Positions 1-56,906 of a stretch of 56,906 nt of DNA are shown one piece after another. Numbering within the stretch: position 1 is the first letter of the stretch; each line of letters begins with the position of its first letter. The notes beneath the pieces were generated by a model. The model was not told the DNA's origin. It made no database searches and saw nothing but the letters and a program-made list of their open reading frames with translations. Origin of the DNA: Bdellovibrio sp. Lineage in GTDB: Bacteria; Myxococcota; SpSt-1050. The translations under genes and the position numbers were made by a program. Where the stretch lies: contig DYEF01000047.1 of the NCBI GenBank assembly GCA_020725805.1, positions 1-56,906 of the forward strand, read 5' to 3'.

Positions 1-139
1 GGGCATTTTGTTTACATAGTCCTTGCAAACATAAGGAAACAAGAGGCTTAGAGAGTCAGATTACTTTTAGATAGTAGTAAAATCAATAATCCCTGCAAAT
101 TTAATCTCTAAAAATACCAAAATTTTGGGGTATATTCAG
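1..139. repeat. Left-edge repeat, probably one end of a multicopy element
   Basis: Positions 87-139 (53 bp) are repeated exactly, in inverted orientation, at 56854-56906. Similarity stops at 139/140, so that is the outer boundary of the repeat. On the left the repeat may continue through position 1, but the right copy is cut by the window edge and cannot be compared. The 53 bp contain a 12-bp perfect palindrome (ccaaaattttgg, 118-129). A plus-strand frame from position 1 is open for 16 codons and stops at 49-51; it could be the tail of an element-encoded protein but is too short to identify. No gene is seen in 140-176. Confidence 0.7.
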
Positions 140-176
140 TAAGAAATTATGTTTATCCGTAGACAAAGAATGCTCT

Positions 177-1139
177 TCATTCTTTTCTTTTTAATTGTTC
201 TCTCAGAACGTTTTTCAGGACCTTGCCTGCAGGGTTTCTGGGCAGACGGTCCATAAAAGAGACGGATTTCGGCTTTTTAAAGCCCGCTATCCTGTCTCTG
301 CAGAAATCAATAATCTCCTGTTCGCTGAGTTTCTCATTCTCCTTTGTAACCACAACTGCATGAACCCGTTCTCCCCAGACAGGGTCCGGAAGGCCGATCA
401 CAGCGACCTCGAGAACCTTCGGGTGACTATAAATCAGGTCCTCCACCTCTTTTGGGTATATGTTCTCTCCGCCCGATATTATCATATCCTTCTTTCTGTC
501 AACAATATAAAGGAATCCCTCCTCGTCGAAACGCCCCATGTCGCCCGTATGCATTCAGCCCCCTTTGAGTGCCTCTTCGGTCATTTCACTCTCTTTGTAA
601 TAACCCTTCATCATCGTCGGACCCCTGAATATTATTTCACCTATCTCTCCGACACCAAGGTCTCTGTCCTGTTCGTCAACAATTCGTACTTCCACGTTCG
701 GAAACGGCTTGCCGACTGAGCTGGACTTCCTTATTACATCATCAGGTTTTATTGTGGATATGGTGGCCGTACTTTCGGTCATCCCGTATGATTCACCGAG
801 TTTTGCGTTCGGGAAGAGCTCAATAAGTCTTTTCTTCATCTCGAGGGGCATAGCCTCTGCTCCGGATGAAATGGATTTTACGGATTCGAGATTATATCTC
901 TTCAGATCCTGAACATTCAGAATGAAATTCCATACAGTAGGAGGAAAGGTCATACGGTTGATTCTCTCCCTTTCGACCGTTTCGAGTACCATTTTAGGGT
1001 CGAACGACTTCATAACCACTGTAGTGCAGCCGATGAAGATGTTTGTATTTGGTCTTAATAAATAGCCGAGTGTGACTTCCATAAAGACCTCCGTGCTTTC
1101 CGGATATGTTTTTATATCCCCGTTTAAGATAAATAACAA
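177..1139 (-). pseudogene. Acyl-CoA synthetase (AMP-forming) remnant, 5'-truncated, with in-frame UGA
   Basis: The reading frame encodes the second half of an ANL-superfamily acyl-CoA ligase. SSGAEAMP, ESYGMTEST (the A5-type adenylate motif), HTGDMGRFDEEGF and DRKKDMIISGGENIYP are all recognisable, and the C-terminal lid domain runs to its normal end with the catalytic-Lys region GKVLKNVLR. Two lesions are visible. The first roughly 200 residues, including the Thr/Ser-Gly-rich P-loop, are absent; the frame loses family resemblance near 1120 and only a TTG is available as a start. In addition a TGA at 555-557 interrupts the frame exactly where the family has Trp (GGW[FM]HTGD), consistent with a TGG-to-TGA change. 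The rest is well preserved, so the decay looks recent. Readthrough is conceivable but would not restore the missing N-terminus. Confidence 0.85.
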
Positions 1140-1173
1140 GGGATAAGAATTTACGGAATAATATAATTAAATA

Positions 1174-1182
1174 TGCTATAAT
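1174..1182 (+). promoter_or_regulatory. Extended -10 promoter element
   Basis: TGCTATAAT is a consensus extended -10 box. No good -35 is visible. The predicted transcript start (about 1189-1190) nearly coincides with the first ATG of the downstream gene. Confidence 0.5.
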
Positions 1183-1188
1183 GTCAGT

Positions 1189-2112
1189 ATGCAGGGTTAT
1201 GCCGGAAAAGCTGAATCCGAATTCCATATCATTCATCATAATTATATGAGCGGTTTTATCAGAAATATGCCGTTTTTTGCGGCTTCTGTGGGTATTCACA
1301 TCCTGTTGCTTATGTTAATAACTCTGAAACTGAATGCCGACCTGATAAAGAGGTTCCTTGATAGTGAGAAAGTGATTGAAGTCGAATTGATTCAGAAAAA
1401 TGCAATCAGGTCTGCTGAATCAGTGACAGACTTTATTAAGGAAAAATCAGATATGCCCGAAATTGTAAAAACAGAACCGGTTAAGGTTTTTAGTGAAAAG
1501 TTCTATGTTAAGAATATAGACCTGAAATCTGATGTGAAAATTCTGTATAAGGAGAAGATCGCAGATAAAAATATTGTCAGGTCAGAGAACGTCGTAAAAG
1601 AGGTTTTGACAAAGAATTACGAAGAGCCATCTGTTAAGGCAAAGATTCTATACTACGAAAAGACAGACTCCGATATAAAAAAGGATTTTAATAAAAGCAG
1701 CAATAATTCAGAGACCTCTGTAAAAAAGGGGAATCCCGAAGAGTCAATCGACTCTTCTTATGGTCAGAAAGTTGCCCTCAGGACTTCGGATTTTTCTGCA
1801 GTCTCGGATAGTGCAAAATATCTTGCTGATATGGCTATGTCCCAGAATTATGAACTTGTCAGGCGGCTGATAGAGGAGAAGGCAAACAGATTTGTACCCG
1901 TAATGTATCAGAAGAAACTTCTTGAGAAGAAGAAAAGGACGGCGATTGTGGAGATTGTATTGGGAGAAAACGGATATGTGAGCAACCATATAATTAAAAA
2001 ATCCACAGGTCTTGCGGAAATGGACAAGAGCATAAAGGCAATACTTCACCTTGCAGAGCCTTATGTCTATGTTCCGAGGCCTGTTGATATAGAACTTGTA
2101 TTTTATGAATAA
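1189..2112 (+). CDS. TonB-like energy transducer / periplasmic protein
   Basis: 307 aa. A short N-terminal cytoplasmic stretch precedes one membrane segment (about residues 25-46), followed by VIEVELI, the short beta motif that follows the anchor in many TonB proteins. A long Lys/Glu/Ser-rich periplasmic linker follows (about 55-215), and then a compact C-terminal domain (about 225-307) containing AIVEIVLGENGYVSNHIIKKSTG and ending in PRPVDIELVFYE. This resembles the TonB C-terminal domain, where periodic strands carry a G-x-V-x-x-x-x-I-x-x-S pattern. No exbB/exbD lies nearby, so it may be a TonB-related protein with another partner. Start choice is uncertain: ATG 1189 would be nearly leaderless given the -10 box just upstream, while ATG 1246 (MSGFIRNMPFF) starts closer to the membrane segment. 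Neither has a clear ribosome-binding site. Confidence 0.6.
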   Translation: MQGYAGKAESEFHIIHHNYMSGFIRNMPFFAASVGIHILLLMLITLKLNADLIKRFLDSEKVIEVELIQKNAIRSAESVTDFIKEKSDMPEIVKTEPVKVFSEKFYVKNIDLKSDVKILYKEKIADKNIVRSENVVKEVLTKNYEEPSVKAKILYYEKTDSDIKKDFNKSSNNSETSVKKGNPEESIDSSYGQKVALRTSDFSAVSDSAKYLADMAMSQNYELVRRLIEEKANRFVPVMYQKKLLEKKKRTAIVEIVLGENGYVSNHIIKKSTGLAEMDKSIKAILHLAEPYVYVPRPVDIELVFYE

Positions 2113-2131
2113 TTTTTTAAGGAGGTATGTT

Positions 2132-3028
2132 ATGAATATTTTCAGGTCAGTTCTGGTTCTTCTGGCTCTCTTTGTAATCCCGCTAAATGCGTTCTCGTCG
2201 AACAGCTGTCCGGTATCGGACCCCGTTAGTTATGAAAACTGTATGATCGAGAAGATTTCTTCGCTTGTATCCGAGAAGAAGTATAGCTATGCAATCGACC
2301 TTTTAAACGGATATGAGGACTGGTACAGGTCTCAGAAACAGGTCGATTCCGGTAGCATTGCAAGGATTCTTTCAGGGAAGGCGGCTGTATATTATCTCAG
2401 GGGAGATTATGAGGAATCGCTGAAATGGTTTAATGAGGCGCTGAAATTCTATGATGCACAGAAAAATGCCGACAAGATTGCGGAGACAAAGACCAACATC
2501 AGTATTGTAACCGCATCTCTTAACAGATACGAGGATGCCCTGAAGATTATAGGAGAGGCAGAGAGATATTACAGAAACAGCAAGAAGGATATTGACCTTG
2601 CCGATGTGCTCTTCAACAGAGGGATATTCTACTATTTCTCGAACGATTTCGGGAATGCACTTAACTCATTTAACGAAGCCGAAAAGATCTATCTCAGGAA
2701 AAATCTGAAAATCAGGTACCTCTCTGCGCAGGTTCTGAAAGGTATTATGAAGGCAAAGACGGGAGAGTACAAGGAGGCCCTCTATCTCTGCAAAGATAAT
2801 ATGCTTTCCTTTTCGCTCAAGTACTACTGCATTGCTGTGGCAAATGACGGTCTCGGAAACAGGGAAGAGGCAAAAAAGGCATATCAGAAGGCGGTTGAAA
2901 AGATAGACAGAAATATAAATTCGGCAGTAGAGGGCTCAGGGGACCAGACGGCTCAGGCACTCTCCGAAAAGTATGCTCCGGTCTTTACCGATTATCTCCT
3001 CTTTATGCTGAAGAACTCGATTAAATGA
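2132..3028 (+). CDS. Exported TPR-repeat protein
   Basis: 298 aa starting at ATG 2132, which has an excellent AAGGAGG eight bases upstream; the upstream in-frame start (2096) has none. A Sec signal peptide spans residues 1-22 (MNIFRSVLVLLALFVIPLNA). The mature protein is built from helical pairs with TPR spacing: A-V-Y-Y-L-R-G-D-Y-E-E-S-L-K-W-F-N-E-A, then a repeat around ETKTNISIVTASLNRYEDALKI, then NRGIFYYFSNDFGNALNSFNEA. Two conserved-looking Cys pairs occur (the N-terminal SCPVSD..NC and the C-terminal LCKDN..YYCIA), which could form periplasmic disulfides. It begins 19 bp after the TonB-like gene and is probably co-transcribed with it, so the two may act together in envelope transport. 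The partner and substrate are unknown. Confidence 0.75.
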   Translation: MNIFRSVLVLLALFVIPLNAFSSNSCPVSDPVSYENCMIEKISSLVSEKKYSYAIDLLNGYEDWYRSQKQVDSGSIARILSGKAAVYYLRGDYEESLKWFNEALKFYDAQKNADKIAETKTNISIVTASLNRYEDALKIIGEAERYYRNSKKDIDLADVLFNRGIFYYFSNDFGNALNSFNEAEKIYLRKNLKIRYLSAQVLKGIMKAKTGEYKEALYLCKDNMLSFSLKYYCIAVANDGLGNREEAKKAYQKAVEKIDRNINSAVEGSGDQTAQALSEKYAPVFTDYLLFMLKNSIK

Positions 3029-3108
3029 TATGCAGCAGGCTAGGGGTGCAATTTTATATAACTTATTACCATAGACCCGGTCCGTTAAGAGGCTGCTGAA
3101 TTAATAGC

Positions 3109-3966
3109 TCATCCTACGACAGGAAATTTTCTGCGTGTTTCGTATTCATCCATCTTCTTCTGAAGACGGTTTACGAGCTCGTTGTAAATTCTGTCAGTCT
3201 TTTCCTGCTCGGACATAGAATTATTTGTTATCTCGCCGGGATATATTGGCGGCAGAATCTCTATCTGGCATTTTGCGGGGAGGGGAAGATGGAATATGGG
3301 TCCTACCGAGATTATCCATGGCAGTGCAATACTCAGCGGAAATGCCTTCGAGCGGAGAAGTTTGTCGGTTTTGAGCCGCCTTGCCAGTTTTTCTCCTCTG
3401 TACAGAACGATGAAAGTCTCGTGACCTCCGACAGAGAGCATCGGGACGACCGGGACGTTTCTTGAGACAGCGAGTTTTGCAAACCCCTTATGCCCTCCCA
3501 TATCAATCCTGAACCTGTTCTTAAATGTCCTGAAGGCTTCGTGGTTTCCTCCCGGGAAGACTACAAGCTTCCTTGAGCCGTTTAAGATTCTGTATGAATT
3601 TTCATAGGATGCCCTGACGCACCCGCACTTGATAAGAAAGTTCTTTACGACGGGTATGGCTACCATGGCATCGTGTGCAAGGAAGTAGAGCGGGTCATTG
3701 TATCCGTTTCTTTCGTAATATTCGGCCGCCATCATCATTGGTTCCAGAAAGGTTATTCCGGCATTGTGATTGCCGGCTATTATGGCAGGACCGGAGGGAA
3801 TATTCTGAAGACCGTAGACCTCATATCTGAAATAGGTCTTAAAAAGCATCTTGAGCGGTTCCTTGATGATTTCGATGAATTCGAAATCTATATTGTCCAG
3901 AGTATCCGGACTGAGGTCTTCTTTCAAAAGTGACAGAATTTCATCTTTCATTATTTGTGTCTGCAT
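3109..3966 (-). CDS. Lysophospholipid acyltransferase-family protein
   Basis: 285 aa. The core resembles the LPLAT/DGAT2-like acyltransferases: IIAGNHNAGITFLEPMMMA stands where the catalytic His motif lies, FPGGNHEAF corresponds to the FPEG/VPGG-x-x-E motif that holds the acyl acceptor, and PVVPMLSVGGHETF is the later P-V-V-P element. The catalytic motif is NHNAGITFLE rather than the canonical H-x4-D, so it belongs to the DGAT2-like branch or an outlier group. It is the second gene of a two-gene operon; its start overlaps the end of the upstream alpha/beta-hydrolase by 26 bp. A lipase followed by an acyltransferase suggests acyl-glycerol or phospholipid remodelling, but the substrate is not evident from sequence. 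Confidence 0.75.
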   Translation of the reverse strand: MQTQIMKDEILSLLKEDLSPDTLDNIDFEFIEIIKEPLKMLFKTYFRYEVYGLQNIPSGPAIIAGNHNAGITFLEPMMMAAEYYERNGYNDPLYFLAHDAMVAIPVVKNFLIKCGCVRASYENSYRILNGSRKLVVFPGGNHEAFRTFKNRFRIDMGGHKGFAKLAVSRNVPVVPMLSVGGHETFIVLYRGEKLARRLKTDKLLRSKAFPLSIALPWIISVGPIFHLPLPAKCQIEILPPIYPGEITNNSMSEQEKTDRIYNELVNRLQKKMDEYETRRKFPVVG

Positions 3967-4687
3967 ATATCCTCTCCGTTATTTTGTCTGCGGTCATTCT
4001 TATATTGCTTTCACACCCTACAATAAAATCCATATGGTTGAATCCCTCGAATGTATAAGGTGTGATATTCTCCGGATGCTGGAATTCCGGCGGTACCAGA
4101 AAATCGTTCCCCGACTGAATACAGAGGAGTATCTTCTCTTCTGCACCTCTGATATTTTCGATGAGGTTTTTATGGGGAAGTATATCTTTTGCAACCGGAA
4201 GAACGGGTCTTACAAGACTGGCAATATCCGTCCCCTTAAAAGGGGTCGCAAGGGTGATTATACCTCTGAACGCCTTCGTATATCTGCCGCCGATGTCCAT
4301 CTCCAGTGCAAATAACGGTATGAGTCCGCCGTTGGAATGACCAACCACATAAAAAGTATCAACGGGGAAGTCGGCCATAATTTTATAGACGTCCTGAATG
4401 AATACTCTTGCCGCATCTCTTAAGGGACAGGTATTTGCAAGCGGTCCGTAATAATACGGTATGTCGGAAGGCAGGAATATATTGAAGCCGTTCTTTTCCA
4501 GCATCTTTCCGAGCCTGTTCATAACCGAGGAGGTGCAGAAGGCTCCGGGTACGAGAACTATGTTTGTCCTGCCTTTTACAAAACTGAAACTCTCCTTCTT
4601 CCCGAAGGTCGCTGCTGTCTGAAGCACAGAGCCTACAAGAAATCCGGGCAACCTTTTGCCTCTTTGTAAAATACCTGAAATGTCCAT
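3941..4687 (-). CDS. Alpha/beta-hydrolase, triacylglycerol-lipase-like
   Basis: 248 aa. The alpha/beta-hydrolase fold is shown by the oxyanion segment IVLVPGAFCTSS (about 43-54), the nucleophile elbow VVGHSNGG with Ser118, the lipase-like ITLATPFKGTD stretch, a probable acid residue in SGNDFLVP (about 207) and the catalytic His in FEGFNHMDF. The TPFKGT and GHSNGG motifs are typical of bacterial lipases and esterases acting on acylglycerols. No clear signal peptide is present, so it is probably cytoplasmic or membrane-associated. A GGGAGG ribosome-binding site sits before ATG 4687, and a consensus promoter lies just upstream. It overlaps and leads the acyltransferase gene. Confidence 0.8.
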   Translation of the reverse strand: MDISGILQRGKRLPGFLVGSVLQTAATFGKKESFSFVKGRTNIVLVPGAFCTSSVMNRLGKMLEKNGFNIFLPSDIPYYYGPLANTCPLRDAARVFIQDVYKIMADFPVDTFYVVGHSNGGLIPLFALEMDIGGRYTKAFRGIITLATPFKGTDIASLVRPVLPVAKDILPHKNLIENIRGAEEKILLCIQSGNDFLVPPEFQHPENITPYTFEGFNHMDFIVGCESNIRMTADKITERIYADTNNER

Positions 4688-4710
4688 AAAGACCTCCCGT
4701 GCGACCGCAT

Positions 4711-4739
4711 AATATATCCATTATGACGCACTGTGTCAA
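4711..4739 (-). promoter_or_regulatory. Sigma-70-type promoter for the lipase/acyltransferase operon
   Basis: On the minus strand TTGACA (4734-4739) and TATATT (4711-4716) are separated by 17 bp. The start codon at 4687 is about 24 bases past the -10 box. The rest of the 332-base gap 4688-5019 shows no gene. Confidence 0.7.
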
Positions 4740-4966
4740 TTGTTTTCTTTTTTCCGGATATCGGTCTCTGACAGGAATTTCATGTGATTTTCTGTATTTG
4801 TATGCAACGGTTTTTCCAGCCCTTCTGCCGCATTATTCCTGATGCCGTAAACGGGTTTGTGTTTGGAAATAAGACTTCTGTCGTGTGTTTCAAAGTCACG
4901 GAAGACGGTGATTAATACCGAATGAATTGAACAGACAGGTTTTTGAATACAGGTTTTGATTTTAGT

Positions 4967-4995
4967 TTGACTTTTTTGCGTTCATCTAATAAATT
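4967..4995 (+). promoter_or_regulatory. Sigma-70-type promoter
   Basis: TTGACT (4967-4972), a 17-bp spacer and TAAATT (4990-4995) lie just upstream of the outer-membrane protein gene starting at 5020. Confidence 0.45.
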
Positions 4996-5019
4996 ATCTG
5001 CCATTGTAAGGAGTTTCGA

Positions 5020-5856
5020 ATGAGAATAATGCCGATAGTTTTATTGCTTGTCCTTTTTGGTTTTAATCTTTATGCCGGTCAGAATGATCTTAATCTTTCC
5101 GGCCTTTCGTATTATGATTATTCTAAAAGGGCCTATGTCGGAGACGAAGAGGGGTTTTTCAGGCTCGCAAACGAACTCGGTGTTGCGCTTGCCCCTAAAC
5201 TTCTTTCTCCGGGTTCCTCGCTCGGGCAGGCAGGGTTTGAACTCGGGTTTGAGACATCTCTTACCCCTATCAATTCGAATGCAGATTACTGGAAAAAATC
5301 AGTTGAGGGCGGCAGACCTTCGGATATGCTGACTGTTGGTTCCTTCAGACTCAGAAAGGGCTTTCCACAGAGCTTTGAGGTCGGTACAACGGTATCCTAT
5401 ATATTCCTGAGCCAGATGTTTCTGGGAGGAGTGGAGGCAAAGTGGTCGCTTAATGAAGGGTTCTATTATCTGCCTGATCTGGGAGTAAGGCTTGCCGTCA
5501 ACAGGCTCTTCAATGCAAAGGATATGGACCTTACGAACGGCAGTCTCGATACCATTCTCTCCAAGACATTTGGTCTCGGAGGATTTATGCAGCTGACCCC
5601 GTATTTTGCATACAGTTATATGACGGTTATAACCAGCAGGAGAACGATCAATGCTACACCGTGGGATTCAAGGGATAACGGAGGTTCTTCTCTCTACCCT
5701 GTAGACCAGTTTACTTTTGATTCGAAATGGCAGTGGAATCACCGTTTCTTCTTCGGCCTGAAGTTTAAGGGTCATATAGTTACAGCATATTATGAGTTTG
5801 CGCTAGTGCCTGATGCAGTAAATTCACATTCCTTCAAGCTCGCTGCAGATTTTTAG
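5020..5856 (+). CDS. Outer-membrane beta-barrel protein
   Basis: 278 aa with a Sec signal peptide (residues 1-19, cleaved after NLYA). The mature chain is rich in alternating aromatic/polar strands (for example FELGFETSLTPI, FEVGTTVSYIF, LTPYFAYSYMT, HRFFFGLKFKG, IVTAYYEFALVP) and ends in SFKLAADF. A C-terminal Phe preceded by alternating hydrophobics is the classic beta-signal for BAM-dependent insertion. I do not recognise the family; a predicted 10-12 strand barrel of unknown cargo is the most that can be said. An AAGGAG site precedes ATG 5020. Its last four bases overlap the convergent double radical SAM gene. Confidence 0.7.
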   Translation: MRIMPIVLLLVLFGFNLYAGQNDLNLSGLSYYDYSKRAYVGDEEGFFRLANELGVALAPKLLSPGSSLGQAGFELGFETSLTPINSNADYWKKSVEGGRPSDMLTVGSFRLRKGFPQSFEVGTTVSYIFLSQMFLGGVEAKWSLNEGFYYLPDLGVRLAVNRLFNAKDMDLTNGSLDTILSKTFGLGGFMQLTPYFAYSYMTVITSRRTINATPWDSRDNGGSSLYPVDQFTFDSKWQWNHRFFFGLKFKGHIVTAYYEFALVPDAVNSHSFKLAADF

Positions 5857-7799
5857 TCCCAGAGTACCTTTACCGGTCTCAGTTCTTTAATACCATACAG
5901 GTTGATATAGTTTCTGAACAATCCCTCACAGACGGAATCGAAGACACACTTTTTGCAGACAGGGGATTTCGTCTTTAAAAAGTTCGACTTTCTCTCTCTC
6001 CAGCTGAATCTGTCTACGAAATCTGGGTCTGTTCTGCTTGCAAAGGTTGTAACAAAAGTGTCGAGGTCTCTGAGTTCACCGATATATTTTTTTAATAGCT
6101 CTCTGTTCCTGATGAGAATATCCGGCAGCAGGCAAAAGGGTATATCGCCTATTGCTATGCTGATTTTATCGTTTTTCTCACAGTAATTTATCAGTCTTCG
6201 GATGCTCTCTTTTGTATCGCTGAGTCTCGGAATTATCTTTCTGTCGTACTGGGATTTGTTCTCCGGTCTGATAAAGTTGAATCTGAAGTCCCGGATTCCG
6301 AGGTCTGAAAAAAAGATTATAAATCGGTCGAGTTCGGTGTGATTGAGGCTGTGAATACAGGTATTAAGTGAAATTCCGTGTTCGATTCTTCTTTTGCTGT
6401 CGATGTCAATAAGATTCTTTATGCCCTGTATCTTCTCCTTAAAGGCATTCTTCCTTCCGTTAAGGTAGTTTTCTGTCTCTTCCCTGTGAGAGTGTATGGA
6501 AATCATAAAACGCGTTGCGCCGGCATTTACAATCTTTTTGGCAAAAGAGAGGTCCGATAATCTTCTTCCGTTTGTACACAGGGCTATTCTTGTAAATCCG
6601 ATGCCTTTTGCATATTCGATTATTCTGATTACATCGGGATGAATGGTGATTTCTCCGCCTAAGAAACCGAGGGACCTGAATCCGTCATTGTATGCCTTTT
6701 GTATCTCCTCTCTGATTTTCTCGAATTCCGTAAACCTGTTTTCTTCCTTGGATACAAGACCGTTTGCACAGAATATACAGGAGTTGTTGCAGAGTTTTCC
6801 GATATTTACCTCGTAGTTTTTCTCTGTATTTAATGGTACCGCCTGAAATCTCTTCTTGCTTCTGCTCTCTTCTCTGCCGATCGGGGTTAGTGGTATGTCA
6901 TTTGTTCTGATATATTCTTTATAAATCCCTTTGCACCGGTTCTTTGCCGTACACAGGGAACAGATATCTCTGACATAATCCATATTCTTGTAGTCAACCC
7001 TGAAGAATCTCTTTTCGAATGCCTCTGACATATACAGGATATTCTCCGAATACATATCCCTGTTGTATTTCTCATAATCCGGTGAGAGGCATACGGGGAG
7101 TCCGTCGTGGAATATCAGTGTGTCGGGGTTGACCTTCTCTGCCTCCCTTATTCCCTCTGCGATTACGGAGGCGCTTTTTGAAAGCGGTATAACGACATCA
7201 TCGAAATTGGCAAGTGCATTTCCTTTGGGCTCGGTTACAGATAGTTTTATTATTATTCTGCCGTTACCGATAAGGGCCAGTTTACAGGCAGTGTCAACTA
7301 CTTCGTCAATATTCTGTTTTATAACCGGAATGTTGACTGTGAGCATCAGTGAGGATATATTCAGCATGTTTGCAACAGCCTGTAATGACTGATTAAGTCC
7401 CGGCAGGCCTGTTATTTTTCTGTATGTTTTCTGATTCAGGCTGACGAGTGACATATATACATATCTCAGACCGAGACTGTAGAGTCTTCTGAGCCTCTCT
7501 CTGTCAGCGAGCAGCCTGCCGTTTGTAATCAGTCCGGAATACATCTTCTTCGAGAAGGTATATCTGATTATTTCTTCAAGGTCTTTTATCAGGAGCGGTT
7601 CGCCTCCGGAGAAGAGAAGAATCTTTGTCCCGAGTCTTCTGGCAGAGTCGACTTTCTTTATTATCTCATCTCTTGAGAGAGACTTTTCTTTTCTGAATCC
7701 TGCGCTGTGGCAGAAAATGCAGTCATTGTTACATTCATACCCCCATTTTATTATTGCCTTTTTAAGTCTGTCGAATGCGTACTGATTCTTTTTTACCAC
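5853..7799 (-). CDS. Double-headed radical SAM maturase in HxsC position
   Basis: 648 aa made of two radical SAM halves. Half 1 has C23-x3-C27-x2-C30 (ECNNDCIFC), the GGEP loop (SGGEPLL, 65-69), LPVCLSPD with C237 and an auxiliary motif C280-x2-C283-x5-C289. Half 2 repeats the order: C337-x3-C341-x2-C344 (LCNNSCIFC), LGGEITIHP, IPFCLLPD with C556 and C615-x2-C618-x5-C624. The spacing is nearly identical, so this is an internal duplication with both 4Fe-4S sites intact. The GTG start at 7797-7799 overlaps the end of the His-Xaa-Ser precursor gene by 7 bp, implying translational coupling. In described Hxs loci a second maturase, HxsC, fills this place but is, as I recall, a single-domain protein of about half this length. 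Role inferred: post-translational modification of the adjacent repeat peptide. The chemistry is unknown. Confidence 0.8.
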   Translation of the reverse strand: MVKKNQYAFDRLKKAIIKWGYECNNDCIFCHSAGFRKEKSLSRDEIIKKVDSARRLGTKILLFSGGEPLLIKDLEEIIRYTFSKKMYSGLITNGRLLADRERLRRLYSLGLRYVYMSLVSLNQKTYRKITGLPGLNQSLQAVANMLNISSLMLTVNIPVIKQNIDEVVDTACKLALIGNGRIIIKLSVTEPKGNALANFDDVVIPLSKSASVIAEGIREAEKVNPDTLIFHDGLPVCLSPDYEKYNRDMYSENILYMSEAFEKRFFRVDYKNMDYVRDICSLCTAKNRCKGIYKEYIRTNDIPLTPIGREESRSKKRFQAVPLNTEKNYEVNIGKLCNNSCIFCANGLVSKEENRFTEFEKIREEIQKAYNDGFRSLGFLGGEITIHPDVIRIIEYAKGIGFTRIALCTNGRRLSDLSFAKKIVNAGATRFMISIHSHREETENYLNGRKNAFKEKIQGIKNLIDIDSKRRIEHGISLNTCIHSLNHTELDRFIIFFSDLGIRDFRFNFIRPENKSQYDRKIIPRLSDTKESIRRLINYCEKNDKISIAIGDIPFCLLPDILIRNRELLKKYIGELRDLDTFVTTFASRTDPDFVDRFSWRERKSNFLKTKSPVCKKCVFDSVCEGLFRNYINLYGIKELRPVKVLWD

Positions 7800-8173
7800 G
7801 AGCCGTGAGAACCGTGAGAACCGTGTGAGCCGTGTGAACCGTGTGAACCGTGTGAGGCGTGGGAGCCGTGAGAGGCGTGTGAACCGTGTGAGGCGTGAGA
7901 GCCGTGAGAGCCGTGTGAACCGTGTGAACCGTGTGAGGCGTGAGAGCAGTGGGCTACTTCATTTCCGGTTGCCGAAGAGGCAACAAGTGTGGCGGCATCA
8001 AAGGAATCGTGGGTACCCGGGGTAATATCTTTCTGGTGAGCAGCATCAACGGCGCCGCCGAGGAGCATTAGTGAAGTGGAGATAGCGAGCGATTTTCCTC
8101 TCGTGATCTTACCTTCCTCGCTGTTTAAGAAGAGCTTTGCATTTCTCTTTAACTTTGATTTTTTGTTTTTCAT
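7793..8173 (-). CDS. hxsA: His-Xaa-Ser repeat peptide precursor (HxsA-like)
   Basis: 126 aa. Residues 1-74 form a leader: a basic N-terminus (KNKKSKLKRNAKLFLNSEEG), a hydrophobic segment SLAISTSLMLLGGAV (about 29-43), and a linker. The rest is 17 uninterrupted His-Xaa-Ser triplets ending in a single C-terminal Trp. Xaa is Gly in twelve triplets, Ala in four, and Cys in the first. This architecture, next to two radical SAM genes and an HxsD-like gene, matches the His-Xaa-Ser system, which is predicted to yield a radical-SAM-modified peptide of unknown structure. Here the repeat core is strictly HGS/HAS and unusually long. The hydrophobic segment may be a signal or membrane anchor, giving an exported or surface-displayed product. 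AGAGGA precedes ATG 8173. Metal binding by the many His side chains is also possible. Confidence 0.8.
   Translation of the reverse strand: MKNKKSKLKRNAKLFLNSEEGKITRGKSLAISTSLMLLGGAVDAAHQKDITPGTHDSFDAATLVASSATGNEVAHCSHASHGSHGSHGSHGSHASHGSHASHGSHASHGSHGSHGSHGSHGSHGSW
7799..7951 (-). repeat. 17 x 9-bp tandem repeat encoding His-Xaa-Ser
   Basis: Seventeen 9-bp units lie in frame within the precursor gene. Units vary at synonymous positions (for example GGT/GGC, TCA/TCT) and at the middle codon (Gly/Ala/Cys), so the array is not a fresh slippage expansion and the peptide pattern looks selected. Confidence 0.9.
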
Positions 8174-8188
8174 TGTAGTCCTCTCTTC

Positions 8189-9667
8189 CTACTCTCTTGA
8201 CCTAAATATAGACCATTTTTTGAAAATTTGCAACATTTCATTTGATATATTATGCATTTTGTTGAAAAGATACCCTAAAATCGCCTTGTTTATGCGGCAT
8301 TTGCTGCTGTGTTCCATAGAACCGAATATGTCGCCCTGCTCCATATAGTTGATAATCGGACAGATTCCGCAATACGGCTTGAAGGCACACCCCTGACAGT
8401 ACGGATATGCGTCCAGAAGCGATGCAACAAGTATCGAGCGGGTTATAGGAGAACCTACAAGGTCGACATACAGGTCTTTGCCGGCAGAACCCAGCAGAAA
8501 AAGGTCTTCACCCATTTCGTGCATCATCCTTGCCTCATCGCAGGTGAAAATCTTTCCGTCGTAGTTATATGCCATCTGGCCGATTCCTGCCCCGCAGGGG
8601 GAACGGAGGTCCAGAAAGTTCGGGTCTCTGTCTGTAATCATTTTGATAATGAAGAGTGCCGCGGTCCTCTCCTGAATCTCCACGCCTTTAAGGTTGAGTT
8701 CTATGACATAGTCGAGTATCTCAAAGTAAAACTTTAGAAATTCATCGGTTGTGTATCCTATCTTTGACCACGTCTTGGAGGCAAAGCCGAGCGGATTGAG
8801 TGGTCTTACATGGATTACCTTTATACCGTGCTTTACGTATTCGTCTACTATCTCTTTTGCATGGCCGAGGCTCTGCCGTGTGGTAGTCATAAGTGCATCG
8901 ACGTGATATATGTTCGTGTCAAAGCCGCGTTTTTTGTATTCGTTGTTGATTCTCGTCATCCACTTTATGGTTTCCCTGTATGAGCTGTTTTTTGAAAAGG
9001 GTCTGTTTGCGTCGTGAATCTTCTGCGGGCCGTCGAGCGAGGTGCAGAACAGAACGCTTCTGTCGAGAAGATATTTCATCTTCTTTTCGTCGATCTTGCT
9101 GAGATTGGTTACTACCGAGAAATAGAGTTCCTTCTGAATCTCCTTATTCTTTTCGAGGGCGTATTCGATAATGAATCTGACTATTTCAAAGTTGATGAGA
9201 GGTTCGCCGCCCTGAAATTCGATTGTTATCTGGGGTGATGTGGTATCGAATATGGTATCTACTACTTTCTTTGCAGTATCTTCAGTCATATCAAACCCTG
9301 TCCTGCTCTCGTCCCTTCGGGATGCGTGACAGTAAAGACACTGCTGGTTGCACCTGAGAGTCGGTATTACGATATGCAGATTGGGTCCGGCATTCAGAAA
9401 CTTCATCTTCCTTGCAAGCCATATGGCCATCTGGTCTTTATCTATTCTGCCCGGGAAGAGATTCTTTTCGGTTAGTATTTTGCCAAGAGATGAATCCTCT
9501 TTAATTTCGCCTTTGAGCAGTTTATAAAATTCTCCCGGTGAAACCGTATGAAAATCTCCGGCATCGTTTGTAAGTACTATTATCTCTCCGGTATCAAAGA
9601 AGTACGGAAGACCTTCCCTGAATTTATATAACTTCAACTGCGAATTGTTTGGAATCCGGTATCTCAT
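8189..9667 (-). CDS. hxsB: Radical SAM/SPASM maturase (HxsB-like)
   Basis: 492 aa. An N-terminal region of about 95 residues without Cys (possible precursor-recognition region; YRIPNNSQLKLYKF start) is followed by the radical SAM core with C106-x3-C110-x2-C113 (LRCNQQCLYC) and GGEPLINFE. The C-terminus carries a SPASM domain for auxiliary clusters: SPCGAGIGQMAYNYDGKIFTCDEAR, then CQGCAFKPYCGIC and a last Cys in SSKCRIN. This layout is that of peptide-modifying SPASM enzymes such as anaerobic sulfatase maturases and RiPP maturases. Its place between hxsD-like and the repeat precursor supports HxsB. It overlaps the hxsD-like gene by ATGA (translational coupling) and lies 15 bp before the precursor gene. 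It is intact and expected to be cytosolic. Confidence 0.8.
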   Translation of the reverse strand: MRYRIPNNSQLKLYKFREGLPYFFDTGEIIVLTNDAGDFHTVSPGEFYKLLKGEIKEDSSLGKILTEKNLFPGRIDKDQMAIWLARKMKFLNAGPNLHIVIPTLRCNQQCLYCHASRRDESRTGFDMTEDTAKKVVDTIFDTTSPQITIEFQGGEPLINFEIVRFIIEYALEKNKEIQKELYFSVVTNLSKIDEKKMKYLLDRSVLFCTSLDGPQKIHDANRPFSKNSSYRETIKWMTRINNEYKKRGFDTNIYHVDALMTTTRQSLGHAKEIVDEYVKHGIKVIHVRPLNPLGFASKTWSKIGYTTDEFLKFYFEILDYVIELNLKGVEIQERTAALFIIKMITDRDPNFLDLRSPCGAGIGQMAYNYDGKIFTCDEARMMHEMGEDLFLLGSAGKDLYVDLVGSPITRSILVASLLDAYPYCQGCAFKPYCGICPIINYMEQGDIFGSMEHSSKCRINKAILGYLFNKMHNISNEMLQIFKKWSIFRSRE

Positions 9668-9867
9668 CTTCTCTTTTCCTCTATTGTGTAGAGCAGAACC
9701 ATACTCTCGAAGTGGTGAAGTTCTGCCTCGTCTTTTATCTCCGGCAGTTTAACGATATAATCTTTGCCGGATTTCTCTATTTTGCAAGACTGGTTTTCTG
9801 TAAATTCCGAATACGCCTTTTTTATTGCGTCTTCTGTATAAAGTTTTCTGTCGAACCTTACAAGCAT
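9664..9867 (-). CDS. hxsD: HxsD-like small protein of the Hxs system
   Basis: 67 aa, soluble and mixed charge, with a compact alpha/beta pattern (VRFDRKLYTEDAIKKAYSEF, then CKIEKSGKDYIVKLPEI, then a helix ending IEEKRR). HxsD proteins are small proteins with a similar opening and are only known by association with HxsA, B and C; a role in leader or precursor recognition has been guessed but is not shown. Identification rests on position (immediately upstream of, and overlapping, the SPASM radical SAM gene), size and the general pattern, not on a decisive motif. AGGTGG precedes ATG 9867. Confidence 0.6.
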   Translation of the reverse strand: MLVRFDRKLYTEDAIKKAYSEFTENQSCKIEKSGKDYIVKLPEIKDEAELHHFESMVLLYTIEEKRR

Positions 9868-9879
9868 ATTCCCACCTGC

Positions 9880-10041
9880 CTAAAATATTGTGTAAATAAA
9901 AGGTGCGGCGGCTGTCTGCCCCAGAATGATGATTATTGCCGTAAAGAGCAGAATTACAATGATAGGGATAAGCCACCACTTCTTTCTTTCTCTGAGAAAT
10001 CTGAAGAGTTCGGATATTGTCGATATGTATCTGCCTTTCAT
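9880..10041 (-). CDS. DUF5989-like single-pass membrane peptide
   Basis: 53 aa. The protein has an amphipathic basic start (MKGRYISTISELFRFLRERK), then KWW, one long membrane helix (about residues 22-42) and a conserved-looking end APFIYTIF. The order ELxxFLRxRKKWWLxPI, hydrophobic helix, APFIYTxF is that of the DUF5989 family, which is of unknown function and often found beside biosynthetic genes. It is the first gene of the Hxs operon, 12 bp upstream of the hxsD-like gene. I see no clear Shine-Dalgarno. A TATAAT on the minus strand at 10056-10061 would put the transcript start only a few bases before the ATG. Role inferred: a membrane accessory to the peptide system or a bystander; undetermined. 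Confidence 0.75.
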   Translation of the reverse strand: MKGRYISTISELFRFLRERKKWWLIPIIVILLFTAIIIILGQTAAAPFIYTIF

Positions 10042-10055
10042 AGACGACCGATTTT

Positions 10056-10061
10056 ATTATA
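10056..10061 (-). promoter_or_regulatory. Possible -10 box of the Hxs operon
   Basis: TATAAT on the minus strand, 15 bp upstream of the DUF5989-like ATG. No good -35 at 17 bp is visible. Confidence 0.35.
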
Positions 10062-10148
10062 TGTCTGCCGGAATTACAATATTTTTTTATTGCCAAGCGG
10101 CATTTTATAAATAAAATGATTTCCGTACCTGTTTACCGGAGGTTTGCA

Positions 10149-10778
10149 ATGTATAAGTTAATGGTCCCGATATTCTGTGCAGCGGTCTTAATCTTCTTCG
10201 GATGCGATGATTCAGAGAGCAAGACAGCAGATGCCGGTATTACCACCGAGGCAACCGAAAAATATTTCGGATTCGTGGACAAAAAGAAAACAACCTATGA
10301 AGGGACCCAGACGGTGAATAACAATACAGCACCGGTTGAGTTTGATGTGGAGATTAATGTCGATACGCAGACCCTCTCGAAAAAGACCTTCAAAATGACG
10401 TGGAAATCATCTATCGGAATTCCGTTTGAGGAGTGGTATGAGGTAAAAGATGACACCGTTTACAAGGTGGCACAGAAATATACTGAGAACAGTCAGGAAA
10501 AGAGCATAATCTTCTCTACGCCCATATTATTCGGGAAGAATCCCTTAAAAGACGGCGAGAATCTTAAAACCGAGACAAACGGAGCCACATATACCTATAT
10601 AATCAGTAATTACAACTACAAGACCTTCAAAAACGATTTTGGTGAGGTAAAGAGAATAATCGGAAGTGAGAACAATGCATCGAACGAATATTATCTCAAG
10701 GAGAATGAAGGGTTTGCGGGATTCAAGTTCAATAATCACCCGGGGCTTCTTACAATAGACGTTGAGAAAAAGAAATAG
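10149..10778 (+). CDS. Lipoprotein of unknown function
   Basis: 209 aa. ATG 10149 has GGAGG just upstream, and the translated start gives a signal peptide ending in a lipobox, VLIFFGC with lipidated Cys19, followed by DD (which in enteric bacteria would favour inner-membrane retention; the rule may not hold here). The mature part contains many beta-strand-like segments (VEFDVEINVDTQTL, FKMTWKSSIGIPFEEWYEV, GATYTYIISNYNYKTF), suggesting a small beta-sandwich or clam domain. No known family recognised. It is two bases from nadB, so it is probably the first gene of a nadB operon, though a functional link is not obvious. Confidence 0.7.
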   Translation: MYKLMVPIFCAAVLIFFGCDDSESKTADAGITTEATEKYFGFVDKKKTTYEGTQTVNNNTAPVEFDVEINVDTQTLSKKTFKMTWKSSIGIPFEEWYEVKDDTVYKVAQKYTENSQEKSIIFSTPILFGKNPLKDGENLKTETNGATYTYIISNYNYKTFKNDFGEVKRIIGSENNASNEYYLKENEGFAGFKFNNHPGLLTIDVEKKK

Positions 10779-10780
10779 AT

Positions 10781-12373
10781 ATGCCGGTCAGCTCGGATAT
10801 TCTTATTATAGGGGGCGGAGTTGCGGGACTTACCCTTGCCCTCAGGCTGAATCAGAAGTTTGATATATCGGTTGTAGTTAAATCCTCACTGTATGAGTCA
10901 GCCTCTTCCGTTGCACAGGGAGGGATTGCAGCGGTCTTCGACAGGGAGGATTCTTTCGAAGACCACATTCAGGATACACTCAGGACCGGAGAGGGACTCT
11001 CTGACAAGGAGGTAGTGAGACTCTGTATAAAGACGGGTCCCGAACTGATAAAATGGCTGGAAACGCTAGGGGCTGAATTTTCGAGGAAGGAAAATTCAAA
11101 CGAACTCGACCTCGGACTTGAGGGAGGGCATTCCCACAGAAGAATTGTGCATGCAAAGGATATCTCGGGCAGAGAGGTGATAAGAGTACTCTCAAGAGAG
11201 GTGTTGAAACGGGAGAATATACGGGTCTTCGAAAATCATTTTGCAGTTGACCTGATATCCACGAAAAGGCTCGGACTTGCGGGCAGAAACAGGGTTCTCG
11301 GTGCGTATATCCTCAACTTAAAGACAGGAGTAATCGAGACATTTTTTGCATCAAGTGTGATACTCGCGACAGGCGGAGCTGGCAAGACATATCTCTATAC
11401 CTCCAATCCGGATATCTCGACCGGAGACGGACTTGCAATGGGATTCAGAGCGGGTGCGGTTGTGGAAAATCTGGAGTTTGTCCAGTTTCATCCGACCTGT
11501 CTGTATCATCCTGATGCAAAGTCATTTCTTATATCCGAGGCATTGAGGGGAGAGGGCGGAAGGCTGCTCAGACCTGACGGAACGCCTTTTATGCATATTT
11601 ACCATCCGAGGAAGGAGCTTGCGCCGAGAGATATTGTCGCCCGTTCGATAGATTTCGAGATGAAGAAGAACGGTTTTGATTATGTCCTGCTGGATATAAC
11701 GCATCTGGGAGGAGAGTTCCTGAAAAAGAGATTCCCGTCGATTTATCAGAGGTGCATGGAATACGGATTTGACCTTGCTGTAAAACCTATACCTGTCGTG
11801 CCGGCAGCCCATTATTTCTGCGGGGGAATAAAGACTGATTTATTCGGTCGTACAAATGTCGGGTCACTATTTGCAATAGGAGAAGTAGCCTCTACAGGAC
11901 TGCACGGGGCCAACAGACTGGCGTCGAATTCACTTCTTGAGGGGCTGGTTTTCGGTAATCAGGTGGCGCTCTTTCTGAACAGGGAGAGAAAATCGGAGTT
12001 GCCTGAGAAGAAGAAGGTTCCTGACTGGGATGCGGGGGATGCCGTGGATTCCGATGAGGCAGTCGTTGTGAGCCAGAACTGGGATGAGATCAGGAGACTT
12101 ATGTGGAATTACGTCGGGATAGTGAGGTCTGATAAGAGACTCAGAAGGGCCATGAGGAGGATAAACCTTCTGCAAAGCGAAATCAATGAGTATTACTGGA
12201 ATTTCAGGGTTACAAAGGACCTTTTAGAGCTTAGAAATATTGCCCTCGTTGCAGAACTCGTAATTAAATCGGCCATTAGTCGCAAGGAAAGCAGGGGATT
12301 GCACTATACTATCGATTATCCGTCGAAGGATAAGAGGTTCGAACGGCCTACAAGAATGATCAGGAAACTTTAA
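10781..12373 (+). CDS. nadB: L-aspartate oxidase
   Basis: 530 aa, the normal length. NadB oxidises L-aspartate to iminoaspartate with FAD, the first step of de novo NAD synthesis. The FAD-binding motif GGGVAG (11-16) follows the N-terminal strand DILII. SSVAQGGIAAV, EGGHSHRRIVHAKDISGREV (active-site loop), ATGGAGK, QFHPTCLY, SEALRGEGGRLL, HYFCGGI and the GLHGANRLASNSLLEGLVFG block are all intact, as in the fumarate reductase/succinate dehydrogenase flavoprotein superfamily. HSHRRIVHAKD and the absence of an FrdB/SdhB partner gene favour NadB over the respiratory subunits. The C-terminal helical domain is present (RLRRAMRRINLLQSEI). nadA and nadC are not in the window. It immediately follows a lipoprotein gene. 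Confidence 0.93.
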   Translation: MPVSSDILIIGGGVAGLTLALRLNQKFDISVVVKSSLYESASSVAQGGIAAVFDREDSFEDHIQDTLRTGEGLSDKEVVRLCIKTGPELIKWLETLGAEFSRKENSNELDLGLEGGHSHRRIVHAKDISGREVIRVLSREVLKRENIRVFENHFAVDLISTKRLGLAGRNRVLGAYILNLKTGVIETFFASSVILATGGAGKTYLYTSNPDISTGDGLAMGFRAGAVVENLEFVQFHPTCLYHPDAKSFLISEALRGEGGRLLRPDGTPFMHIYHPRKELAPRDIVARSIDFEMKKNGFDYVLLDITHLGGEFLKKRFPSIYQRCMEYGFDLAVKPIPVVPAAHYFCGGIKTDLFGRTNVGSLFAIGEVASTGLHGANRLASNSLLEGLVFGNQVALFLNRERKSELPEKKKVPDWDAGDAVDSDEAVVVSQNWDEIRRLMWNYVGIVRSDKRLRRAMRRINLLQSEINEYYWNFRVTKDLLELRNIALVAELVIKSAISRKESRGLHYTIDYPSKDKRFERPTRMIRKL

Positions 12374-12411
12374 TTGCAGAACACATTTTTATCTAATTAA
12401 AGCTGTTAAGA

Positions 12412-12431
12412 GGCAGAAATCGTTTTCTGCC
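12412..12431. other. 8-bp stem-loop in the nadB 3' region
   Basis: GGCAGAAA and TTTCTGCC pair with a four-base loop, 39 bp after nadB. There is no U-tract on either strand, so an intrinsic terminator is doubtful; it may stabilise the mRNA end. Confidence 0.4.
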
Positions 12432-12576
12432 AGCCCTTAAAAATGTTAAAATCCAATAAAAACAAAATGTTACAGAACTGCTATGTCAGTTTATACCTGT
12501 CACCGGTTGTTGCGGTAGTTAAATTTTTTTGAATCTGTTTCGGGCTTCTGGCATCATTATAAATACAGGAGGTTTT

Positions 12577-12948
12577 ATGGGATTTCTTGATTTTCTGACA
12601 GGCGGACCAAAAAAGGACCCGGTACATATTAATGATACAAATTTTGAGGATGAAGTACTGAAATCAGAGCAGCCGGTTCTGCTCGATGCTTGGGGACCGG
12701 ATTGCCCGTGGTGTATGAAGATGGTGCCAACGATAAGAATTCTTGCCGCCAGATATGACGGGAAGGTAAAAGTGGGAGAGTTCAACGTGTCCGATGCTGT
12801 AAAGACGGCAAAAAGATTCGGTGTGCGGGGAACACCGACTATCCTTCTTTTGAACAAGGGTGTACTCGTCGGGAGATTCTCCGGTTATCAGCCCGAGCAT
12901 GTGCTGGATGAAGAGATCAGGAGAAAATTCATCGAAAAGGAAGAATAA
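12577..12948 (+). CDS. Thioredoxin-fold protein with CPWC active site
   Basis: 123 aa from ATG 12577, which has AGGAGG seven bases upstream. The thioredoxin fold is clear: VLLDAWGPDCPWCMKMVPTI with redox Cys43 and Cys46, the KVGEFNVSD strand, and the cis-Pro motif RGTPTILLL. The active site is C-P-W-C instead of the thioredoxin C-G-P-C, and the residue pair before the first Cys is P-D. The dipeptide between the cysteines sets the redox potential, so this protein probably differs from housekeeping thioredoxin in potential or partner. There is no signal peptide; the N-terminus (GFLDFLTGGPKKDPVHI) is a short extension. It seems to be monocistronic. Confidence 0.85.
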   Translation: MGFLDFLTGGPKKDPVHINDTNFEDEVLKSEQPVLLDAWGPDCPWCMKMVPTIRILAARYDGKVKVGEFNVSDAVKTAKRFGVRGTPTILLLNKGVLVGRFSGYQPEHVLDEEIRRKFIEKEE

Positions 12949-13048
12949 TATTTTTTCTGCCCAAAAGGGCCTCAATTTCAATATCCCTTTTTAACTGCTT
13001 AAGCTCTCTAAATGTTCGTCCTCTCATAATACTTTATTTTCACTTCTT

Positions 13049-13085
13049 TATCCTGACAAATATTTTGTTTTGGTCTGTCAGGATA
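13049..13085. other. Perfect 10-bp inverted repeat
   Basis: TATCCTGACA at 13049-13058 and TGTCAGGATA at 13076-13085, with 17 bases between. It lies 55 bp past the end of the small membrane gene (minus) and 100 bp past the thioredoxin gene (plus). No U-tract follows either arm; it could be an operator or an mRNA-end hairpin. Confidence 0.5.
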
Positions 13086-13139
13086 TACCTGTATTACTTA
13101 TCGTTTTTATAGGTTTTAATTGGTTGTATCTGATACTTT

Positions 13140-13361
13140 TTATTTGTTCTTCTTCTTACTAACCTTTGTAGTAACGCCCTGATATATAAAGAGTGCGGTC
13201 AGTAAGAGAGACATAATTCCGACGGAATACATCAGGAAAGAGCTCTCTGCCTTCTCGGGCGAACCGTCTGATGCAAATGGTGTAGAAACTGCTTTATACA
13301 GAAAGAATGCCGATATAAGAATCGTTATTGCTGCGTAGATAAAGTACTTCCATTTCTCCAT
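13140..13361 (-). CDS. Small two-TM membrane protein
   Basis: 73 aa. Two hydrophobic helices (about 7-23 and 45-62) are separated by a short acidic/polar loop (SDGSPEKAES), with a basic tail SKKKNK, so both ends are predicted to be in the cytoplasm. The family is not recognised. It starts two bases after the stop of the large upstream lipoprotein gene, which suggests one transcript, but nothing in the sequence tells the function. Confidence 0.55.
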   Translation of the reverse strand: MEKWKYFIYAAITILISAFFLYKAVSTPFASDGSPEKAESSFLMYSVGIMSLLLTALFIYQGVTTKVSKKKNK

Positions 13362-13363
13362 TT

Positions 13364-15754
13364 TTACTCCTTTACAATGAATCCGTAATATCTTGCCATC
13401 CAGTACGGAGCTAGTACATCGGCTCCGTCCATTTCAATAAACCCTCCCATCCCTCCGTCTATGCGGAACTGGTCCGTATTCCATCTGTCGCACCTTCTCT
13501 CGTTGTATGGAATAATGTGCCCGTCCGAGCGGATAGCCGCATCCTTATAGTAATTGACAGGCGGAGGTATCAGGTCTTTTCTGTGGGAATTGTGCATATT
13601 CCATCTTATCATATCGACAGGTGCGAATCTGAGCCACCTTGCGACTACATCGGTTTTATAATCATCTGCCCCAACAACCGCATTTACCATCTCCCACCAC
13701 GCCCCCTGATGATATTTGAGTGCATTCTCATAGGTCTTCCTCCATCCATTATACCATCTCTCTCTCAGTTTCGGGTCCATCTCGTATCTTAAGAGCACAA
13801 AGAATGCCTCGGTCCCCATTTCATCGCCGTCAGAATTTCCCTTGTGGAACGGATAATCCCACAGATTCTCGATATTGTCGTCATAATGGTGCTTTTGCAT
13901 CAGAAACTTCTTTGCATCGAGGAATCTCTGCTCACCTGTCATATAATATGCCAGATTAAGTCCTGCAATCATTTCGGCGCTTCTGACTCCGCCGTCACCG
14001 TATTTTCCTGAAGGGTTTTCGTTTACGTATTTAGGGTCGAGCTGTCCGTATGTCGTCACCTTTCCAGTTACAGGGTCGATGAGCTGATATCCGTGGTCGA
14101 TAAGTCCCCCCACTATACCCGCAATATGTTTCCTGATTCTCTCCTTCTGGGATTCGTCTGCACAGAGGTCATAGGCGTGACCCATCATAAAAATATGTGC
14201 TATCACCTCATCATTGCTTGTGTCTCTCTTTACCCACCACTTGCCATCGGGAGAGGTATACCACTTGCCGTCGTCCGGATTGTCGCAGTCGTCGAGCTGA
14301 CAGCCTTCTTTGCGGATTACCGCCCTTGCCACGAAGTAATCAGTACCTGTCAGGTCCCTGAGTCTCAGCATTGCATCGAGGGATTTGTCAAAATTTGCCT
14401 TTGCAATCGGGTCATTCGTGACCTTGTATCTGAAGCATTCCGCAAGAAGCCAGTAACTCGTCCAGCTCCCGTCGTTGTCGGAATCCCACGGGATATTAGT
14501 ACTCAGGTCACCTCTCTTAATCAGGTGTGAATCCGCAACAGCACCATCCCTGTCGTGTCTTGTCATAATCCTCTCAACGAATAATTTCAGTTTCTCCTCC
14601 AGAGTCTCTCTCTTAAACTCCACATAGGACAGTCCCTTTGCTGTTGCAAAATAGAGCGTAGATAACTCCTTATTCGGGTTTACAAGGATATGTCTTACGT
14701 CCTCTGACGCAACCCAGCGCTCGTAGTTATAAACCCTCCATTCCAGAAAGCCATCTCTGTCTGTAATCCTGTACGCACCACCATCGGTTGCTACCACAAA
14801 ACCGCCGTCCCACATCTTTGTGACATATCTTGGATTTGCAAGGGGGACTCTGCCCAAGGTAAAAATCTCAGGTGTCTTGATGTCGAAGGCTTTGCTTACA
14901 TCATCGGCATTCAGACAGAGGAGTCTCTCACTTCCCGCTACAATCAGGTCACAGTTTTCTGGGAGCAGTATGTCGCCTGTTATGCCTGCGATTATTCCAG
15001 CAGATTTATCGCCACTAAGCTCGACTGAGAAGTCCGGTTTCGAGTCCACCGCAAACGGTCTTGTGAAGGCATAAACCCTATTTTCCGATGCTGCAAAGAG
15101 GAATTTTTCAGACTCATAGGCGGTTTTGATATTGTAATTTCCTGACAAATCCGGGAGTGTGATTTTATCTTCGTCGTATGTACCAATCCCTTTGTCGGTG
15201 AGAATGTATATCTGATTATTACCGCATACGAGAGAATTGAAGAGTATTTCATCATAGTGGCTCTTTTGCAGTGTATTTGATTTTGAATCGTGAATGATTA
15301 TATCCGATTTTGTGATCATTATCAGTTTTTCGTTTATGTATGCAGCACTTATCAGATTCTCCGGTTCGGATATTACTTCGATGAGTCTCTCTTTTCCGTC
15401 TTCAGTGATAAAGAATCCCTTTTTCGAAACTTTCAGCGGATACGGGTAATATGAACTTCCGCTGGTATCCGCAAGTATGATAAGTTCCTGCTGACTTTCA
15501 TCATAGACAGAGGGATTGGAGTTATACTCTTCGATAAAAGGCCTGTCTATATACGGATTCTCCGGCTTTTTGGGCATAAACGGAATAAAGGCAGGCTCAG
15601 TATCATTTACCTGTGTGTCGTCCGGTGAAATATCCGCTGATGCATCTGATGACAGGTCACTCAAAGATATATCCGTCCCGTTCGTCGAAGAATCAGAACA
15701 GGCCATAATAAAAAGGCCGGAAAAAATGATTAACACACTGAGTAATCTCTTCAT
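13364..15754 (-). CDS. Large lipoprotein with propeller-like N-domain and alpha-helical enzyme-like C-domain
   Basis: 796 aa. Signal peptide with lipobox LFIMAC (Cys19), then an Asp/Ser/Thr-rich linker to about residue 50. Residues about 75-385 alternate short beta segments (ELIILADTSGSSYYPYPL, QIYILTDKGIGTYD, DLIVAGSERLLCLN, GGFVVATDGGAYRIT) in a pattern expected for a WD/NHL-like propeller. Residues about 400-796 are Trp/Tyr/Asp-rich helices with paired repeats (SYWLLAECFRYKVTND, IAGLNLAYYMTGEQRFLDAKKFLM, MGTEAFFVLLRYEM), resembling the alpha/alpha barrel of six-hairpin glycosidases. No catalytic residue can be assigned. Cell-surface or periplasmic anchoring is expected. GAGGTGATTT precedes the ATG, and a good promoter lies upstream. 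The other large acidic-linker lipoprotein, at 53314-54978, is similar in style. Confidence 0.65.
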   Translation of the reverse strand: MKRLLSVLIIFSGLFIMACSDSSTNGTDISLSDLSSDASADISPDDTQVNDTEPAFIPFMPKKPENPYIDRPFIEEYNSNPSVYDESQQELIILADTSGSSYYPYPLKVSKKGFFITEDGKERLIEVISEPENLISAAYINEKLIMITKSDIIIHDSKSNTLQKSHYDEILFNSLVCGNNQIYILTDKGIGTYDEDKITLPDLSGNYNIKTAYESEKFLFAASENRVYAFTRPFAVDSKPDFSVELSGDKSAGIIAGITGDILLPENCDLIVAGSERLLCLNADDVSKAFDIKTPEIFTLGRVPLANPRYVTKMWDGGFVVATDGGAYRITDRDGFLEWRVYNYERWVASEDVRHILVNPNKELSTLYFATAKGLSYVEFKRETLEEKLKLFVERIMTRHDRDGAVADSHLIKRGDLSTNIPWDSDNDGSWTSYWLLAECFRYKVTNDPIAKANFDKSLDAMLRLRDLTGTDYFVARAVIRKEGCQLDDCDNPDDGKWYTSPDGKWWVKRDTSNDEVIAHIFMMGHAYDLCADESQKERIRKHIAGIVGGLIDHGYQLIDPVTGKVTTYGQLDPKYVNENPSGKYGDGGVRSAEMIAGLNLAYYMTGEQRFLDAKKFLMQKHHYDDNIENLWDYPFHKGNSDGDEMGTEAFFVLLRYEMDPKLRERWYNGWRKTYENALKYHQGAWWEMVNAVVGADDYKTDVVARWLRFAPVDMIRWNMHNSHRKDLIPPPVNYYKDAAIRSDGHIIPYNERRCDRWNTDQFRIDGGMGGFIEMDGADVLAPYWMARYYGFIVKE

Positions 15755-15771
15755 AAATCACCTCAGAAAGT

Positions 15772-15800
15772 AATATATACTTTTGATGCAGCTTTATCAA
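15772..15800 (-). promoter_or_regulatory. Sigma-70-type promoter for the 796-aa lipoprotein
   Basis: Minus strand TTGATA (15795-15800), 17-bp spacer, TATATT (15772-15777). The start codon is at 15754. Confidence 0.6.
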
Positions 15801-15867
15801 TCTTAAAGGGATTGAAATGTTTAAGGATTTCTGGTTTTATGTGTTATATTAAATGCAGCGGAGGTGA

Positions 15868-16854
15868 ATGAGTTTGGAAAAGATGAAGAAGAAAATAAGA
15901 TGGGGAGTTGTCTCGGCGGCAAATATTGCATCGAAGGTAATCCCTGCAATTGTGAACAGTAAGAACTCGGTCGTTACGGCGATAGCATCGAGGGATTTGG
16001 GAAGGGCAAAATCTCTTGCAGAGAGATATCAGATTGAGAGGGTATATGATTCCTACGAGAAGGTTCTCGACCCGGCTGTTGTGGATGCCGTCTATATCCC
16101 TCTGATAAACAGCCTTCATTATAAATGGAGTTACGAGGCACTCAAAAGAGGAATAAATGTCCTTTGCGAAAAACCATTGACAATGAATGCCGTACAGGCA
16201 AAGAGACTTATTGATCTCGCCTCCCGAAAAAAGCTGTTAATTAGGGAAGGTTTTATGTACCGGCATCACCCGCAGTTTAGACTAATAAACAGGCTGATAA
16301 GTAAAAATACAATTGGTAAAATCAGAAGTATATACTCTGCTTTTACATTTTTTATTGATGACCCACACTCGTATATATTGAAAAGAGAATACGGCGGAGG
16401 CTCACTGATGGATGTCGGTTGTTATTGCGTGCACTTTTCAAGAATGATAACAGGAAGAGAACCAATAAAAGTATTTGCATTAATGACAGGAAATGATGCT
16501 GACCTGAATATGAAGGGGCTGATGGATTTAGGCAGAGGGACTCAGGCCATTTTTGAATCATCAATAAATGAGTATGAGCATCATTTTGCAATTATCAGGG
16601 GAGAAAAGGGAGAGATTGAACTCAGCAACCCGTGGACAGTATTAAAAAATACCGAGGTAATTGTAAGAACAGACAGGCAAATCAGGCAAATAAAATTTCC
16701 CTGCACAGATTCATATAAATTGCAGATAGAGGCTTTTGAAAAAGACCTGATTAATAAAAATTATAAAAACATCTACGATCCATACTTCAATATGAAGGTG
16801 ATAGATGCACTCAGAAAGTCAGCAAAGTCAGGAAAACCGGTATATATCAGGTAA
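15868..16854 (+). CDS. Gfo/Idh/MocA-family oxidoreductase
   Basis: 328 aa. An N-terminal Rossmann domain (WGVVSAANIASKVIPAI, 12-28) precedes the family hallmark VLCEKPLTMN with EKP at 101-103, then the catalytic-domain start LIREGFMYRHHPQF. The GGGSLMDVGCYCVHFSRMITG block aligns with the G-G-G-x-L-x-D-x-G-x-Y segment. Such enzymes oxidise or reduce sugars, inositols and related polyols with bound NAD(P). The substrate cannot be told from sequence. ATG 15868 follows GGAGG with a rather short spacing; TTG 15874 would also fit. It is convergent with the PLP-enzyme gene, whose last base abuts its stop. Confidence 0.88.
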   Translation: MSLEKMKKKIRWGVVSAANIASKVIPAIVNSKNSVVTAIASRDLGRAKSLAERYQIERVYDSYEKVLDPAVVDAVYIPLINSLHYKWSYEALKRGINVLCEKPLTMNAVQAKRLIDLASRKKLLIREGFMYRHHPQFRLINRLISKNTIGKIRSIYSAFTFFIDDPHSYILKREYGGGSLMDVGCYCVHFSRMITGREPIKVFALMTGNDADLNMKGLMDLGRGTQAIFESSINEYEHHFAIIRGEKGEIELSNPWTVLKNTEVIVRTDRQIRQIKFPCTDSYKLQIEAFEKDLINKNYKNIYDPYFNMKVIDALRKSAKSGKPVYIR

Positions 16855-18312
16855 TCAGGCCTTTTCTATCTCGCGGTTAAACTCCATAATAAGCTCATCG
16901 AAGTAGGGGGCCTCTTCTTCAAAATAGCTTCTCCAATACTCGGGATTCCACTGTTCAAGTATCTCCTCATAAGTCTTACCCTGTTGCTCAACCCAGGTAT
17001 AATATTTGAGATTATGAATCCTCTTCTGGTCGTTATATGTAAGTTCAATATAATTGTCTGTCTTCTGGGAGATAAGACAGGAATCGAAATCCTTGGCGGC
17101 CTGTTCTGATGTATATTTACCTCTCTCGGCTGTGAGTTCGGCAACACGCGATTTATACATCTCTGCCGAATCGGTAAAGACAGTGAATATTATATCGTTT
17201 TCGCCAAAGTCATAATACTTTGCCGTCTTTATTGACGAGAGCAGATTACTTATACTGGATATTCCGAGCAGTTCGAGTCTGCTCACTGTGTTTTCATCTA
17301 TTCCGCTCTTTGCAAGATAGCTCTTCCCTTCCGGTTCATTAAAGAGCCTCAAAACCCTCATACAATCCTCATCATCAATCGCAGAAACATTATTGGTATT
17401 TCTGATATTGTGTATCCAGGGAACGTGTTTGTCTCCGATTCCCTCGATTCTGTGTCCTCCGAAACCGTTCATCAGAAGAGTCGGACACTGAAGTGCCTCA
17501 CCGGCTACTACTTTTATATGAGGTGATTTTGTGCGCAGATAATCTCCTGCGGCTATTGTGCCGGCCGAACCTGTGGCAGAGACAAACGCCGCAAGGTGTG
17601 ATTTCTTGTTCTTTACCTCAGAATACACCTCAAATATTGCCGGACCTGTAACATTGTAATGCCAGATAGGATTTCCGAATTCCTCAAACTGATTAAATAT
17701 GACATTCAGCGGGTCCTTTCTGAGTTCCCAGCATTTGTCGTATATCTCCTTGACATTCGATTCACAGCCGGGTGTTGCAATAATCTCTGCACCAATACTT
17801 TTAAGCCATTCGAATCTCTCTTTTGACATTTCCTGCGGCAGGATTGCAATGGCAGTACAGGCAAGGAGTGCACAATCAAATGCACCGCCTCGGCAGTAGT
17901 TACCCGTGGATGGCCAGACCGCCTTATGCACTGTTGGATCAAACTCACCGGATACAAGTCTGGGGACAAGACACCCGAAGGCAGCACCAACCTTGTGGGC
18001 CCCTGTCGGAAAATATTTACCTATAAGCCCTATTATCCTTGCCTTTACTCCCGATAATTTCTGCGGTATTTCAAAATAATTGACTCCATTAAAGAGCCCG
18101 GTTCTAATATCATTCTTCCATGTTATCCTGTACAGATTGAGCGGATTTATATCCCACAACCCGATATTTTTGAGTCTCTCCTTTATGTTGTTTGGAATCA
18201 GATTGGGGTCCTTCATCTGTCCGAATGTCGGAATAGTGATTCCTCTCTCCTTACACCTCTTTGCCGTCTTCTTTATTACTTCCTTGTTAAGTTTTTTTAT
18301 TATTTTTGACAT
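16855..18312 (-). CDS. Fold-type II PLP-dependent enzyme
   Basis: 485 aa. A cysteine-synthase/tryptophan-synthase-beta-like PLP enzyme: the Schiff-base Lys is likely Lys107 in KYFPTGAHKVGAAF, WPSTGNYCRGGAFDCALL is the substrate-loop Ser/Thr-Gly-Asn, and SATGSAGTIAAGDYL is the phosphate-binding Gly-rich loop. N- and C-terminal extensions of about 60 and 100 residues make it longer than typical cysteine synthase, and the C-terminus ends in Trp/Glu-rich helices. It lies 10 bp downstream of the ygeW-type gene. Similar pairs occur in anaerobes near purine- or amino-acid-catabolic genes (from memory), so a lyase on a diamino acid or carbamoylated substrate is a reasonable guess. The reaction is not established. 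Confidence 0.8.
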   Translation of the reverse strand: MSKIIKKLNKEVIKKTAKRCKERGITIPTFGQMKDPNLIPNNIKERLKNIGLWDINPLNLYRITWKNDIRTGLFNGVNYFEIPQKLSGVKARIIGLIGKYFPTGAHKVGAAFGCLVPRLVSGEFDPTVHKAVWPSTGNYCRGGAFDCALLACTAIAILPQEMSKERFEWLKSIGAEIIATPGCESNVKEIYDKCWELRKDPLNVIFNQFEEFGNPIWHYNVTGPAIFEVYSEVKNKKSHLAAFVSATGSAGTIAAGDYLRTKSPHIKVVAGEALQCPTLLMNGFGGHRIEGIGDKHVPWIHNIRNTNNVSAIDDEDCMRVLRLFNEPEGKSYLAKSGIDENTVSRLELLGISSISNLLSSIKTAKYYDFGENDIIFTVFTDSAEMYKSRVAELTAERGKYTSEQAAKDFDSCLISQKTDNYIELTYNDQKRIHNLKYYTWVEQQGKTYEEILEQWNPEYWRSYFEEEAPYFDELIMEFNREIEKA

Positions 18313-18322
18313 ATTTCACCTC

Positions 18323-19519
18323 TTAATTTCTTACCCTTTTTACAGCTTTCCTCAGCAGCATATTCAGTGTCTTCACAGGCTCCTTGAAGCGGGAAGTGAG
18401 AATCATAGCAGCAATTACAAAAGGCTTGTACGAGGCCTCGTCATAAGTGTGGATTCTGTATTTTTCGAAGACATCCTTAGAGACCTCACCCTCCTTACAG
18501 CTTACACCTGTGATATCAGCAGGCAGGCAATGCATATATAAAGCACTCCCATTTCTGGTCAGTTTCATCATACTTTCATTGCACTCCCAGTTCTTATATT
18601 TTGCATTGTTCGCAAGACACTCCTTCTCAAGTTCTTTTAAGCCTTCTTTATCCCCTTTCTTCAGAAGTTCAGTTCTCCTCTGCATTACTACAAATGGTGC
18701 CCAGGACTTCGGGTATACCACATCGGCATCCTTAAATGCCTCCTCCATTGAGTAGACCTTCCTGAAGGAGCCGCCGTATTTTCTTGCATTTTCCGAAGCG
18801 ATCTTCTCAACGTCTTCAATCAGGTTGTATCCCTCCGGATAGGCGAGCGTCACCTCCATTCCGAATCTTGTCATAAGTCCGATGATACCCTGAGGGACAG
18901 ATAGCGGTTTGCCGTAACTCGGTGAATACGCCCAGGTCATTGCGATCTTCCTGCCTTTAAGTTTTTCGAAACCGCCAAAGTAGTTTTTGAGTTTCAGGAG
19001 GTCTGACATTGACTGCGTGGGATGGTCTATATCGCATTGCAGATTTACAAGTGTTGGTCTCTGATGAAGTACCTTCTCTTTGTAACCTTCCTCGACTGCT
19101 TCTGCGACCTCCCTCATATATTTATTGCCCTCACCAAGAAACATATCGTCTCTTATACCAATGACCTCGGTCAGAAAAGATATCATATTTGCAGTCTCTC
19201 TTACCGTCTCGCCGTGAGATATCTGTGATTTCTCCTCGTCGAGGTCAGAGAGGGCCAAACCCAGCATATTGACGGCAGAGGCAAAACTGAATCTCGTCCT
19301 TGTTGACTTGTCTCTGAAGATCGATATTGCAAGACCTGTGTCAAAGAGTTTTGTGCTGATATTCTCTCTGTGCATAAGTTTGAGAATCTCCGCAACTGTT
19401 GCAACGGCCTTAATTTCATCCTGAGATTTCTCCCATGTGAGCAGAAAATCCTTCATAAACAGGTTTGTCCTGAGTTTTTTGAGTTCTGACAGTCTCTTTG
19501 AAATCTCCTTTGACGGCAT
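18323..19519 (-). CDS. ygeW: YgeW-type (knotted) carbamoyltransferase
   Basis: 398 aa. The carbamoyl-phosphate site FRDKSTRTRFSF (STRTR, 72-76), the HPTQ motif (166-169) in DIDHPTQSMSDLL and the late MHCLPADI are those of aspartate/ornithine-type transcarbamoylases. SHGETVRET stands in the second-substrate region. Length and the extra insertions (KYMREVAEAVEEGYK and the long KNWECNESMMK stretch) match the YgeW subgroup, which has a knotted fold and an unassigned amino substrate, rather than ArgF (about 310 aa). AAGGAGG precedes ATG 19519, and a perfect consensus promoter is just upstream, so the ygeW-PLP operon is probably well expressed. No carbamate kinase gene is in the window. Confidence 0.85.
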   Translation of the reverse strand: MPSKEISKRLSELKKLRTNLFMKDFLLTWEKSQDEIKAVATVAEILKLMHRENISTKLFDTGLAISIFRDKSTRTRFSFASAVNMLGLALSDLDEEKSQISHGETVRETANMISFLTEVIGIRDDMFLGEGNKYMREVAEAVEEGYKEKVLHQRPTLVNLQCDIDHPTQSMSDLLKLKNYFGGFEKLKGRKIAMTWAYSPSYGKPLSVPQGIIGLMTRFGMEVTLAYPEGYNLIEDVEKIASENARKYGGSFRKVYSMEEAFKDADVVYPKSWAPFVVMQRRTELLKKGDKEGLKELEKECLANNAKYKNWECNESMMKLTRNGSALYMHCLPADITGVSCKEGEVSKDVFEKYRIHTYDEASYKPFVIAAMILTSRFKEPVKTLNMLLRKAVKRVRN

Positions 19520-19545
19520 AAAATCCTCCTTTCAAGGAAAGTAGT

Positions 19546-19574
19546 ATTATATTATGATACTTCTGATATGTCAA
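19546..19574 (-). promoter_or_regulatory. Perfect consensus sigma-70 promoter of ygeW operon
   Basis: Minus strand TTGACA (19569-19574), exactly 17 bp, TATAAT (19546-19551). It ends 26 bp before the ygeW start codon. Confidence 0.8.
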
Positions 19575-19680
19575 AAGAGTTAGAACGCTGTTTGTCTAAG
19601 AATCTGTTTACTGATTTGTCCGCTTTTTTCTTATTGAATCTTTTACTTTAATGTGCAATCTAAATCCGTCAGGGATTTTT

Positions 19681-20613
19681 ATGGGAAGATATAAACACAT
19701 TTTCGGACCGGTTCTCTCCAGAAGACTCGGTCTCTCCCTTGGTATTGACCTTGTGCCGTATAAGACCTGCTCACTTAACTGTGTGTATTGTGAGTGCGGG
19801 CCGACTACACTGCTGACGGATGAACGCAGGGAGTATGTAAAGACCGATGAAGTGCTAAAAGAACTCGCAGACTTTCTGAAAAATTCACCTGCGATAGATT
19901 TCATTACATTCTCCGGCTCCGGAGAACCTACGCTGCATAGCGGAATCGGCAATATAATAGATTTCATTAAAACGGATTTTCCGGATTACAAAATTGCACT
20001 TCTGACGAACGGGACACTCTTTCAGGATGAGAGGGTCATTGAAGAGGTAAAACGTGCAGACCTGATAAAGCCGTCACTTGATGCTGTCTCCGATGATGTC
20101 TTTCTGAGAATCAACAGACCTTACAGGGGAACAGGTCCGGAGAAGATAATCGGCGGGCTTGTGAATCTCAGAGAAAGATACAGCGGTCAGATATACCTTG
20201 AGATATTTATAGTGCCGGGTATCAATGACTCACCTGAGGAAATACATAGACTCGCCGAGGCAGCAAAGAAGATAAGACCGGAGAAGATTCAGCTTAATGC
20301 CCTTGACAGACCTCCGGCGGTTTCAGGAATAAGAAAGGCGGAGTATAAGGATTTACTGAAGATTGCATCCCTTTTTGAGCCCTTAGCAGAGATTATTTCG
20401 AGGTATGACACGAAACAGCTGAATATCCTGCCTTCAGACATAGAAGACCTCATTTTACAGATGGTAAGCCGCCGTCCGTGCACAAAAGATGAGATAAGAA
20501 CGCTTTTCAGTCTGCGTATAAAAGAGGTTGATGGGATTCTCGAAAGACTGCTTCAGGAAGGAAGAATCAGAATTGTCAGAGGCCCAAGGGGAGATTATTA
20601 CGGGGGTATTTGA
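19681..20613 (+). CDS. Radical SAM protein (COG0731-like)
   Basis: 310 aa. MGRYKHIFGPVLSRRLGLSLGIDLVP followed by C30-x3-C34-x2-C37 (TCSLNCVYC) is the standard opening of the radical SAM group annotated as wyosine-synthase-like, COG0731. The SAM-binding GSGEPTLH follows. The C-terminal part (about 225-310) has a winged-helix-like pattern (SRRPCTKDEIRTLFSLRIKEVDGILERLLQEGRI). The substrate is unknown; in bacteria these proteins are not wyosine enzymes and remain uncharacterised. I chose ATG 19681 because the family begins there; ATG 19651 is in frame. Its stop overlaps the region just before the transporter ATG (20616), so the two genes are probably co-transcribed. Confidence 0.85.
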   Translation: MGRYKHIFGPVLSRRLGLSLGIDLVPYKTCSLNCVYCECGPTTLLTDERREYVKTDEVLKELADFLKNSPAIDFITFSGSGEPTLHSGIGNIIDFIKTDFPDYKIALLTNGTLFQDERVIEEVKRADLIKPSLDAVSDDVFLRINRPYRGTGPEKIIGGLVNLRERYSGQIYLEIFIVPGINDSPEEIHRLAEAAKKIRPEKIQLNALDRPPAVSGIRKAEYKDLLKIASLFEPLAEIISRYDTKQLNILPSDIEDLILQMVSRRPCTKDEIRTLFSLRIKEVDGILERLLQEGRIRIVRGPRGDYYGGI

Positions 20614-20615
20614 TT

Positions 20616-21644
20616 ATGGAGTTGTTTAAGAAAGTACTGGATGAATCTCTGACCGTCACTGTCTTTATCTTCGTTATGATGGTGATAATTGATTACATCA
20701 ATGTCATCACAAGAGGGAAGATGCAAAGGGCCATAAAGGGCGGTGGTTTCAAACAGTATATACTGGGGGCGCTTTTTGGTCTCATACCTGCCTGTCTGGG
20801 ACTCTTTTTGGTAGTAGGATTTTATGTCAGAGGTTTGATCTCGTTTGGTGCACTCTTTGCCACAATGGTGGCAACTGCCGGTGATGAGGAACTCTTTATG
20901 CTGGCCCTTTTTCCGCAGAAGGCAGTTTTGCTCCTCTCGGTCACATTTACACTCGCCGTCATATCAGGCTTTATCGTTGATAAATTAATTCCCATTCTCA
21001 AGATACAGACCTGTAAGGAGTGTGAATTATCCGCAATACACAATGAAGATGAGCATTTTCACTACTTCGAACTGAAGGAGACGCTTAAGATACTGAAGAA
21101 TATGTCACTTGCAAGATTTCTCCTTTTACTGCTGCTGGTCGGCTCTGTGCTCTTCTTCTCCATCAATCTCCTGATTTCAAAAGAGGTTCATATCGAGATT
21201 ATAATACTGATAATTGTGAACCTGATTGCAACATTTGTAATTCTGACCGTCCCCGAGCATTATCTCAATGAGCACATCTGGAATCACATAGCCAAAAGAC
21301 ACCTCATAAAGATCTTTGTAATCACTCTTGCTGTCCTCTTGTCCATCGAACTGGTCGATGAATATGTCAACCTGAAATCATTTGTCTCGGAACATCACAA
21401 CCTTTTATATCTGAGTGCAATCCTGATTGGTTTAATCCCGCAATCGGGACCACACCTTATATTCGTTATGATGTTTGCAAAAGGGATAATACCTTTCGAG
21501 GTTCTTCTCGTAAATACCGTTATGCAGGACGGACACGGCCTCTTGCCGCTGATTCCCCATTCGCTAAGGGACTCGGTATATATCAAGCTTTTCAAGCTTG
21601 TGATTGTCGGCCTGATACTCGCTGTTTTTTATGTTGTAAAATAA
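20616..21644 (+). CDS. Putative 10-TM metal exporter / manganese-transporter-like
   Basis: 342 aa, with about ten hydrophobic helices. Two similar halves are visible, each with a hydrophilic Gly/Pro motif: YILGALFGLIPACLGLFL in the first, and LYLSAILIGLIPQSGPHLIFV plus NTVMQDGHGLLPLIPHS in the second. The cytoplasmic loop after about residue 130 is Cys/His/Glu-rich (CKECELSAIHNEDEHFHYF), a likely metal-binding site. This organisation matches the ArsP_2-like putative heavy-metal exporter family. Met-Glu-Leu at ATG 20616 is preceded by GGGGGT. It sits two bases after the radical SAM gene. The transported metal is not known. Confidence 0.7.
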   Translation: MELFKKVLDESLTVTVFIFVMMVIIDYINVITRGKMQRAIKGGGFKQYILGALFGLIPACLGLFLVVGFYVRGLISFGALFATMVATAGDEELFMLALFPQKAVLLLSVTFTLAVISGFIVDKLIPILKIQTCKECELSAIHNEDEHFHYFELKETLKILKNMSLARFLLLLLLVGSVLFFSINLLISKEVHIEIIILIIVNLIATFVILTVPEHYLNEHIWNHIAKRHLIKIFVITLAVLLSIELVDEYVNLKSFVSEHHNLLYLSAILIGLIPQSGPHLIFVMMFAKGIIPFEVLLVNTVMQDGHGLLPLIPHSLRDSVYIKLFKLVIVGLILAVFYVVK

Positions 21645-21800
21645 TCTGCTGCTATACGGATTTCATCGGTATCCGGACAGTCTCTGCTGAAAATCTGACT
21701 ACGGTAGCAGAATAATTTATGCATGAATTACATTATTATAAAGTTTGCAAAATTTCGGATAAGTCCGTTTTGTCTGAGGCAGATGCCCCTGATATGACTG

Positions 21801-22472
21801 TTACTTTTTCTTCCCGCCCTTTTTGGCCGGGGCTGCCTGAGGTTCGGGTTCACTGCCGCCGCCCTGTTGTGCGGCTATCATCTCCATAACCTTCTGGTCG
21901 AAGAAGTCCATCAGTGTCTTGTAGGGTTCATACATCAGCTTTGGCTTCTTTTCTGTTGCCTCTTTGTAATTGTTTATGAAGACCTCTATATTTTTCTGGT
22001 CGAAGGCCATAAGGGCGTTCCAGATCGCTTTTTTGAACGCAGTCTGGTCATACTTCAGAATAATATCTGCGAGAAATTTTAACTGCTTGATTGAATCTTC
22101 GTTCATCTGTTTTGACAGGACCCTGATTGTTGCCTGTTCGGCATTGCTGACAATCTTTGATTTTGCCTTGTTCTTCTCCTCGTCCGGATTTGAATTGAGC
22201 CATTCGTCGTATAGTTCGAATGCCCGTTTCAGGTCACCTTCCTTTTCAACTTTTTCCGCTTTATTGTATTTTGCCATCAGAAGTCCTGTTTTTGCCATCG
22301 AGGCAAATTCGGATTTTTCGTCAACCTTTATTGCCTCTTCATAACGGGCGATCGCCTCGTCGAGTTTTCCCTCCTCCCTGAATTTGTCACCTTCCTCGAC
22401 AAGAGATTTCTGTTTGTTGCAGGCAGAAAAAATCAGTGAAATGACAACGACGCAAAAAAGGATCTTCTTCAT
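21801..22472 (-). CDS. TPR-containing lipoprotein
   Basis: 223 aa. Signal peptide ending in lipobox LIFSAC (Cys18). At least two TPR-like helical pairs follow (EEGDKFREEGKLDEAIARYEEAIKV at about 25-49; KYNKAEKVEKEGDLKRAFELYDEWL at about 68-92), then a charged helical region. The C-terminus is low complexity: GGGSEPEP, AAPAKKGGKKK. This resembles periplasmic scaffold lipoproteins, but no specific family is recognised. AGGAG precedes the ATG. It stands alone between the transporter and the cupin regulator. Confidence 0.75.
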   Translation of the reverse strand: MKKILFCVVVISLIFSACNKQKSLVEEGDKFREEGKLDEAIARYEEAIKVDEKSEFASMAKTGLLMAKYNKAEKVEKEGDLKRAFELYDEWLNSNPDEEKNKAKSKIVSNAEQATIRVLSKQMNEDSIKQLKFLADIILKYDQTAFKKAIWNALMAFDQKNIEVFINNYKEATEKKPKLMYEPYKTLMDFFDQKVMEMIAAQQGGGSEPEPQAAPAKKGGKKK

Positions 22473-22508
22473 ATCCTAACTCCTGTTTGGGTTAATAAAT
22501 GCCATATA

Positions 22509-23081
22509 CTACTTATCTGCAAAAATTGCAAGATATACGGCGATCTTGCCGGATGCGAGTTTTATGGAATGAGGCATTGAAGAGTCGAAATATGCCGAAT
22601 CGCCTCTGTGAAGTATTTCGGACCTTCCCATTATTTCGAACTCAATCTCCCCTTCAACAACATATATGAACTCTTCTCCGGGGTGTGTAAGACTGACCTT
22701 GTTGTGTGTCTGCGATTCCTCTGTAAGGGTAACCAGAAACGGTTCCATCAGTCTCTCGCGTTTCTCGAAACCGAGTGAGAGATACTGCACACCCATACTC
22801 TCCATATTCTTGCCCTGAAATCTGGACATGTATCCGCCTTCATCCTTGCGGACGAGGGAGTATGCCTTGCGCGGACCTTCCTCAAAGAATCTCCCGACTT
22901 TGATGTTGAGTGCCTTGGCTATACGGGTGAGTGTGCCCAGAGGCGGGCTTATTTTGTGGTTTTCGATATCACTTATGAGTTGTTCGGGAATACCTGATTC
23001 CTTTGCGAGCATCTGGAGACTCATATTCATTGTCTCCCTGAATTTTCTGAGCTTACTGCCCACATCGATTTCAACAAGCAT
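22509..23081 (-). CDS. XRE-family HTH regulator with C-terminal cupin
   Basis: 190 aa. Residues 8-62 form an XRE helix-turn-helix (LRKFRETMNMSLQMLAKESG, then IPEQLISDIENHKISPPLGTL). The C-terminal half is a cupin barrel with HPGEEFIYVVEGEIEFEI and RGDSAYFDSSMPHSIKL, holding the usual Gly and His positions for a small-molecule or metal site. This is the layout of regulators such as PuuR and SutR. An effector is not evident. The SRPBCC gene starts 13 bp upstream and is transcribed in the same direction, so the pair is probably one operon from the promoter at 23535-23563. Confidence 0.88.
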   Translation of the reverse strand: MLVEIDVGSKLRKFRETMNMSLQMLAKESGIPEQLISDIENHKISPPLGTLTRIAKALNIKVGRFFEEGPRKAYSLVRKDEGGYMSRFQGKNMESMGVQYLSLGFEKRERLMEPFLVTLTEESQTHNKVSLTHPGEEFIYVVEGEIEFEIMGRSEILHRGDSAYFDSSMPHSIKLASGKIAVYLAIFADK

Positions 23082-23094
23082 TCTGGTTGCTCCT

Positions 23095-23511
23095 TTACTT
23101 TTTTTCTGCCTGTGTTTTGAATGCGCTGAGCATCTGCGGCAGATTTACCTTCGTAAGCATATCCACAACAGAGCCTGGCACGAGAAGCCCGAATTTTATG
23201 TCAACCTGATATGTTACCTTTGTTTTACCGTCTCCTATATCCTCCACCTCCCACGAACCCCTGTTGTCCTTCATCATATCTCCCTTTACGAATGTCCATT
23301 CAATCCTGTTACCTGACCGCTTCATCCTGAGCGTATATTTTACTCTCTTGATCAGGTCTATTTCGTAGGTGACTTCGCGTTCGTCAGGTTTTATCTCCTT
23401 TGCATCGATCGACCTGACTTCCTTGAGAAAATGCGGATATTCACTGAAATTCCACACGGTATCCAGAAAATGTTCCGGGCTGCATTCAACTATTATTTCG
23501 CTCTTTACCAT
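23095..23511 (-). CDS. SRPBCC / START-like (polyketide-cyclase-type) protein
   Basis: 138 aa. The pattern VECSPEHFLDTVWNFSEYPHFLKEVRSI, followed by alternating beta strands (EVTYEIDLIKRVKYTLRMK, RIEWTFVKGDMMKDNRGSWEVEDIGDGKTKVTYQVDI) and a long C-terminal helix, is the helix-grip fold of the Coq10/START family, which binds lipids or other hydrophobic ligands. No catalytic residue is suggested. It has AAGGAG upstream and is followed by the cupin regulator, so its ligand may be the signal sensed by that regulator; this is an inference only. Confidence 0.82.
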   Translation of the reverse strand: MVKSEIIVECSPEHFLDTVWNFSEYPHFLKEVRSIDAKEIKPDEREVTYEIDLIKRVKYTLRMKRSGNRIEWTFVKGDMMKDNRGSWEVEDIGDGKTKVTYQVDIKFGLLVPGSVVDMLTKVNLPQMLSAFKTQAEKK

Positions 23512-23534
23512 AACCTTATCTCCTTGATGGTTGT

Positions 23535-23563
23535 ATGTTAATAGTTTTTTCTGATTTTGTCAA
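23535..23563 (-). promoter_or_regulatory. Sigma-70-type promoter for the SRPBCC/regulator operon
   Basis: Minus strand TTGACA (23558-23563), 17 bp, TAACAT (23535-23540). Confidence 0.6.
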
Positions 23564-23585
23564 AATCAAGTTAACACCTTTTTTG

Positions 23586-24461
23586 TCAGTACTCTTCGGC
23601 ATTTCTTATGTTCTCCACCCTTCTGGCAACGATATCCGTAATCCCCGAGATGATACCGAGGTTATAGTTTGAGTTGCTGACAAACTGCATTATCCTGTTG
23701 TATGCCTCGTCGATTTTTCTGAAGACGGAGGCAAAACCTTCTGTCTCGACGATATTGAAGGAACCTTTCTTATCCTGTCTGTAATCGAGTATATCATCAG
23801 TCAGCTGAAAAATCAGTCCGAAATCTTCTCCGAATTTTATAATATCGTGTTCCCTGAAATCCTTCCCAGAGCAGATGGCCCCGGCAAGAGAGGAGAGAAT
23901 GAACATGTTTGCGGTTTTGAGTCTTATAAGTCTGTAATGGTCGGTTTTTTTGCTGTGAATCTGGGATTCGATATCGAGGACCTGTCCGCCTATCATACCG
24001 GATGAGCCGGCATATTGTGAGATTAGTTTAACAAGTCTGCATTTTACGGTATCAGAGATATTCTTCGCATCTGCAATAATGCCAAAGGCATCTGTCAGCA
24101 GTGCGTCTCCAGCAAGAAGTGCCATTGCCTCTGAATATTTTTTGTGGACGGTCTCTCTTCCCCGACGGTAATCATCGTTGTCCATACACGGAAGGTCGTC
24201 GTGAATAAGAGAAAAGGTATGTATGAGTTCTATTGCACTCGCCGCCGGTAGGGACGGCTGAGGGTCTGAGCCCATCTCCTCACAGAATCCGAAAACAAGA
24301 GCGGGTCTTAGCATTTTACCGCCGGGAAATACCGCATAATTGATTACCTCATAAAGTGTCTCGGGTATATCTTTTCTGGCAGCAGCGTAGTATTGCTCAA
24401 TATAAAGGTCCACACGGCTTTTCACAGAGGAGATGTATGAGTTGATATTATTTTCCATCAT
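23586..24461 (-). CDS. ispA: Short-chain (geranylgeranyl/farnesyl) diphosphate synthase
   Basis: 291 aa. The prenyl-synthase signatures are complete: GGKMLRPAL, HDDLPCMDNDDYRRGRETVH (first Asp-rich motif with the DDx4D spacing of bacterial IspA-type enzymes, residues 88-94) and FQLTDDILDY (second Asp-rich motif). It makes C15-C20 prenyl diphosphates from isopentenyl and dimethylallyl diphosphate, feeding quinone, carotenoid or undecaprenyl pathways. Product length cannot be fixed from motifs. Its start overlaps the end of the small lipoprotein gene by 14 bp, making it the third gene of an operon whose other two members are not isoprenoid genes. Confidence 0.9.
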   Translation of the reverse strand: MMENNINSYISSVKSRVDLYIEQYYAAARKDIPETLYEVINYAVFPGGKMLRPALVFGFCEEMGSDPQPSLPAASAIELIHTFSLIHDDLPCMDNDDYRRGRETVHKKYSEAMALLAGDALLTDAFGIIADAKNISDTVKCRLVKLISQYAGSSGMIGGQVLDIESQIHSKKTDHYRLIRLKTANMFILSSLAGAICSGKDFREHDIIKFGEDFGLIFQLTDDILDYRQDKKGSFNIVETEGFASVFRKIDEAYNRIMQFVSNSNYNLGIISGITDIVARRVENIRNAEEY

Positions 24462-24753
24462 TTTTCAGAAGCTCCGGCGGAACATAGTAATATACATTCT
24501 GTTCATAGTCGTAGTATTCCCAGAAACCGTTGTAATGATATACCCATTTTCCGTCGTACCATCTCCTTTCGTGACCACAGAATTCATCGTGAATATGTCC
24601 GTCATGCATATAGACTTTTTCGGAGCTTGCTCTGGCGGAAAAGGGGATAAAGATGAAACCGAAACTGATATTTGTTCCCCTGCCGTGGCGGATACATCCC
24701 GTGGTCAGAAAGAGCAGAATCAGAAGAGAAAAGAATATAAATCTGGGTCTCAT
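24448..24753 (-). CDS. Small lipoprotein, aromatic and His-rich
   Basis: 101 aa with signal peptide and lipobox FLTTGC (Cys20). The mature part has a cluster of His, Tyr and Trp: HDGHIHDEFCGHERRWYDG, KWVYHYNGFWEYYDYEQNVYYY. The repeated WY-D-G-K-W-VYHYNG-x-W pattern is known from many small exported proteins of unknown function that contain YXWWXXGXW-like units. The GRGTNISFGFIF segment lies just after the anchor. It overlaps both neighbours (4 bp with the upstream gene, 14 bp with ispA), so it belongs to one translationally coupled operon. Confidence 0.6.
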   Translation of the reverse strand: MRPRFIFFSLLILLFLTTGCIRHGRGTNISFGFIFIPFSARASSEKVYMHDGHIHDEFCGHERRWYDGKWVYHYNGFWEYYDYEQNVYYYVPPELLKNDGK

Positions 24754-26360
24754 AATCTGTCCACCTGTTCGACAAAACCGCGGTAGACGATTATCATACG
24801 GGCCGACTGTGTGCCGTCTGCCGGATAAAGTGTAAATACCGCCGCATCATCTGAATAATCCGGAGATATGCCGGATATGCTGCGGTCGTCCTTGAACCGG
24901 ACATTCAGCCTCTGTCCTTCTGCTCCGGTGCCCTTTTCTCCGGGGTGTTTCATAACAAAAATGGCTTTTATATCCGATATGTGTATCCTTGTGGAATTGC
25001 TGAAGGTTTCGTCGTCAAAGAGCTCCACTTCATTCATAGTTTCCCTGAGCTCCTTTATGATTCCCCTTCTTGCATCCCCGTCAACCATGTGCACGGCCGC
25101 CTTGGATGGTGAGTCTATAAACACTCTGTCAGGTTTGGTGGTATTTGTCTCTGCTGCCACCGTAATAAAATCTGCCGGCAGAATCTCTTCAATGGAGATA
25201 TTAGGCTGATTATCGGTGTTGACCTGAGATTCCGGGGCAGGAGGTGATGTCTGAGGCGCTATCCCGAGACCACTCAGAAAGTCTATCTGCAAGGGGTTCG
25301 GGCCTGTCTGAGCAGGCATTTCAGGCTTAAACTCTTCGGTCTGTGTGTTCGGTACGATCTCGTCGATATTGATAGGCTGAGAAGCGATGTCCGGTTGAGG
25401 TGCATCCGAAGAGGGAGTGATCGGCTTCAGGAGTTCATCGATATTTACGCCCGGTCCGGTAGTTACAGGCTCATTGACAGCTGGTATAACGGGAGCCGGT
25501 TCGGCCTCTTTTGGTGGCTGGGTTTCCAAAACCACTTCTGTTATATCAGGGAGTTCAGTGGTTATACCTTCTGCCTGAGGTTCTGTCCCCTTAGCCCCGG
25601 TAATTGTCTGCGGGAATTCGGGAAGGATATTCTCGAGAACGACTTGGTCCGCGGTCCTTCCGGGGTCTTCCGGTGCAATTACGTTATCGAACGCATTGTC
25701 AATGTGTGATACAAGCTCGGTCTTCTCTGGCTCCGTCCCGGCCGGAGTATCCTGCAGGAGAACAGTATTGTCTTGTGTTGCCTGTTGGGTGGCGCTAATA
25801 TTATCTGGATTTTCGGCAGTCTCGGGGATAACAATGTTTTCAACCGCCTCATCGATTGCATCGACCATATCCAGAACTTCTTCCTTGTTGAGCTGGGTCT
25901 GCGTCTCGATAGTCTTTAGGTCTACCTGTGGAGCCGGAATCTCCTCCGGTTTATTTACAGGAAATTCCGTCTCTAAAGAAGCCGGGGCTGCGGGTGTCTC
26001 GCTTACCGGAAGTGATGTCTCCGAGATGACCGAGACCAATTCCTGTGCCACTGAATCGGAAGGCGGTGGTTCTGATGGTTCGGTCAGAGTCTCCTCTTTT
26101 ATTCCGGCTGATATGATTTCCTTTTCTATGTTTTCCTCTGCGGGTTTATTTATCTCAGAAGTTGAGACAGGTTTCTTCTTTTCGTAGGACCTTACCTGTT
26201 CGGCTATCTTTGCTGACGGAAGAGGAAAGAGGTCGAACTCAAGAAAGAACTTCAGTGCCTGATATCTTATCTCTGCCTGAGGTTCCAGCATCCCGCCGCG
26301 CTGACTCCGTCTCATCTCAAGTTCTGAATATTCTCTGACTAAATCCATTATACTCGGCAT
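24750..26360 (-). CDS. Large protein with Pro/Glu-rich linker and C-terminal DUF6982-like domain
   Basis: 536 aa. Residues 1-50 hold a helical start with MRRSQRGGML and YQALKFFLEFDLFPLP, a layout seen in front of PilZ-like domains. Residues about 60-415 are low complexity, rich in Pro, Glu, Thr and Ser, with no Cys. The C-terminal domain (about 420-536) runs FIDSPSKAAVHMVDGDARRG, TRIHISDIKAIFVMKHPG, RLNVRFKDDRSISGISPDY, then ends in VEQVDRL. This domain shares its strand order and the I-x-x-L/I-K-A-V/I-F-x-V-K motif with the stand-alone protein at 42647-43060. No function is known. It is the first gene of the operon with the small lipoprotein and ispA. Confidence 0.6.
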   Translation of the reverse strand: MPSIMDLVREYSELEMRRSQRGGMLEPQAEIRYQALKFFLEFDLFPLPSAKIAEQVRSYEKKKPVSTSEINKPAEENIEKEIISAGIKEETLTEPSEPPPSDSVAQELVSVISETSLPVSETPAAPASLETEFPVNKPEEIPAPQVDLKTIETQTQLNKEEVLDMVDAIDEAVENIVIPETAENPDNISATQQATQDNTVLLQDTPAGTEPEKTELVSHIDNAFDNVIAPEDPGRTADQVVLENILPEFPQTITGAKGTEPQAEGITTELPDITEVVLETQPPKEAEPAPVIPAVNEPVTTGPGVNIDELLKPITPSSDAPQPDIASQPINIDEIVPNTQTEEFKPEMPAQTGPNPLQIDFLSGLGIAPQTSPPAPESQVNTDNQPNISIEEILPADFITVAAETNTTKPDRVFIDSPSKAAVHMVDGDARRGIIKELRETMNEVELFDDETFSNSTRIHISDIKAIFVMKHPGEKGTGAEGQRLNVRFKDDRSISGISPDYSDDAAVFTLYPADGTQSARMIIVYRGFVEQVDRL

Positions 26361-26400
26361 TAATTTTCTCCTCCTTCACAGGGTTGTCCGGAATTCTATC

Positions 26401-26532
26401 CTAATAATAGCGTTTTTCAACCAAAAAGTATTCATCACAGCGGATTATGTTAGTGTATTCACGTGTTATGGTAACCGTAATATCTGATTCCGGCATAGTT
26501 AGGGAGTAAAAGACAGAAGAGGTATTTTTCAT
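26401..26532 (-). CDS. Possible 43-aa small ORF
   Basis: 43 aa from ATG 26532, weakly preceded by GGGGTC. The sequence (for example SLTMPESDITVTITREYTN, DEYFLVEKRYY) looks protein-like with beta character. It lies 40 bp upstream of the 536-aa gene on the same strand. The family is not recognised, and it may be chance. The 205-base gap 26361-26565 otherwise shows nothing. Confidence 0.25.
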   Translation of the reverse strand: MKNTSSVFYSLTMPESDITVTITREYTNIIRCDEYFLVEKRYY

Positions 26533-26581
26533 GCTGACCCCGGTTACTTTGCAAAGAGGCGAGAAATGCATACGAAAATCC

Positions 26582-26609
26582 TTGAATTTCAGCAATTTAT
26601 GTATATTAT
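26582..26609 (+). promoter_or_regulatory. Probable promoter for the PHP gene
   Basis: TTGAAT (26582-26587), 16 bp, TATTAT (26604-26609), 20 bp before ATG 26629. Confidence 0.45.
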
Positions 26610-26628
26610 CCGCCGAGAGGTATTAAAT

Positions 26629-27243
26629 ATGCTGATTGACCTGCACGTTCATTCAAACCGACGGAAAGATTCGACCCTTGAGCCCAGAGAGATTATCGTA
26701 AGGGCAAAGAATACAGTACTGGACGGTATTGTATTTACGGACGACGGATATTTTGAGGGAGCAGATGCGCTGCGCGAGTATGGCCGCGAACTCGGCCTTG
26801 TAGTTCTTTTCGGTGCAGAGGTCGAGACAGAGAAGGGACATATGCTCATCTATCTGCCGGAGCCTTCAGGACTTAACGAATTCTGTAGGACTGAACATAA
26901 AATAAGCGAACTTGTTGCAAAGATAAAGGAACTTAACGGCGCAGTAATCGCTGCCCACCCGTACAAAAAGGATATTGACAGACCGCTCGGAGACGGACTG
27001 TTTAACATCGAGGGGCTTACTGCGATCGAGACTGAGAGCAGTTTTTCCGATAATACGGCAAATATGCTGGCTTATGATGCGGCCTCGAGGCTGGGAATAT
27101 CGATGACAGGAGGGAGTGCAACCAGAACCGATTTTGAGAATCTCGGTGCATATGCCACATTGTTTTCGGGAAAAATTAATAACGAAAAAGAACTGGTTGA
27201 CAAACTTCTTCACAGCAGATACTATCCGGTAACAATAAAATGA
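26629..27243 (+). CDS. PHP-domain phosphoesterase
   Basis: 204 aa from ATG 26629 (GAGAGG upstream). The PHP metal-binding motifs are present: DLHVHSNRRKDS (D-x-H-x-H), the residues VFTDDGYF where the family usually has TDH, GAEVETEKGHML (E and H) and AAHPYKKD (HP). The late SMTGGSATRT stands where the usual G-S-D-A-H occurs, so one metal ligand may be lost or replaced. Such stand-alone PHP proteins hydrolyse phosphate esters (for example histidinol phosphate or nucleotides) with a trinuclear metal site. The substrate is unknown. Confidence 0.82.
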   Translation: MLIDLHVHSNRRKDSTLEPREIIVRAKNTVLDGIVFTDDGYFEGADALREYGRELGLVVLFGAEVETEKGHMLIYLPEPSGLNEFCRTEHKISELVAKIKELNGAVIAAHPYKKDIDRPLGDGLFNIEGLTAIETESSFSDNTANMLAYDAASRLGISMTGGSATRTDFENLGAYATLFSGKINNEKELVDKLLHSRYYPVTIK

Positions 27244-27276
27244 CCTTTGGTGTCATTTGGGAAACAGGAGGATATG

Positions 27277-27858
27277 ATGAGAAGCGTTGCATTAATATTT
27301 ATAGTTCTGATATTTTTTACTGCCTGCCCCAAAAAACAGGATACCGCCACGCAGAATATGACTTCTATAGCAAGCGAGCAGACAGGAAAGTCAGAGGTTG
27401 ACGGACTTCCATCCAGAACATTCGATATAAACGGTGACAACAAACCTGATATCTGGGAGTATTATAAAAAGGGAGAAAAGGACGGTAAACAGACAGATAT
27501 TGTTGTGAGGAAGGAGTTCGACCTGAATCACGACGGCAAGGTGGATATGGTGAAGGTCTTCAACGACAAGGGCGAGACAGTAAAAGAGATGATTGATTTC
27601 GATTTTGACGGTCGTTTCGATACAACGAACTATATTGAAAAAGGACAGCTTACGAGGCAGGAGATGGATCTGAACTGGGACGGAAAGCCCGACATAGTCA
27701 AATTCTTTGAAAAGGGGAAGATTGTAAGGAAGGAACTCTCCACAAAGATAGATGGCAAGATGGATTACTTCGAATACTACGATGACAAGGGTTCCGTCGA
27801 CCGTATAGGTATAGATAAGAACGGCGATGGAGACGTTGACCAGTGGATCAAAAAATAG
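27277..27858 (+). CDS. Lipoprotein with six Asp-rich calcium-loop-like repeats
   Basis: 193 aa. Two adjacent ATGs (27274, 27277) follow AGGAGG; the second has better spacing. Signal peptide with lipobox FFTAC (Cys17). The mature part consists of about six units built on D-x-N/D-x-D-G-x-x-D-x-x-x-x-F/Y (DINGDNKPDIWEYY, DLNHDGKVDMVKVF, DFDGRFDTTNYI, DLNWDGKPDIVKFF, KIDGKMDYFEYY, DKNGDGDVDQWI), each ending in a turn such as KGE or KGQ. The DxNxDGxxD core is like EF-hand or thrombospondin type-3 calcium loops, so calcium binding in the periplasm or at the surface is likely. It starts 33 bp after the PHP gene. Confidence 0.78.
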   Translation: MRSVALIFIVLIFFTACPKKQDTATQNMTSIASEQTGKSEVDGLPSRTFDINGDNKPDIWEYYKKGEKDGKQTDIVVRKEFDLNHDGKVDMVKVFNDKGETVKEMIDFDFDGRFDTTNYIEKGQLTRQEMDLNWDGKPDIVKFFEKGKIVRKELSTKIDGKMDYFEYYDDKGSVDRIGIDKNGDGDVDQWIKK

Positions 27859-27887
27859 TTATTATGCACAACTCCCACTGAAACCTG

Positions 27888-29516
27888 ATGTTTGAAATAA
27901 TAGTCAATTTCAGCGGCGGCCTGGCAATATTTCTTCTTGGTCTCTATTTTCTTAAGGAGGCAATTCAGCACTTTGCGGGGGAGAGACTCAGGCTGGTAAT
28001 TCAGGAGTTTACTTCCAACAGGTTCTTAGGGATGTTCTGGGGGGCCGTTTTTACGGTTGTGCTTCAGAGTTCAACGGCAATGACCGTAATGCTTGTCGGT
28101 CTTACGCAGTCCGGATTAATCTCACTTGTTCAGGCGATGCCTATTCTTCTGGGTGCCGATATCGGTACTACCGTTACAGTTCAGCTGATAAGCTTCAGAC
28201 TCGACAGATATGCACTTCTGATGGTCGCAATAGGCTTTGCACTTTTCTTCTTCAGCAAGAGATACCGTAACAGATTTGCAGGACAACTGCTGCTCGGATT
28301 CGGTCTGATTTTCTATGGTATCAGGGTTCTTATAGACAGCAGTGTGCCTTTGCAGAATTCCGAATTCTTCTCTGTTGTCCTCAGGTATTTTGGTGAAAAC
28401 AAAATGCTCTGTCTGCTCTTCTCCACAGTAATAACTGCACTGATACACTCGAGTGCCGCGACGCTCGGTATTGTGATTTCGCTTGCAATCAGCGGGAGTA
28501 TGACCCTCGAGGTGGCTATACCTTTTATTTACGGGGCGAACATAGGTACCTGTTTTACGGCGCTTCTGGCCGGAATAGGTTCTGATGCGAACGGGAAGAG
28601 GACTGCGGTTGCTCACGTATTGTTTAAGGTGGTTGGTGTTGCCCTGTTTTATCCCTTTACGGAATATTTTGCAACACTGGTTGGTTTTACAGACAGCAGT
28701 GTGGCAAGACAGATAGCAAACGCACATACGATCTTCAACTTTTCCATTGCACTCATTTTACTGCCGTTTTCGAAAGTTACCGCCGGGCTGCTCAGCAGAT
28801 ATTTCTTCAAGGGTTCTGAAAAGGAGAGCGAGGAGTTCAGACCGAAATATCTCGACCGTACCGCACTCAACTCCCCTGCGCTTGCACTCGGATATGCCTC
28901 GAGGGAGATTATGCGTATGTCGAGTATCGTTGAGTCAATGCTGAGAGACACGGTAAAGGTCTTCATCGAACATGATATGGACCTCCTCGAGGATATTCAG
29001 AAGAGAGACAACAAGGTAGATATACTGGAGAGGGAGATTAAGTTATATATAGTCAACATGGACCGCTCTTCTCTTACAAAGGAACAGACAAAAAATGAAT
29101 TCGACCTTATCTCGTTTATAAGCGATCTGGAGAATATAGGTGACCTGATAAACCGTACTATACTTGAGATGGCAAGGAAGATGATAAAGATGGGTTATCA
29201 TTTCTCCGAAGACGGTAAAAAGGAGATTATCGAGTTCCACAAGGATGTAATGGAGGGATTCAGACTATCTATTACGGCCTTCGATACAGGCTCGGAGGAA
29301 CTTGCCAGACAGGCTATCAGGCACAAGGAAATTCTTGTGGAAAAGGAGAGGGAATTCAAGGAGGCTCATATACAGAGACTTCATCTCGGTCTGCAGGAGA
29401 GCGTCAAGACGAGCTCCATTCATCTCGAACTTCTCTCACATCTCAGGCGGGCAAATTCAATTGCAACGAGAATCTCATATGCGATATTAGAGCGGAAGAA
29501 AGCCGGCAATGATTAA
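27888..29516 (+). CDS. Na/Pi-cotransporter family protein with PhoU-like tail
   Basis: 542 aa. The N-terminal half has the two inverted QSS repeats of Na/Pi cotransporters: VVLQSSTAMTVMLVGLTQSG (about 58-77) with GADIGTTVTVQLI, and ALIHSSAATLGIVISLAISG with GANIGTCFTALLAG. About eight membrane helices are visible. The C-terminal 200 residues are soluble helices with regular heptads (EDIQKRDNKVDILEREIKLY, EFDLISFISDLENIGDLINRT), a PhoU-like domain of the NptA/YjbB type. It is expected to move phosphate with sodium, import or export depending on the homologue. Its stop overlaps the next gene's start by eight bases. Confidence 0.88.
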   Translation: MFEIIVNFSGGLAIFLLGLYFLKEAIQHFAGERLRLVIQEFTSNRFLGMFWGAVFTVVLQSSTAMTVMLVGLTQSGLISLVQAMPILLGADIGTTVTVQLISFRLDRYALLMVAIGFALFFFSKRYRNRFAGQLLLGFGLIFYGIRVLIDSSVPLQNSEFFSVVLRYFGENKMLCLLFSTVITALIHSSAATLGIVISLAISGSMTLEVAIPFIYGANIGTCFTALLAGIGSDANGKRTAVAHVLFKVVGVALFYPFTEYFATLVGFTDSSVARQIANAHTIFNFSIALILLPFSKVTAGLLSRYFFKGSEKESEEFRPKYLDRTALNSPALALGYASREIMRMSSIVESMLRDTVKVFIEHDMDLLEDIQKRDNKVDILEREIKLYIVNMDRSSLTKEQTKNEFDLISFISDLENIGDLINRTILEMARKMIKMGYHFSEDGKKEIIEFHKDVMEGFRLSITAFDTGSEELARQAIRHKEILVEKEREFKEAHIQRLHLGLQESVKTSSIHLELLSHLRRANSIATRISYAILERKKAGND

Positions 29517-29841
29517 TAAAATCTACGACTTTATTCTGAATATCCCCCAGAGAATAATGTTTCTGTCGGTCTTTGTAATAGTTACGATACTTGCGGTCAG
29601 CCTTTACAGTTATACCTCCGTCTTTTCCTATGTCCTGTTCGTCCTGCTGATTCCTGCCGGTCTTCTCGTCTCGATGACAATAGGCCCTGTGATGTTTCTC
29701 ATAAGCAGGGAGTGGCACTATGAGTTGATATTCATCTGCTCTCTTGTTCTGACAATGCTCTTTCTGTATTTTTTCGGACTGAGACTGGACCGGAGAGAAG
29801 AGAAGGAAGAGAAGCAAGGGAATATCACACCCGCCGGATAA
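29509..29841 (+). CDS. Small membrane protein downstream of the Na/Pi transporter
   Basis: 110 aa. About four membrane helices (around 17-35, 38-55, 58-78 and 75-95) and a highly charged C-terminal tail (DRREEKEEKQG). No family recognised. It overlaps the transporter gene by eight bases and is probably translated with it. Its 3' end overlaps the convergent dnaE gene by 17 bp. It might be an accessory to the transporter; no motif supports a catalytic role. Confidence 0.6.
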   Translation: MINKIYDFILNIPQRIMFLSVFVIVTILAVSLYSYTSVFSYVLFVLLIPAGLLVSMTIGPVMFLISREWHYELIFICSLVLTMLFLYFFGLRLDRREEKEEKQGNITPAG

Positions 29842-32800
29842 TGACCGCCTCACTGATTCTCCTTACCGAATTCTCGAATTGTTCTGTAAAATTGATTCTG
29901 AATTCGTCGGGAAGCGTCAGGCAGACCTTCTTCCCTGAGTCATTTACAAAATTTATATTTACGGGTGTCTCTCCCTTGAACAGTGTTATAACCTTGTGCA
30001 GGTCAAAGACTTTTTTGTGGTCAAAGCCGTTTACGGGGATATCGATGGCAACTCCTTTCAGGGACTTCGTTTTGATTTCATTGAGCGGTTTTATCTCCCT
30101 CACGTTAATCCGTACAGAGCGTCTTATTTCCTCTTCCGAGTCGGTTTCAAGTACGCTGACCGTTCCGCTGATTATTACCGGATACTCTGTTTCGAGAACT
30201 TTCTGATACGTCTCGTATACCCTCGAGGAGAGGTATGCGCTTGCAGAACCAGTGTCATCCTCGATAAATATCATAGCGTATTTGTCCTTGTTCTTTCCTA
30301 CCTTGGCATTTATCCTTATTATCATTCCTCCGACCTTTATCTCAGAGCCGTCGTCGAGTGTCTGAACCTCCGCGAGAGTGGTCTTTGTCTGTTTTCTGAT
30401 TTCGTCGATAAATCTGTTTATCGGATTTTCGGAGACATAGAAACCAATTGCATCCTTCTCCATTTTGAGAATCTGTGCATCGGTGATATCGGTGGTATTG
30501 AATTCGAATTCGAACTCTTTTTCTTCCTGACAGTCAAAGGATAGCCTGAGAGTCTCACCGTTTTTTTTCTCTCTGGTATTTATACTCTTAAGCGCCCTTT
30601 CTGCATTTGCGGCCATTACAGGTCTCGGGACTTTTATAAAATCCAGCGCCCCCGAGTATATCAGGGCTTCAAGAGCCTTCCTGTTGGGCTTAATTCGTCG
30701 TATGAAATCAAGATAACCCGAGAACCGGCAGTCTTTCCTCCTGCTGATGATATCTTCGGCAAGACTCTGTCCTATACCCTTGATGCACATCAGTCCGATG
30801 CGGATGCCGTCTCTGTCAATTGAGAAACCCTCTTCTGATTCATTGATGTCAGGGGGGAGTATCTTTATCCCCTTCTTTTTCAGATCCATAAGGTACTCTG
30901 AAACCTTCTCGGCATTCCCCATTTCGCTTGATAGTGTGGCACACATAAAGTATCTGTAGAAGTGTGTCCTGAGATATGCGGTCTGGTAGGAGATTATGGC
31001 GTATGCCGCCGAGTGGGATTTGTTGAATGCATAACCGGCGAATTTCTCTATCTGTTCCCAGAGATGACGCGCATCCTCTTCCTTCATCTTTGAGACAGAG
31101 ACGGCACTCCTGATGAAGTCATCCGACAATTTCTGCATTGTGTCACGGTCCTTTTTACCCATCGCCTTCCTGATAGAGTCGGCCTTTCCCATAGTCCAGC
31201 CGCAGAGTTCGACACAGATATTCATTACCTGTTCCTGATAGACGATTACGCCGTACGTTTCTTTGAGTATATGTTCTACCTTTTTGTGCGGATATGTAAT
31301 CTTCTCGATACCGTTTTTACGGTTTATGTACTGGTCGACAAGACCGGCATCGAGCGGACCGGGTCTGTAGAGGGCAAGTGCTGCTATCAGCTCTTCGATT
31401 TTCTGGGGTTTGAGTCTCTTGAGCATATTCTTGAAGCCGGCAGATTCACACTGAAATACGCCGTTTGTATCGCCCTCCGAGAGAAGTCTGTATACCTTTT
31501 TGTCATCGAGAGGTATCCTGTTTATGTCAAAGTCTTTGTACTGCGGCTCTTTCTCCTTTATCATCTCTACGGCATTATTTATAACGGTCAGAGTCTTGAG
31601 CCCCAGAAAATCGAATTTTACGAGTCCGGCCTTCTCTGCATCGTCCTTCATAAACTGGATGACGACCGCCTTCTCCTCTTTTACTTTTCCGTTCTCCTGC
31701 TCGTCGTCGTTCTGCCGGGAGGAGATTTTTGCGAGAGTCAGAGGGGCAACCTCGATGAGTGGCTTATCGCTTATCACCACGCCCGCCGCGTGAATGCCTG
31801 TCTGCCTGTTGAGTCCTTCGAGTTTTCTCGAGATATCTACGAGTTCCCTGTTCTTTTTCAGGCGGGGTTCGATCTCTACGGCCATATCGACTGTCAGCTC
31901 ATTTTCACCGACCTTGTTCGGAAGTGCCTTGGTAAGTGCATTTATCTCTGCAAATGGTATCGACAGTACGCGTGCGACATCCTTGATGATGGACTTTGCC
32001 TTGAGTTCGGAGAATGTGACTATCTGACAGACCCTGTCATCTCCGTATTTTTCGCGCACATAATTAATTACCTGTTCTCTCTTGTCCTTGCAGAAATCCG
32101 TATCTATATCCGGAAGGCTCTTTCTCTCGGGATTGAGAAATCTTTCGAAGAGCAGGCCGTACCTTAAGGGGTCGAGTTCCGTTATTCCGATAGAATATGC
32201 AACCAGAGAACCTGCGCCGGAGCCTCTTCCCGGGCCAACAGGTATGTTGTTCTTCTTTGCAAAATTGATAAAGTCCTGCACGATGAGGAAGTAACCGGCA
32301 AAACCCTTTTCATTTATAATTTTGAGTTCGTAATCCAGACGGTCATAATATTCTTTTTCCGATGCAACGGGAGTTATCTCCTTGAGCCTTTTTGCGAGTC
32401 CCTCTTTTGCAAGTTTCTCGAGGTATTTTTCTCTCGTATATTTTTCGGGCACCTTATAATCGGGAAGCATAGGCTTGTTCAGGTCGAGCTCGAGATTTAT
32501 CATCTCCGAAATCCGGATTGTGTTTTCGACTGCGTCGGGAATATCCGAGAAGAGGTTTTTCATCTCTTCGGGACTCCTGACATAATACTGGTCTGTGTCG
32601 TGATGAAGCCTGTTTGTATTCTCCACTACTGAATCGGTCTGAATACAGAGCAGTATGTCGTGGGCCTTGGCGTCCTCTCTCTCGAGATAATGGCAGTCAT
32701 TTGTGGCGAGCAGGGGAATATCGTGTTTTCTGGCAATATCTATAAGAACCGGATTGTTCTCATCCTGTTCTTTCAGACCTGTGCGCATAATTTCGATAAA

Positions 32801-33310
32801 AAATGAGTCCTTCTCGAATATGGCTTTGTACTCGAGAGCCGTCTCCTCGGCCTCCTTTATCTTTTTTGCGGATATCAGACGGTTGATTTCGCCAGCAAGG
32901 CAGGCTGATGCACCGATTAAACCCTTCGAATGTTCTTTCAAAAGTTTCTTGTCTATCCTCGGGACATAATAGAAACCCTCTAAATGTGCTTTGGAGACGA
33001 GGTATATAAGGTTTTTATACCCTTCCATATTTTTTGCTATCAGGAGTATGTGGTTCCTCTCTGAATCCTGTCTCTTCTCCGTATATGGTCCGGACGGATT
33101 GAGGTAGAGTTCACAGCCGATAATGGGTTTGATATCGTTCTTCTTTGCAGCCTCATAAAATTCTACTGCGCCGTGCAGATTGCCGTGGTCGGTAATGGCG
33201 ACGGCATTCATCCCCTTCTCCTTAATCTTTTTCATCAGCTCTTTAATCTTTATCGCCCCGTCCAGAAAAGAATACTGTGTATGTAAATGCAGATGCGTAA
33301 ATTGACTCAT
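29825..33310 (-). CDS. dnaE: DNA polymerase III alpha subunit
   Basis: 1161 aa, the usual DnaE length. The N-terminal PHP domain opens with FTHLHLHTQYSFLDG and has AITDHGNLHG and GCELYLNP, the metal-site residues. The polymerase core contains GPGRGSGAGSLVAYSIGIT and LLFERFLNPERKSLPDIDTDF, which carries the catalytic Asp residues, and the finger/thumb segments KADSIRKAMGKKD and GYAFNKSHSAAYA. The C-terminus has the OB fold (VGGMIIRINAKVGKNKDKYAMIFIEDD) and the tau-binding region. It replicates the chromosome as part of the Pol III holoenzyme. It is monocistronic and intact. No dnaQ or dnaN is in the window. Confidence 0.96.
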   Translation of the reverse strand: MSQFTHLHLHTQYSFLDGAIKIKELMKKIKEKGMNAVAITDHGNLHGAVEFYEAAKKNDIKPIIGCELYLNPSGPYTEKRQDSERNHILLIAKNMEGYKNLIYLVSKAHLEGFYYVPRIDKKLLKEHSKGLIGASACLAGEINRLISAKKIKEAEETALEYKAIFEKDSFFIEIMRTGLKEQDENNPVLIDIARKHDIPLLATNDCHYLEREDAKAHDILLCIQTDSVVENTNRLHHDTDQYYVRSPEEMKNLFSDIPDAVENTIRISEMINLELDLNKPMLPDYKVPEKYTREKYLEKLAKEGLAKRLKEITPVASEKEYYDRLDYELKIINEKGFAGYFLIVQDFINFAKKNNIPVGPGRGSGAGSLVAYSIGITELDPLRYGLLFERFLNPERKSLPDIDTDFCKDKREQVINYVREKYGDDRVCQIVTFSELKAKSIIKDVARVLSIPFAEINALTKALPNKVGENELTVDMAVEIEPRLKKNRELVDISRKLEGLNRQTGIHAAGVVISDKPLIEVAPLTLAKISSRQNDDEQENGKVKEEKAVVIQFMKDDAEKAGLVKFDFLGLKTLTVINNAVEMIKEKEPQYKDFDINRIPLDDKKVYRLLSEGDTNGVFQCESAGFKNMLKRLKPQKIEELIAALALYRPGPLDAGLVDQYINRKNGIEKITYPHKKVEHILKETYGVIVYQEQVMNICVELCGWTMGKADSIRKAMGKKDRDTMQKLSDDFIRSAVSVSKMKEEDARHLWEQIEKFAGYAFNKSHSAAYAIISYQTAYLRTHFYRYFMCATLSSEMGNAEKVSEYLMDLKKKGIKILPPDINESEEGFSIDRDGIRIGLMCIKGIGQSLAEDIISRRKDCRFSGYLDFIRRIKPNRKALEALIYSGALDFIKVPRPVMAANAERALKSINTREKKNGETLRLSFDCQEEKEFEFEFNTTDITDAQILKMEKDAIGFYVSENPINRFIDEIRKQTKTTLAEVQTLDDGSEIKVGGMIIRINAKVGKNKDKYAMIFIEDDTGSASAYLSSRVYETYQKVLETEYPVIISGTVSVLETDSEEEIRRSVRINVREIKPLNEIKTKSLKGVAIDIPVNGFDHKKVFDLHKVITLFKGETPVNINFVNDSGKKVCLTLPDEFRINFTEQFENSVRRISEAVIIRRV

Positions 33311-33433
33311 TGTTCTCCCTCACGAAAGTACTAAAAAATCTGACACAAACTTTTATTTATGTAAAGAATTTTTTAAAAAATTTTATGTGGTAAAAATCTC
33401 ATCTCAGAAAATTATTCGAAAAACGGTGTGTAA

Positions 33434-33522
33434 CTAAAAATCTTTTAACAGCAGATTCAGTTTGCCGGAACGTGATTAGGTTCAGAAAATTCTATCATTC
33501 CATAATTTCTCAATAAATTCAC
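33434..33522. repeat. Copy A of an ATPase-unit 3' repeat
   Basis: These 89 bases, covering the 3' end of the ATPase gene and its downstream flank, are repeated in the same orientation at 35437-35526 with only a few differences (one extra A, T/C in the coding end, AAT/GGG). Confidence 0.85.
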
Positions 33523-34645
33523 GCCAGGGTATAATCTCTATCTTACCGCTGATTCTTTTCTCTCTTTCATTACAGATAAGAATAGATTTTTTTGGCGAAT
33601 ATAATTCTTTAAAGGCGTTTAAGCCTCTCAAATCCAGTGAGTCTATATTATCTTTCCCCTTAACCTCTATTGCTATCTCACCATCTCCAATGATAAAATC
33701 AACTTCAAGTCCGGATTTTGTCCTCCAGAAATTGATGCGATAATCACACCTTCTGTATGAGTTATACGCTATTAGTTCCATAAGAATAAAATGTTCGAAT
33801 GCCTTGCCGAATTCACTTCCCTTCTCCTCAGTCAGACTTCTTTTGCACAGATAATTTGCGACACCTACATCAAAAAGATAGTATTTAACTGCCTTTGAAA
33901 TAACCTGACGGGATTGTCTCTTCTTAAAAGGTTCTATTCTTACGGCAACCAGAGTATCAACGAGTATCTGATAGTACTCTTTCACTGTCTTTGAGTCTAC
34001 CCCGCAATCTCGAGCGATGTCTGCATAATTTGTAAGTTCTCCGTGAGTATAACTTATAGCATCAAAGAATCTTGAAAAGGCCGGGATATTCCGTGTCAGT
34101 CCTTCAGCAAATATCTCTTCTTTCAGATAGTCATGTATGTAAGCTTTAAGTGACATCATGGCATCTTCCCTGTTCTGAAGATAATGTGCGGGTATCAGCC
34201 CCTGATTTAATGCGCGGAGCAGGTCAAAATTGGGTATTTCGGCACTAACAAGTGGAAGCATTTCATAACGCCAGGCCCTTCCGCCTAAAAGATTTGAATG
34301 ACCTCTCTTCAGTTTTCTTGCGCTTGAGCCACACAGTATAAATCTCAACCCATTGTTTTCTATTAACCGATGTATCTCATCAAGTATATGTGGAACCTTC
34401 TGAACTTCGTCAAGTATTACAGGATATTTAAGAAGAGATTTTTCCTTGGCAAGAATCAGTTCTCTGAAAATTGCAGGATTTTTTGAAATCCTAAAATAGA
34501 GGTCAGTATCAAGAAAATCGAAGATTATGCTGTTCGGAAAGTATTGTTTTAAATAGGTACTCTTACCGGTCTTTCTTGCACCCCACAGAAAGGCTGACTG
34601 TTTTGAAGGAAGGCTGATATCAAGAATTCTGTCAAAAATAACCAT
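33482..34645 (-). CDS. ATPase of the AAA_14/DUF4143 family
   Basis: 387 aa. Walker A GARKTGKST (22-30) and Walker B YPVILDEVQKVP are intact, followed by SSARKLKRG (sensor-like) and the typical GGRAWRYEMLPL. The C-terminal part includes a winged-helix-like stretch (DSKTVKEYYQILVDTLV), RKAVKYYLFDVGVANY-like elements and the DUF4143 nuclease-like end (KSGLEVDFIIGDGEIAIEVKGKDN, where D, E and K line up as in PD-(D/E)xK folds). Such proteins are often multicopy in bacterial genomes and vary between strains; their role is unclear. A second, internally deleted copy of the unit lies 1.9 kb away, supporting mobility or duplication. Confidence 0.85.
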   Translation of the reverse strand: MVIFDRILDISLPSKQSAFLWGARKTGKSTYLKQYFPNSIIFDFLDTDLYFRISKNPAIFRELILAKEKSLLKYPVILDEVQKVPHILDEIHRLIENNGLRFILCGSSARKLKRGHSNLLGGRAWRYEMLPLVSAEIPNFDLLRALNQGLIPAHYLQNREDAMMSLKAYIHDYLKEEIFAEGLTRNIPAFSRFFDAISYTHGELTNYADIARDCGVDSKTVKEYYQILVDTLVAVRIEPFKKRQSRQVISKAVKYYLFDVGVANYLCKRSLTEEKGSEFGKAFEHFILMELIAYNSYRRCDYRINFWRTKSGLEVDFIIGDGEIAIEVKGKDNIDSLDLRGLNAFKELYSPKKSILICNEREKRISGKIEIIPWREFIEKLWNDRIF

Positions 34646-34840
34646 TTTGGAATATCCTCCATTATAGTTATACTAAACAGGAGTATATTACATAATGGTT
34701 TTAAGGTCAAGTAAATAATATAGCTAAACCAATGCGGTATAAATTCAGTTGGAAGACTATTTACCATATTTCAATTTATTATTGAGCCTACTATTAGCAT
34801 CGGGATTGAAATTGTTCTGGTTGGGAATTGTTTCCTTTTT

Positions 34841-34880
34841 AAGCCCGAGGGTGAACAACTCATCTTCGGGCTTTATTGTT
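34841..34880 (+). terminator. Intrinsic terminator without an assigned gene
   Basis: AAGCCCGA (34841-34848) pairs with TCGGGCTT (34866-34873), inner bases also pair, and a run TATTGTTTTTTT follows. No plus-strand gene ends here, so a decayed gene or small RNA may have used it. Confidence 0.7.
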
Positions 34881-34938
34881 TTTTTAAATAACTTATCAGC
34901 AAAAATGTTTCTCTTTTCTATTTATTGAAAAGTCTTTT

Positions 34939-34967
34939 TTGACAAATAAAAACGGAATTTTTATATT
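34939..34967 (+). promoter_or_regulatory. Sigma-70-type promoter upstream of a 35-aa ORF
   Basis: TTGACA (34939-34944), 17 bp, TATATT (34962-34967). The predicted leader of about 140 nt includes a small hairpin ATCTG/CAGAT near its start. Confidence 0.65.
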
Positions 34968-35111
34968 ATAAGTGGATTCGGTTATCTGGGGTAACAGATG
35001 GGAATTTTGAGAACTAACACTTCTTCTCTTCTCGTATTCTATTCAAATTCCAGAAAAACAGAAACAGAAATAAGAATTTAAACAATATAAAACAGAAAGG
35101 GGGTGAGGGGT

Positions 35112-35219
35112 ATGAGTGTAGTAAAGTACTACTTGAGTAAACAAGATACATACTTATTCAATGAATTATTAGAATTAATGTGTAAACAGGTTAATATGAA
35201 AAAAATGTCTTTATTTTGA
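35112..35219 (+). CDS. Small ORF, 35 aa, unknown
   Basis: A very strong ribosome-binding stretch (AAAGGGGGTGAGGGG) precedes ATG 35112. The peptide opens SVVKYYLSKQDTYLFNELLE and ends KKMSLF; one Cys. No signal peptide and no known family. The good promoter and leader make expression plausible; small size and AT-rich surroundings make it uncertain. It could be the head of a decayed gene. Confidence 0.4.
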   Translation: MSVVKYYLSKQDTYLFNELLELMCKQVNMKKMSLF

Positions 35220-35237
35220 CTAAGTAAACATCTTTAT

Positions 35238-35266
35238 TTGAGAGAAACAAATTGTATAGGTATAAA
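35238..35266 (+). promoter_or_regulatory. Promoter before the interrupted signal-peptide gene
   Basis: TTGAGA (35238-35243), 17 bp, TATAAA (35261-35266). A hairpin CACCAA-CAAA-TTGGTG lies further down the leader, around 35346-35361. Confidence 0.5.
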
Positions 35267-35395
35267 AATATGTTGGAGAATATAAATGTTATTATTTATA
35301 ACAATTGGGCTTAGCGAAATAAAGAACAATTTTTTAATTCATTTCCACCAACAAATTGGTGTTGGGAATGGATAGAAGACTAAAGGAGGTTTACT

Positions 35396-35440
35396 ATGAA
35401 AAATACACTATTTTTCATTGTTATCCCAATTTTTTTCTAA
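35396..35440 (+). pseudogene. Signal-peptide stub cut by the ATPase-unit remnant
   Basis: AAAGGAGG precedes ATG 35396. The ORF encodes only MKNTLFFIVIPIFF, which looks like the first half of a signal peptide (compare MKSMYMFVLCIIIPFF of the lipoprotein starting at 39464). Its TAA falls on the first bases of the ATPase-unit remnant, so a secreted-protein gene has probably been interrupted or replaced here. Confidence 0.55.
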
Positions 35441-35552
35441 AAAATCTTTTAACAGCAGATTCAGTTTGCCGGAACGTGATTAGGTTCAGAAAATTCTATC
35501 ACTCCATAATTTCTCGGGAAATTCACTCTATGTTGCATAATGGTTTTAGGGT
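35437..35552. mobile_element. Internally deleted remnant of the DUF4143 ATPase unit
   Basis: 35437-35526 matches the ATPase 3' end and flank (33434-33522); 35529-35552 matches the upstream flank of the same gene (34684-34707, 21 of 24 bases). The roughly 1.16 kb between is missing, so this is a deletion derivative of the same unit, same orientation. A 9-bp direct repeat CTAAAAAAT flanks it (35437-35445, 35557-35565); because the intact copy has a near-identical CTAAAAAT at its left side, this may be element sequence rather than a target duplication. Confidence 0.7.
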
Positions 35553-35643
35553 TTTACTAAAAAATATAAAAATGAAAAAAGTCGGACACTGTTTGTTTCA
35601 ATAATGTTGAATAATAAGATGATTGTTATATACTGTTTGAGAG

Positions 35644-36351
35644 ATGATTAAACGTTTATTATATTTTCTGAGAAATTTTGTTTATCGTCAGACCCTTGAG
35701 GCGGTTAGGAAATATTCGGGAGGAGATATTCTGGATGTCGGTGGAGGTGATTTTTATAAAACATTTCTTGGGCTCGGCTGTGATTATAAATCTTATACAA
35801 TAGCAGATAAAAGAAGAATCAGTTTGTCAGAAAATTCCGGAGGCAAAATCAGATATCAGTATACAGATGCCGGGAATATGGATTTTCAGGACGATTCATT
35901 CGATACAGTTTTGTGTATTCATATGCTGGAGCATACTTTGAAGCCCCTTGAGGTGATATCGGAGATAAGAAGGGTTTTGAGAAAAGATGGTGTTGCAATA
36001 TTCCTCCTGCCGCAGACATCAGTCCCTCACGATATACCTAAGCATTATTACAACTTTACAAGGTATTTTATCGAAGAGGCATTGAACGAAAACCAGATGA
36101 AAATAACCGAAATTAATATGCTTGGCGGGGCATTTCAGACTATGGCATCTCATATCTTTCACCTCCCTCTGTTCCTGTTTGGTAATCGTGATTACAGAGA
36201 TAAAAGAATCAGGCGGGGTTTGCTGTTTTATGTTACACTGCCTGTAAGGGTTTTACTAATCCCACCTTTGTTTATTCTCTCGCTTATCCTGTCTTTCGGG
36301 GATATAAAAGAGGTCGCCAATAATATCCTAGTTGTTGTCAGGAAGATATAG
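35644..36351 (+). CDS. Class I SAM-dependent methyltransferase
   Basis: 235 aa. Methyltransferase motif I GDILDVGGGDFY (28-39), acidic loop after IADKRR, and the post-I block YTDAGNMDFQDDSFDTVLCIHMLEHT with EVISEIRRVLRKDGVAIFLLPQ are those of the Methyltransf_11 group. The C-terminal third has a hydrophobic stretch (VTLPVRVLLIPPLFILSLILSF, about 195-218) that could bind the membrane; such proteins often modify lipids, quinones or cell-surface glycans. The substrate is unknown. It lies directly downstream of the deleted ATPase remnant, and only a weak GAGA site precedes its ATG. Confidence 0.83.
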   Translation: MIKRLLYFLRNFVYRQTLEAVRKYSGGDILDVGGGDFYKTFLGLGCDYKSYTIADKRRISLSENSGGKIRYQYTDAGNMDFQDDSFDTVLCIHMLEHTLKPLEVISEIRRVLRKDGVAIFLLPQTSVPHDIPKHYYNFTRYFIEEALNENQMKITEINMLGGAFQTMASHIFHLPLFLFGNRDYRDKRIRRGLLFYVTLPVRVLLIPPLFILSLILSFGDIKEVANNILVVVRKI

Positions 36352-36450
36352 CCTGCACTGTTTTATTTACTAGTATGTTTTGTATTACATTTAATGCTTA
36401 CAGGTGGAAATTGTTTTTAGGTATTTAGGGTTTTAATGTATGATAAAGAT

Positions 36451-36478
36451 AAAAAAGCCCGCATATCAGATGCAGGCT
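36451..36478 (-). terminator. Intrinsic terminator of the pilin gene
   Basis: On the minus strand AGCCTGCAT pairs with ATGCGGGCT (one G-U), five-base loop, then six T. It is 30 bp past the stop codon. Confidence 0.8.
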
Positions 36479-36507
36479 CTTGTAAGAAAATTTTGCAGAG
36501 AGAATAA

Positions 36508-36759
36508 TTACTGGGTCTTGTTGTTTGCGAAGTCTTTGATAGTCTTCTTGACACTGCCGGTGAATTTTCGGGTCTCGACCTGAACATTCTGGTCGCCGGC
36601 AAGGGCGTTTGTAGAGGCCTTAAAGAGAGCCCTGATATTATCTCCAAATACAGTAATGACACCGATTGCCGCAATCGCTATGAGCGCAACGATGATTATG
36701 TATTCGGTCATACCCTGACCTTCTTCTCCGTAAATAAGATTTTTAATCCTTTCTTTCAT
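36508..36759 (-). CDS. Flp-type (class IVb) pilin
   Basis: 83 aa from ATG 36759, with GGAGG eight bases upstream. A short basic leader MKERIKNLIYGEEGQG precedes the prepilin peptidase site G/MTEYIIIVALIAIAAIGVIT, the hallmark of Flp/Fap pilins with their Glu five residues into the mature chain. The tail is longer than in typical Flp (about 50-60 aa) and is charged (QNVQVETRKFTGSVKK). Flp pilins build tight-adherence (tad) pili, used for attachment and surface sensing. No tad gene is in the window, so the secretion machinery would be encoded elsewhere. Monocistronic with its own terminator. Confidence 0.85.
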   Translation of the reverse strand: MKERIKNLIYGEEGQGMTEYIIIVALIAIAAIGVITVFGDNIRALFKASTNALAGDQNVQVETRKFTGSVKKTIKDFANNKTQ

Positions 36760-37073
36760 AGTTACCACCTCCTGATTATATATTACTACAATAACTGCAA
36801 ATGTATATACGACATTATGGGGATATTAGCCGGATGCAGGAAATATCTATAATTATTCGAAAATATGAAAGATTATCGAACTGTTGCCGGGTGCCGTTTT
36901 AAGACCTGTTCTATCCGGCACCTGTGTCAGACTACGTAATTTCGATGTGTTATTACCGGATTTTCTAAAGAGTTGTTCGGTACCTCAGACTGTGGCATTT
37001 TGATTATGCTGCAATAAATGGTTTTACTAAACTTGACATAATCTAATTTTCACTCTATTTTACACCTTGAAGC
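36760..37073. other. 314-base gap with a short palindromic repeat
   Basis: Holds GGTGCCG/CGGCACC arms near 36891-36928 that resemble GGTGCC...GGCACC in the right-hand gap (around 56670-56810), and a tRNA promoter. No gene seen. Confidence 0.45.
37033..37061 (+). promoter_or_regulatory. Promoter of tRNA-Arg
   Basis: TTGACA (37033-37038), 17 bp, TATTTT (37056-37061), 12 bp upstream of the tRNA 5' end. Confidence 0.65.
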
Positions 37074-37152
37074 GCCCCCGTAGCTCAGTTGGATAGAGCG
37101 AGGGATTCCTAATCCCTGTCAGCCGCAGGTTCGACTCCTGTCGGGGGCGCCA
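37074..37152 (+). tRNA. tRNA-Arg (anticodon CCU)
   Basis: 79 bases with encoded CCA. Acceptor GCCCCCG/CGGGGGC, D arm GCTC...GAGC, anticodon stem AGGGA/TCCCT with loop TTCCTAA giving anticodon CCU, T arm GCAGG-TTCGACT-CCTGT. Reads AGG codons. The PilZ gene begins 18 bp downstream. Confidence 0.93.
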
Positions 37153-37170
37153 TTTTGAGAGGGGCTGAAA

Positions 37171-37560
37171 ATGTCGGAAAAGAGAAAGTTCAAGAGAATA
37201 CCTGTGGGGTTTCAGGTAAAGTATACTATAGGAGAGACATCGGGAGTAGCGCAGGCTGTTGACGTATCAAGCGGCGGTATATTTATAAACATTAAAAACC
37301 TTCCCAAGGTAGGAGATAAGGTATATCTCTCATTTATTCTGCCCGGCACTACGGCAAGGGAGCAGATCAAGATTATCGGCGAGATTACACGGGTTGCAAA
37401 GGAGGACGAAGAGAAGAGGACCGGAATAGGTGTTTTGTTCGTGGCAGTCCCCTCGGCAGCCAAGAAGACGCTCGAGGAATATATCAGTTTCGTTGACCAG
37501 CTGGAATCGACAGGTATTATTTCGGATTTCAGGGGGAATAATCTTATAAAACTGGAATAA
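37171..37560 (+). CDS. PilZ-domain protein
   Basis: 129 aa. The PilZ pattern is complete: KRKFKRIPVGF (R-x3-R element for cyclic-di-GMP) and DVSSGGIFI (the D/N-x-S-x-x-G motif), then beta strands with GDKVYLSFILPGT and the tail TGIGVLFVAVPSAAKKTLEEYI. The N-terminal RxxxR here is KFKRIP, with the second basic residue four positions on, so the c-di-GMP site looks plausible. A stand-alone PilZ protein like this often regulates motility, surface attachment or envelope genes. It is followed six bases later by an exported TPR protein, so an operon is likely. Confidence 0.88.
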   Translation: MSEKRKFKRIPVGFQVKYTIGETSGVAQAVDVSSGGIFINIKNLPKVGDKVYLSFILPGTTAREQIKIIGEITRVAKEDEEKRTGIGVLFVAVPSAAKKTLEEYISFVDQLESTGIISDFRGNNLIKLE

Positions 37561-37565
37561 AGAGT

Positions 37566-38276
37566 ATGTCAGCAAAAACCTTGTACCTCTGTCTCTTTAT
37601 TTTTCTCTCGGTAAATCTGTCTGCGCAGGGCAGTGACCCGACTTATGAGGATAAAGAGAGTGCAAAGATTCATTTTGAGGCCGCAAAGAAGTTATACAAG
37701 AATGACAAATATTCTGAGGCGCTCGAACTCTTTATGAAGGCCTATTCGCGCTATCCGAGACCGGAGATTCTTTATAACATCGGCAAATGCTACGATAAGC
37801 TCGGGGATTATCATAACGCAATCAAGTTCTATGAGCAGTATGTCCTCCTGAATCCTCAGGCAGAGGACAGAAAAGAGGTCGAGGAACTGATAAAGAATCT
37901 TAAAGAGGCAGTAAAAAGGCCGGAAGGGGTTCAGACCGTTCCGGATATCAGAGAAAAAAGAGGGACAAATAAGATTATCGGGTATTCTCTTGCATCTGCT
38001 GGATTGCTGTTTGTTGCACTCGGACCTGTCTTTTATATGAAATCCGACTCGGTTTATAATGATGTAAAAAAAGAAGATTACAACGAGAATATAAGGTCAG
38101 AAAAGATCGATGAGATTCATTTTTATGACAATCTCTCGGTCGCAAGTTATATTACCGGGGGAGTGTTGCTGGGAGCTTCAGCATATTTCCTGTATAAAGC
38201 GTATTCGCCCGCAAGTACTGCGGTTTTTCTTCCGGTAAAGAACGGATTATTTCTCTCTTTCTCAGGAGAATTCTGA
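37566..38276 (+). CDS. Exported TPR protein with C-terminal membrane segments
   Basis: 236 aa. Signal peptide 1-20 (LCLFIFLSVNLSAQG). TPR repeats run from about 32 to 102: AKIHFEAAKKLYKNDKYSEA, PEILYNIGKCYDKLGDYHNA, and FYEQYVLLNPQAEDRKEVEE. Two hydrophobic helices follow (about 140-158 and 195-212) with a charged stretch between them. This TPR-then-two-TM design resembles many deltaproteobacterial proteins of unknown role. It starts five bases after the PilZ gene and overlaps the next gene by one base (TGATG), so it is in an operon with PilZ and the Cys-rich lipoprotein. Confidence 0.75.
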   Translation: MSAKTLYLCLFIFLSVNLSAQGSDPTYEDKESAKIHFEAAKKLYKNDKYSEALELFMKAYSRYPRPEILYNIGKCYDKLGDYHNAIKFYEQYVLLNPQAEDRKEVEELIKNLKEAVKRPEGVQTVPDIREKRGTNKIIGYSLASAGLLFVALGPVFYMKSDSVYNDVKKEDYNENIRSEKIDEIHFYDNLSVASYITGGVLLGASAYFLYKAYSPASTAVFLPVKNGLFLSFSGEF

Positions 38277-39307
38277 TGAAAAGGCTATCCGCATTATTGC
38301 TTGTCTTTACAATGGTTTTTTATATCTCCTGCACACACGACACTTCAGAACTCGAAAAGACAAGGGATACTGCTTTATCTGATGTGATTCCTGCAGATTC
38401 TTTGATACAGGACATTCTTTCATACGATATTAATGACGATATCTTTGACGCGGGGCCAGAGGATACTGATTTTTCTGATAGTGCTGATATTTATATAGAT
38501 TCGGGCGCAGAAGAGATTCCTGTTGCTGATATCTCTGATACTGATTTTACAGGTGATATAGAAGATGTGACAACTGATGTTCTCTCTGAGGAGATTCAGG
38601 ATACCGGTTATCCCGACGCTGATGCTTCCTATGATATCATATCAACTGATGCAGTCTGCAAAAATGAATGCGAGAAGTCAGGAGTAAGAACCTGTCTGAA
38701 AATCGATGACAAGGAATATGTGAGTGAATGCAAGGATGTGAATGAGGATGGTTGTCTTGAGTGGGTCAATGTGGAATTCTGCAAGTACGGGTGTGCCGAA
38801 TCTTTCTGTAATAACTGTCTGCCTGATTGCACCAATAAGGAGTGTGACAGTGACGGATGCGAAGGGAGTTGTGGAATATGTAATAAACCGCCACCCAACT
38901 ATTGTAAGGACAACAAATTACTTGTTGAATATAATAATAATGGTACCTGTTCAAATTATAAGTGTGTTTATAACTATAGCGAAATCACCTGCGAATATGC
39001 TTGTGAGAATGGTTTATGTACCAATTGCAATAAAAACTGTACAAATAAGGTTTGTGGTTCTGATGGATGTGGGGGTGTTTGCGGAGTGTGCAATGAATTG
39101 CAATTCTGCAATGCGTTGGGTTTATGTGAGTGTCTTTACGAGATATGCAATGGTGTATGCTGTAAAGAGAACGAAGTTTGTTTTAATAGTAGCTGTTGTC
39201 TACCTGATTGTATTGGTAAGGAATGTGGTCCTGATAAGTGTGGAGGTAGTTGTGGTGCCTGTGAGTCACTATCCTTCTGCAAGCAGGGAATCTGTGAGCA
39301 ACTTTAA
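38276..39307 (+). CDS. Cys-rich lipoprotein with three CGxDGCGGxCGxC repeats
   Basis: 343 aa. Lipobox VFYISC (Cys19), then an acidic linker of about 100 residues rich in Asp, Ser, Thr and Ile (for example SDSADIYIDSGAEEIPVADI). The rest is a disulfide-rich domain with about 45 Cys. A unit C-x3-C-x2-K-x-C-x2-D-x-C-x-G-x-C-G-x-C occurs at residues 181-202, 251-272 and 308-329. This repeat is frequent in exported proteins of Myxococcota and relatives. It is probably a rigid extracellular module. AGGAGA precedes the ATG; the gene overlaps the TPR gene by one base. Confidence 0.8.
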   Translation: MKRLSALLLVFTMVFYISCTHDTSELEKTRDTALSDVIPADSLIQDILSYDINDDIFDAGPEDTDFSDSADIYIDSGAEEIPVADISDTDFTGDIEDVTTDVLSEEIQDTGYPDADASYDIISTDAVCKNECEKSGVRTCLKIDDKEYVSECKDVNEDGCLEWVNVEFCKYGCAESFCNNCLPDCTNKECDSDGCEGSCGICNKPPPNYCKDNKLLVEYNNNGTCSNYKCVYNYSEITCEYACENGLCTNCNKNCTNKVCGSDGCGGVCGVCNELQFCNALGLCECLYEICNGVCCKENEVCFNSSCCLPDCIGKECGPDKCGGSCGACESLSFCKQGICEQL

Positions 39308-39398
39308 AAATGCTTAGTGAAGATTGTGCTAATAAATTCTTATGCATTTGCTTTACTAACCAATAAGTATTCTCTGAGTATTTTTGTCATTCAAAACC

Positions 39399-39427
39399 TT
39401 GTCAATTTTTTTATATTGAGATTTTAT
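39399..39427 (+). promoter_or_regulatory. Possible promoter of the metallophosphoesterase lipoprotein
   Basis: TTGTCA (39399-39404), 17 bp, TTTTAT (39422-39427). Modest match. Confidence 0.35.
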
Positions 39428-39463
39428 TGAGTTGGTTCTATATAAAAAAACGGAGGTGTGTTT

Positions 39464-41116
39464 ATGAAGTCAATGTATATGTTTGTTTTATGTATTATTA
39501 TCCCATTTTTTAATTTTGCCTGCTCTGGCTCCGAGGAGTCGGGTGATACGAGTTTTCCGGATGCTGCTGCTGATGTAATAGCAGGAGATGTAATAAGCAC
39601 AGATAATTATGTCCCTGCTAAAAAACCTGATACGACAGTCAGGAGAACATTGAAATCTGAGCTTCCGATTGCAAAACAGGATCCTACTCTCTCCGACAAG
39701 TTCGGGGAGTATGATATGAGTGGTGCAGGTGAAGAACATATTGTGCGGGATGATCTGGGGACCGGCAAAGGAGGAGAAAAAGAGAAGTCATTTTTTTATA
39801 TGGTACACCTTTCAGACCTGCATATAACGGATTTTCAGTCACCGAGCCGTATGGTTAAATATGACAGTCCGTCGATTCCGTCAGCCTACAGACCGTTTGA
39901 GGGGTATGCGCCAAGAATTCTGAATGAGTTTATCAGAACTCTGAACGATTTTCATTATTTCAGGCCAATTGATATTCTATTGATATCGGGTGACGGGATT
40001 GACAATAATCAGTACAATGAGACAAAATGGCTGATTGATATTTTGAATGGTAGAGAAGTAAATCCTAATTCCGGAGATTATAAGACGTTGATTGATGGCC
40101 CTGATAATGAGGTTTGTGATTCCCTGAAACCCGCAGGGGCAAAGTTCCCGTGGATATATGTACTTGGTAATCACGATGAGCTTATTGTTGGAAATTTTCC
40201 AGCAGTAGACAGAACGCTTTCAGCAGACGAACAGGAGAATGCCATAAAGGAAGGGAATTATTATAAAAAGGCAGTGGGAGACCAGAGCGAGGCGGTGATT
40301 GCCTGCAAGTACCCTGTAGATGTTCAGAATGCGCGGGCGGGTAAGGTAAATGCGAGTGATGAGAGAAGACCACTTACTCACAGACAACTGATAAATATGT
40401 ATTATACGGCAGAGGGAACGGTTAAGGGGCACGGTTTTTCACAGGATAATGTGGCAAATGACGACGGTAATTATGTATATAATCCCTCTTCAGATATCCC
40501 TCTCAGATTCATAGTTCTCGATACCCCGAGTCCGGTGGGACTTGATAAGGGTTATTTGTCACAAAAGATGTTTGACGAGTTCCTGAAACCACAGCTCGAT
40601 AAGGCTCTTGAAGATAAGGTGCTGGTGGTTATTTCTTCTCACCATCCGACCTGGTCAATCGATTCAAAATCAGAGAAGAGCGGGAGTGATTTAATTGCCC
40701 TATTGAATCAGTATCCAAATGTTCTTTTGCACCTCGTAGGACACGGGCACGAACATCGGGTGGTACCGCACCCCTCACAGGATTCCGATTTAACCAAAGG
40801 ATATTTTGAGATTGAAGCCCCTTCCACACTCGACTTTCCGCAGCAGGGGAATATCTATGAATTCGTCTACTCGGGGAATAATGTCGTTACGGTTTACAAG
40901 ACCGTCTTCGACCATAACTCAGAGAAAGGGAGTATGGCCTATATCGGGAGAGGTATAGCGATTGCGGATATTCAGGACGGGAGTAATCCGGATAACGGGA
41001 TGAAGGATAAGACCGACAGAAATGTTGTTCTGAACATAAAAATACCCGCTGATATCGCAGATAAACTCAAAGCACTTCCCGACAGGTCACCGGAGACAGA
41101 GAATTTCTACAAGTAA
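39464..41116 (+). CDS. Calcineurin-like metallophosphoesterase lipoprotein
   Basis: 550 aa from ATG 39464, with GGAGG upstream. Lipobox FNFAC (Cys20), followed by an acidic linker (SGDTSFPDAAADVIAGDVIS). The metallophosphoesterase motifs are all present in order: HLSDLHITD (D-x-H), LLISGDGIDNN (G-D), VLGNHDE (G-N-H-D/E), SSHHP, and VGHGHEH (G-H-x-H). A dinuclear metal site is therefore expected. The length and the segment PFEGYAPRILNEFIRTLND are like the large periplasmic phosphoesterases (TIGR03768-like), which act on unknown phosphate esters. The protein is predicted to be tethered to a membrane and act outside the cytoplasm. It seems monocistronic. Confidence 0.85.
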   Translation: MKSMYMFVLCIIIPFFNFACSGSEESGDTSFPDAAADVIAGDVISTDNYVPAKKPDTTVRRTLKSELPIAKQDPTLSDKFGEYDMSGAGEEHIVRDDLGTGKGGEKEKSFFYMVHLSDLHITDFQSPSRMVKYDSPSIPSAYRPFEGYAPRILNEFIRTLNDFHYFRPIDILLISGDGIDNNQYNETKWLIDILNGREVNPNSGDYKTLIDGPDNEVCDSLKPAGAKFPWIYVLGNHDELIVGNFPAVDRTLSADEQENAIKEGNYYKKAVGDQSEAVIACKYPVDVQNARAGKVNASDERRPLTHRQLINMYYTAEGTVKGHGFSQDNVANDDGNYVYNPSSDIPLRFIVLDTPSPVGLDKGYLSQKMFDEFLKPQLDKALEDKVLVVISSHHPTWSIDSKSEKSGSDLIALLNQYPNVLLHLVGHGHEHRVVPHPSQDSDLTKGYFEIEAPSTLDFPQQGNIYEFVYSGNNVVTVYKTVFDHNSEKGSMAYIGRGIAIADIQDGSNPDNGMKDKTDRNVVLNIKIPADIADKLKALPDRSPETENFYK

Positions 41117-41224
41117 TAATGTGATTTTCCGAATAGCATATCGAACCTCTCGAGCCGGATTTTTGGTCTTGCAAAAGGACGATATTTCTAATATTCATAA
41201 TCAGTGGGAAAGAGTTCAGGATAT

Positions 41225-41569
41225 ATGAATCATTCCGTTCAGTATGAGCGCAGACTGATTATCGCACTTGTGAAATACACCTTAAACAGAAACTTCAGGG
41301 TCAGTGAGATCGATGTCGGGGAAGAGACGGATTATCTGCTGAGGGTAAGGTTTAATAACAATATTGTCTGGATATGTTTTGCCGAAGACGACGTCGCAAA
41401 TCGGGTCAGAATGAGCGAAGACGGCGAGATTGTCCTGATAAGGTACAGTCTGATAAATACCGATATCAGCAGATCGACTTACGAGATCACATTTGTCAGG
41501 CCTGATGGCGAGCAGATTTTCAGGAGTATAGAGACCGTCTCGCCCCTGAGGATAATGTCGGAGAAATGA
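41225..41569 (+). CDS. Small protein of unknown function
   Basis: 114 aa if it starts at ATG 41225 (CAGGAT just upstream); GTG 41204 is in frame but has no ribosome-binding site. Soluble alpha/beta pattern: VQYERRLIIALVKYTLNR, then beta strands YLLRVRFNNNIVWICFAED and VLIRYSLINTD, ending TVSPLRIMSEK. No motif recognised. It lies one base from the stop of the convergent TIMP-like gene, so the coding sequences almost meet. Confidence 0.5.
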   Translation: MNHSVQYERRLIIALVKYTLNRNFRVSEIDVGEETDYLLRVRFNNNIVWICFAEDDVANRVRMSEDGEIVLIRYSLINTDISRSTYEITFVRPDGEQIFRSIETVSPLRIMSEK

Positions 41570-41570
41570 T

Positions 41571-42503
41571 TTATTTTCCCTCGAGTATTCTCTTCGCCTC
41601 GTCCTTTTCCGAATTGAAATCGAGCTGATTGTATATCTGGTAGATATTCTGGGGGTCGGATATGTGTCCTTTTATGATTGTAAAGAATTTCTTTCTGTTT
41701 GAGGCAAAGTCAACCTGTTTGAGAAGGGAGATAACCTGAGAGACACTCAGATATGCACCGGAATTCATAATACTCTCCAGAAGCCGCAGTTTGTCTTTGT
41801 CCATTGATGCCTTTTTGAATTCGGCAAAGAACTTCGAAAAATCAGTTTCGCTCATCTGATTCGGAGGATTCTGCTGCGGTATCTGAGGGCAGGGAGGACA
41901 GGGAGGACATCCTATCATCGGGCATTTGCAGTCCTTTGCCGGTGCCGGTTGTGAATAATCCTTTATCATAATCCTTACATCCTTGATTTTCAGCATAAGG
42001 CTTTCATTTTTATATTTTGCAACCTCTTTTTCGATCTGCCTAAGAAGAGAGTCAATCTTCTTTGCCTCGTCTGTGTGTTGTTCTGTCTCGCTTATAAGTG
42101 AAAAGAGTGGTTTCGGCAATAATGCGATAGTCTCGCCGGCATCATTTAGTGGCCCTGTGCGTGAACAGAGTCCGGTATAGAATGCGTCATCTCCGTATGT
42201 AAATACGAGATATTTCTCACCAGCCTTAAACGGATATCCGCAGGCGGCCTCGCTCTTTGCTGTTTTGACAATAATAAAGGACTTTTCGTTTATACCCTTA
42301 TAGGATGCGAGGACATCGAACTTGACTTTCAGATAATTTGCCTCGCTCTCAATCGAAACGACCTCTCCTATGAATACAGCGGTTGATTTTTTTATAGTCT
42401 CTTCAATCGGAATCGAGTTCGGGTCTATGCACTTGCAGGCAAAGAGTTCATAACTGTAAAAAAACGATAATATAAGGGCCAGAGCGACAAGTCCTTTTTT
42501 CAT
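41571..42503 (-). CDS. Exported TIMP/NTR-like protein with C-terminal DUF4476-like domain
   Basis: 310 aa. Signal peptide ends near LFACKC: the mature protein would begin with Cys23-Lys-Cys25, as in animal TIMP/NTR domains (CxC followed by A/S/T-rich beta barrel, then CGYPFKAGEKYLVFTY and LCSRTGPL). LFAC could also act as a lipobox. A helical middle (QHTDEAKKIDSLLRQIEKEV), a Pro/Cys knot (CPMIGCPPCPPCPQIPQQNP) and a DUF4476-like end (SETDFSKFFAEFKKASMDKDKLRLL...AGAYLSVSQVISLL) follow. The bacterial NTR domain's ligand is unknown. It is oriented toward its neighbour and ends one base from it. Confidence 0.72.
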   Translation of the reverse strand: MKKGLVALALILSFFYSYELFACKCIDPNSIPIEETIKKSTAVFIGEVVSIESEANYLKVKFDVLASYKGINEKSFIIVKTAKSEAACGYPFKAGEKYLVFTYGDDAFYTGLCSRTGPLNDAGETIALLPKPLFSLISETEQHTDEAKKIDSLLRQIEKEVAKYKNESLMLKIKDVRIMIKDYSQPAPAKDCKCPMIGCPPCPPCPQIPQQNPPNQMSETDFSKFFAEFKKASMDKDKLRLLESIMNSGAYLSVSQVISLLKQVDFASNRKKFFTIIKGHISDPQNIYQIYNQLDFNSEKDEAKRILEGK

Positions 42504-42587
42504 AACTATACCTCCTGAAGGATTGTTCGATATTAGGATTATATTTCTGTTTTTGCAAGAAACATCTTTGCCCTTAAAAAATATGGC

Positions 42588-42615
42588 TTGACTGAGTGAG
42601 ATATTGTGTTACAAA
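42588..42615 (+). promoter_or_regulatory. Promoter upstream of the DUF6982-like gene
   Basis: TTGACT (42588-42593), 16 bp, TACAAA (42610-42615). Confidence 0.5.
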
Positions 42616-42646
42616 ATAGTATGAGAAGCGGAATGCGGAGGATTTA

Positions 42647-43060
42647 ATGTTATCAAACAAGGTTGTTGTTCGTTATAAAAACGGGGCCGTGCTCAAAGGT
42701 ATTACTACTGATTTCAATCCCGAAAAACCGGTATTCCATATTCAGATAAAGACCGGAGAGAAGGTAAATCTGAGGGAAGTGAGGATTGAACACCTTAAGG
42801 CAGTCTTCTTTGTCAAGACCTATGAGGGGAACAGAGATTACGAGGAGAAGAAGTGTTTCGATGGACCGACTAGCGGAGGAATCAAGATAAAGATTTTCTT
42901 TATAGACGGGGAGATGCTTGTAGGGACGACAAACGGATATAAACCGGACAAAACAGGGTTCTGGTTCTTTCCTGCCGACAGAGGGTCAAATAATGTAAGA
43001 GTATTTATCGTCAATTCCGCGGTAAAAGGTGTCAAGATAGGAATTGATGCAGACAGATAA
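42647..43060 (+). CDS. Stand-alone DUF6982-like domain protein
   Basis: 137 aa. KVVVRYKNGAVLKGITTDFNP, then KPVFHIQIKTG, VRIEHLKAVFFVKTYEGNRDYEE, and VNSAVKGVKIGID define a small beta-rich domain. The same strand order and I/V-x-x-L/I-K-A-V/I-F-x-V-K motif close the 536-aa protein at 24750-26360. The I-K-x-x-K-F-F-I-D-G-E-M-L-V-G-T-T stretch matches RLNVRFKDDRSISGIS of that protein. No function known; family membership inferred from pattern. GGAGG precedes ATG 42647. Followed by a twin zinc-knuckle gene. Confidence 0.65.
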   Translation: MLSNKVVVRYKNGAVLKGITTDFNPEKPVFHIQIKTGEKVNLREVRIEHLKAVFFVKTYEGNRDYEEKKCFDGPTSGGIKIKIFFIDGEMLVGTTNGYKPDKTGFWFFPADRGSNNVRVFIVNSAVKGVKIGIDADR

Positions 43061-43084
43061 AAGAAAAAAGCTGTTCATTTTTTA

Positions 43085-43113
43085 TTGGACAAGGTAGCAC
43101 AAATTTATATAAT
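43085..43113 (+). promoter_or_regulatory. Promoter of the zinc-knuckle gene
   Basis: TTGGAC (43085-43090), 17 bp, TATAAT (43108-43113), 30 bp before ATG 43143. Confidence 0.6.
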
Positions 43114-43142
43114 AGTGCCAACGTTTTTTGATAGGAGAAAGT

Positions 43143-43628
43143 ATGCCCTCTGATTTCATCAATTACACTTTCAGTAAACTTATTGAGGATTTCAGAAAGA
43201 TTGTGCAGACGGGGGTTGCCGGAATTATAAACGAGATGATCGAAAGCAGATTCAGGGAGATAGAGGATATCCGCAGGAGGATTGCAGAGATTGAAAGGAT
43301 ATTGAGTGATATGAAAGAGTCTGGTAGATATCGGACAGCAGAATCTGCAGAAAAAACACCTGAAGATAAACGGCAGATTGAAAAATGTATGTATGAAGGT
43401 TGTGAGAAGACGGCATTTTCACGAGGATATTGCAAGAATCATTATTACCAGCTCAAGAGGAAGGGACTTCTGAAGAATATTGAGGGCAAAAGAGAAAAGA
43501 AAAGATGTTCTGTTGACGGCTGCGGTAATACCGCTATATCAAAAGGTCTGTGTAAGAACCATTATTATCAGTATAAAAGGGGAACACTTGTTTTAGAAGG
43601 TGGGAGATACATAAAGAAGGAATTATAG
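43143..43628 (+). CDS. Coiled-coil protein with twin C-x4-C-x9-C-x2-H zinc-knuckles
   Basis: 161 aa from ATG 43143 (AGGAGAAA upstream). Residues about 5-60 form a helical/coiled-coil region (FSKLIEDFRKIVQTGVAGII, EIEDIRRRIAEIERILSDMK). Two nearly identical zinc-binding motifs follow: C-M-Y-E-G-C-x9-C-K-N-H-Y and C-S-V-D-G-C-x9-C-K-N-H-Y, each with a basic tail (KRKGLLKNIEGKR, QYKRGTLVLEGG). The spacing C-x4-C-x9-C-x2-H in tandem is typical of small DNA- or RNA-binding zinc fingers found in deltaproteobacteria and phages. Target unknown. Its last bases overlap the convergent metallophosphoesterase gene by six. Confidence 0.7.
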   Translation: MPSDFINYTFSKLIEDFRKIVQTGVAGIINEMIESRFREIEDIRRRIAEIERILSDMKESGRYRTAESAEKTPEDKRQIEKCMYEGCEKTAFSRGYCKNHYYQLKRKGLLKNIEGKREKKRCSVDGCGNTAISKGLCKNHYYQYKRGTLVLEGGRYIKKEL

Positions 43629-44786
43629 TTCTTTTCTTCTTATTTCAAAAAATGTGATCTCGGGAGGGGAGAGAAATCTTATCGGAGGACCCCAGTAACC
43701 TGTACCCCTTGAAACATACAGATGCATACGGTCCGATATCCTGTAAAGTCCGTGAAAATATTTATATACCTGCCTTACAAGCAGACTGAAGGGGAATATC
43801 TGTCCTCCGTGTGTATGTCCGCTGAGCTGAAGGTCAATTTTATCCTTTACGGCATCGCTTACAAAGGGTTTGTGCTTGAGTAGTATTGTAAAACCGCTTT
43901 CTTCGGTGGATGCAAGCAGTCTTTCTTCGTCCGTATCCGAGTAGTGCGAGAATCTGCTCCCGTTTTCATCGTCGACACCGGCAACAAGAATCCCTTCGGA
44001 AGGTGTAACTGTTTCACCCTTGAGAAGCCTGAATCCGCACATTGTGTAGAAATCCATAGACATTTCGATGCCGGCGTAAAATTCGTGATTCCCTGTAACA
44101 GCATATTTGCCGAGAGGCGGATTCAGTGAATTGAATGCGTTTATAATTCTCTTGTTTTTTCTCGGGTCGATATCTGTAACATCTCCCGTGATGACAACTA
44201 TATCGGGATTCAGCGAATTAACTTTTGCTGCGACATCTGTTATAAAGTCTCCGCCCAGTGTCTGACTGATATGTATATCGGAGAGTTGGGCAATCTTAAG
44301 TAGCGGAAAATCTGCCGGAAGATAATGGCTTTCGAGATTTATTCTCGTAATCCTTACATTCTTTGCCTCAAAGAAACCGACCGAGGAGGCAAGGAGTGAA
44401 AGAATAACTGCGAACAGAAATGTATATTTGTTTATGTGCTTGAGGAATTCCTTTTTTATTTCGAGAAGGGCTAAAACCTTTGCGGCCGCCAGATGCAGTA
44501 TGTCCAGAAAGAAGAGGGAAATGACCATTATCGATATTATGCCCATCCACATATATCCCGTGTAGGAGAAGAAGACAGACATGAGTGACAATCCTCTGCT
44601 CTCTGAGATTCTGATGATAAACGGGGAGAATATCATTACAATGAAGAAAATCCCGATAATCAGATTTGCTATCTTCCCCAGTTCCAGAGATGTCCTCATT
44701 CTGTAATAAATGTAGGCGTGTATTGCAACATATACCCCGATAACAATCAGCAGAAAAGCCACAAATGCAAGGGTTGAATGATGCAT
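43623..44786 (-). CDS. Membrane-anchored metallophosphoesterase (YkuE/YaeI-like)
   Basis: 387 aa. The first about 150 residues hold four or five membrane helices (HHSTLAFVAFLLIVIGVYVA, NLIIGIFFIVMIFSPFII, SIMVISLFFLDILHL, YTFLFAVILSLLASSVGF). The catalytic domain follows with IAQLSDIHISQ (D-x-H), VVITGDVTD (G-D), AVTGNHEFYAG (G-N-H-E), ILLKHKP and LSGHTHGGQ (G-H-T-H). This matches the membrane-bound YkuE/YaeI branch, whose members hydrolyse UDP-diacylglucosamine or other phosphate esters. The catalytic domain is cytoplasmic or periplasmic depending on topology, which I cannot fix. It follows the NUDIX gene by one base, so they form an operon. Confidence 0.88.
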   Translation of the reverse strand: MHHSTLAFVAFLLIVIGVYVAIHAYIYYRMRTSLELGKIANLIIGIFFIVMIFSPFIIRISESRGLSLMSVFFSYTGYMWMGIISIMVISLFFLDILHLAAAKVLALLEIKKEFLKHINKYTFLFAVILSLLASSVGFFEAKNVRITRINLESHYLPADFPLLKIAQLSDIHISQTLGGDFITDVAAKVNSLNPDIVVITGDVTDIDPRKNKRIINAFNSLNPPLGKYAVTGNHEFYAGIEMSMDFYTMCGFRLLKGETVTPSEGILVAGVDDENGSRFSHYSDTDEERLLASTEESGFTILLKHKPFVSDAVKDKIDLQLSGHTHGGQIFPFSLLVRQVYKYFHGLYRISDRMHLYVSRGTGYWGPPIRFLSPPEITFFEIRRKEL

Positions 44787-44787
44787 A

Positions 44788-45210
44788 CTATTTAATCCCC
44801 GGTCTTTTGCCTGTTTTTCTGTATGTGAAATAGTCAGTGAGAATATCGTGATGGTCGAATACTATGTCCTTTGGAAGGGTATCTTCTGTGAATACCTGTG
44901 CCTCGAGGGCGTCGTCCCTGCCCTTAATCTCCCCCTCACCCCTTGCAATGAAGACTGTCGAGATGGTGTGAAAACGCGGGTCTCTGTCCGGTCTTGAATA
45001 TGTGTAGAACTGTTCTTTAAGAGTAACGCTGAGCGATGTCTCTTCACCTGCCTCTCTGACTGCGGCATCGGGCAGGGATTCCCCGTAGTCAACAAATCCG
45101 CCCGGGATTGCCCATCCTGAGGGCGGATTCTTCCTTTTGATCAGGACAATGCCGCCTTTGTATTCAATTATAATATCAACGGTAGGATACGGATTTTTGT
45201 ATTCAGCCAT
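44788..45210 (-). CDS. NUDIX hydrolase
   Basis: 140 aa from ATG 45210 (AGGTGA upstream). The Nudix box is complete: [22 protein letters not shown] fits G-x5-E-x7-R-E-x-x-E-E. Before it lies [18 protein letters not shown]-like sequence with a strand-loop-strand pattern, and the C-terminal half has [12 protein letters not shown]. Such enzymes hydrolyse nucleoside diphosphates linked to another moiety, such as ADP-ribose, 8-oxo-nucleotides or CoA. The specificity cannot be told. It is one base from the metallophosphoesterase gene, which it probably precedes on one transcript. Confidence 0.88.
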
Positions 45211-45336
45211 AATCACCTCATCTCCTCTTATACATTTTGTCGGGCAATCAAGTCAATAATAAATGACTCGTGTTGTTGAATGTATTTTACTTTTCGGCTT
45301 TGGCTCTGAATTGGTATCCTGTATCTGTATATATGG

Positions 45337-47733
45337 TCAGTGCTCGATTTTCATAATATCCTGTTCGGCCTGAGGACTTTTTGCCGGAGGTTCTGTCCCC
45401 TCCCTGAAAGGAAGAAAGCGGCAGTCATCGGACTCCTCTTCACACCTCGTGCCTTTGTGGATATCTGTGAGTATGAATTTTACAGACGGGGGAGGATTGA
45501 AGTCCGATGTCGCATTTAGCCCTGACAGGGCAGGGGTTTTCAGAATTCTTCTGAAAAGAGGTGCAGCAAAATTACCTCCTGTGGCCCGTTTCCCCATTGT
45601 CCTGTTGTCGTCTCTTCCTATCAGAATACCGAGTGTTATGTCCGGGGTATATCCTATGAACCAGGCATTCGTGTAGTTGTTTGTGGTTCCTGTCTTTCCT
45701 GCAATACTCAAGCCCTCTGTGTTTGCGGCAGTTCCGGTTCCTCTCGTTACAACATCCTTAAGCATCCTCGTAACTATAAATGCCGTCTCGGGCATAACTA
45801 TCTGTTTCTCGGAGGGGCTTTCACTGAATAGTTCGGTGCCGCTCTCGTCCCTGACCGACATTAATATCTCCGGACTCTTCATCTTTCCCTCGTTTGCAAG
45901 TGCAGAGTAAAACCGGGTGAGAGATAAGAGTGTTATTTCGAAGGCGCCGAGTGCCATTGAGGGGTATGGTCTGACATCAGTCTCGAGTCCGAGGCTGTTT
46001 ACAAAGGATGCGACATTGTCAAGTCCGAGGTTCAGAACTAGTCTGACGGAGACCGTGTTCTTTGATTCGGTGATTGCATCGAGAAGTGTCATTTCTCCCC
46101 TGAATTCGTCCTTGTCATAATTTGAAGGTCTGTAAACCTGCCCTGTCTGTTCGTCTGTATATTCGACAGGTGCATCATTTTCTATTGAGACTATATTGTA
46201 TTTTCCGCTCTCTATCGCATAGGAGTACAGGATTGGTTTGAAGGCACTTCCCGGCTGTCTTCTTGCCTGTACGGCACGGTTGAATTCATTTATTACATAC
46301 GAATATCCGCCTGACATAGCGAGTATCTGGCCATTTCTGTTATCTGTGAGAACCACGGCTCCCTGAATAAACGGGGGACTGGCGATTCTGAATTTCCCGT
46401 CCGATGATATGAAGTAGAAATAGACATCACCATACTTCCATAAAGATTCCTTCTCTTTTGGCCTTTTTGAGACTGAGATCTCTTCTACCGATTCACCGGT
46501 AAATATTCTGACAAAATTATTGCCTGTCTCCGTAATTATGCCGATGTATATGTTTCCTTCCTCGATTGTGGAGAGTTTTGTATGTTTTTCAATGTATTCC
46601 TGAACAGGGATATCTGACTGAAACGGTTTTTGTATCCTGAAACCGATCTTTTTGTTGTTTAAGTGATTTTTTGAGCCAAAGATATCGCTTATGTTCTGGT
46701 AGTGTTTTCTGAATTCACTTGCCTGATTTCTCATATATTTTTCTGTCTGAAATAACTCTTCCTTGTTCAGAGTGGCAAGCGGTGTTGTCCTGTCGGCATT
46801 GAGTTCGTTGAGATAGAGGGTCAGTTCGTTCTGAACGGCCTCATCGGTCTTTTTCTCTGTTGTCAGATATATCTTATATCCGCCGCTATAGAATTTCTGA
46901 GGGTCTATCTTCTCTTTCAGACTTTTTAATGCGTAGGAGACCGAGTAATTTATTTCGCTCTCTTTGCCGAATACAAAACTGACGGGCGAGCTTAGGGCCT
47001 GTTTCGATTCTTCCGGTGAGATAAAGCCGTTCTTCTCCATCTGTCTTATGATGTAGAGCTGACGCTCCCTTGTTCTCTGAGGGTTTTTGAATGTGGCAAA
47101 AGGTTCGGGGGCCTTGACGAGTGAAGCCAGAAAAGCCGCTTCGGCAATTGTAAGGTCTTCCGGATGTTTACTGAAGAAATATTTCGATGCCTCGCTGATT
47201 CCGTAGTTTCCTGCGCCGAAATATATCTGATTCAGATACAGATGAAGAATCTCGGTTTTGGAGAGATTCTTCTCGAGTCTGTATGACAGAATCGCCTCTT
47301 TGATTTTCCGGTTTAACGTCCTCTCGGGATTCAGAAAGAATGTCTTTACAACCTGCTGCGTGATTGTTGAGCCTCCCTGCCTAACTTTCCCTGATGTCAG
47401 GTTGACAACAAATGCCCGTATGATGGTTGAAAAGTCGATGCCTTTGTGTCTGAAAAAATCCGCATCCTCTGCGGCAAGAAATGCGTTAATGACGTGTCTG
47501 GGTAATTTCTCCACATCGCAGAGAGTCCTCTTCTGGTTGTAGAGTCTGTAAAGGAGTTCTCCGTTGCGGTCGTATATTTCTGTAGTGGTGAGGGGTTTGT
47601 AATCTTTTACCGACTGGATTTTCGGAAGGTCAGACGAATAATAGATATATATTACAAGGATGGTATTGACGGCAATCAATATAATAAGAAAGAATAATAT
47701 AAGGATTATTTTTATGAATCCTCTGGTATTCAT
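45337..47733 (-). CDS. mrcA: Class A penicillin-binding protein (PBP1A)
   Basis: 798 aa. An N-terminal membrane anchor (about 8-30) is followed by the glycosyltransferase domain with FLAAEDADFFRHKGID (catalytic Glu89) and RQGGSTITQQVVK and EKNLSKTEILHLYLN. The transpeptidase domain carries RRQPGSAFKPILYSYA (SxxK, nucleophile Ser near residue 497), SKN, and GKTGTTNNYTNAWFIGYTPD (KTG). All catalytic motifs are intact. It polymerises and cross-links peptidoglycan in the periplasm. The symbol is given by function; the gene could be called pbpA or mrcA. It is monocistronic and is flanked by convergent/divergent neighbours. Confidence 0.93.
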   Translation of the reverse strand: MNTRGFIKIILILFFLIILIAVNTILVIYIYYSSDLPKIQSVKDYKPLTTTEIYDRNGELLYRLYNQKRTLCDVEKLPRHVINAFLAAEDADFFRHKGIDFSTIIRAFVVNLTSGKVRQGGSTITQQVVKTFFLNPERTLNRKIKEAILSYRLEKNLSKTEILHLYLNQIYFGAGNYGISEASKYFFSKHPEDLTIAEAAFLASLVKAPEPFATFKNPQRTRERQLYIIRQMEKNGFISPEESKQALSSPVSFVFGKESEINYSVSYALKSLKEKIDPQKFYSGGYKIYLTTEKKTDEAVQNELTLYLNELNADRTTPLATLNKEELFQTEKYMRNQASEFRKHYQNISDIFGSKNHLNNKKIGFRIQKPFQSDIPVQEYIEKHTKLSTIEEGNIYIGIITETGNNFVRIFTGESVEEISVSKRPKEKESLWKYGDVYFYFISSDGKFRIASPPFIQGAVVLTDNRNGQILAMSGGYSYVINEFNRAVQARRQPGSAFKPILYSYAIESGKYNIVSIENDAPVEYTDEQTGQVYRPSNYDKDEFRGEMTLLDAITESKNTVSVRLVLNLGLDNVASFVNSLGLETDVRPYPSMALGAFEITLLSLTRFYSALANEGKMKSPEILMSVRDESGTELFSESPSEKQIVMPETAFIVTRMLKDVVTRGTGTAANTEGLSIAGKTGTTNNYTNAWFIGYTPDITLGILIGRDDNRTMGKRATGGNFAAPLFRRILKTPALSGLNATSDFNPPPSVKFILTDIHKGTRCEEESDDCRFLPFREGTEPPAKSPQAEQDIMKIEH

Positions 47734-47801
47734 AGACTCTGCGAATATATCACAAAAATATCTGTTGTAGAATTTTTTTGAAATGTAAAATGCCGATTGA
47801 G

Positions 47802-47830
47802 TTGATTAAAAGGGAATTTGATTGTATATA
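47802..47830 (+). promoter_or_regulatory. Promoter for the CAP-domain gene
   Basis: TTGATT (47802-47807), 17 bp, TATATA (47825-47830), 36 bp before the ATG. Confidence 0.5.
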
Positions 47831-47865
47831 TTACAGAGTCTGGTCTTTTGTTATGAGGTGCATTT

Positions 47866-49089
47866 ATGTGCAGAAGCGGAATTTTCAGAATATTGATATT
47901 GTCCTTTGTGGTTCTGGGGGCAGCGCAGGATTCGAAACCGCAGTTTACAAATACATATAATCCGAGAGTCTTTTCGCACACGCTCAGGAAGGAGGAGTCA
48001 GACCTCTTCTCACTCCTTATCAATTCCGCACAGGATGAATACAAGGAGTTTTTCGAAATAGACGGTAAACTGTGTGCGGCATCGAGGTATCTTTCCTCTC
48101 TTTATGCAAAGAAGGGGGAAGTCCCGAAACGGGTGGAGACCACTGCTCTGAGGCCTCTTTTATGGTCATACGGTGTGTATGATTTTCAGTATCTTCCGAC
48201 TGCTTTCGTCTACAGGTCCGAGGAGGCCCTGAAGGATTCTATAAAGACATATCTTCACCTTGCGTCAAAAAGGGGGTTTTTCAACTGCGGGACAGGTATC
48301 GCCGATTTTAAGGATGAAAAGAGGATTGCAACTGTTATCTGTTCAAAGAGGATTGTCGAGACCTTTGACATCCCGAAGATTCTGACCGTAGGTTCATATA
48401 TCAATCTCAGTTTTCATATCAGGCCGGGTTATAAAGAGCCGGTTGTCTATTATTCACCGCCGTCAGGGGGAGTTAGTAAGATAAGACCCGCCGTAAATGA
48501 AAAGGGGGAATTCTTTGACTCGTATCAGCTTGAGGGTGGCTCCGGAAAGTATCTGGTTCAGATAATTGCAAAGGGTCCGAGTGGTGCAGAACCTGTATTC
48601 CTCATCCCGGTATATGCAGGTATGGATATAGGTGAAATCAAAAAGGAGCTGATGACATATATAAATCTGGAAGACAATACCAAGAACGTCTCTGCTGAAG
48701 AGGGGAAGGAGATGCTCTTCAAGGCGATTAACTATGAAAGAAAGAAGATGAATATAGGTTCGGTAAAGCTGAATCCCGTCCTCTCACAGATTGCATACGA
48801 AAAGAGTAAGATGATGGCAGAGAAGCAGCTCTTCGGGCACGAGGTGGAGGGCAAGAAGACAGAGGATATGCTCAAAGAAAGGAAGATTAAGTTCGGTAAG
48901 ATGGCAGAGAATATCGGGCTGAACAGTTCTCCGCGTATGGCACATTTCCTCTTTATGTCTTCGCCGTCGCACAAGGCAAATATTCTGGAATCCGCATTTT
49001 CCGAGGTAGGCATCGGAATATACAAGGCGGGAGACGAGGACCCTCAGTGGTTCATTACCGAGATATTTATCCTTCCGACGGAGTTCTGA
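47866..49089 (+). CDS. Exported CAP (SCP/PR-1) domain protein
   Basis: 407 aa. N-terminal signal sequence (RILILSFVVLGAAQ, about 8-21), then about 120 residues with short repeats and a Cys pair (LCAASRYLSS, FFNCGTGI), a central beta-sandwich-like part with PGYKEPVVYYSPPSGG, and a C-terminal CAP domain (about 275-407): MLFKAINYERKKMNIGSVKL, ALSQIAYEKSKMMAEKQLFGHE, MAENIGLN, and SPSHKANILESAFSEVGIGIY with the His and Glu residues typical of YkwD-like CAP proteins. Such proteins are secreted and of varied or unknown function, often linked to the cell wall. GAGGTG precedes the ATG. The next gene begins two bases after its stop. Confidence 0.83.
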   Translation: MCRSGIFRILILSFVVLGAAQDSKPQFTNTYNPRVFSHTLRKEESDLFSLLINSAQDEYKEFFEIDGKLCAASRYLSSLYAKKGEVPKRVETTALRPLLWSYGVYDFQYLPTAFVYRSEEALKDSIKTYLHLASKRGFFNCGTGIADFKDEKRIATVICSKRIVETFDIPKILTVGSYINLSFHIRPGYKEPVVYYSPPSGGVSKIRPAVNEKGEFFDSYQLEGGSGKYLVQIIAKGPSGAEPVFLIPVYAGMDIGEIKKELMTYINLEDNTKNVSAEEGKEMLFKAINYERKKMNIGSVKLNPVLSQIAYEKSKMMAEKQLFGHEVEGKKTEDMLKERKIKFGKMAENIGLNSSPRMAHFLFMSSPSHKANILESAFSEVGIGIYKAGDEDPQWFITEIFILPTEF

Positions 49090-49090
49090 A

Positions 49091-50047
49091 TTGGCAGAGA
49101 TAAGGGTTACAAAGGAATTCGAAGGCATAAAGATAGAAAGACTTATAAAGAGATTGTATCCGCAGCTGCCGCTCTCTTTTATCTTCAGGCTTTTGAGGAA
49201 GGGAAAGGTCCGTGTCAATAAGAGGCAGGTTGATAATAATTTCAGGGTAAAAGAGAATGATAGTGTAATTCTTCATATCCCTCCCGATGTTCTTGCCGGA
49301 GGGCAGATAATCCGCGAGGAGCGGTTGCTCTACGAAATCACTGCCCGGGATGTGATTCTTGAGAACACTGATTTTCTGGCGATAAACAAGCCGGCCGGTT
49401 TTGCAGTGCACGGAGGAGAAGGGCACACCGAGGACGTAATTCTGAAGGCTGTCCAGAAATATCTTGGGTTTGACAGTTCCTCACTCAGATTCCCCCCTAC
49501 ACCTGTTCACAGACTTGACATAGATACATCAGGTGTGCTGATATTTGCCAGAAACTACGAATTTCTGAGATACTTCAATGAACTTCAGAGGAGTCAGAAG
49601 GTTTATAAGGAATATCTGGCGCTCGTCTCGGGGACTTTTTTTGAGAACGAGAAGAGTATCGTTGCACCGGTTATAAGAAGGGACAGACCGAAAGGGGTAT
49701 CCGAAAACAAGGCAGGCAGGACACTGATTTACAAGGCAGGGTTTTCTGCCAAGTTCGAATCTGAATCTGCACCTTTTACGCTTCTGCGTGCAGTTATAAG
49801 GACCGGAAGGACTCACCAGATTCGTTCGCACCTGATGCAGACTGGTCTGCCGATAGTAGGAGACCGGTTATACGGAAATCCTGAAATAAACCGGTGGGCC
49901 AGAAAGGTTTTGTCTCTCAGAAGACAGTTTCTTCATTCGTTTGTCATGAAGTTTGAATATCAGGGGCACTCACATACTCTGAAGGCCGGGTTGCCCGAGG
50001 AACTTGCGGGGGCGCTCGAAATACTTGAAATAGAATTTCCTTTTTGA
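49091..50047 (+). CDS. RluA-family 23S rRNA pseudouridine synthase
   Basis: 318 aa starting at TTG 49091, one base after the preceding stop, with GGAG upstream. An S4 RNA-binding domain (LIKRLYPQLPLSFIFRLLRKG, about 18-70) leads into the catalytic domain with FLAINKPAGFAVHGG and VHRLDIDTSGVLIFA, whose Asp143 in HRLD is the catalytic nucleophile, then RTGRTHQIRSHL and GLPIVGDRLYG. This is the RluC/RluD type, which converts uridines in 23S rRNA to pseudouridine. Which site is modified cannot be told. It is probably co-transcribed with the CAP gene and the aldehyde dehydrogenase. Confidence 0.9.
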   Translation: MAEIRVTKEFEGIKIERLIKRLYPQLPLSFIFRLLRKGKVRVNKRQVDNNFRVKENDSVILHIPPDVLAGGQIIREERLLYEITARDVILENTDFLAINKPAGFAVHGGEGHTEDVILKAVQKYLGFDSSSLRFPPTPVHRLDIDTSGVLIFARNYEFLRYFNELQRSQKVYKEYLALVSGTFFENEKSIVAPVIRRDRPKGVSENKAGRTLIYKAGFSAKFESESAPFTLLRAVIRTGRTHQIRSHLMQTGLPIVGDRLYGNPEINRWARKVLSLRRQFLHSFVMKFEYQGHSHTLKAGLPEELAGALEILEIEFPF

Positions 50048-50062
50048 AACGGAGGTCTTGCC

Positions 50063-51493
50063 GTGAAGAGTCTATACAGGGCTGTTATAGGAAATGAGTT
50101 TGCTGATTCGGAAGAGCAGATGGATATTATCAACCCTTTTACGGGCCTGCCGGTTACGAAAGTGACGGTATCCGACGAAAATATGTATAAAAATGCACTG
50201 AGTCTGGCTGTCGAAGCCCAGAAGAAGTATGTCAGGCTGCCGCTATATGAAAGGGCCGATATTCTGCTGAGGGTCTCTCAGGAGATACTGAAACTCAAGG
50301 AGAATCTGGCGAGGGTGATAACTCTCGAGAGCGGTAAACCGATCAGGGATGCAAGATCAGAGGTGGAACGTGCGGCGACGGTCTTCAGAGTAGCATTTGC
50401 CCTCTCGGAAGAGGAACGCGGGGAGTTTATCTCCCTTGAAAAGGGTCCTCCCTCGAAGAGACACTTCGGCATCGTAAGGAGATTTCCCCTCGGCGTAGGA
50501 ATGGGGATAAGTCCCTTTAATTTTCCGCTCAATCTGGTTGCACACAAGGTGGCACCTGCGCTCCTTTCAGGGAATGCAATAATAATCAAGCCAGCCTCCC
50601 GTACCCCTCTGTCTGCACTTATGCTGGCAGATATCCTGAACAGCTGCGGACTGCCCGATGGAATGCTCTCGGTCCTGCCCTCCAGATCAGAGACCGCCGA
50701 GAAGATACTGAAGACTGACGACAGGGTAAGATTTCTCAGCTTTACAGGGAGTGCCGATATCGGCTGGTATCTCAAGTCTTTGTTGCCGAAAAAGAAGGTC
50801 GTTCTTGAACTCGGCGGCAATGCAGGAGTCTATGTCGACGAAGACTGTGATATCGATTTTGCGGCAAAGAGGGCAGTATACGGGGCGTTTGCCTTCTCCG
50901 GTCAGGTATGTATCTCGGTACAGAGAATCTTTGTCCATTTCAGGGTATTCGATAAATTTCTCGACAGATTTCTGGCATATACTTCCGAACTCAGGACGGG
51001 TGACCCGCTTTTCGAGAATGTGGATGTAGGTCCGATGATAGACGCCTATAATGTTAAGAGAGTTATGCAGTTAATCGATGAGGCCAGAGCAGGCGGGGCA
51101 AAGATACTGACAGGCGCAGAGGCTGAGGGGAATATACTGAAACCGACGGTTATCACTGACTCGTCTCCCGATATGAAGGTAAATGCACAGGAGGTCTTCG
51201 GACCTGTGGTTACAGTAGAGAAGGCAGAATCACTGGAGCACGGAGTCGATATGATAAACCATTCCGTATACGGATTACAGGCCGGGGTTTTTACCAGTAA
51301 TATTAACCGGGCATTCTTTGCATACGAGAATATAGAGACCGGCGGAGTGGTTATCAATGATGTTCCGACTTTCAGGTCCGACAATATGCCTTACGGCGGT
51401 GTAAAGGAGTCCGGCTTCGGAAGAGAGGGTGTCAGGTATGCCGCCGAGGAACTGACTGAACAGAGACTGATGGTTCTTAATCTGAATGTATGA
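50063..51493 (+). CDS. Aldehyde dehydrogenase
   Basis: 476 aa from GTG 50063 (ACGGAGG upstream). NAD(P)-binding segments (GISPFNFPLNLVAHKVAPAL with Asn153, IIKPASRTPLSALML, FTGSADIGWYL) lead to the catalytic Glu249 in LELGGNAG and the nucleophile Cys283 in FAFSGQVCISVQRI. KPTVITD and EVFGPVVTV are the usual C-terminal blocks. Cofactor and substrate are not determined; the sequence is closest in style to the broad-specificity (succinate-semialdehyde or glyceraldehyde phosphate) branch, as ELGGNAG and GQVCIS suggest. It overlaps the next gene by four bases (ATGA). Confidence 0.9.
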   Translation: MKSLYRAVIGNEFADSEEQMDIINPFTGLPVTKVTVSDENMYKNALSLAVEAQKKYVRLPLYERADILLRVSQEILKLKENLARVITLESGKPIRDARSEVERAATVFRVAFALSEEERGEFISLEKGPPSKRHFGIVRRFPLGVGMGISPFNFPLNLVAHKVAPALLSGNAIIIKPASRTPLSALMLADILNSCGLPDGMLSVLPSRSETAEKILKTDDRVRFLSFTGSADIGWYLKSLLPKKKVVLELGGNAGVYVDEDCDIDFAAKRAVYGAFAFSGQVCISVQRIFVHFRVFDKFLDRFLAYTSELRTGDPLFENVDVGPMIDAYNVKRVMQLIDEARAGGAKILTGAEAEGNILKPTVITDSSPDMKVNAQEVFGPVVTVEKAESLEHGVDMINHSVYGLQAGVFTSNINRAFFAYENIETGGVVINDVPTFRSDNMPYGGVKESGFGREGVRYAAEELTEQRLMVLNLNV

Positions 51494-53097
51494 AGGTACT
51501 TAATTATCTGTTCGTCTTTCTGTTTCTCTCTTCTGCAGTCTCTTCTGCGCCCCGGTATATAGAGACAGATGTTAAGAAAAAGGGATTATTGCAGAGCAGA
51601 AAAATAAGGATATTCGGAAATAAAATACTCGGGACGGACAAGATAAACGGTATTCTCGGATTCGAGAACAGGGAGATTTCCAGAAACGAGATGGAGCTTG
51701 CTCTCAGGAAGCTGGAGAAATATTATGTCTCGAACGGTTATGACCTTGTGGATATTAGTTATCTCTTTCTGATGGATGAGTGGTATATCTTTATCAATGA
51801 GGGAAGAATAGGCAAAATCATAATCAAGGGAGAGAGTGCACTTAATACCATTCTTCTGAAAAATGCATTTGTCTTCAGGGAGAATATCTTCAATTCATTT
51901 GAAATCAGGAACATCATCGAGGGCATTAGAAAGAATTATGGTTTCAAGAGAATCCAGTACAGACTCCTGCCTGTGGACAGAGACAAAAAATCCCTGCTAG
52001 GTTTTACAGAGAAGATTTCAGGTATTATAAGGACAGAATCGGCGGAGTCATACATTGAGCCGGAATTCGACCTGCTCGTTCTGGTAAAGAAGAAGGAATG
52101 GGGTGACGGATTCGGCGGATTCATTACATATAATTCCTTCGGGCTTGTCTCGGGGCTGAGTTACTCCGACAGTTCTCTTCTAACCTCCGGCGACAGATTC
52201 AGAGCCGTTTTAAAGGGAGGTATCAATTCAAGAGGTGATATCGATACCGGTGAGCAGGAGATAGTTTTTACGATAGGGTCTCTCGACCTTGTTTATTATC
52301 CGTCGTTTCTGCGGTTCAGGTATTTCAAACCAAGTATTGAATCTGTCACATCCGATACAAGCTTTCAGAGGGCAGATATCCTTCTCAACGAATATCGGAT
52401 CTTCTCTCAGGATTTTTCCCTCTTTGCTGGTTTTGAACTGAAGAAGAATATGATTCTGTCGTACGGTTTCGGAGAGGAGTTTATTCTCACGCACGGGTTT
52501 GATTATTCTGTGAAGAGCGACAGAAAGATAAGCGAGATAAGATTGTTCAGAAGTTATCTCTCACTGACACTGAATTATCTGATACTGGAACCAAGTCTGA
52601 GGACGGATTTTCAGGAGAATCTCAAAACAAGGGTGAGGTATTACATCCCGTCGGACAACAAGTCACACTGGCTCTTTTCATCGGATTATACAAAGAGTAT
52701 ATTGTTTGGCTATGATTATATGAAAATAGCGGCCGGATTCAAAAGTCTTACGGGTGATGTCCCGTTTTTCGATGAGTTTTCGGTAGCATATTCCTCTTTC
52801 AAGTCTTCATTCTCCGACAGCTATTATGCAAGGGATGCTCTCTATACGGGACTTGAGTATGATTTTTCACTTTACAGGGATATCTTTCATCTGGGACTCT
52901 TTACGGATTTTACCATGTTTAATTACAGGAGTCAGGAGAAGGAAAAGATGTACTGGCTTGGCGCTCTGGATGCGGGCTGTGGTCTGAGGTTTCTTCTGTA
53001 TGATATGTTTCTTCTGAAGGCAGATTATGCCTATGCCTATGCCTTCAACGGCAGAAGTGATGCTCTCTTTCTCTTTTCAGTAGGCAAGGTCTTCTGA
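51490..53097 (+). CDS. POTRA-type outer-membrane barrel (BamA/TpsB-like)
   Basis: 535 aa. Signal peptide (residues 1-19, VSSA). Then POTRA-like units: RKIRIFGNKILGTDKINGI, ENREISRNEMELALRKLEKYYVSNGYDLVDI and GRIGKIIIKGESALNTILLKN with FEIRNIIEGIRKNYGFKRIQY, which is the alternating strand/helix pattern of two POTRA domains. From about 190 to the end the chain alternates aromatic and polar residues as in a 16-strand barrel (FRYFKPSIESV, FSLFAGFELKKNMILSYGFGEEF, FHLGLFTDFTMFNY) and closes with a terminal Phe (LFSVGKVF). It may assemble or export an outer-membrane or surface protein. It overlaps the aldehyde dehydrogenase gene, a probably fortuitous coupling. Confidence 0.75.
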   Translation: MKVLNYLFVFLFLSSAVSSAPRYIETDVKKKGLLQSRKIRIFGNKILGTDKINGILGFENREISRNEMELALRKLEKYYVSNGYDLVDISYLFLMDEWYIFINEGRIGKIIIKGESALNTILLKNAFVFRENIFNSFEIRNIIEGIRKNYGFKRIQYRLLPVDRDKKSLLGFTEKISGIIRTESAESYIEPEFDLLVLVKKKEWGDGFGGFITYNSFGLVSGLSYSDSSLLTSGDRFRAVLKGGINSRGDIDTGEQEIVFTIGSLDLVYYPSFLRFRYFKPSIESVTSDTSFQRADILLNEYRIFSQDFSLFAGFELKKNMILSYGFGEEFILTHGFDYSVKSDRKISEIRLFRSYLSLTLNYLILEPSLRTDFQENLKTRVRYYIPSDNKSHWLFSSDYTKSILFGYDYMKIAAGFKSLTGDVPFFDEFSVAYSSFKSSFSDSYYARDALYTGLEYDFSLYRDIFHLGLFTDFTMFNYRSQEKEKMYWLGALDAGCGLRFLLYDMFLLKADYAYAYAFNGRSDALFLFSVGKVF

Positions 53098-53208
53098 TGT
53101 TTTCATGCAGTTTTTCTGAATGTTCTGTTTCGTCAGAACCGGGGAGAAGTTCCGGGCAGCTAAGGAAAGTATAAATGGCAATCTGAGGCGACAGAACTGA
53201 TGTACTAT

Positions 53209-53237
53209 TTGACATAATCTCTCTTTTTCAGTATCCT
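53209..53237 (+). promoter_or_regulatory. Promoter of the 554-aa lipoprotein
   Basis: TTGACA (53209-53214), 17 bp, TATCCT (53232-53237). Confidence 0.6.
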
Positions 53238-53313
53238 GTATGCAATGCAAGAGGTAAGAGAAGGCTTTGAAAGTCTTTTTGTTAAGCCCTATAATATTTT
53301 CAGGGAGTATATT

Positions 53314-54978
53314 ATGATTTGCCCGAAAAAAGTATTATTGAATCTCTTCTTTTTTGTACTGCCGGTATTTTGTTTTTTAAACTGCAGCAGCGGTCAGTCA
53401 GGGGGTAGTCAGGATACGGGCATTGCTGATACGGTTATTACGGATGTTACAGTTGCTGATGTGACCGAAGATGCAGTATCGGATGTCCTTCCTCCTCTTC
53501 CGGACAGACTGGAGGTAAAATACACAAGGGAGAAGAAGGGAGAGCCTCTTACGGCAGAAGAGATTACCCGAAACACAAAGAAGATTTTAGGTTTTCTGAA
53601 GAAGGTGAGGTATTTCGATTATGTCCTCTATACGACTCACGGTGTAGATGCCTCAACAGGTAAAAAAGACTACCAATTCTGGTTCAACGAACACTTTAAG
53701 AAAGAGGAAGATACTGTAACATTTTATCATCCGGTAAACCCGAATGACGGCGGACATAACCTGCACATACCTATGAGCCGTGTACTGGGAGATGTGATTG
53801 CTGCATATATGCTGACAGGAGATAAGACGGCGGGACTCGCTGCCGAAAAACTCTGTAAGGGTATGACGGCTTCAATGCTTGGTATGGTCTATGACGAGAA
53901 TGATACCGTAAGGCATCTTATGACAAGAAATATCGTGACTTTCAATCACTCGTTTCTGACACACGACGGGAAGAAGAAGGCGGTCGATTACAGCGGCTGG
54001 TATTCGCCTTACAAAAGATGGAACTGCTACAGATTCAGGTACGATAAGAATCCTTACTGGGGAGAGGTCTGGGTTACCAATATGCGCTCGAAGGACGATG
54101 TTCCGCATATATTCAGGGTTGTTCCGGTTATGAGGTATGTCTCGCTTTATGGAAAGGATGAGAATGTAAAGTCCGCCTGTGCCGAGGCGACAGAACTTCT
54201 TGAGCTCTTTGCAAAGGATATTGTTGACTCTGATTACAGGATAAGGACAAAGGATGAAAACGGTAAGATATTCATCCCGGGTTATACTGACGACCCGGAG
54301 GTCAACAAGCAGCAGGGGGACCTCGCCTCGTTTATTGAATACAGGGAGGCAGTACCGAAGGGTGAGTGCAATGCCAGAAGGTCCGCTGAACTGATAGGTT
54401 ATCATAAGCAGATAAATGAGTGGTGTGGCAGGGGTGAACCCAATGAATACGATGAAATTTCCTTTGCAATCAACAGTTACAACAGGAGGATATGCAGGTA
54501 TTTTCATCTCTCCCACGTTGCCAACTCGCTTATAAACAGGGACTATAAGGCATCAAGGCTTCTTCTTGACGGGCTCTCGGAGAGAATGGAGATAGAAGAG
54601 ACGATGCCCGAGAGCAAGATGCAGACGTCAAAGGATGACTGGATGAGGGATGTGGCTCTCTATCTTGTCCAGAGTCACTCATTCGGGTTCCCGATAACGG
54701 ATGAGGAGGCAAGACTTGTCCACACTTATTATCTCAGGGCAGTCGATGAGTTTATAAACTGGAAATACTGGGACCCGTGGGATTCATCGGTCCCCGACGG
54801 AGATCTGGGTTCCTACAGGCCTCCCTCCTGCAAGACCGTTGATAGCGTTGAACAGTGCTGGTTCAGGGTAGAGGATATGGCACAGATATTCGAGAACTGC
54901 TGGTCCCCCCTTGTAAATCCCGAGAGTGCAAAACTCTTTGATTGTGATGTTGTAAGAGACCCTTCAAAATGGGAATAG
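53314..54978 (+). CDS. Large acidic-linker lipoprotein, alpha-helical, unknown
   Basis: 554 aa from ATG 53314 (AGGGAG upstream). Lipobox VFCFLNC (Cys24) followed by an Asp/Val/Thr-rich linker (DTGIADTVITDVTVADVTED). From about residue 75 the protein is helical with Trp/Tyr/Asp-rich segments (RKNTKKILGFLKKVRYFDYVLY-like, VLGDVIAAYMLTGDKTAGLA, DYSGWYSPYKRWNCYRFRYD, YNRRICRYFHLSHVANSLINR). The paired-helix repeat pattern resembles an alpha/alpha toroid, similar in style to the C-terminal half of the lipoprotein at 13364-15754. No catalytic site can be named. Its stop abuts the Hsp70 gene's stop. Confidence 0.65.
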   Translation: MICPKKVLLNLFFFVLPVFCFLNCSSGQSGGSQDTGIADTVITDVTVADVTEDAVSDVLPPLPDRLEVKYTREKKGEPLTAEEITRNTKKILGFLKKVRYFDYVLYTTHGVDASTGKKDYQFWFNEHFKKEEDTVTFYHPVNPNDGGHNLHIPMSRVLGDVIAAYMLTGDKTAGLAAEKLCKGMTASMLGMVYDENDTVRHLMTRNIVTFNHSFLTHDGKKKAVDYSGWYSPYKRWNCYRFRYDKNPYWGEVWVTNMRSKDDVPHIFRVVPVMRYVSLYGKDENVKSACAEATELLELFAKDIVDSDYRIRTKDENGKIFIPGYTDDPEVNKQQGDLASFIEYREAVPKGECNARRSAELIGYHKQINEWCGRGEPNEYDEISFAINSYNRRICRYFHLSHVANSLINRDYKASRLLLDGLSERMEIEETMPESKMQTSKDDWMRDVALYLVQSHSFGFPITDEEARLVHTYYLRAVDEFINWKYWDPWDSSVPDGDLGSYRPPSCKTVDSVEQCWFRVEDMAQIFENCWSPLVNPESAKLFDCDVVRDPSKWE

Positions 54979-56523
54979 TCAGAGGTCGACAAGAGGAGTT
55001 TCGGTACAATAGATGTCCGTGTTGCATTTCTCGAATAAGACTGTAAGTTCTTTATTCGAAGGGAGTTCGGCGGCGCTGAATCTGAGAATCGATTCTCTGT
55101 CTATGTCTATTCTGACCTTTACTCTGATAATTCCTTTCGGTGCCTTCGTAATGCCCTGAATCTGAAGAATACCCAGAATCTCGTTTGCCTCCAGATACGG
55201 CGAGTCTCCCTGATATATCACGACCTCTATGATTTCTGAATTGTCGATATTGTTTAGCATTACGATTTCCTTTGTTACCGGCAGCTTTGAGTTTTTGGGG
55301 ACGATTCTTACATATCGCTTTGAGTCCGGGGAGAATCCTATCGATTGCGGGAGCACGTCGGTAAAGTTGATAAGGGTCTCTCTGTAGATTCCGTCAGCCA
55401 CAATCGCTGCCCCTATGGCTACTGCCTCGGAGGGGTTTATCCTGTATAACGGCTCCTTAGAAAAGAAATCCTTTACCCTTTTCCTGATGAGAGGCATTCG
55501 TGTCTGTCCTCCGACCAGAAGAATATCGTCAAGGGAATCTCTTGGGATATTTGCCTCTGAAAGTATTGAATCACATATCATCATACTTCTGCCGATAAGT
55601 TCCTCTGTCCTCTGCTCGAATTCGCCCCGCTTAATTTTTTCACTTATGCTGAGGGAAATGCCATTGGAAGATGCTATTGCAGGTACTATTATACGTGTCT
55701 CGTCGGCAGAGGAGAGCTCTATCTTTGCTATCTCGGCAACTTCCATTATTCGTTGCATTGCCACAATGTCGTTTCTGAGAGAGACAGAGTACCTTTTTTC
55801 GAATTTTTCGAGAATCAGGTCGACGAGTCTTGTATCGAAGTCGTACCCGCCGAGAAAAGTATCTCCGCCCGTGCATTCAACCTCAAAGTTCTCGTTTTCA
55901 ACCGATAAAACCGATATATCGAATGTCCCTCCTCCGAAATCATAGACAAAGACCCGTCGTTTGAGGTTTCTGCCGTATCCGAAGGCTATTGCCGCCGCTG
56001 TGGGTTCGTTCAGTATCCTCTCAATTCTGAGACCTGCGAGTTCACCCGCACGTCTGACTGCGATTCGTTGTGATTCGTTGTAGAATGCGGGGACCGTTAC
56101 AACCGCCCTCGATATCTCTTCATTCAGATATTTCGATGCAATATTTTTGAGTTCTGTAAGAATGATTGCAGCAATCTGTTCGAGAGATATGACCGAGCCG
56201 CCGATACTGACTGCACAACTGCCGTTCCTGTCCTCAACTATTCTGTATTTGAAGTATTTAAGTATATCCTGAACAGCCTTTGAACGGTATCTCCTCCCGA
56301 TGAGTCTTTTGGAGCCGATGACCGAATTTTCGGGGTCGATAAGCGTATATCTCTGTGCTTTATATCCGGTCAGAATCTCGCCGTCCTTTGTGTATGCAAC
56401 AACGGAAGGTATGGTATTATATCCTTCTCTGGAAGGTATGACAACAGGCTTGTTATTTATTACCGCAGATACGGAGGAGTATGAGGTTCCGAGGTCAATA
56501 CCGATTACTCTTGGACTGTTCAT
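54979..56523 (-). CDS. Short Hsp70/DnaK-like chaperone
   Basis: 514 aa. The nucleotide-binding domain is nearly complete: GIDLGTSYSSVSAV (phosphate loop 1), VVTVPAFYNESQRIAVRRAGELAGL, LNEPTAAAIAFGYG, VYDFGGGTFDISVL (phosphate loop 2), and LVGGQTRMPLIRKRVKDFF with IGAAIVADGI (adenosine). The substrate-binding beta domain follows (TDVLPQSIGFSPDSKRYVRI, KNSKLPVTKEIVML, IYQGDSPYLEANEILG, IRVKVRIDIDRESILRFSA), but the C-terminal helical lid, about 100 residues in DnaK, is missing. Such truncated Hsp70 homologues occur alongside full DnaK and may have specialised clients. The GGSVISLEQIAAIILTELK region is standard. No co-chaperone gene is nearby. Confidence 0.9.
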   Translation of the reverse strand: MNSPRVIGIDLGTSYSSVSAVINNKPVVIPSREGYNTIPSVVAYTKDGEILTGYKAQRYTLIDPENSVIGSKRLIGRRYRSKAVQDILKYFKYRIVEDRNGSCAVSIGGSVISLEQIAAIILTELKNIASKYLNEEISRAVVTVPAFYNESQRIAVRRAGELAGLRIERILNEPTAAAIAFGYGRNLKRRVFVYDFGGGTFDISVLSVENENFEVECTGGDTFLGGYDFDTRLVDLILEKFEKRYSVSLRNDIVAMQRIMEVAEIAKIELSSADETRIIVPAIASSNGISLSISEKIKRGEFEQRTEELIGRSMMICDSILSEANIPRDSLDDILLVGGQTRMPLIRKRVKDFFSKEPLYRINPSEAVAIGAAIVADGIYRETLINFTDVLPQSIGFSPDSKRYVRIVPKNSKLPVTKEIVMLNNIDNSEIIEVVIYQGDSPYLEANEILGILQIQGITKAPKGIIRVKVRIDIDRESILRFSAAELPSNKELTVLFEKCNTDIYCTETPLVDL

Positions 56524-56853
56524 ACGGAAATTCCGGTTTAATAATATGCAGACTTATGCAAGGCACCCATAGTTGATTAAAACAATGAAAACCGGAGATT
56601 ACTTTTATTTCAAACTCACTCTGCTTTCAAGAAAATTCTGTCTGTTTTTGAGTTTTATTAGTTTTTGCAGGGCGGTGCCGGTAGACTATCTGTAACCGGA
56701 AGGAATTTTTTGCCGTGTTTTTGTATTTATACCTGGCACCTTTGCGACAAACACCAATAATATCAATGTGTTAGATGTGATAGTCTTATCTCTGTGTCTG
56801 GCACCCCACGAGTTGTTAACGGGTTTTTTCACTTATCATACAGTATTTATATT
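56524..56853. other. 330-base gap right of the Hsp70 gene
   Basis: No gene seen. GGTGCC near 56672 and two CTGGCACC copies (around 56731-56738 and 56799-56806) are the main structured elements; they resemble the arms in the gap left of the tRNA gene. Confidence 0.45.
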
Positions 56854-56906
56854 CTGAATATACCCCAAAATTTTGGTATTTTTAGAGATTAAATTTGCAG
56901 GGATTA
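56854..56906. repeat. Right-edge inverted copy of the 53-bp repeat
   Basis: Exact reverse complement of 87-139. It runs to the last base of the window, so the full repeat is longer and its right half is not visible. Confidence 0.85.

Follow-up and report, generated by a model that had tools for sequence, protein, structure and literature searches.

The stretch of DNA analysed here, referred to as the window, comprises 56,906 nucleotides of contig DYEF01000047.1 from Bdellovibrio sp. (GCA_020725805.1). Four of its genes lie on the same strand in the order HxsD-like protein, HxsB, HxsA4 and a radical SAM protein with two heads. The His-Xaa-Ser (Hxs) system, HxsA4 and HxsC4 are already known as NCBIfam families, and HxsB and HxsC are considered putative maturases of His-Xaa-Ser peptides, following Haft and Basu (PMC9062424). 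The genes are as follows:

9664..9867 (-): HxsD-like protein, 67 aa; NF038315, 32.5 bits, under the cut-off of 41
8189..9667 (-): HxsB radical SAM maturase, 492 aa; TIGR03978, 530.8 bits, cut-off 370
7793..8173 (-): HxsA4 repeat precursor, 126 aa; NF038313, 84.7 bits, cut-off 55
5853..7799 (-): radical SAM protein with two heads, 648 aa, starting with GTG

The last 4 bases of the HxsD-like gene are also the first 4 of HxsB, and HxsA4 shares its last 7 bases with the two-head gene, which starts there with GTG, so that the genes look translationally coupled. The HxsD-like protein matches both HxsD profiles significantly yet below their cut-offs (19.5 bits to TIGR03976, cut-off 50), and its size and position fit the role of HxsD. 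The preliminary description had proposed a maturase beside a His-Xaa-Ser repeat precursor; with the adjoining gene matching the HxsA4 family above its cut-off, a maturase role is probable. The repeat array of this precursor consists of one HCS, four HAS and 12 HGS triplets (17 in all), followed by a C-terminal Trp.

A second species of the genus, represented by genome G001 (JAOAFA010000128.1, 'Deltaproteobacteria bacterium isolate SKW273'), has these four genes in an identical order and with conserved flanks; its two-head protein is 645 aa long and 66% identical to the window copy. An assembly or annotation artefact joining two genes might be suspected, as G001 is a metagenome assembly and the genome of the window is distributed over 115 contigs; however, the uninterrupted 645-aa frame at 66% identity in the same operon of a second genome refutes this suspicion and leaves it a practically negligible probability.

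Several further features of the surroundings were observed. Just upstream of the HxsD-like gene in the window (9880-10041, minus strand), and likewise upstream of it in G001, lies a gene for a 53-aa DUF5989 membrane protein (PF19451, E 1e-20), with which the operon may begin. At the other end, a convergent gene on the plus strand (5020-5856), whose end overlaps that of the two-head gene by 4 bases, encodes a 278-aa protein that is 79% identical in G001 and has no Pfam or NCBIfam match.

Domain anatomy and conservation of the two heads

The two-head protein can be divided into the following parts, all on the minus strand:

6870..7799 (-): N-head, residues 1-310, HxsC-like radical SAM head of a clade fused to a methyltransferase in relatives
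7710..7733 (-): N-head CxxxCxxC (C23/27/30), SAM-binding cluster motif, 13/13 in the N-clade
7077..7097 (-): PVCLSPD of the N-head (C237), which probably supplies the fourth ligand of an auxiliary cluster
6933..6962 (-): N-head CxxCx5C (C280/283/289)
6822..6869 (-): linker, about residues 311-326, the sole poorly conserved stretch between both species
5856..6821 (-): C-head, residues 327-648, HxsC4-like radical SAM head, with mostly single-head relatives in HxsA4 genomes
6768..6791 (-): C-head CxxxCxxC (C337/341/344), 12/12 in the C-clade
6120..6140 (-): C-head PFCLLPD (C556)
5928..5957 (-): C-head CxxCx5C (C615/618/624)

The Pfam Radical_SAM domain (PF04055) is matched twice in this protein (total E 7e-48), each time with a CxxxCxxC motif inside the domain that is invariant in the respective clade, which places both heads in the radical SAM superfamily. 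The linker is marked by a drop to 27% identity between the two species over residues 305-326. Every cysteine of the two sets listed in the preliminary description was found at its position, and its expectation that the halves resemble each other outside these motifs holds as well: BLASTP aligns them at 24% identity over about 300 residues (E = 3e-14), with a local alignment score of 165 against 36 +/- 5, and a maximum of 57, for 500 shuffles. No match to the SPASM domain (PF13186) was obtained up to E 1; each head instead has the shorter set of PxC and CxxCx5C. CxxxCxxC is the motif that holds the SAM-cleaving cluster in radical SAM enzymes, and the four ligands of one auxiliary cluster could come from PxC together with CxxCx5C. 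Judged from these motifs, each head would hold a SAM-cleaving 4Fe-4S cluster and one auxiliary cluster, amounting to about four clusters per chain. A search of the PDB by sequence returned only distant general radical SAM enzymes, and a structure model built from two sequences reached a pLDDT of 47.6, too poor for active-site geometry.

With regard to family membership, neither head reaches the cut-off of a named family. The scores to HxsC (TIGR03977, cut-off 267.9 bits) are 111 for the whole protein, 55 for the N-head and 68 for the C-head, and those to HxsC4 (NF038332, cut-off 500 bits) are 195.5, 65.6 and 136.5, respectively, compared with 575.6 bits to NF038332 for a single-head HxsC4 adjoining HxsA4 in another genome (G133, L080:10197-11249).

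The conservation of the cysteines bears on the possibility that catalysis is confined to one head, the other being a remnant with a structural or regulatory role. Pseudo-radical-SAM domains are known, and the usual partner of the N-head is a methyltransferase, which indicates that the second domain is exchangeable. Nevertheless, neither species and no member of either clade has lost any of the seven cluster-type cysteines of the respective head: C23/27/30, C237 and C280/283/289 are each present in 13 of 13 N-clade sequences and C337/341/344, C556 and C615/618/624 each in 12 of 12 C-clade sequences, and the remaining cysteines of both heads are less conserved than these 14. At saturated dS between the window and G001, dN amounts to 0.26 in the N-head and 0.21 in the C-head, and both heads are under purifying selection. 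A remnant head accordingly has a slim chance of being the correct explanation. The preliminary description would have been undermined by a degenerate half in a close homologue; both heads are intact in G001, the only such homologue.

Ancestry of the two heads

The preliminary description regarded the protein as tandem duplicated. On this reading, one head would have been copied in this lineage and both copies would act alike, perhaps processively along the repeat. An alignment does run through the whole of both halves, with the motifs nearly equally spaced (E 3e-14), but homology of two radical SAM domains is not in itself a demonstration of tandem duplication. Each half is in fact closer to proteins of other families (30-38% identity for the N-head, 33-43% for the C-head) than to the other half (24%). 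In a tree of 41 heads, the N-head falls in a clade of 13 rows with the N-halves of radical SAM-methyltransferase proteins (support 99/99) and the C-head in a clade of 12 rows (100/100), and the two types each occupy one side of a branch in 200 of 200 bootstrap trees; a larger tree of 80 heads agrees on their separation. Constraining all four halves, two from each known copy, to one clade costs 119.65 lnL and is rejected by the AU test under the model used (p 3.3e-45). A common origin of the halves within this lineage thus retains only a very slight probability, and the designation as a tandem duplication does not stand.

The relatives of each head indicate what happened instead. Among 195 genomes of the phylum searched with one radical SAM-methyltransferase enzyme, the N-head was found in 18, of which 13 gave whole-length matches, one (G041) a C-terminal part, and two (G044 and G030) fragments at contig ends; only the window's genome (G000) and G001 have an intact protein that matches over the N-head alone, with the C-head following it instead. 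In every other lineage in which the C-terminal half is visible, the N-head enzyme is a radical SAM-methyltransferase fusion. This architecture, in which the N-head precedes a methyltransferase and no second CxxxCxxC is present, characterises 14 genomes (G002 and 13 others of the phylum), 13 of them seen in full and G041 in its C-terminal part only, at a contig end; the methyltransferase halves were recognised as Pfam Methyltransf_11/23 in the five proteins scanned and in the rest by BLASTP to those halves. Judged from the tree, the N-head is orthologous to the radical SAM portion of the methyltransferase-fused enzyme, which is found together with HxsA4 throughout the phylum. The relatives of the C-head are mostly single-head HxsC4-like proteins of one other family (f5), at 33-43% identity, and the C-head nests within the C-type heads of that family; it is a paralogous enzyme that is mostly encoded there by a gene of its own.

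The separate clades, the AU test and the methyltransferase of the relatives together point to a fusion of two old paralogues, in which the C-head occupies the place of the methyltransferase. Such a fusion may have arisen by replacement in one step or by loss of the methyltransferase followed by fusion, and the C-head may have been gained by transfer from f5. No methyltransferase half was detected elsewhere in the window's genome at E 0.01. The two-head protein is known from two genomes of one genus only, at least one of which is a metagenome assembly.

Proteins that combine two radical SAM domains are nevertheless common in HxsA4 clusters. The preliminary description considered radical SAM proteins with two complete halves to be rare, which applies to this particular N/C pair, found in the two genomes only, and not to two-domain architectures in HxsA4-bearing genomes at large. 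Recurrent proteins of 750-970 aa in such genomes carry a B12-type radical SAM domain followed by an HxsC-like head, at these positions:

L030:3147-5960, L081:1332-4256, L083:2015-4288, L047:5903-8599, L104:9198-11468

Within 56 kb of G020 (L039-L041, G020:C26:112000-168000), one HxsA4 gene is surrounded by some 13 radical SAM proteins, several of them with a B12-binding domain or two radical SAM domains. Elsewhere in G001 (L104:7421-18923, G001:C93), a divergent radical SAM-methyltransferase fusion lies beside several other radical SAM proteins.

Co-occurring enzymes and HxsA4 precursors across the phylum

Two further single-head radical SAM enzymes, here termed R2 and R3, adjoin the methyltransferase fusion in the f5 genome G005 (L031:10218-11156 and 11181-12116). 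Counterparts are present in the window's genome, both on contigs other than that of the operon: R2 at L092:8379-9290 (62% identical to that of G005) and R3 at L094:7024-7956 (50% identical). Among the 195 genomes searched, R2 was found in 17 and R3 in 16, all within the set of 18 genomes with the N-head, and the absences within this set fall in G044 (70% complete) and G118 (79% complete). HxsA4 over its cut-off (15 of 15), close HxsB (16 genomes) and the C-head (10 of 10) are likewise restricted to this set; the HxsA4 of G002 is present and scores below the cut-off. Gaps in the co-occurrence of N-head, HxsA4, HxsB, R2 and R3 are confined to incomplete or fragmented assemblies. The hypergeometric p-values of these associations range from 1e-12 to 1e-23 over the 195 genomes; they ignore relatedness and thus overstate independence, while the pattern itself spans seven families.

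The precursors compared were those of the window (7793-8173) and of L029, L031, L033, L037, L039, L043, L045, L047, L065 and L079-L084. The HCS triplet occurs exactly once, at the start of the array, in 15 of 17 HxsA4 precursors, and a C-terminal Trp follows the last triplet in all 17 but one, which is cut by a contig end; the arrays therefore have fixed ends around a variable number of triplets, from 10 to 59. In the f5 family (L031, L033, L037, L039, L043, L065), the leaders contain a twin-arginine-like TRRD or TRRQ before a hydrophobic segment, where the leader of the window has TRGK, and the f5 stretch suggests that export may follow modification in the cytoplasm.

Proposed division of labour and relation to known systems

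The preferred reading is that two different radical SAM enzymes of the HxsC/HxsC4 type, both belonging to the HxsA4 system, have been fused into the two-head protein, and that each head probably carries out a different step. Since the heads belong to two orthologue groups, both of which are kept separately in the f5 relatives, two different steps are favoured; this split of labour is deduced from ancestry and not from activity. In the proposed mechanism, HxsB, with HxsD, would first engage or modify the HxsA4 peptide, after which the two heads, which presumably act on HxsA4, would modify the HGS and HAS triplets by two different radical steps. The fusion would keep the repeat substrate local, and further steps would fall to R2 and R3, whose genes are on other contigs.

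Alternatively, both heads might perform the same reaction on the His-Xaa-Ser triplets in a different register, either processively or with one head serving HGS and the other HAS or HCS. The repeat of 17 triplets that mixes HGS with HAS in this species would suit such an arrangement, as would the HxsC-like character of both heads. The distribution of the triplets, however, speaks against a division between HGS and HAS: HAS occurs in genomes without a C-head (L045, L082, L083) and pure HGS arrays occur in genomes with one, so that the C-head does not track with HAS. On balance, a shared reaction is rather unlikely, and two distinct steps performed by two fused enzymes are still preferred.

Several known systems may be compared. 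The window resembles the HxsA4/HxsC4 variant of the His-Xaa-Ser system (HxsA/B/C/D) in having HxsA4 and HxsB over their cut-offs, an HxsD-like gene and HxsC/HxsC4-like heads, and differs from it in that no single-head HxsC or HxsC4 lies beside HxsA4; the two-head protein takes this place, with both heads under the cut-offs. The unnamed HxsA4-linked radical SAM-methyltransferase fusion (for example, L045:7217-9010 and L037:10626-12482) has the same N-head and a similar total length, and in G002 it stands in the same place as the two-head gene, after the HxsD-like gene, HxsB and HxsA4; its second half is Methyltransf_11/23, where the window protein has a second radical SAM head. Another two-head protein, from G005 (L030:10607-12544, 645 aa), joins a C-type head, 42% identical to the C-head of the window, to another HxsC4-like head; because the C-type head stands at the N-terminal end and is followed by a head that is not of the N-type, this fusion is separate from that of the window. 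FO synthase FbiC, a fusion of CofG and CofH, is a precedent: it makes its one product with two radical SAM domains in a single chain and a separate 5'-deoxyadenosyl radical for each (PMC11917521). It belongs to other families and acts on tyrosine and a pyrimidine rather than a repeat peptide, so the likeness is one of principle only. In a literature search that covered few subscription journals, no description was found of the two-head protein, the methyltransferase fusion or R2 and R3 as partners, and the queries on HxsA-D and on double or tandem radical SAM proteins returned nothing on HxsA4 chemistry or a His-Xaa-Ser product.

A broader model can be put forward tentatively, with a probability slightly short of even. 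HxsA4 maturation would depend on four or more radical SAM enzymes working as an obligatory team, among them HxsB, the N-head enzyme, R2 and R3, to which some families would add B12-dependent and further heads, and the HGS triplets between the fixed HCS start and the C-terminal Trp would carry several radical modifications; in the present genus, a second radical SAM head would have replaced the methyltransferase half and thereby changed the final product. Through the fusion, two enzyme families become tied to a single substrate; with R2 and R3, contributed by the phylogenetic profile, the result is a short, testable parts list of one small operon and two genes. The N-head is joined to a methyltransferase in the relatives and to a second radical SAM domain here, and this exchange is a natural experiment on the role of the second half.
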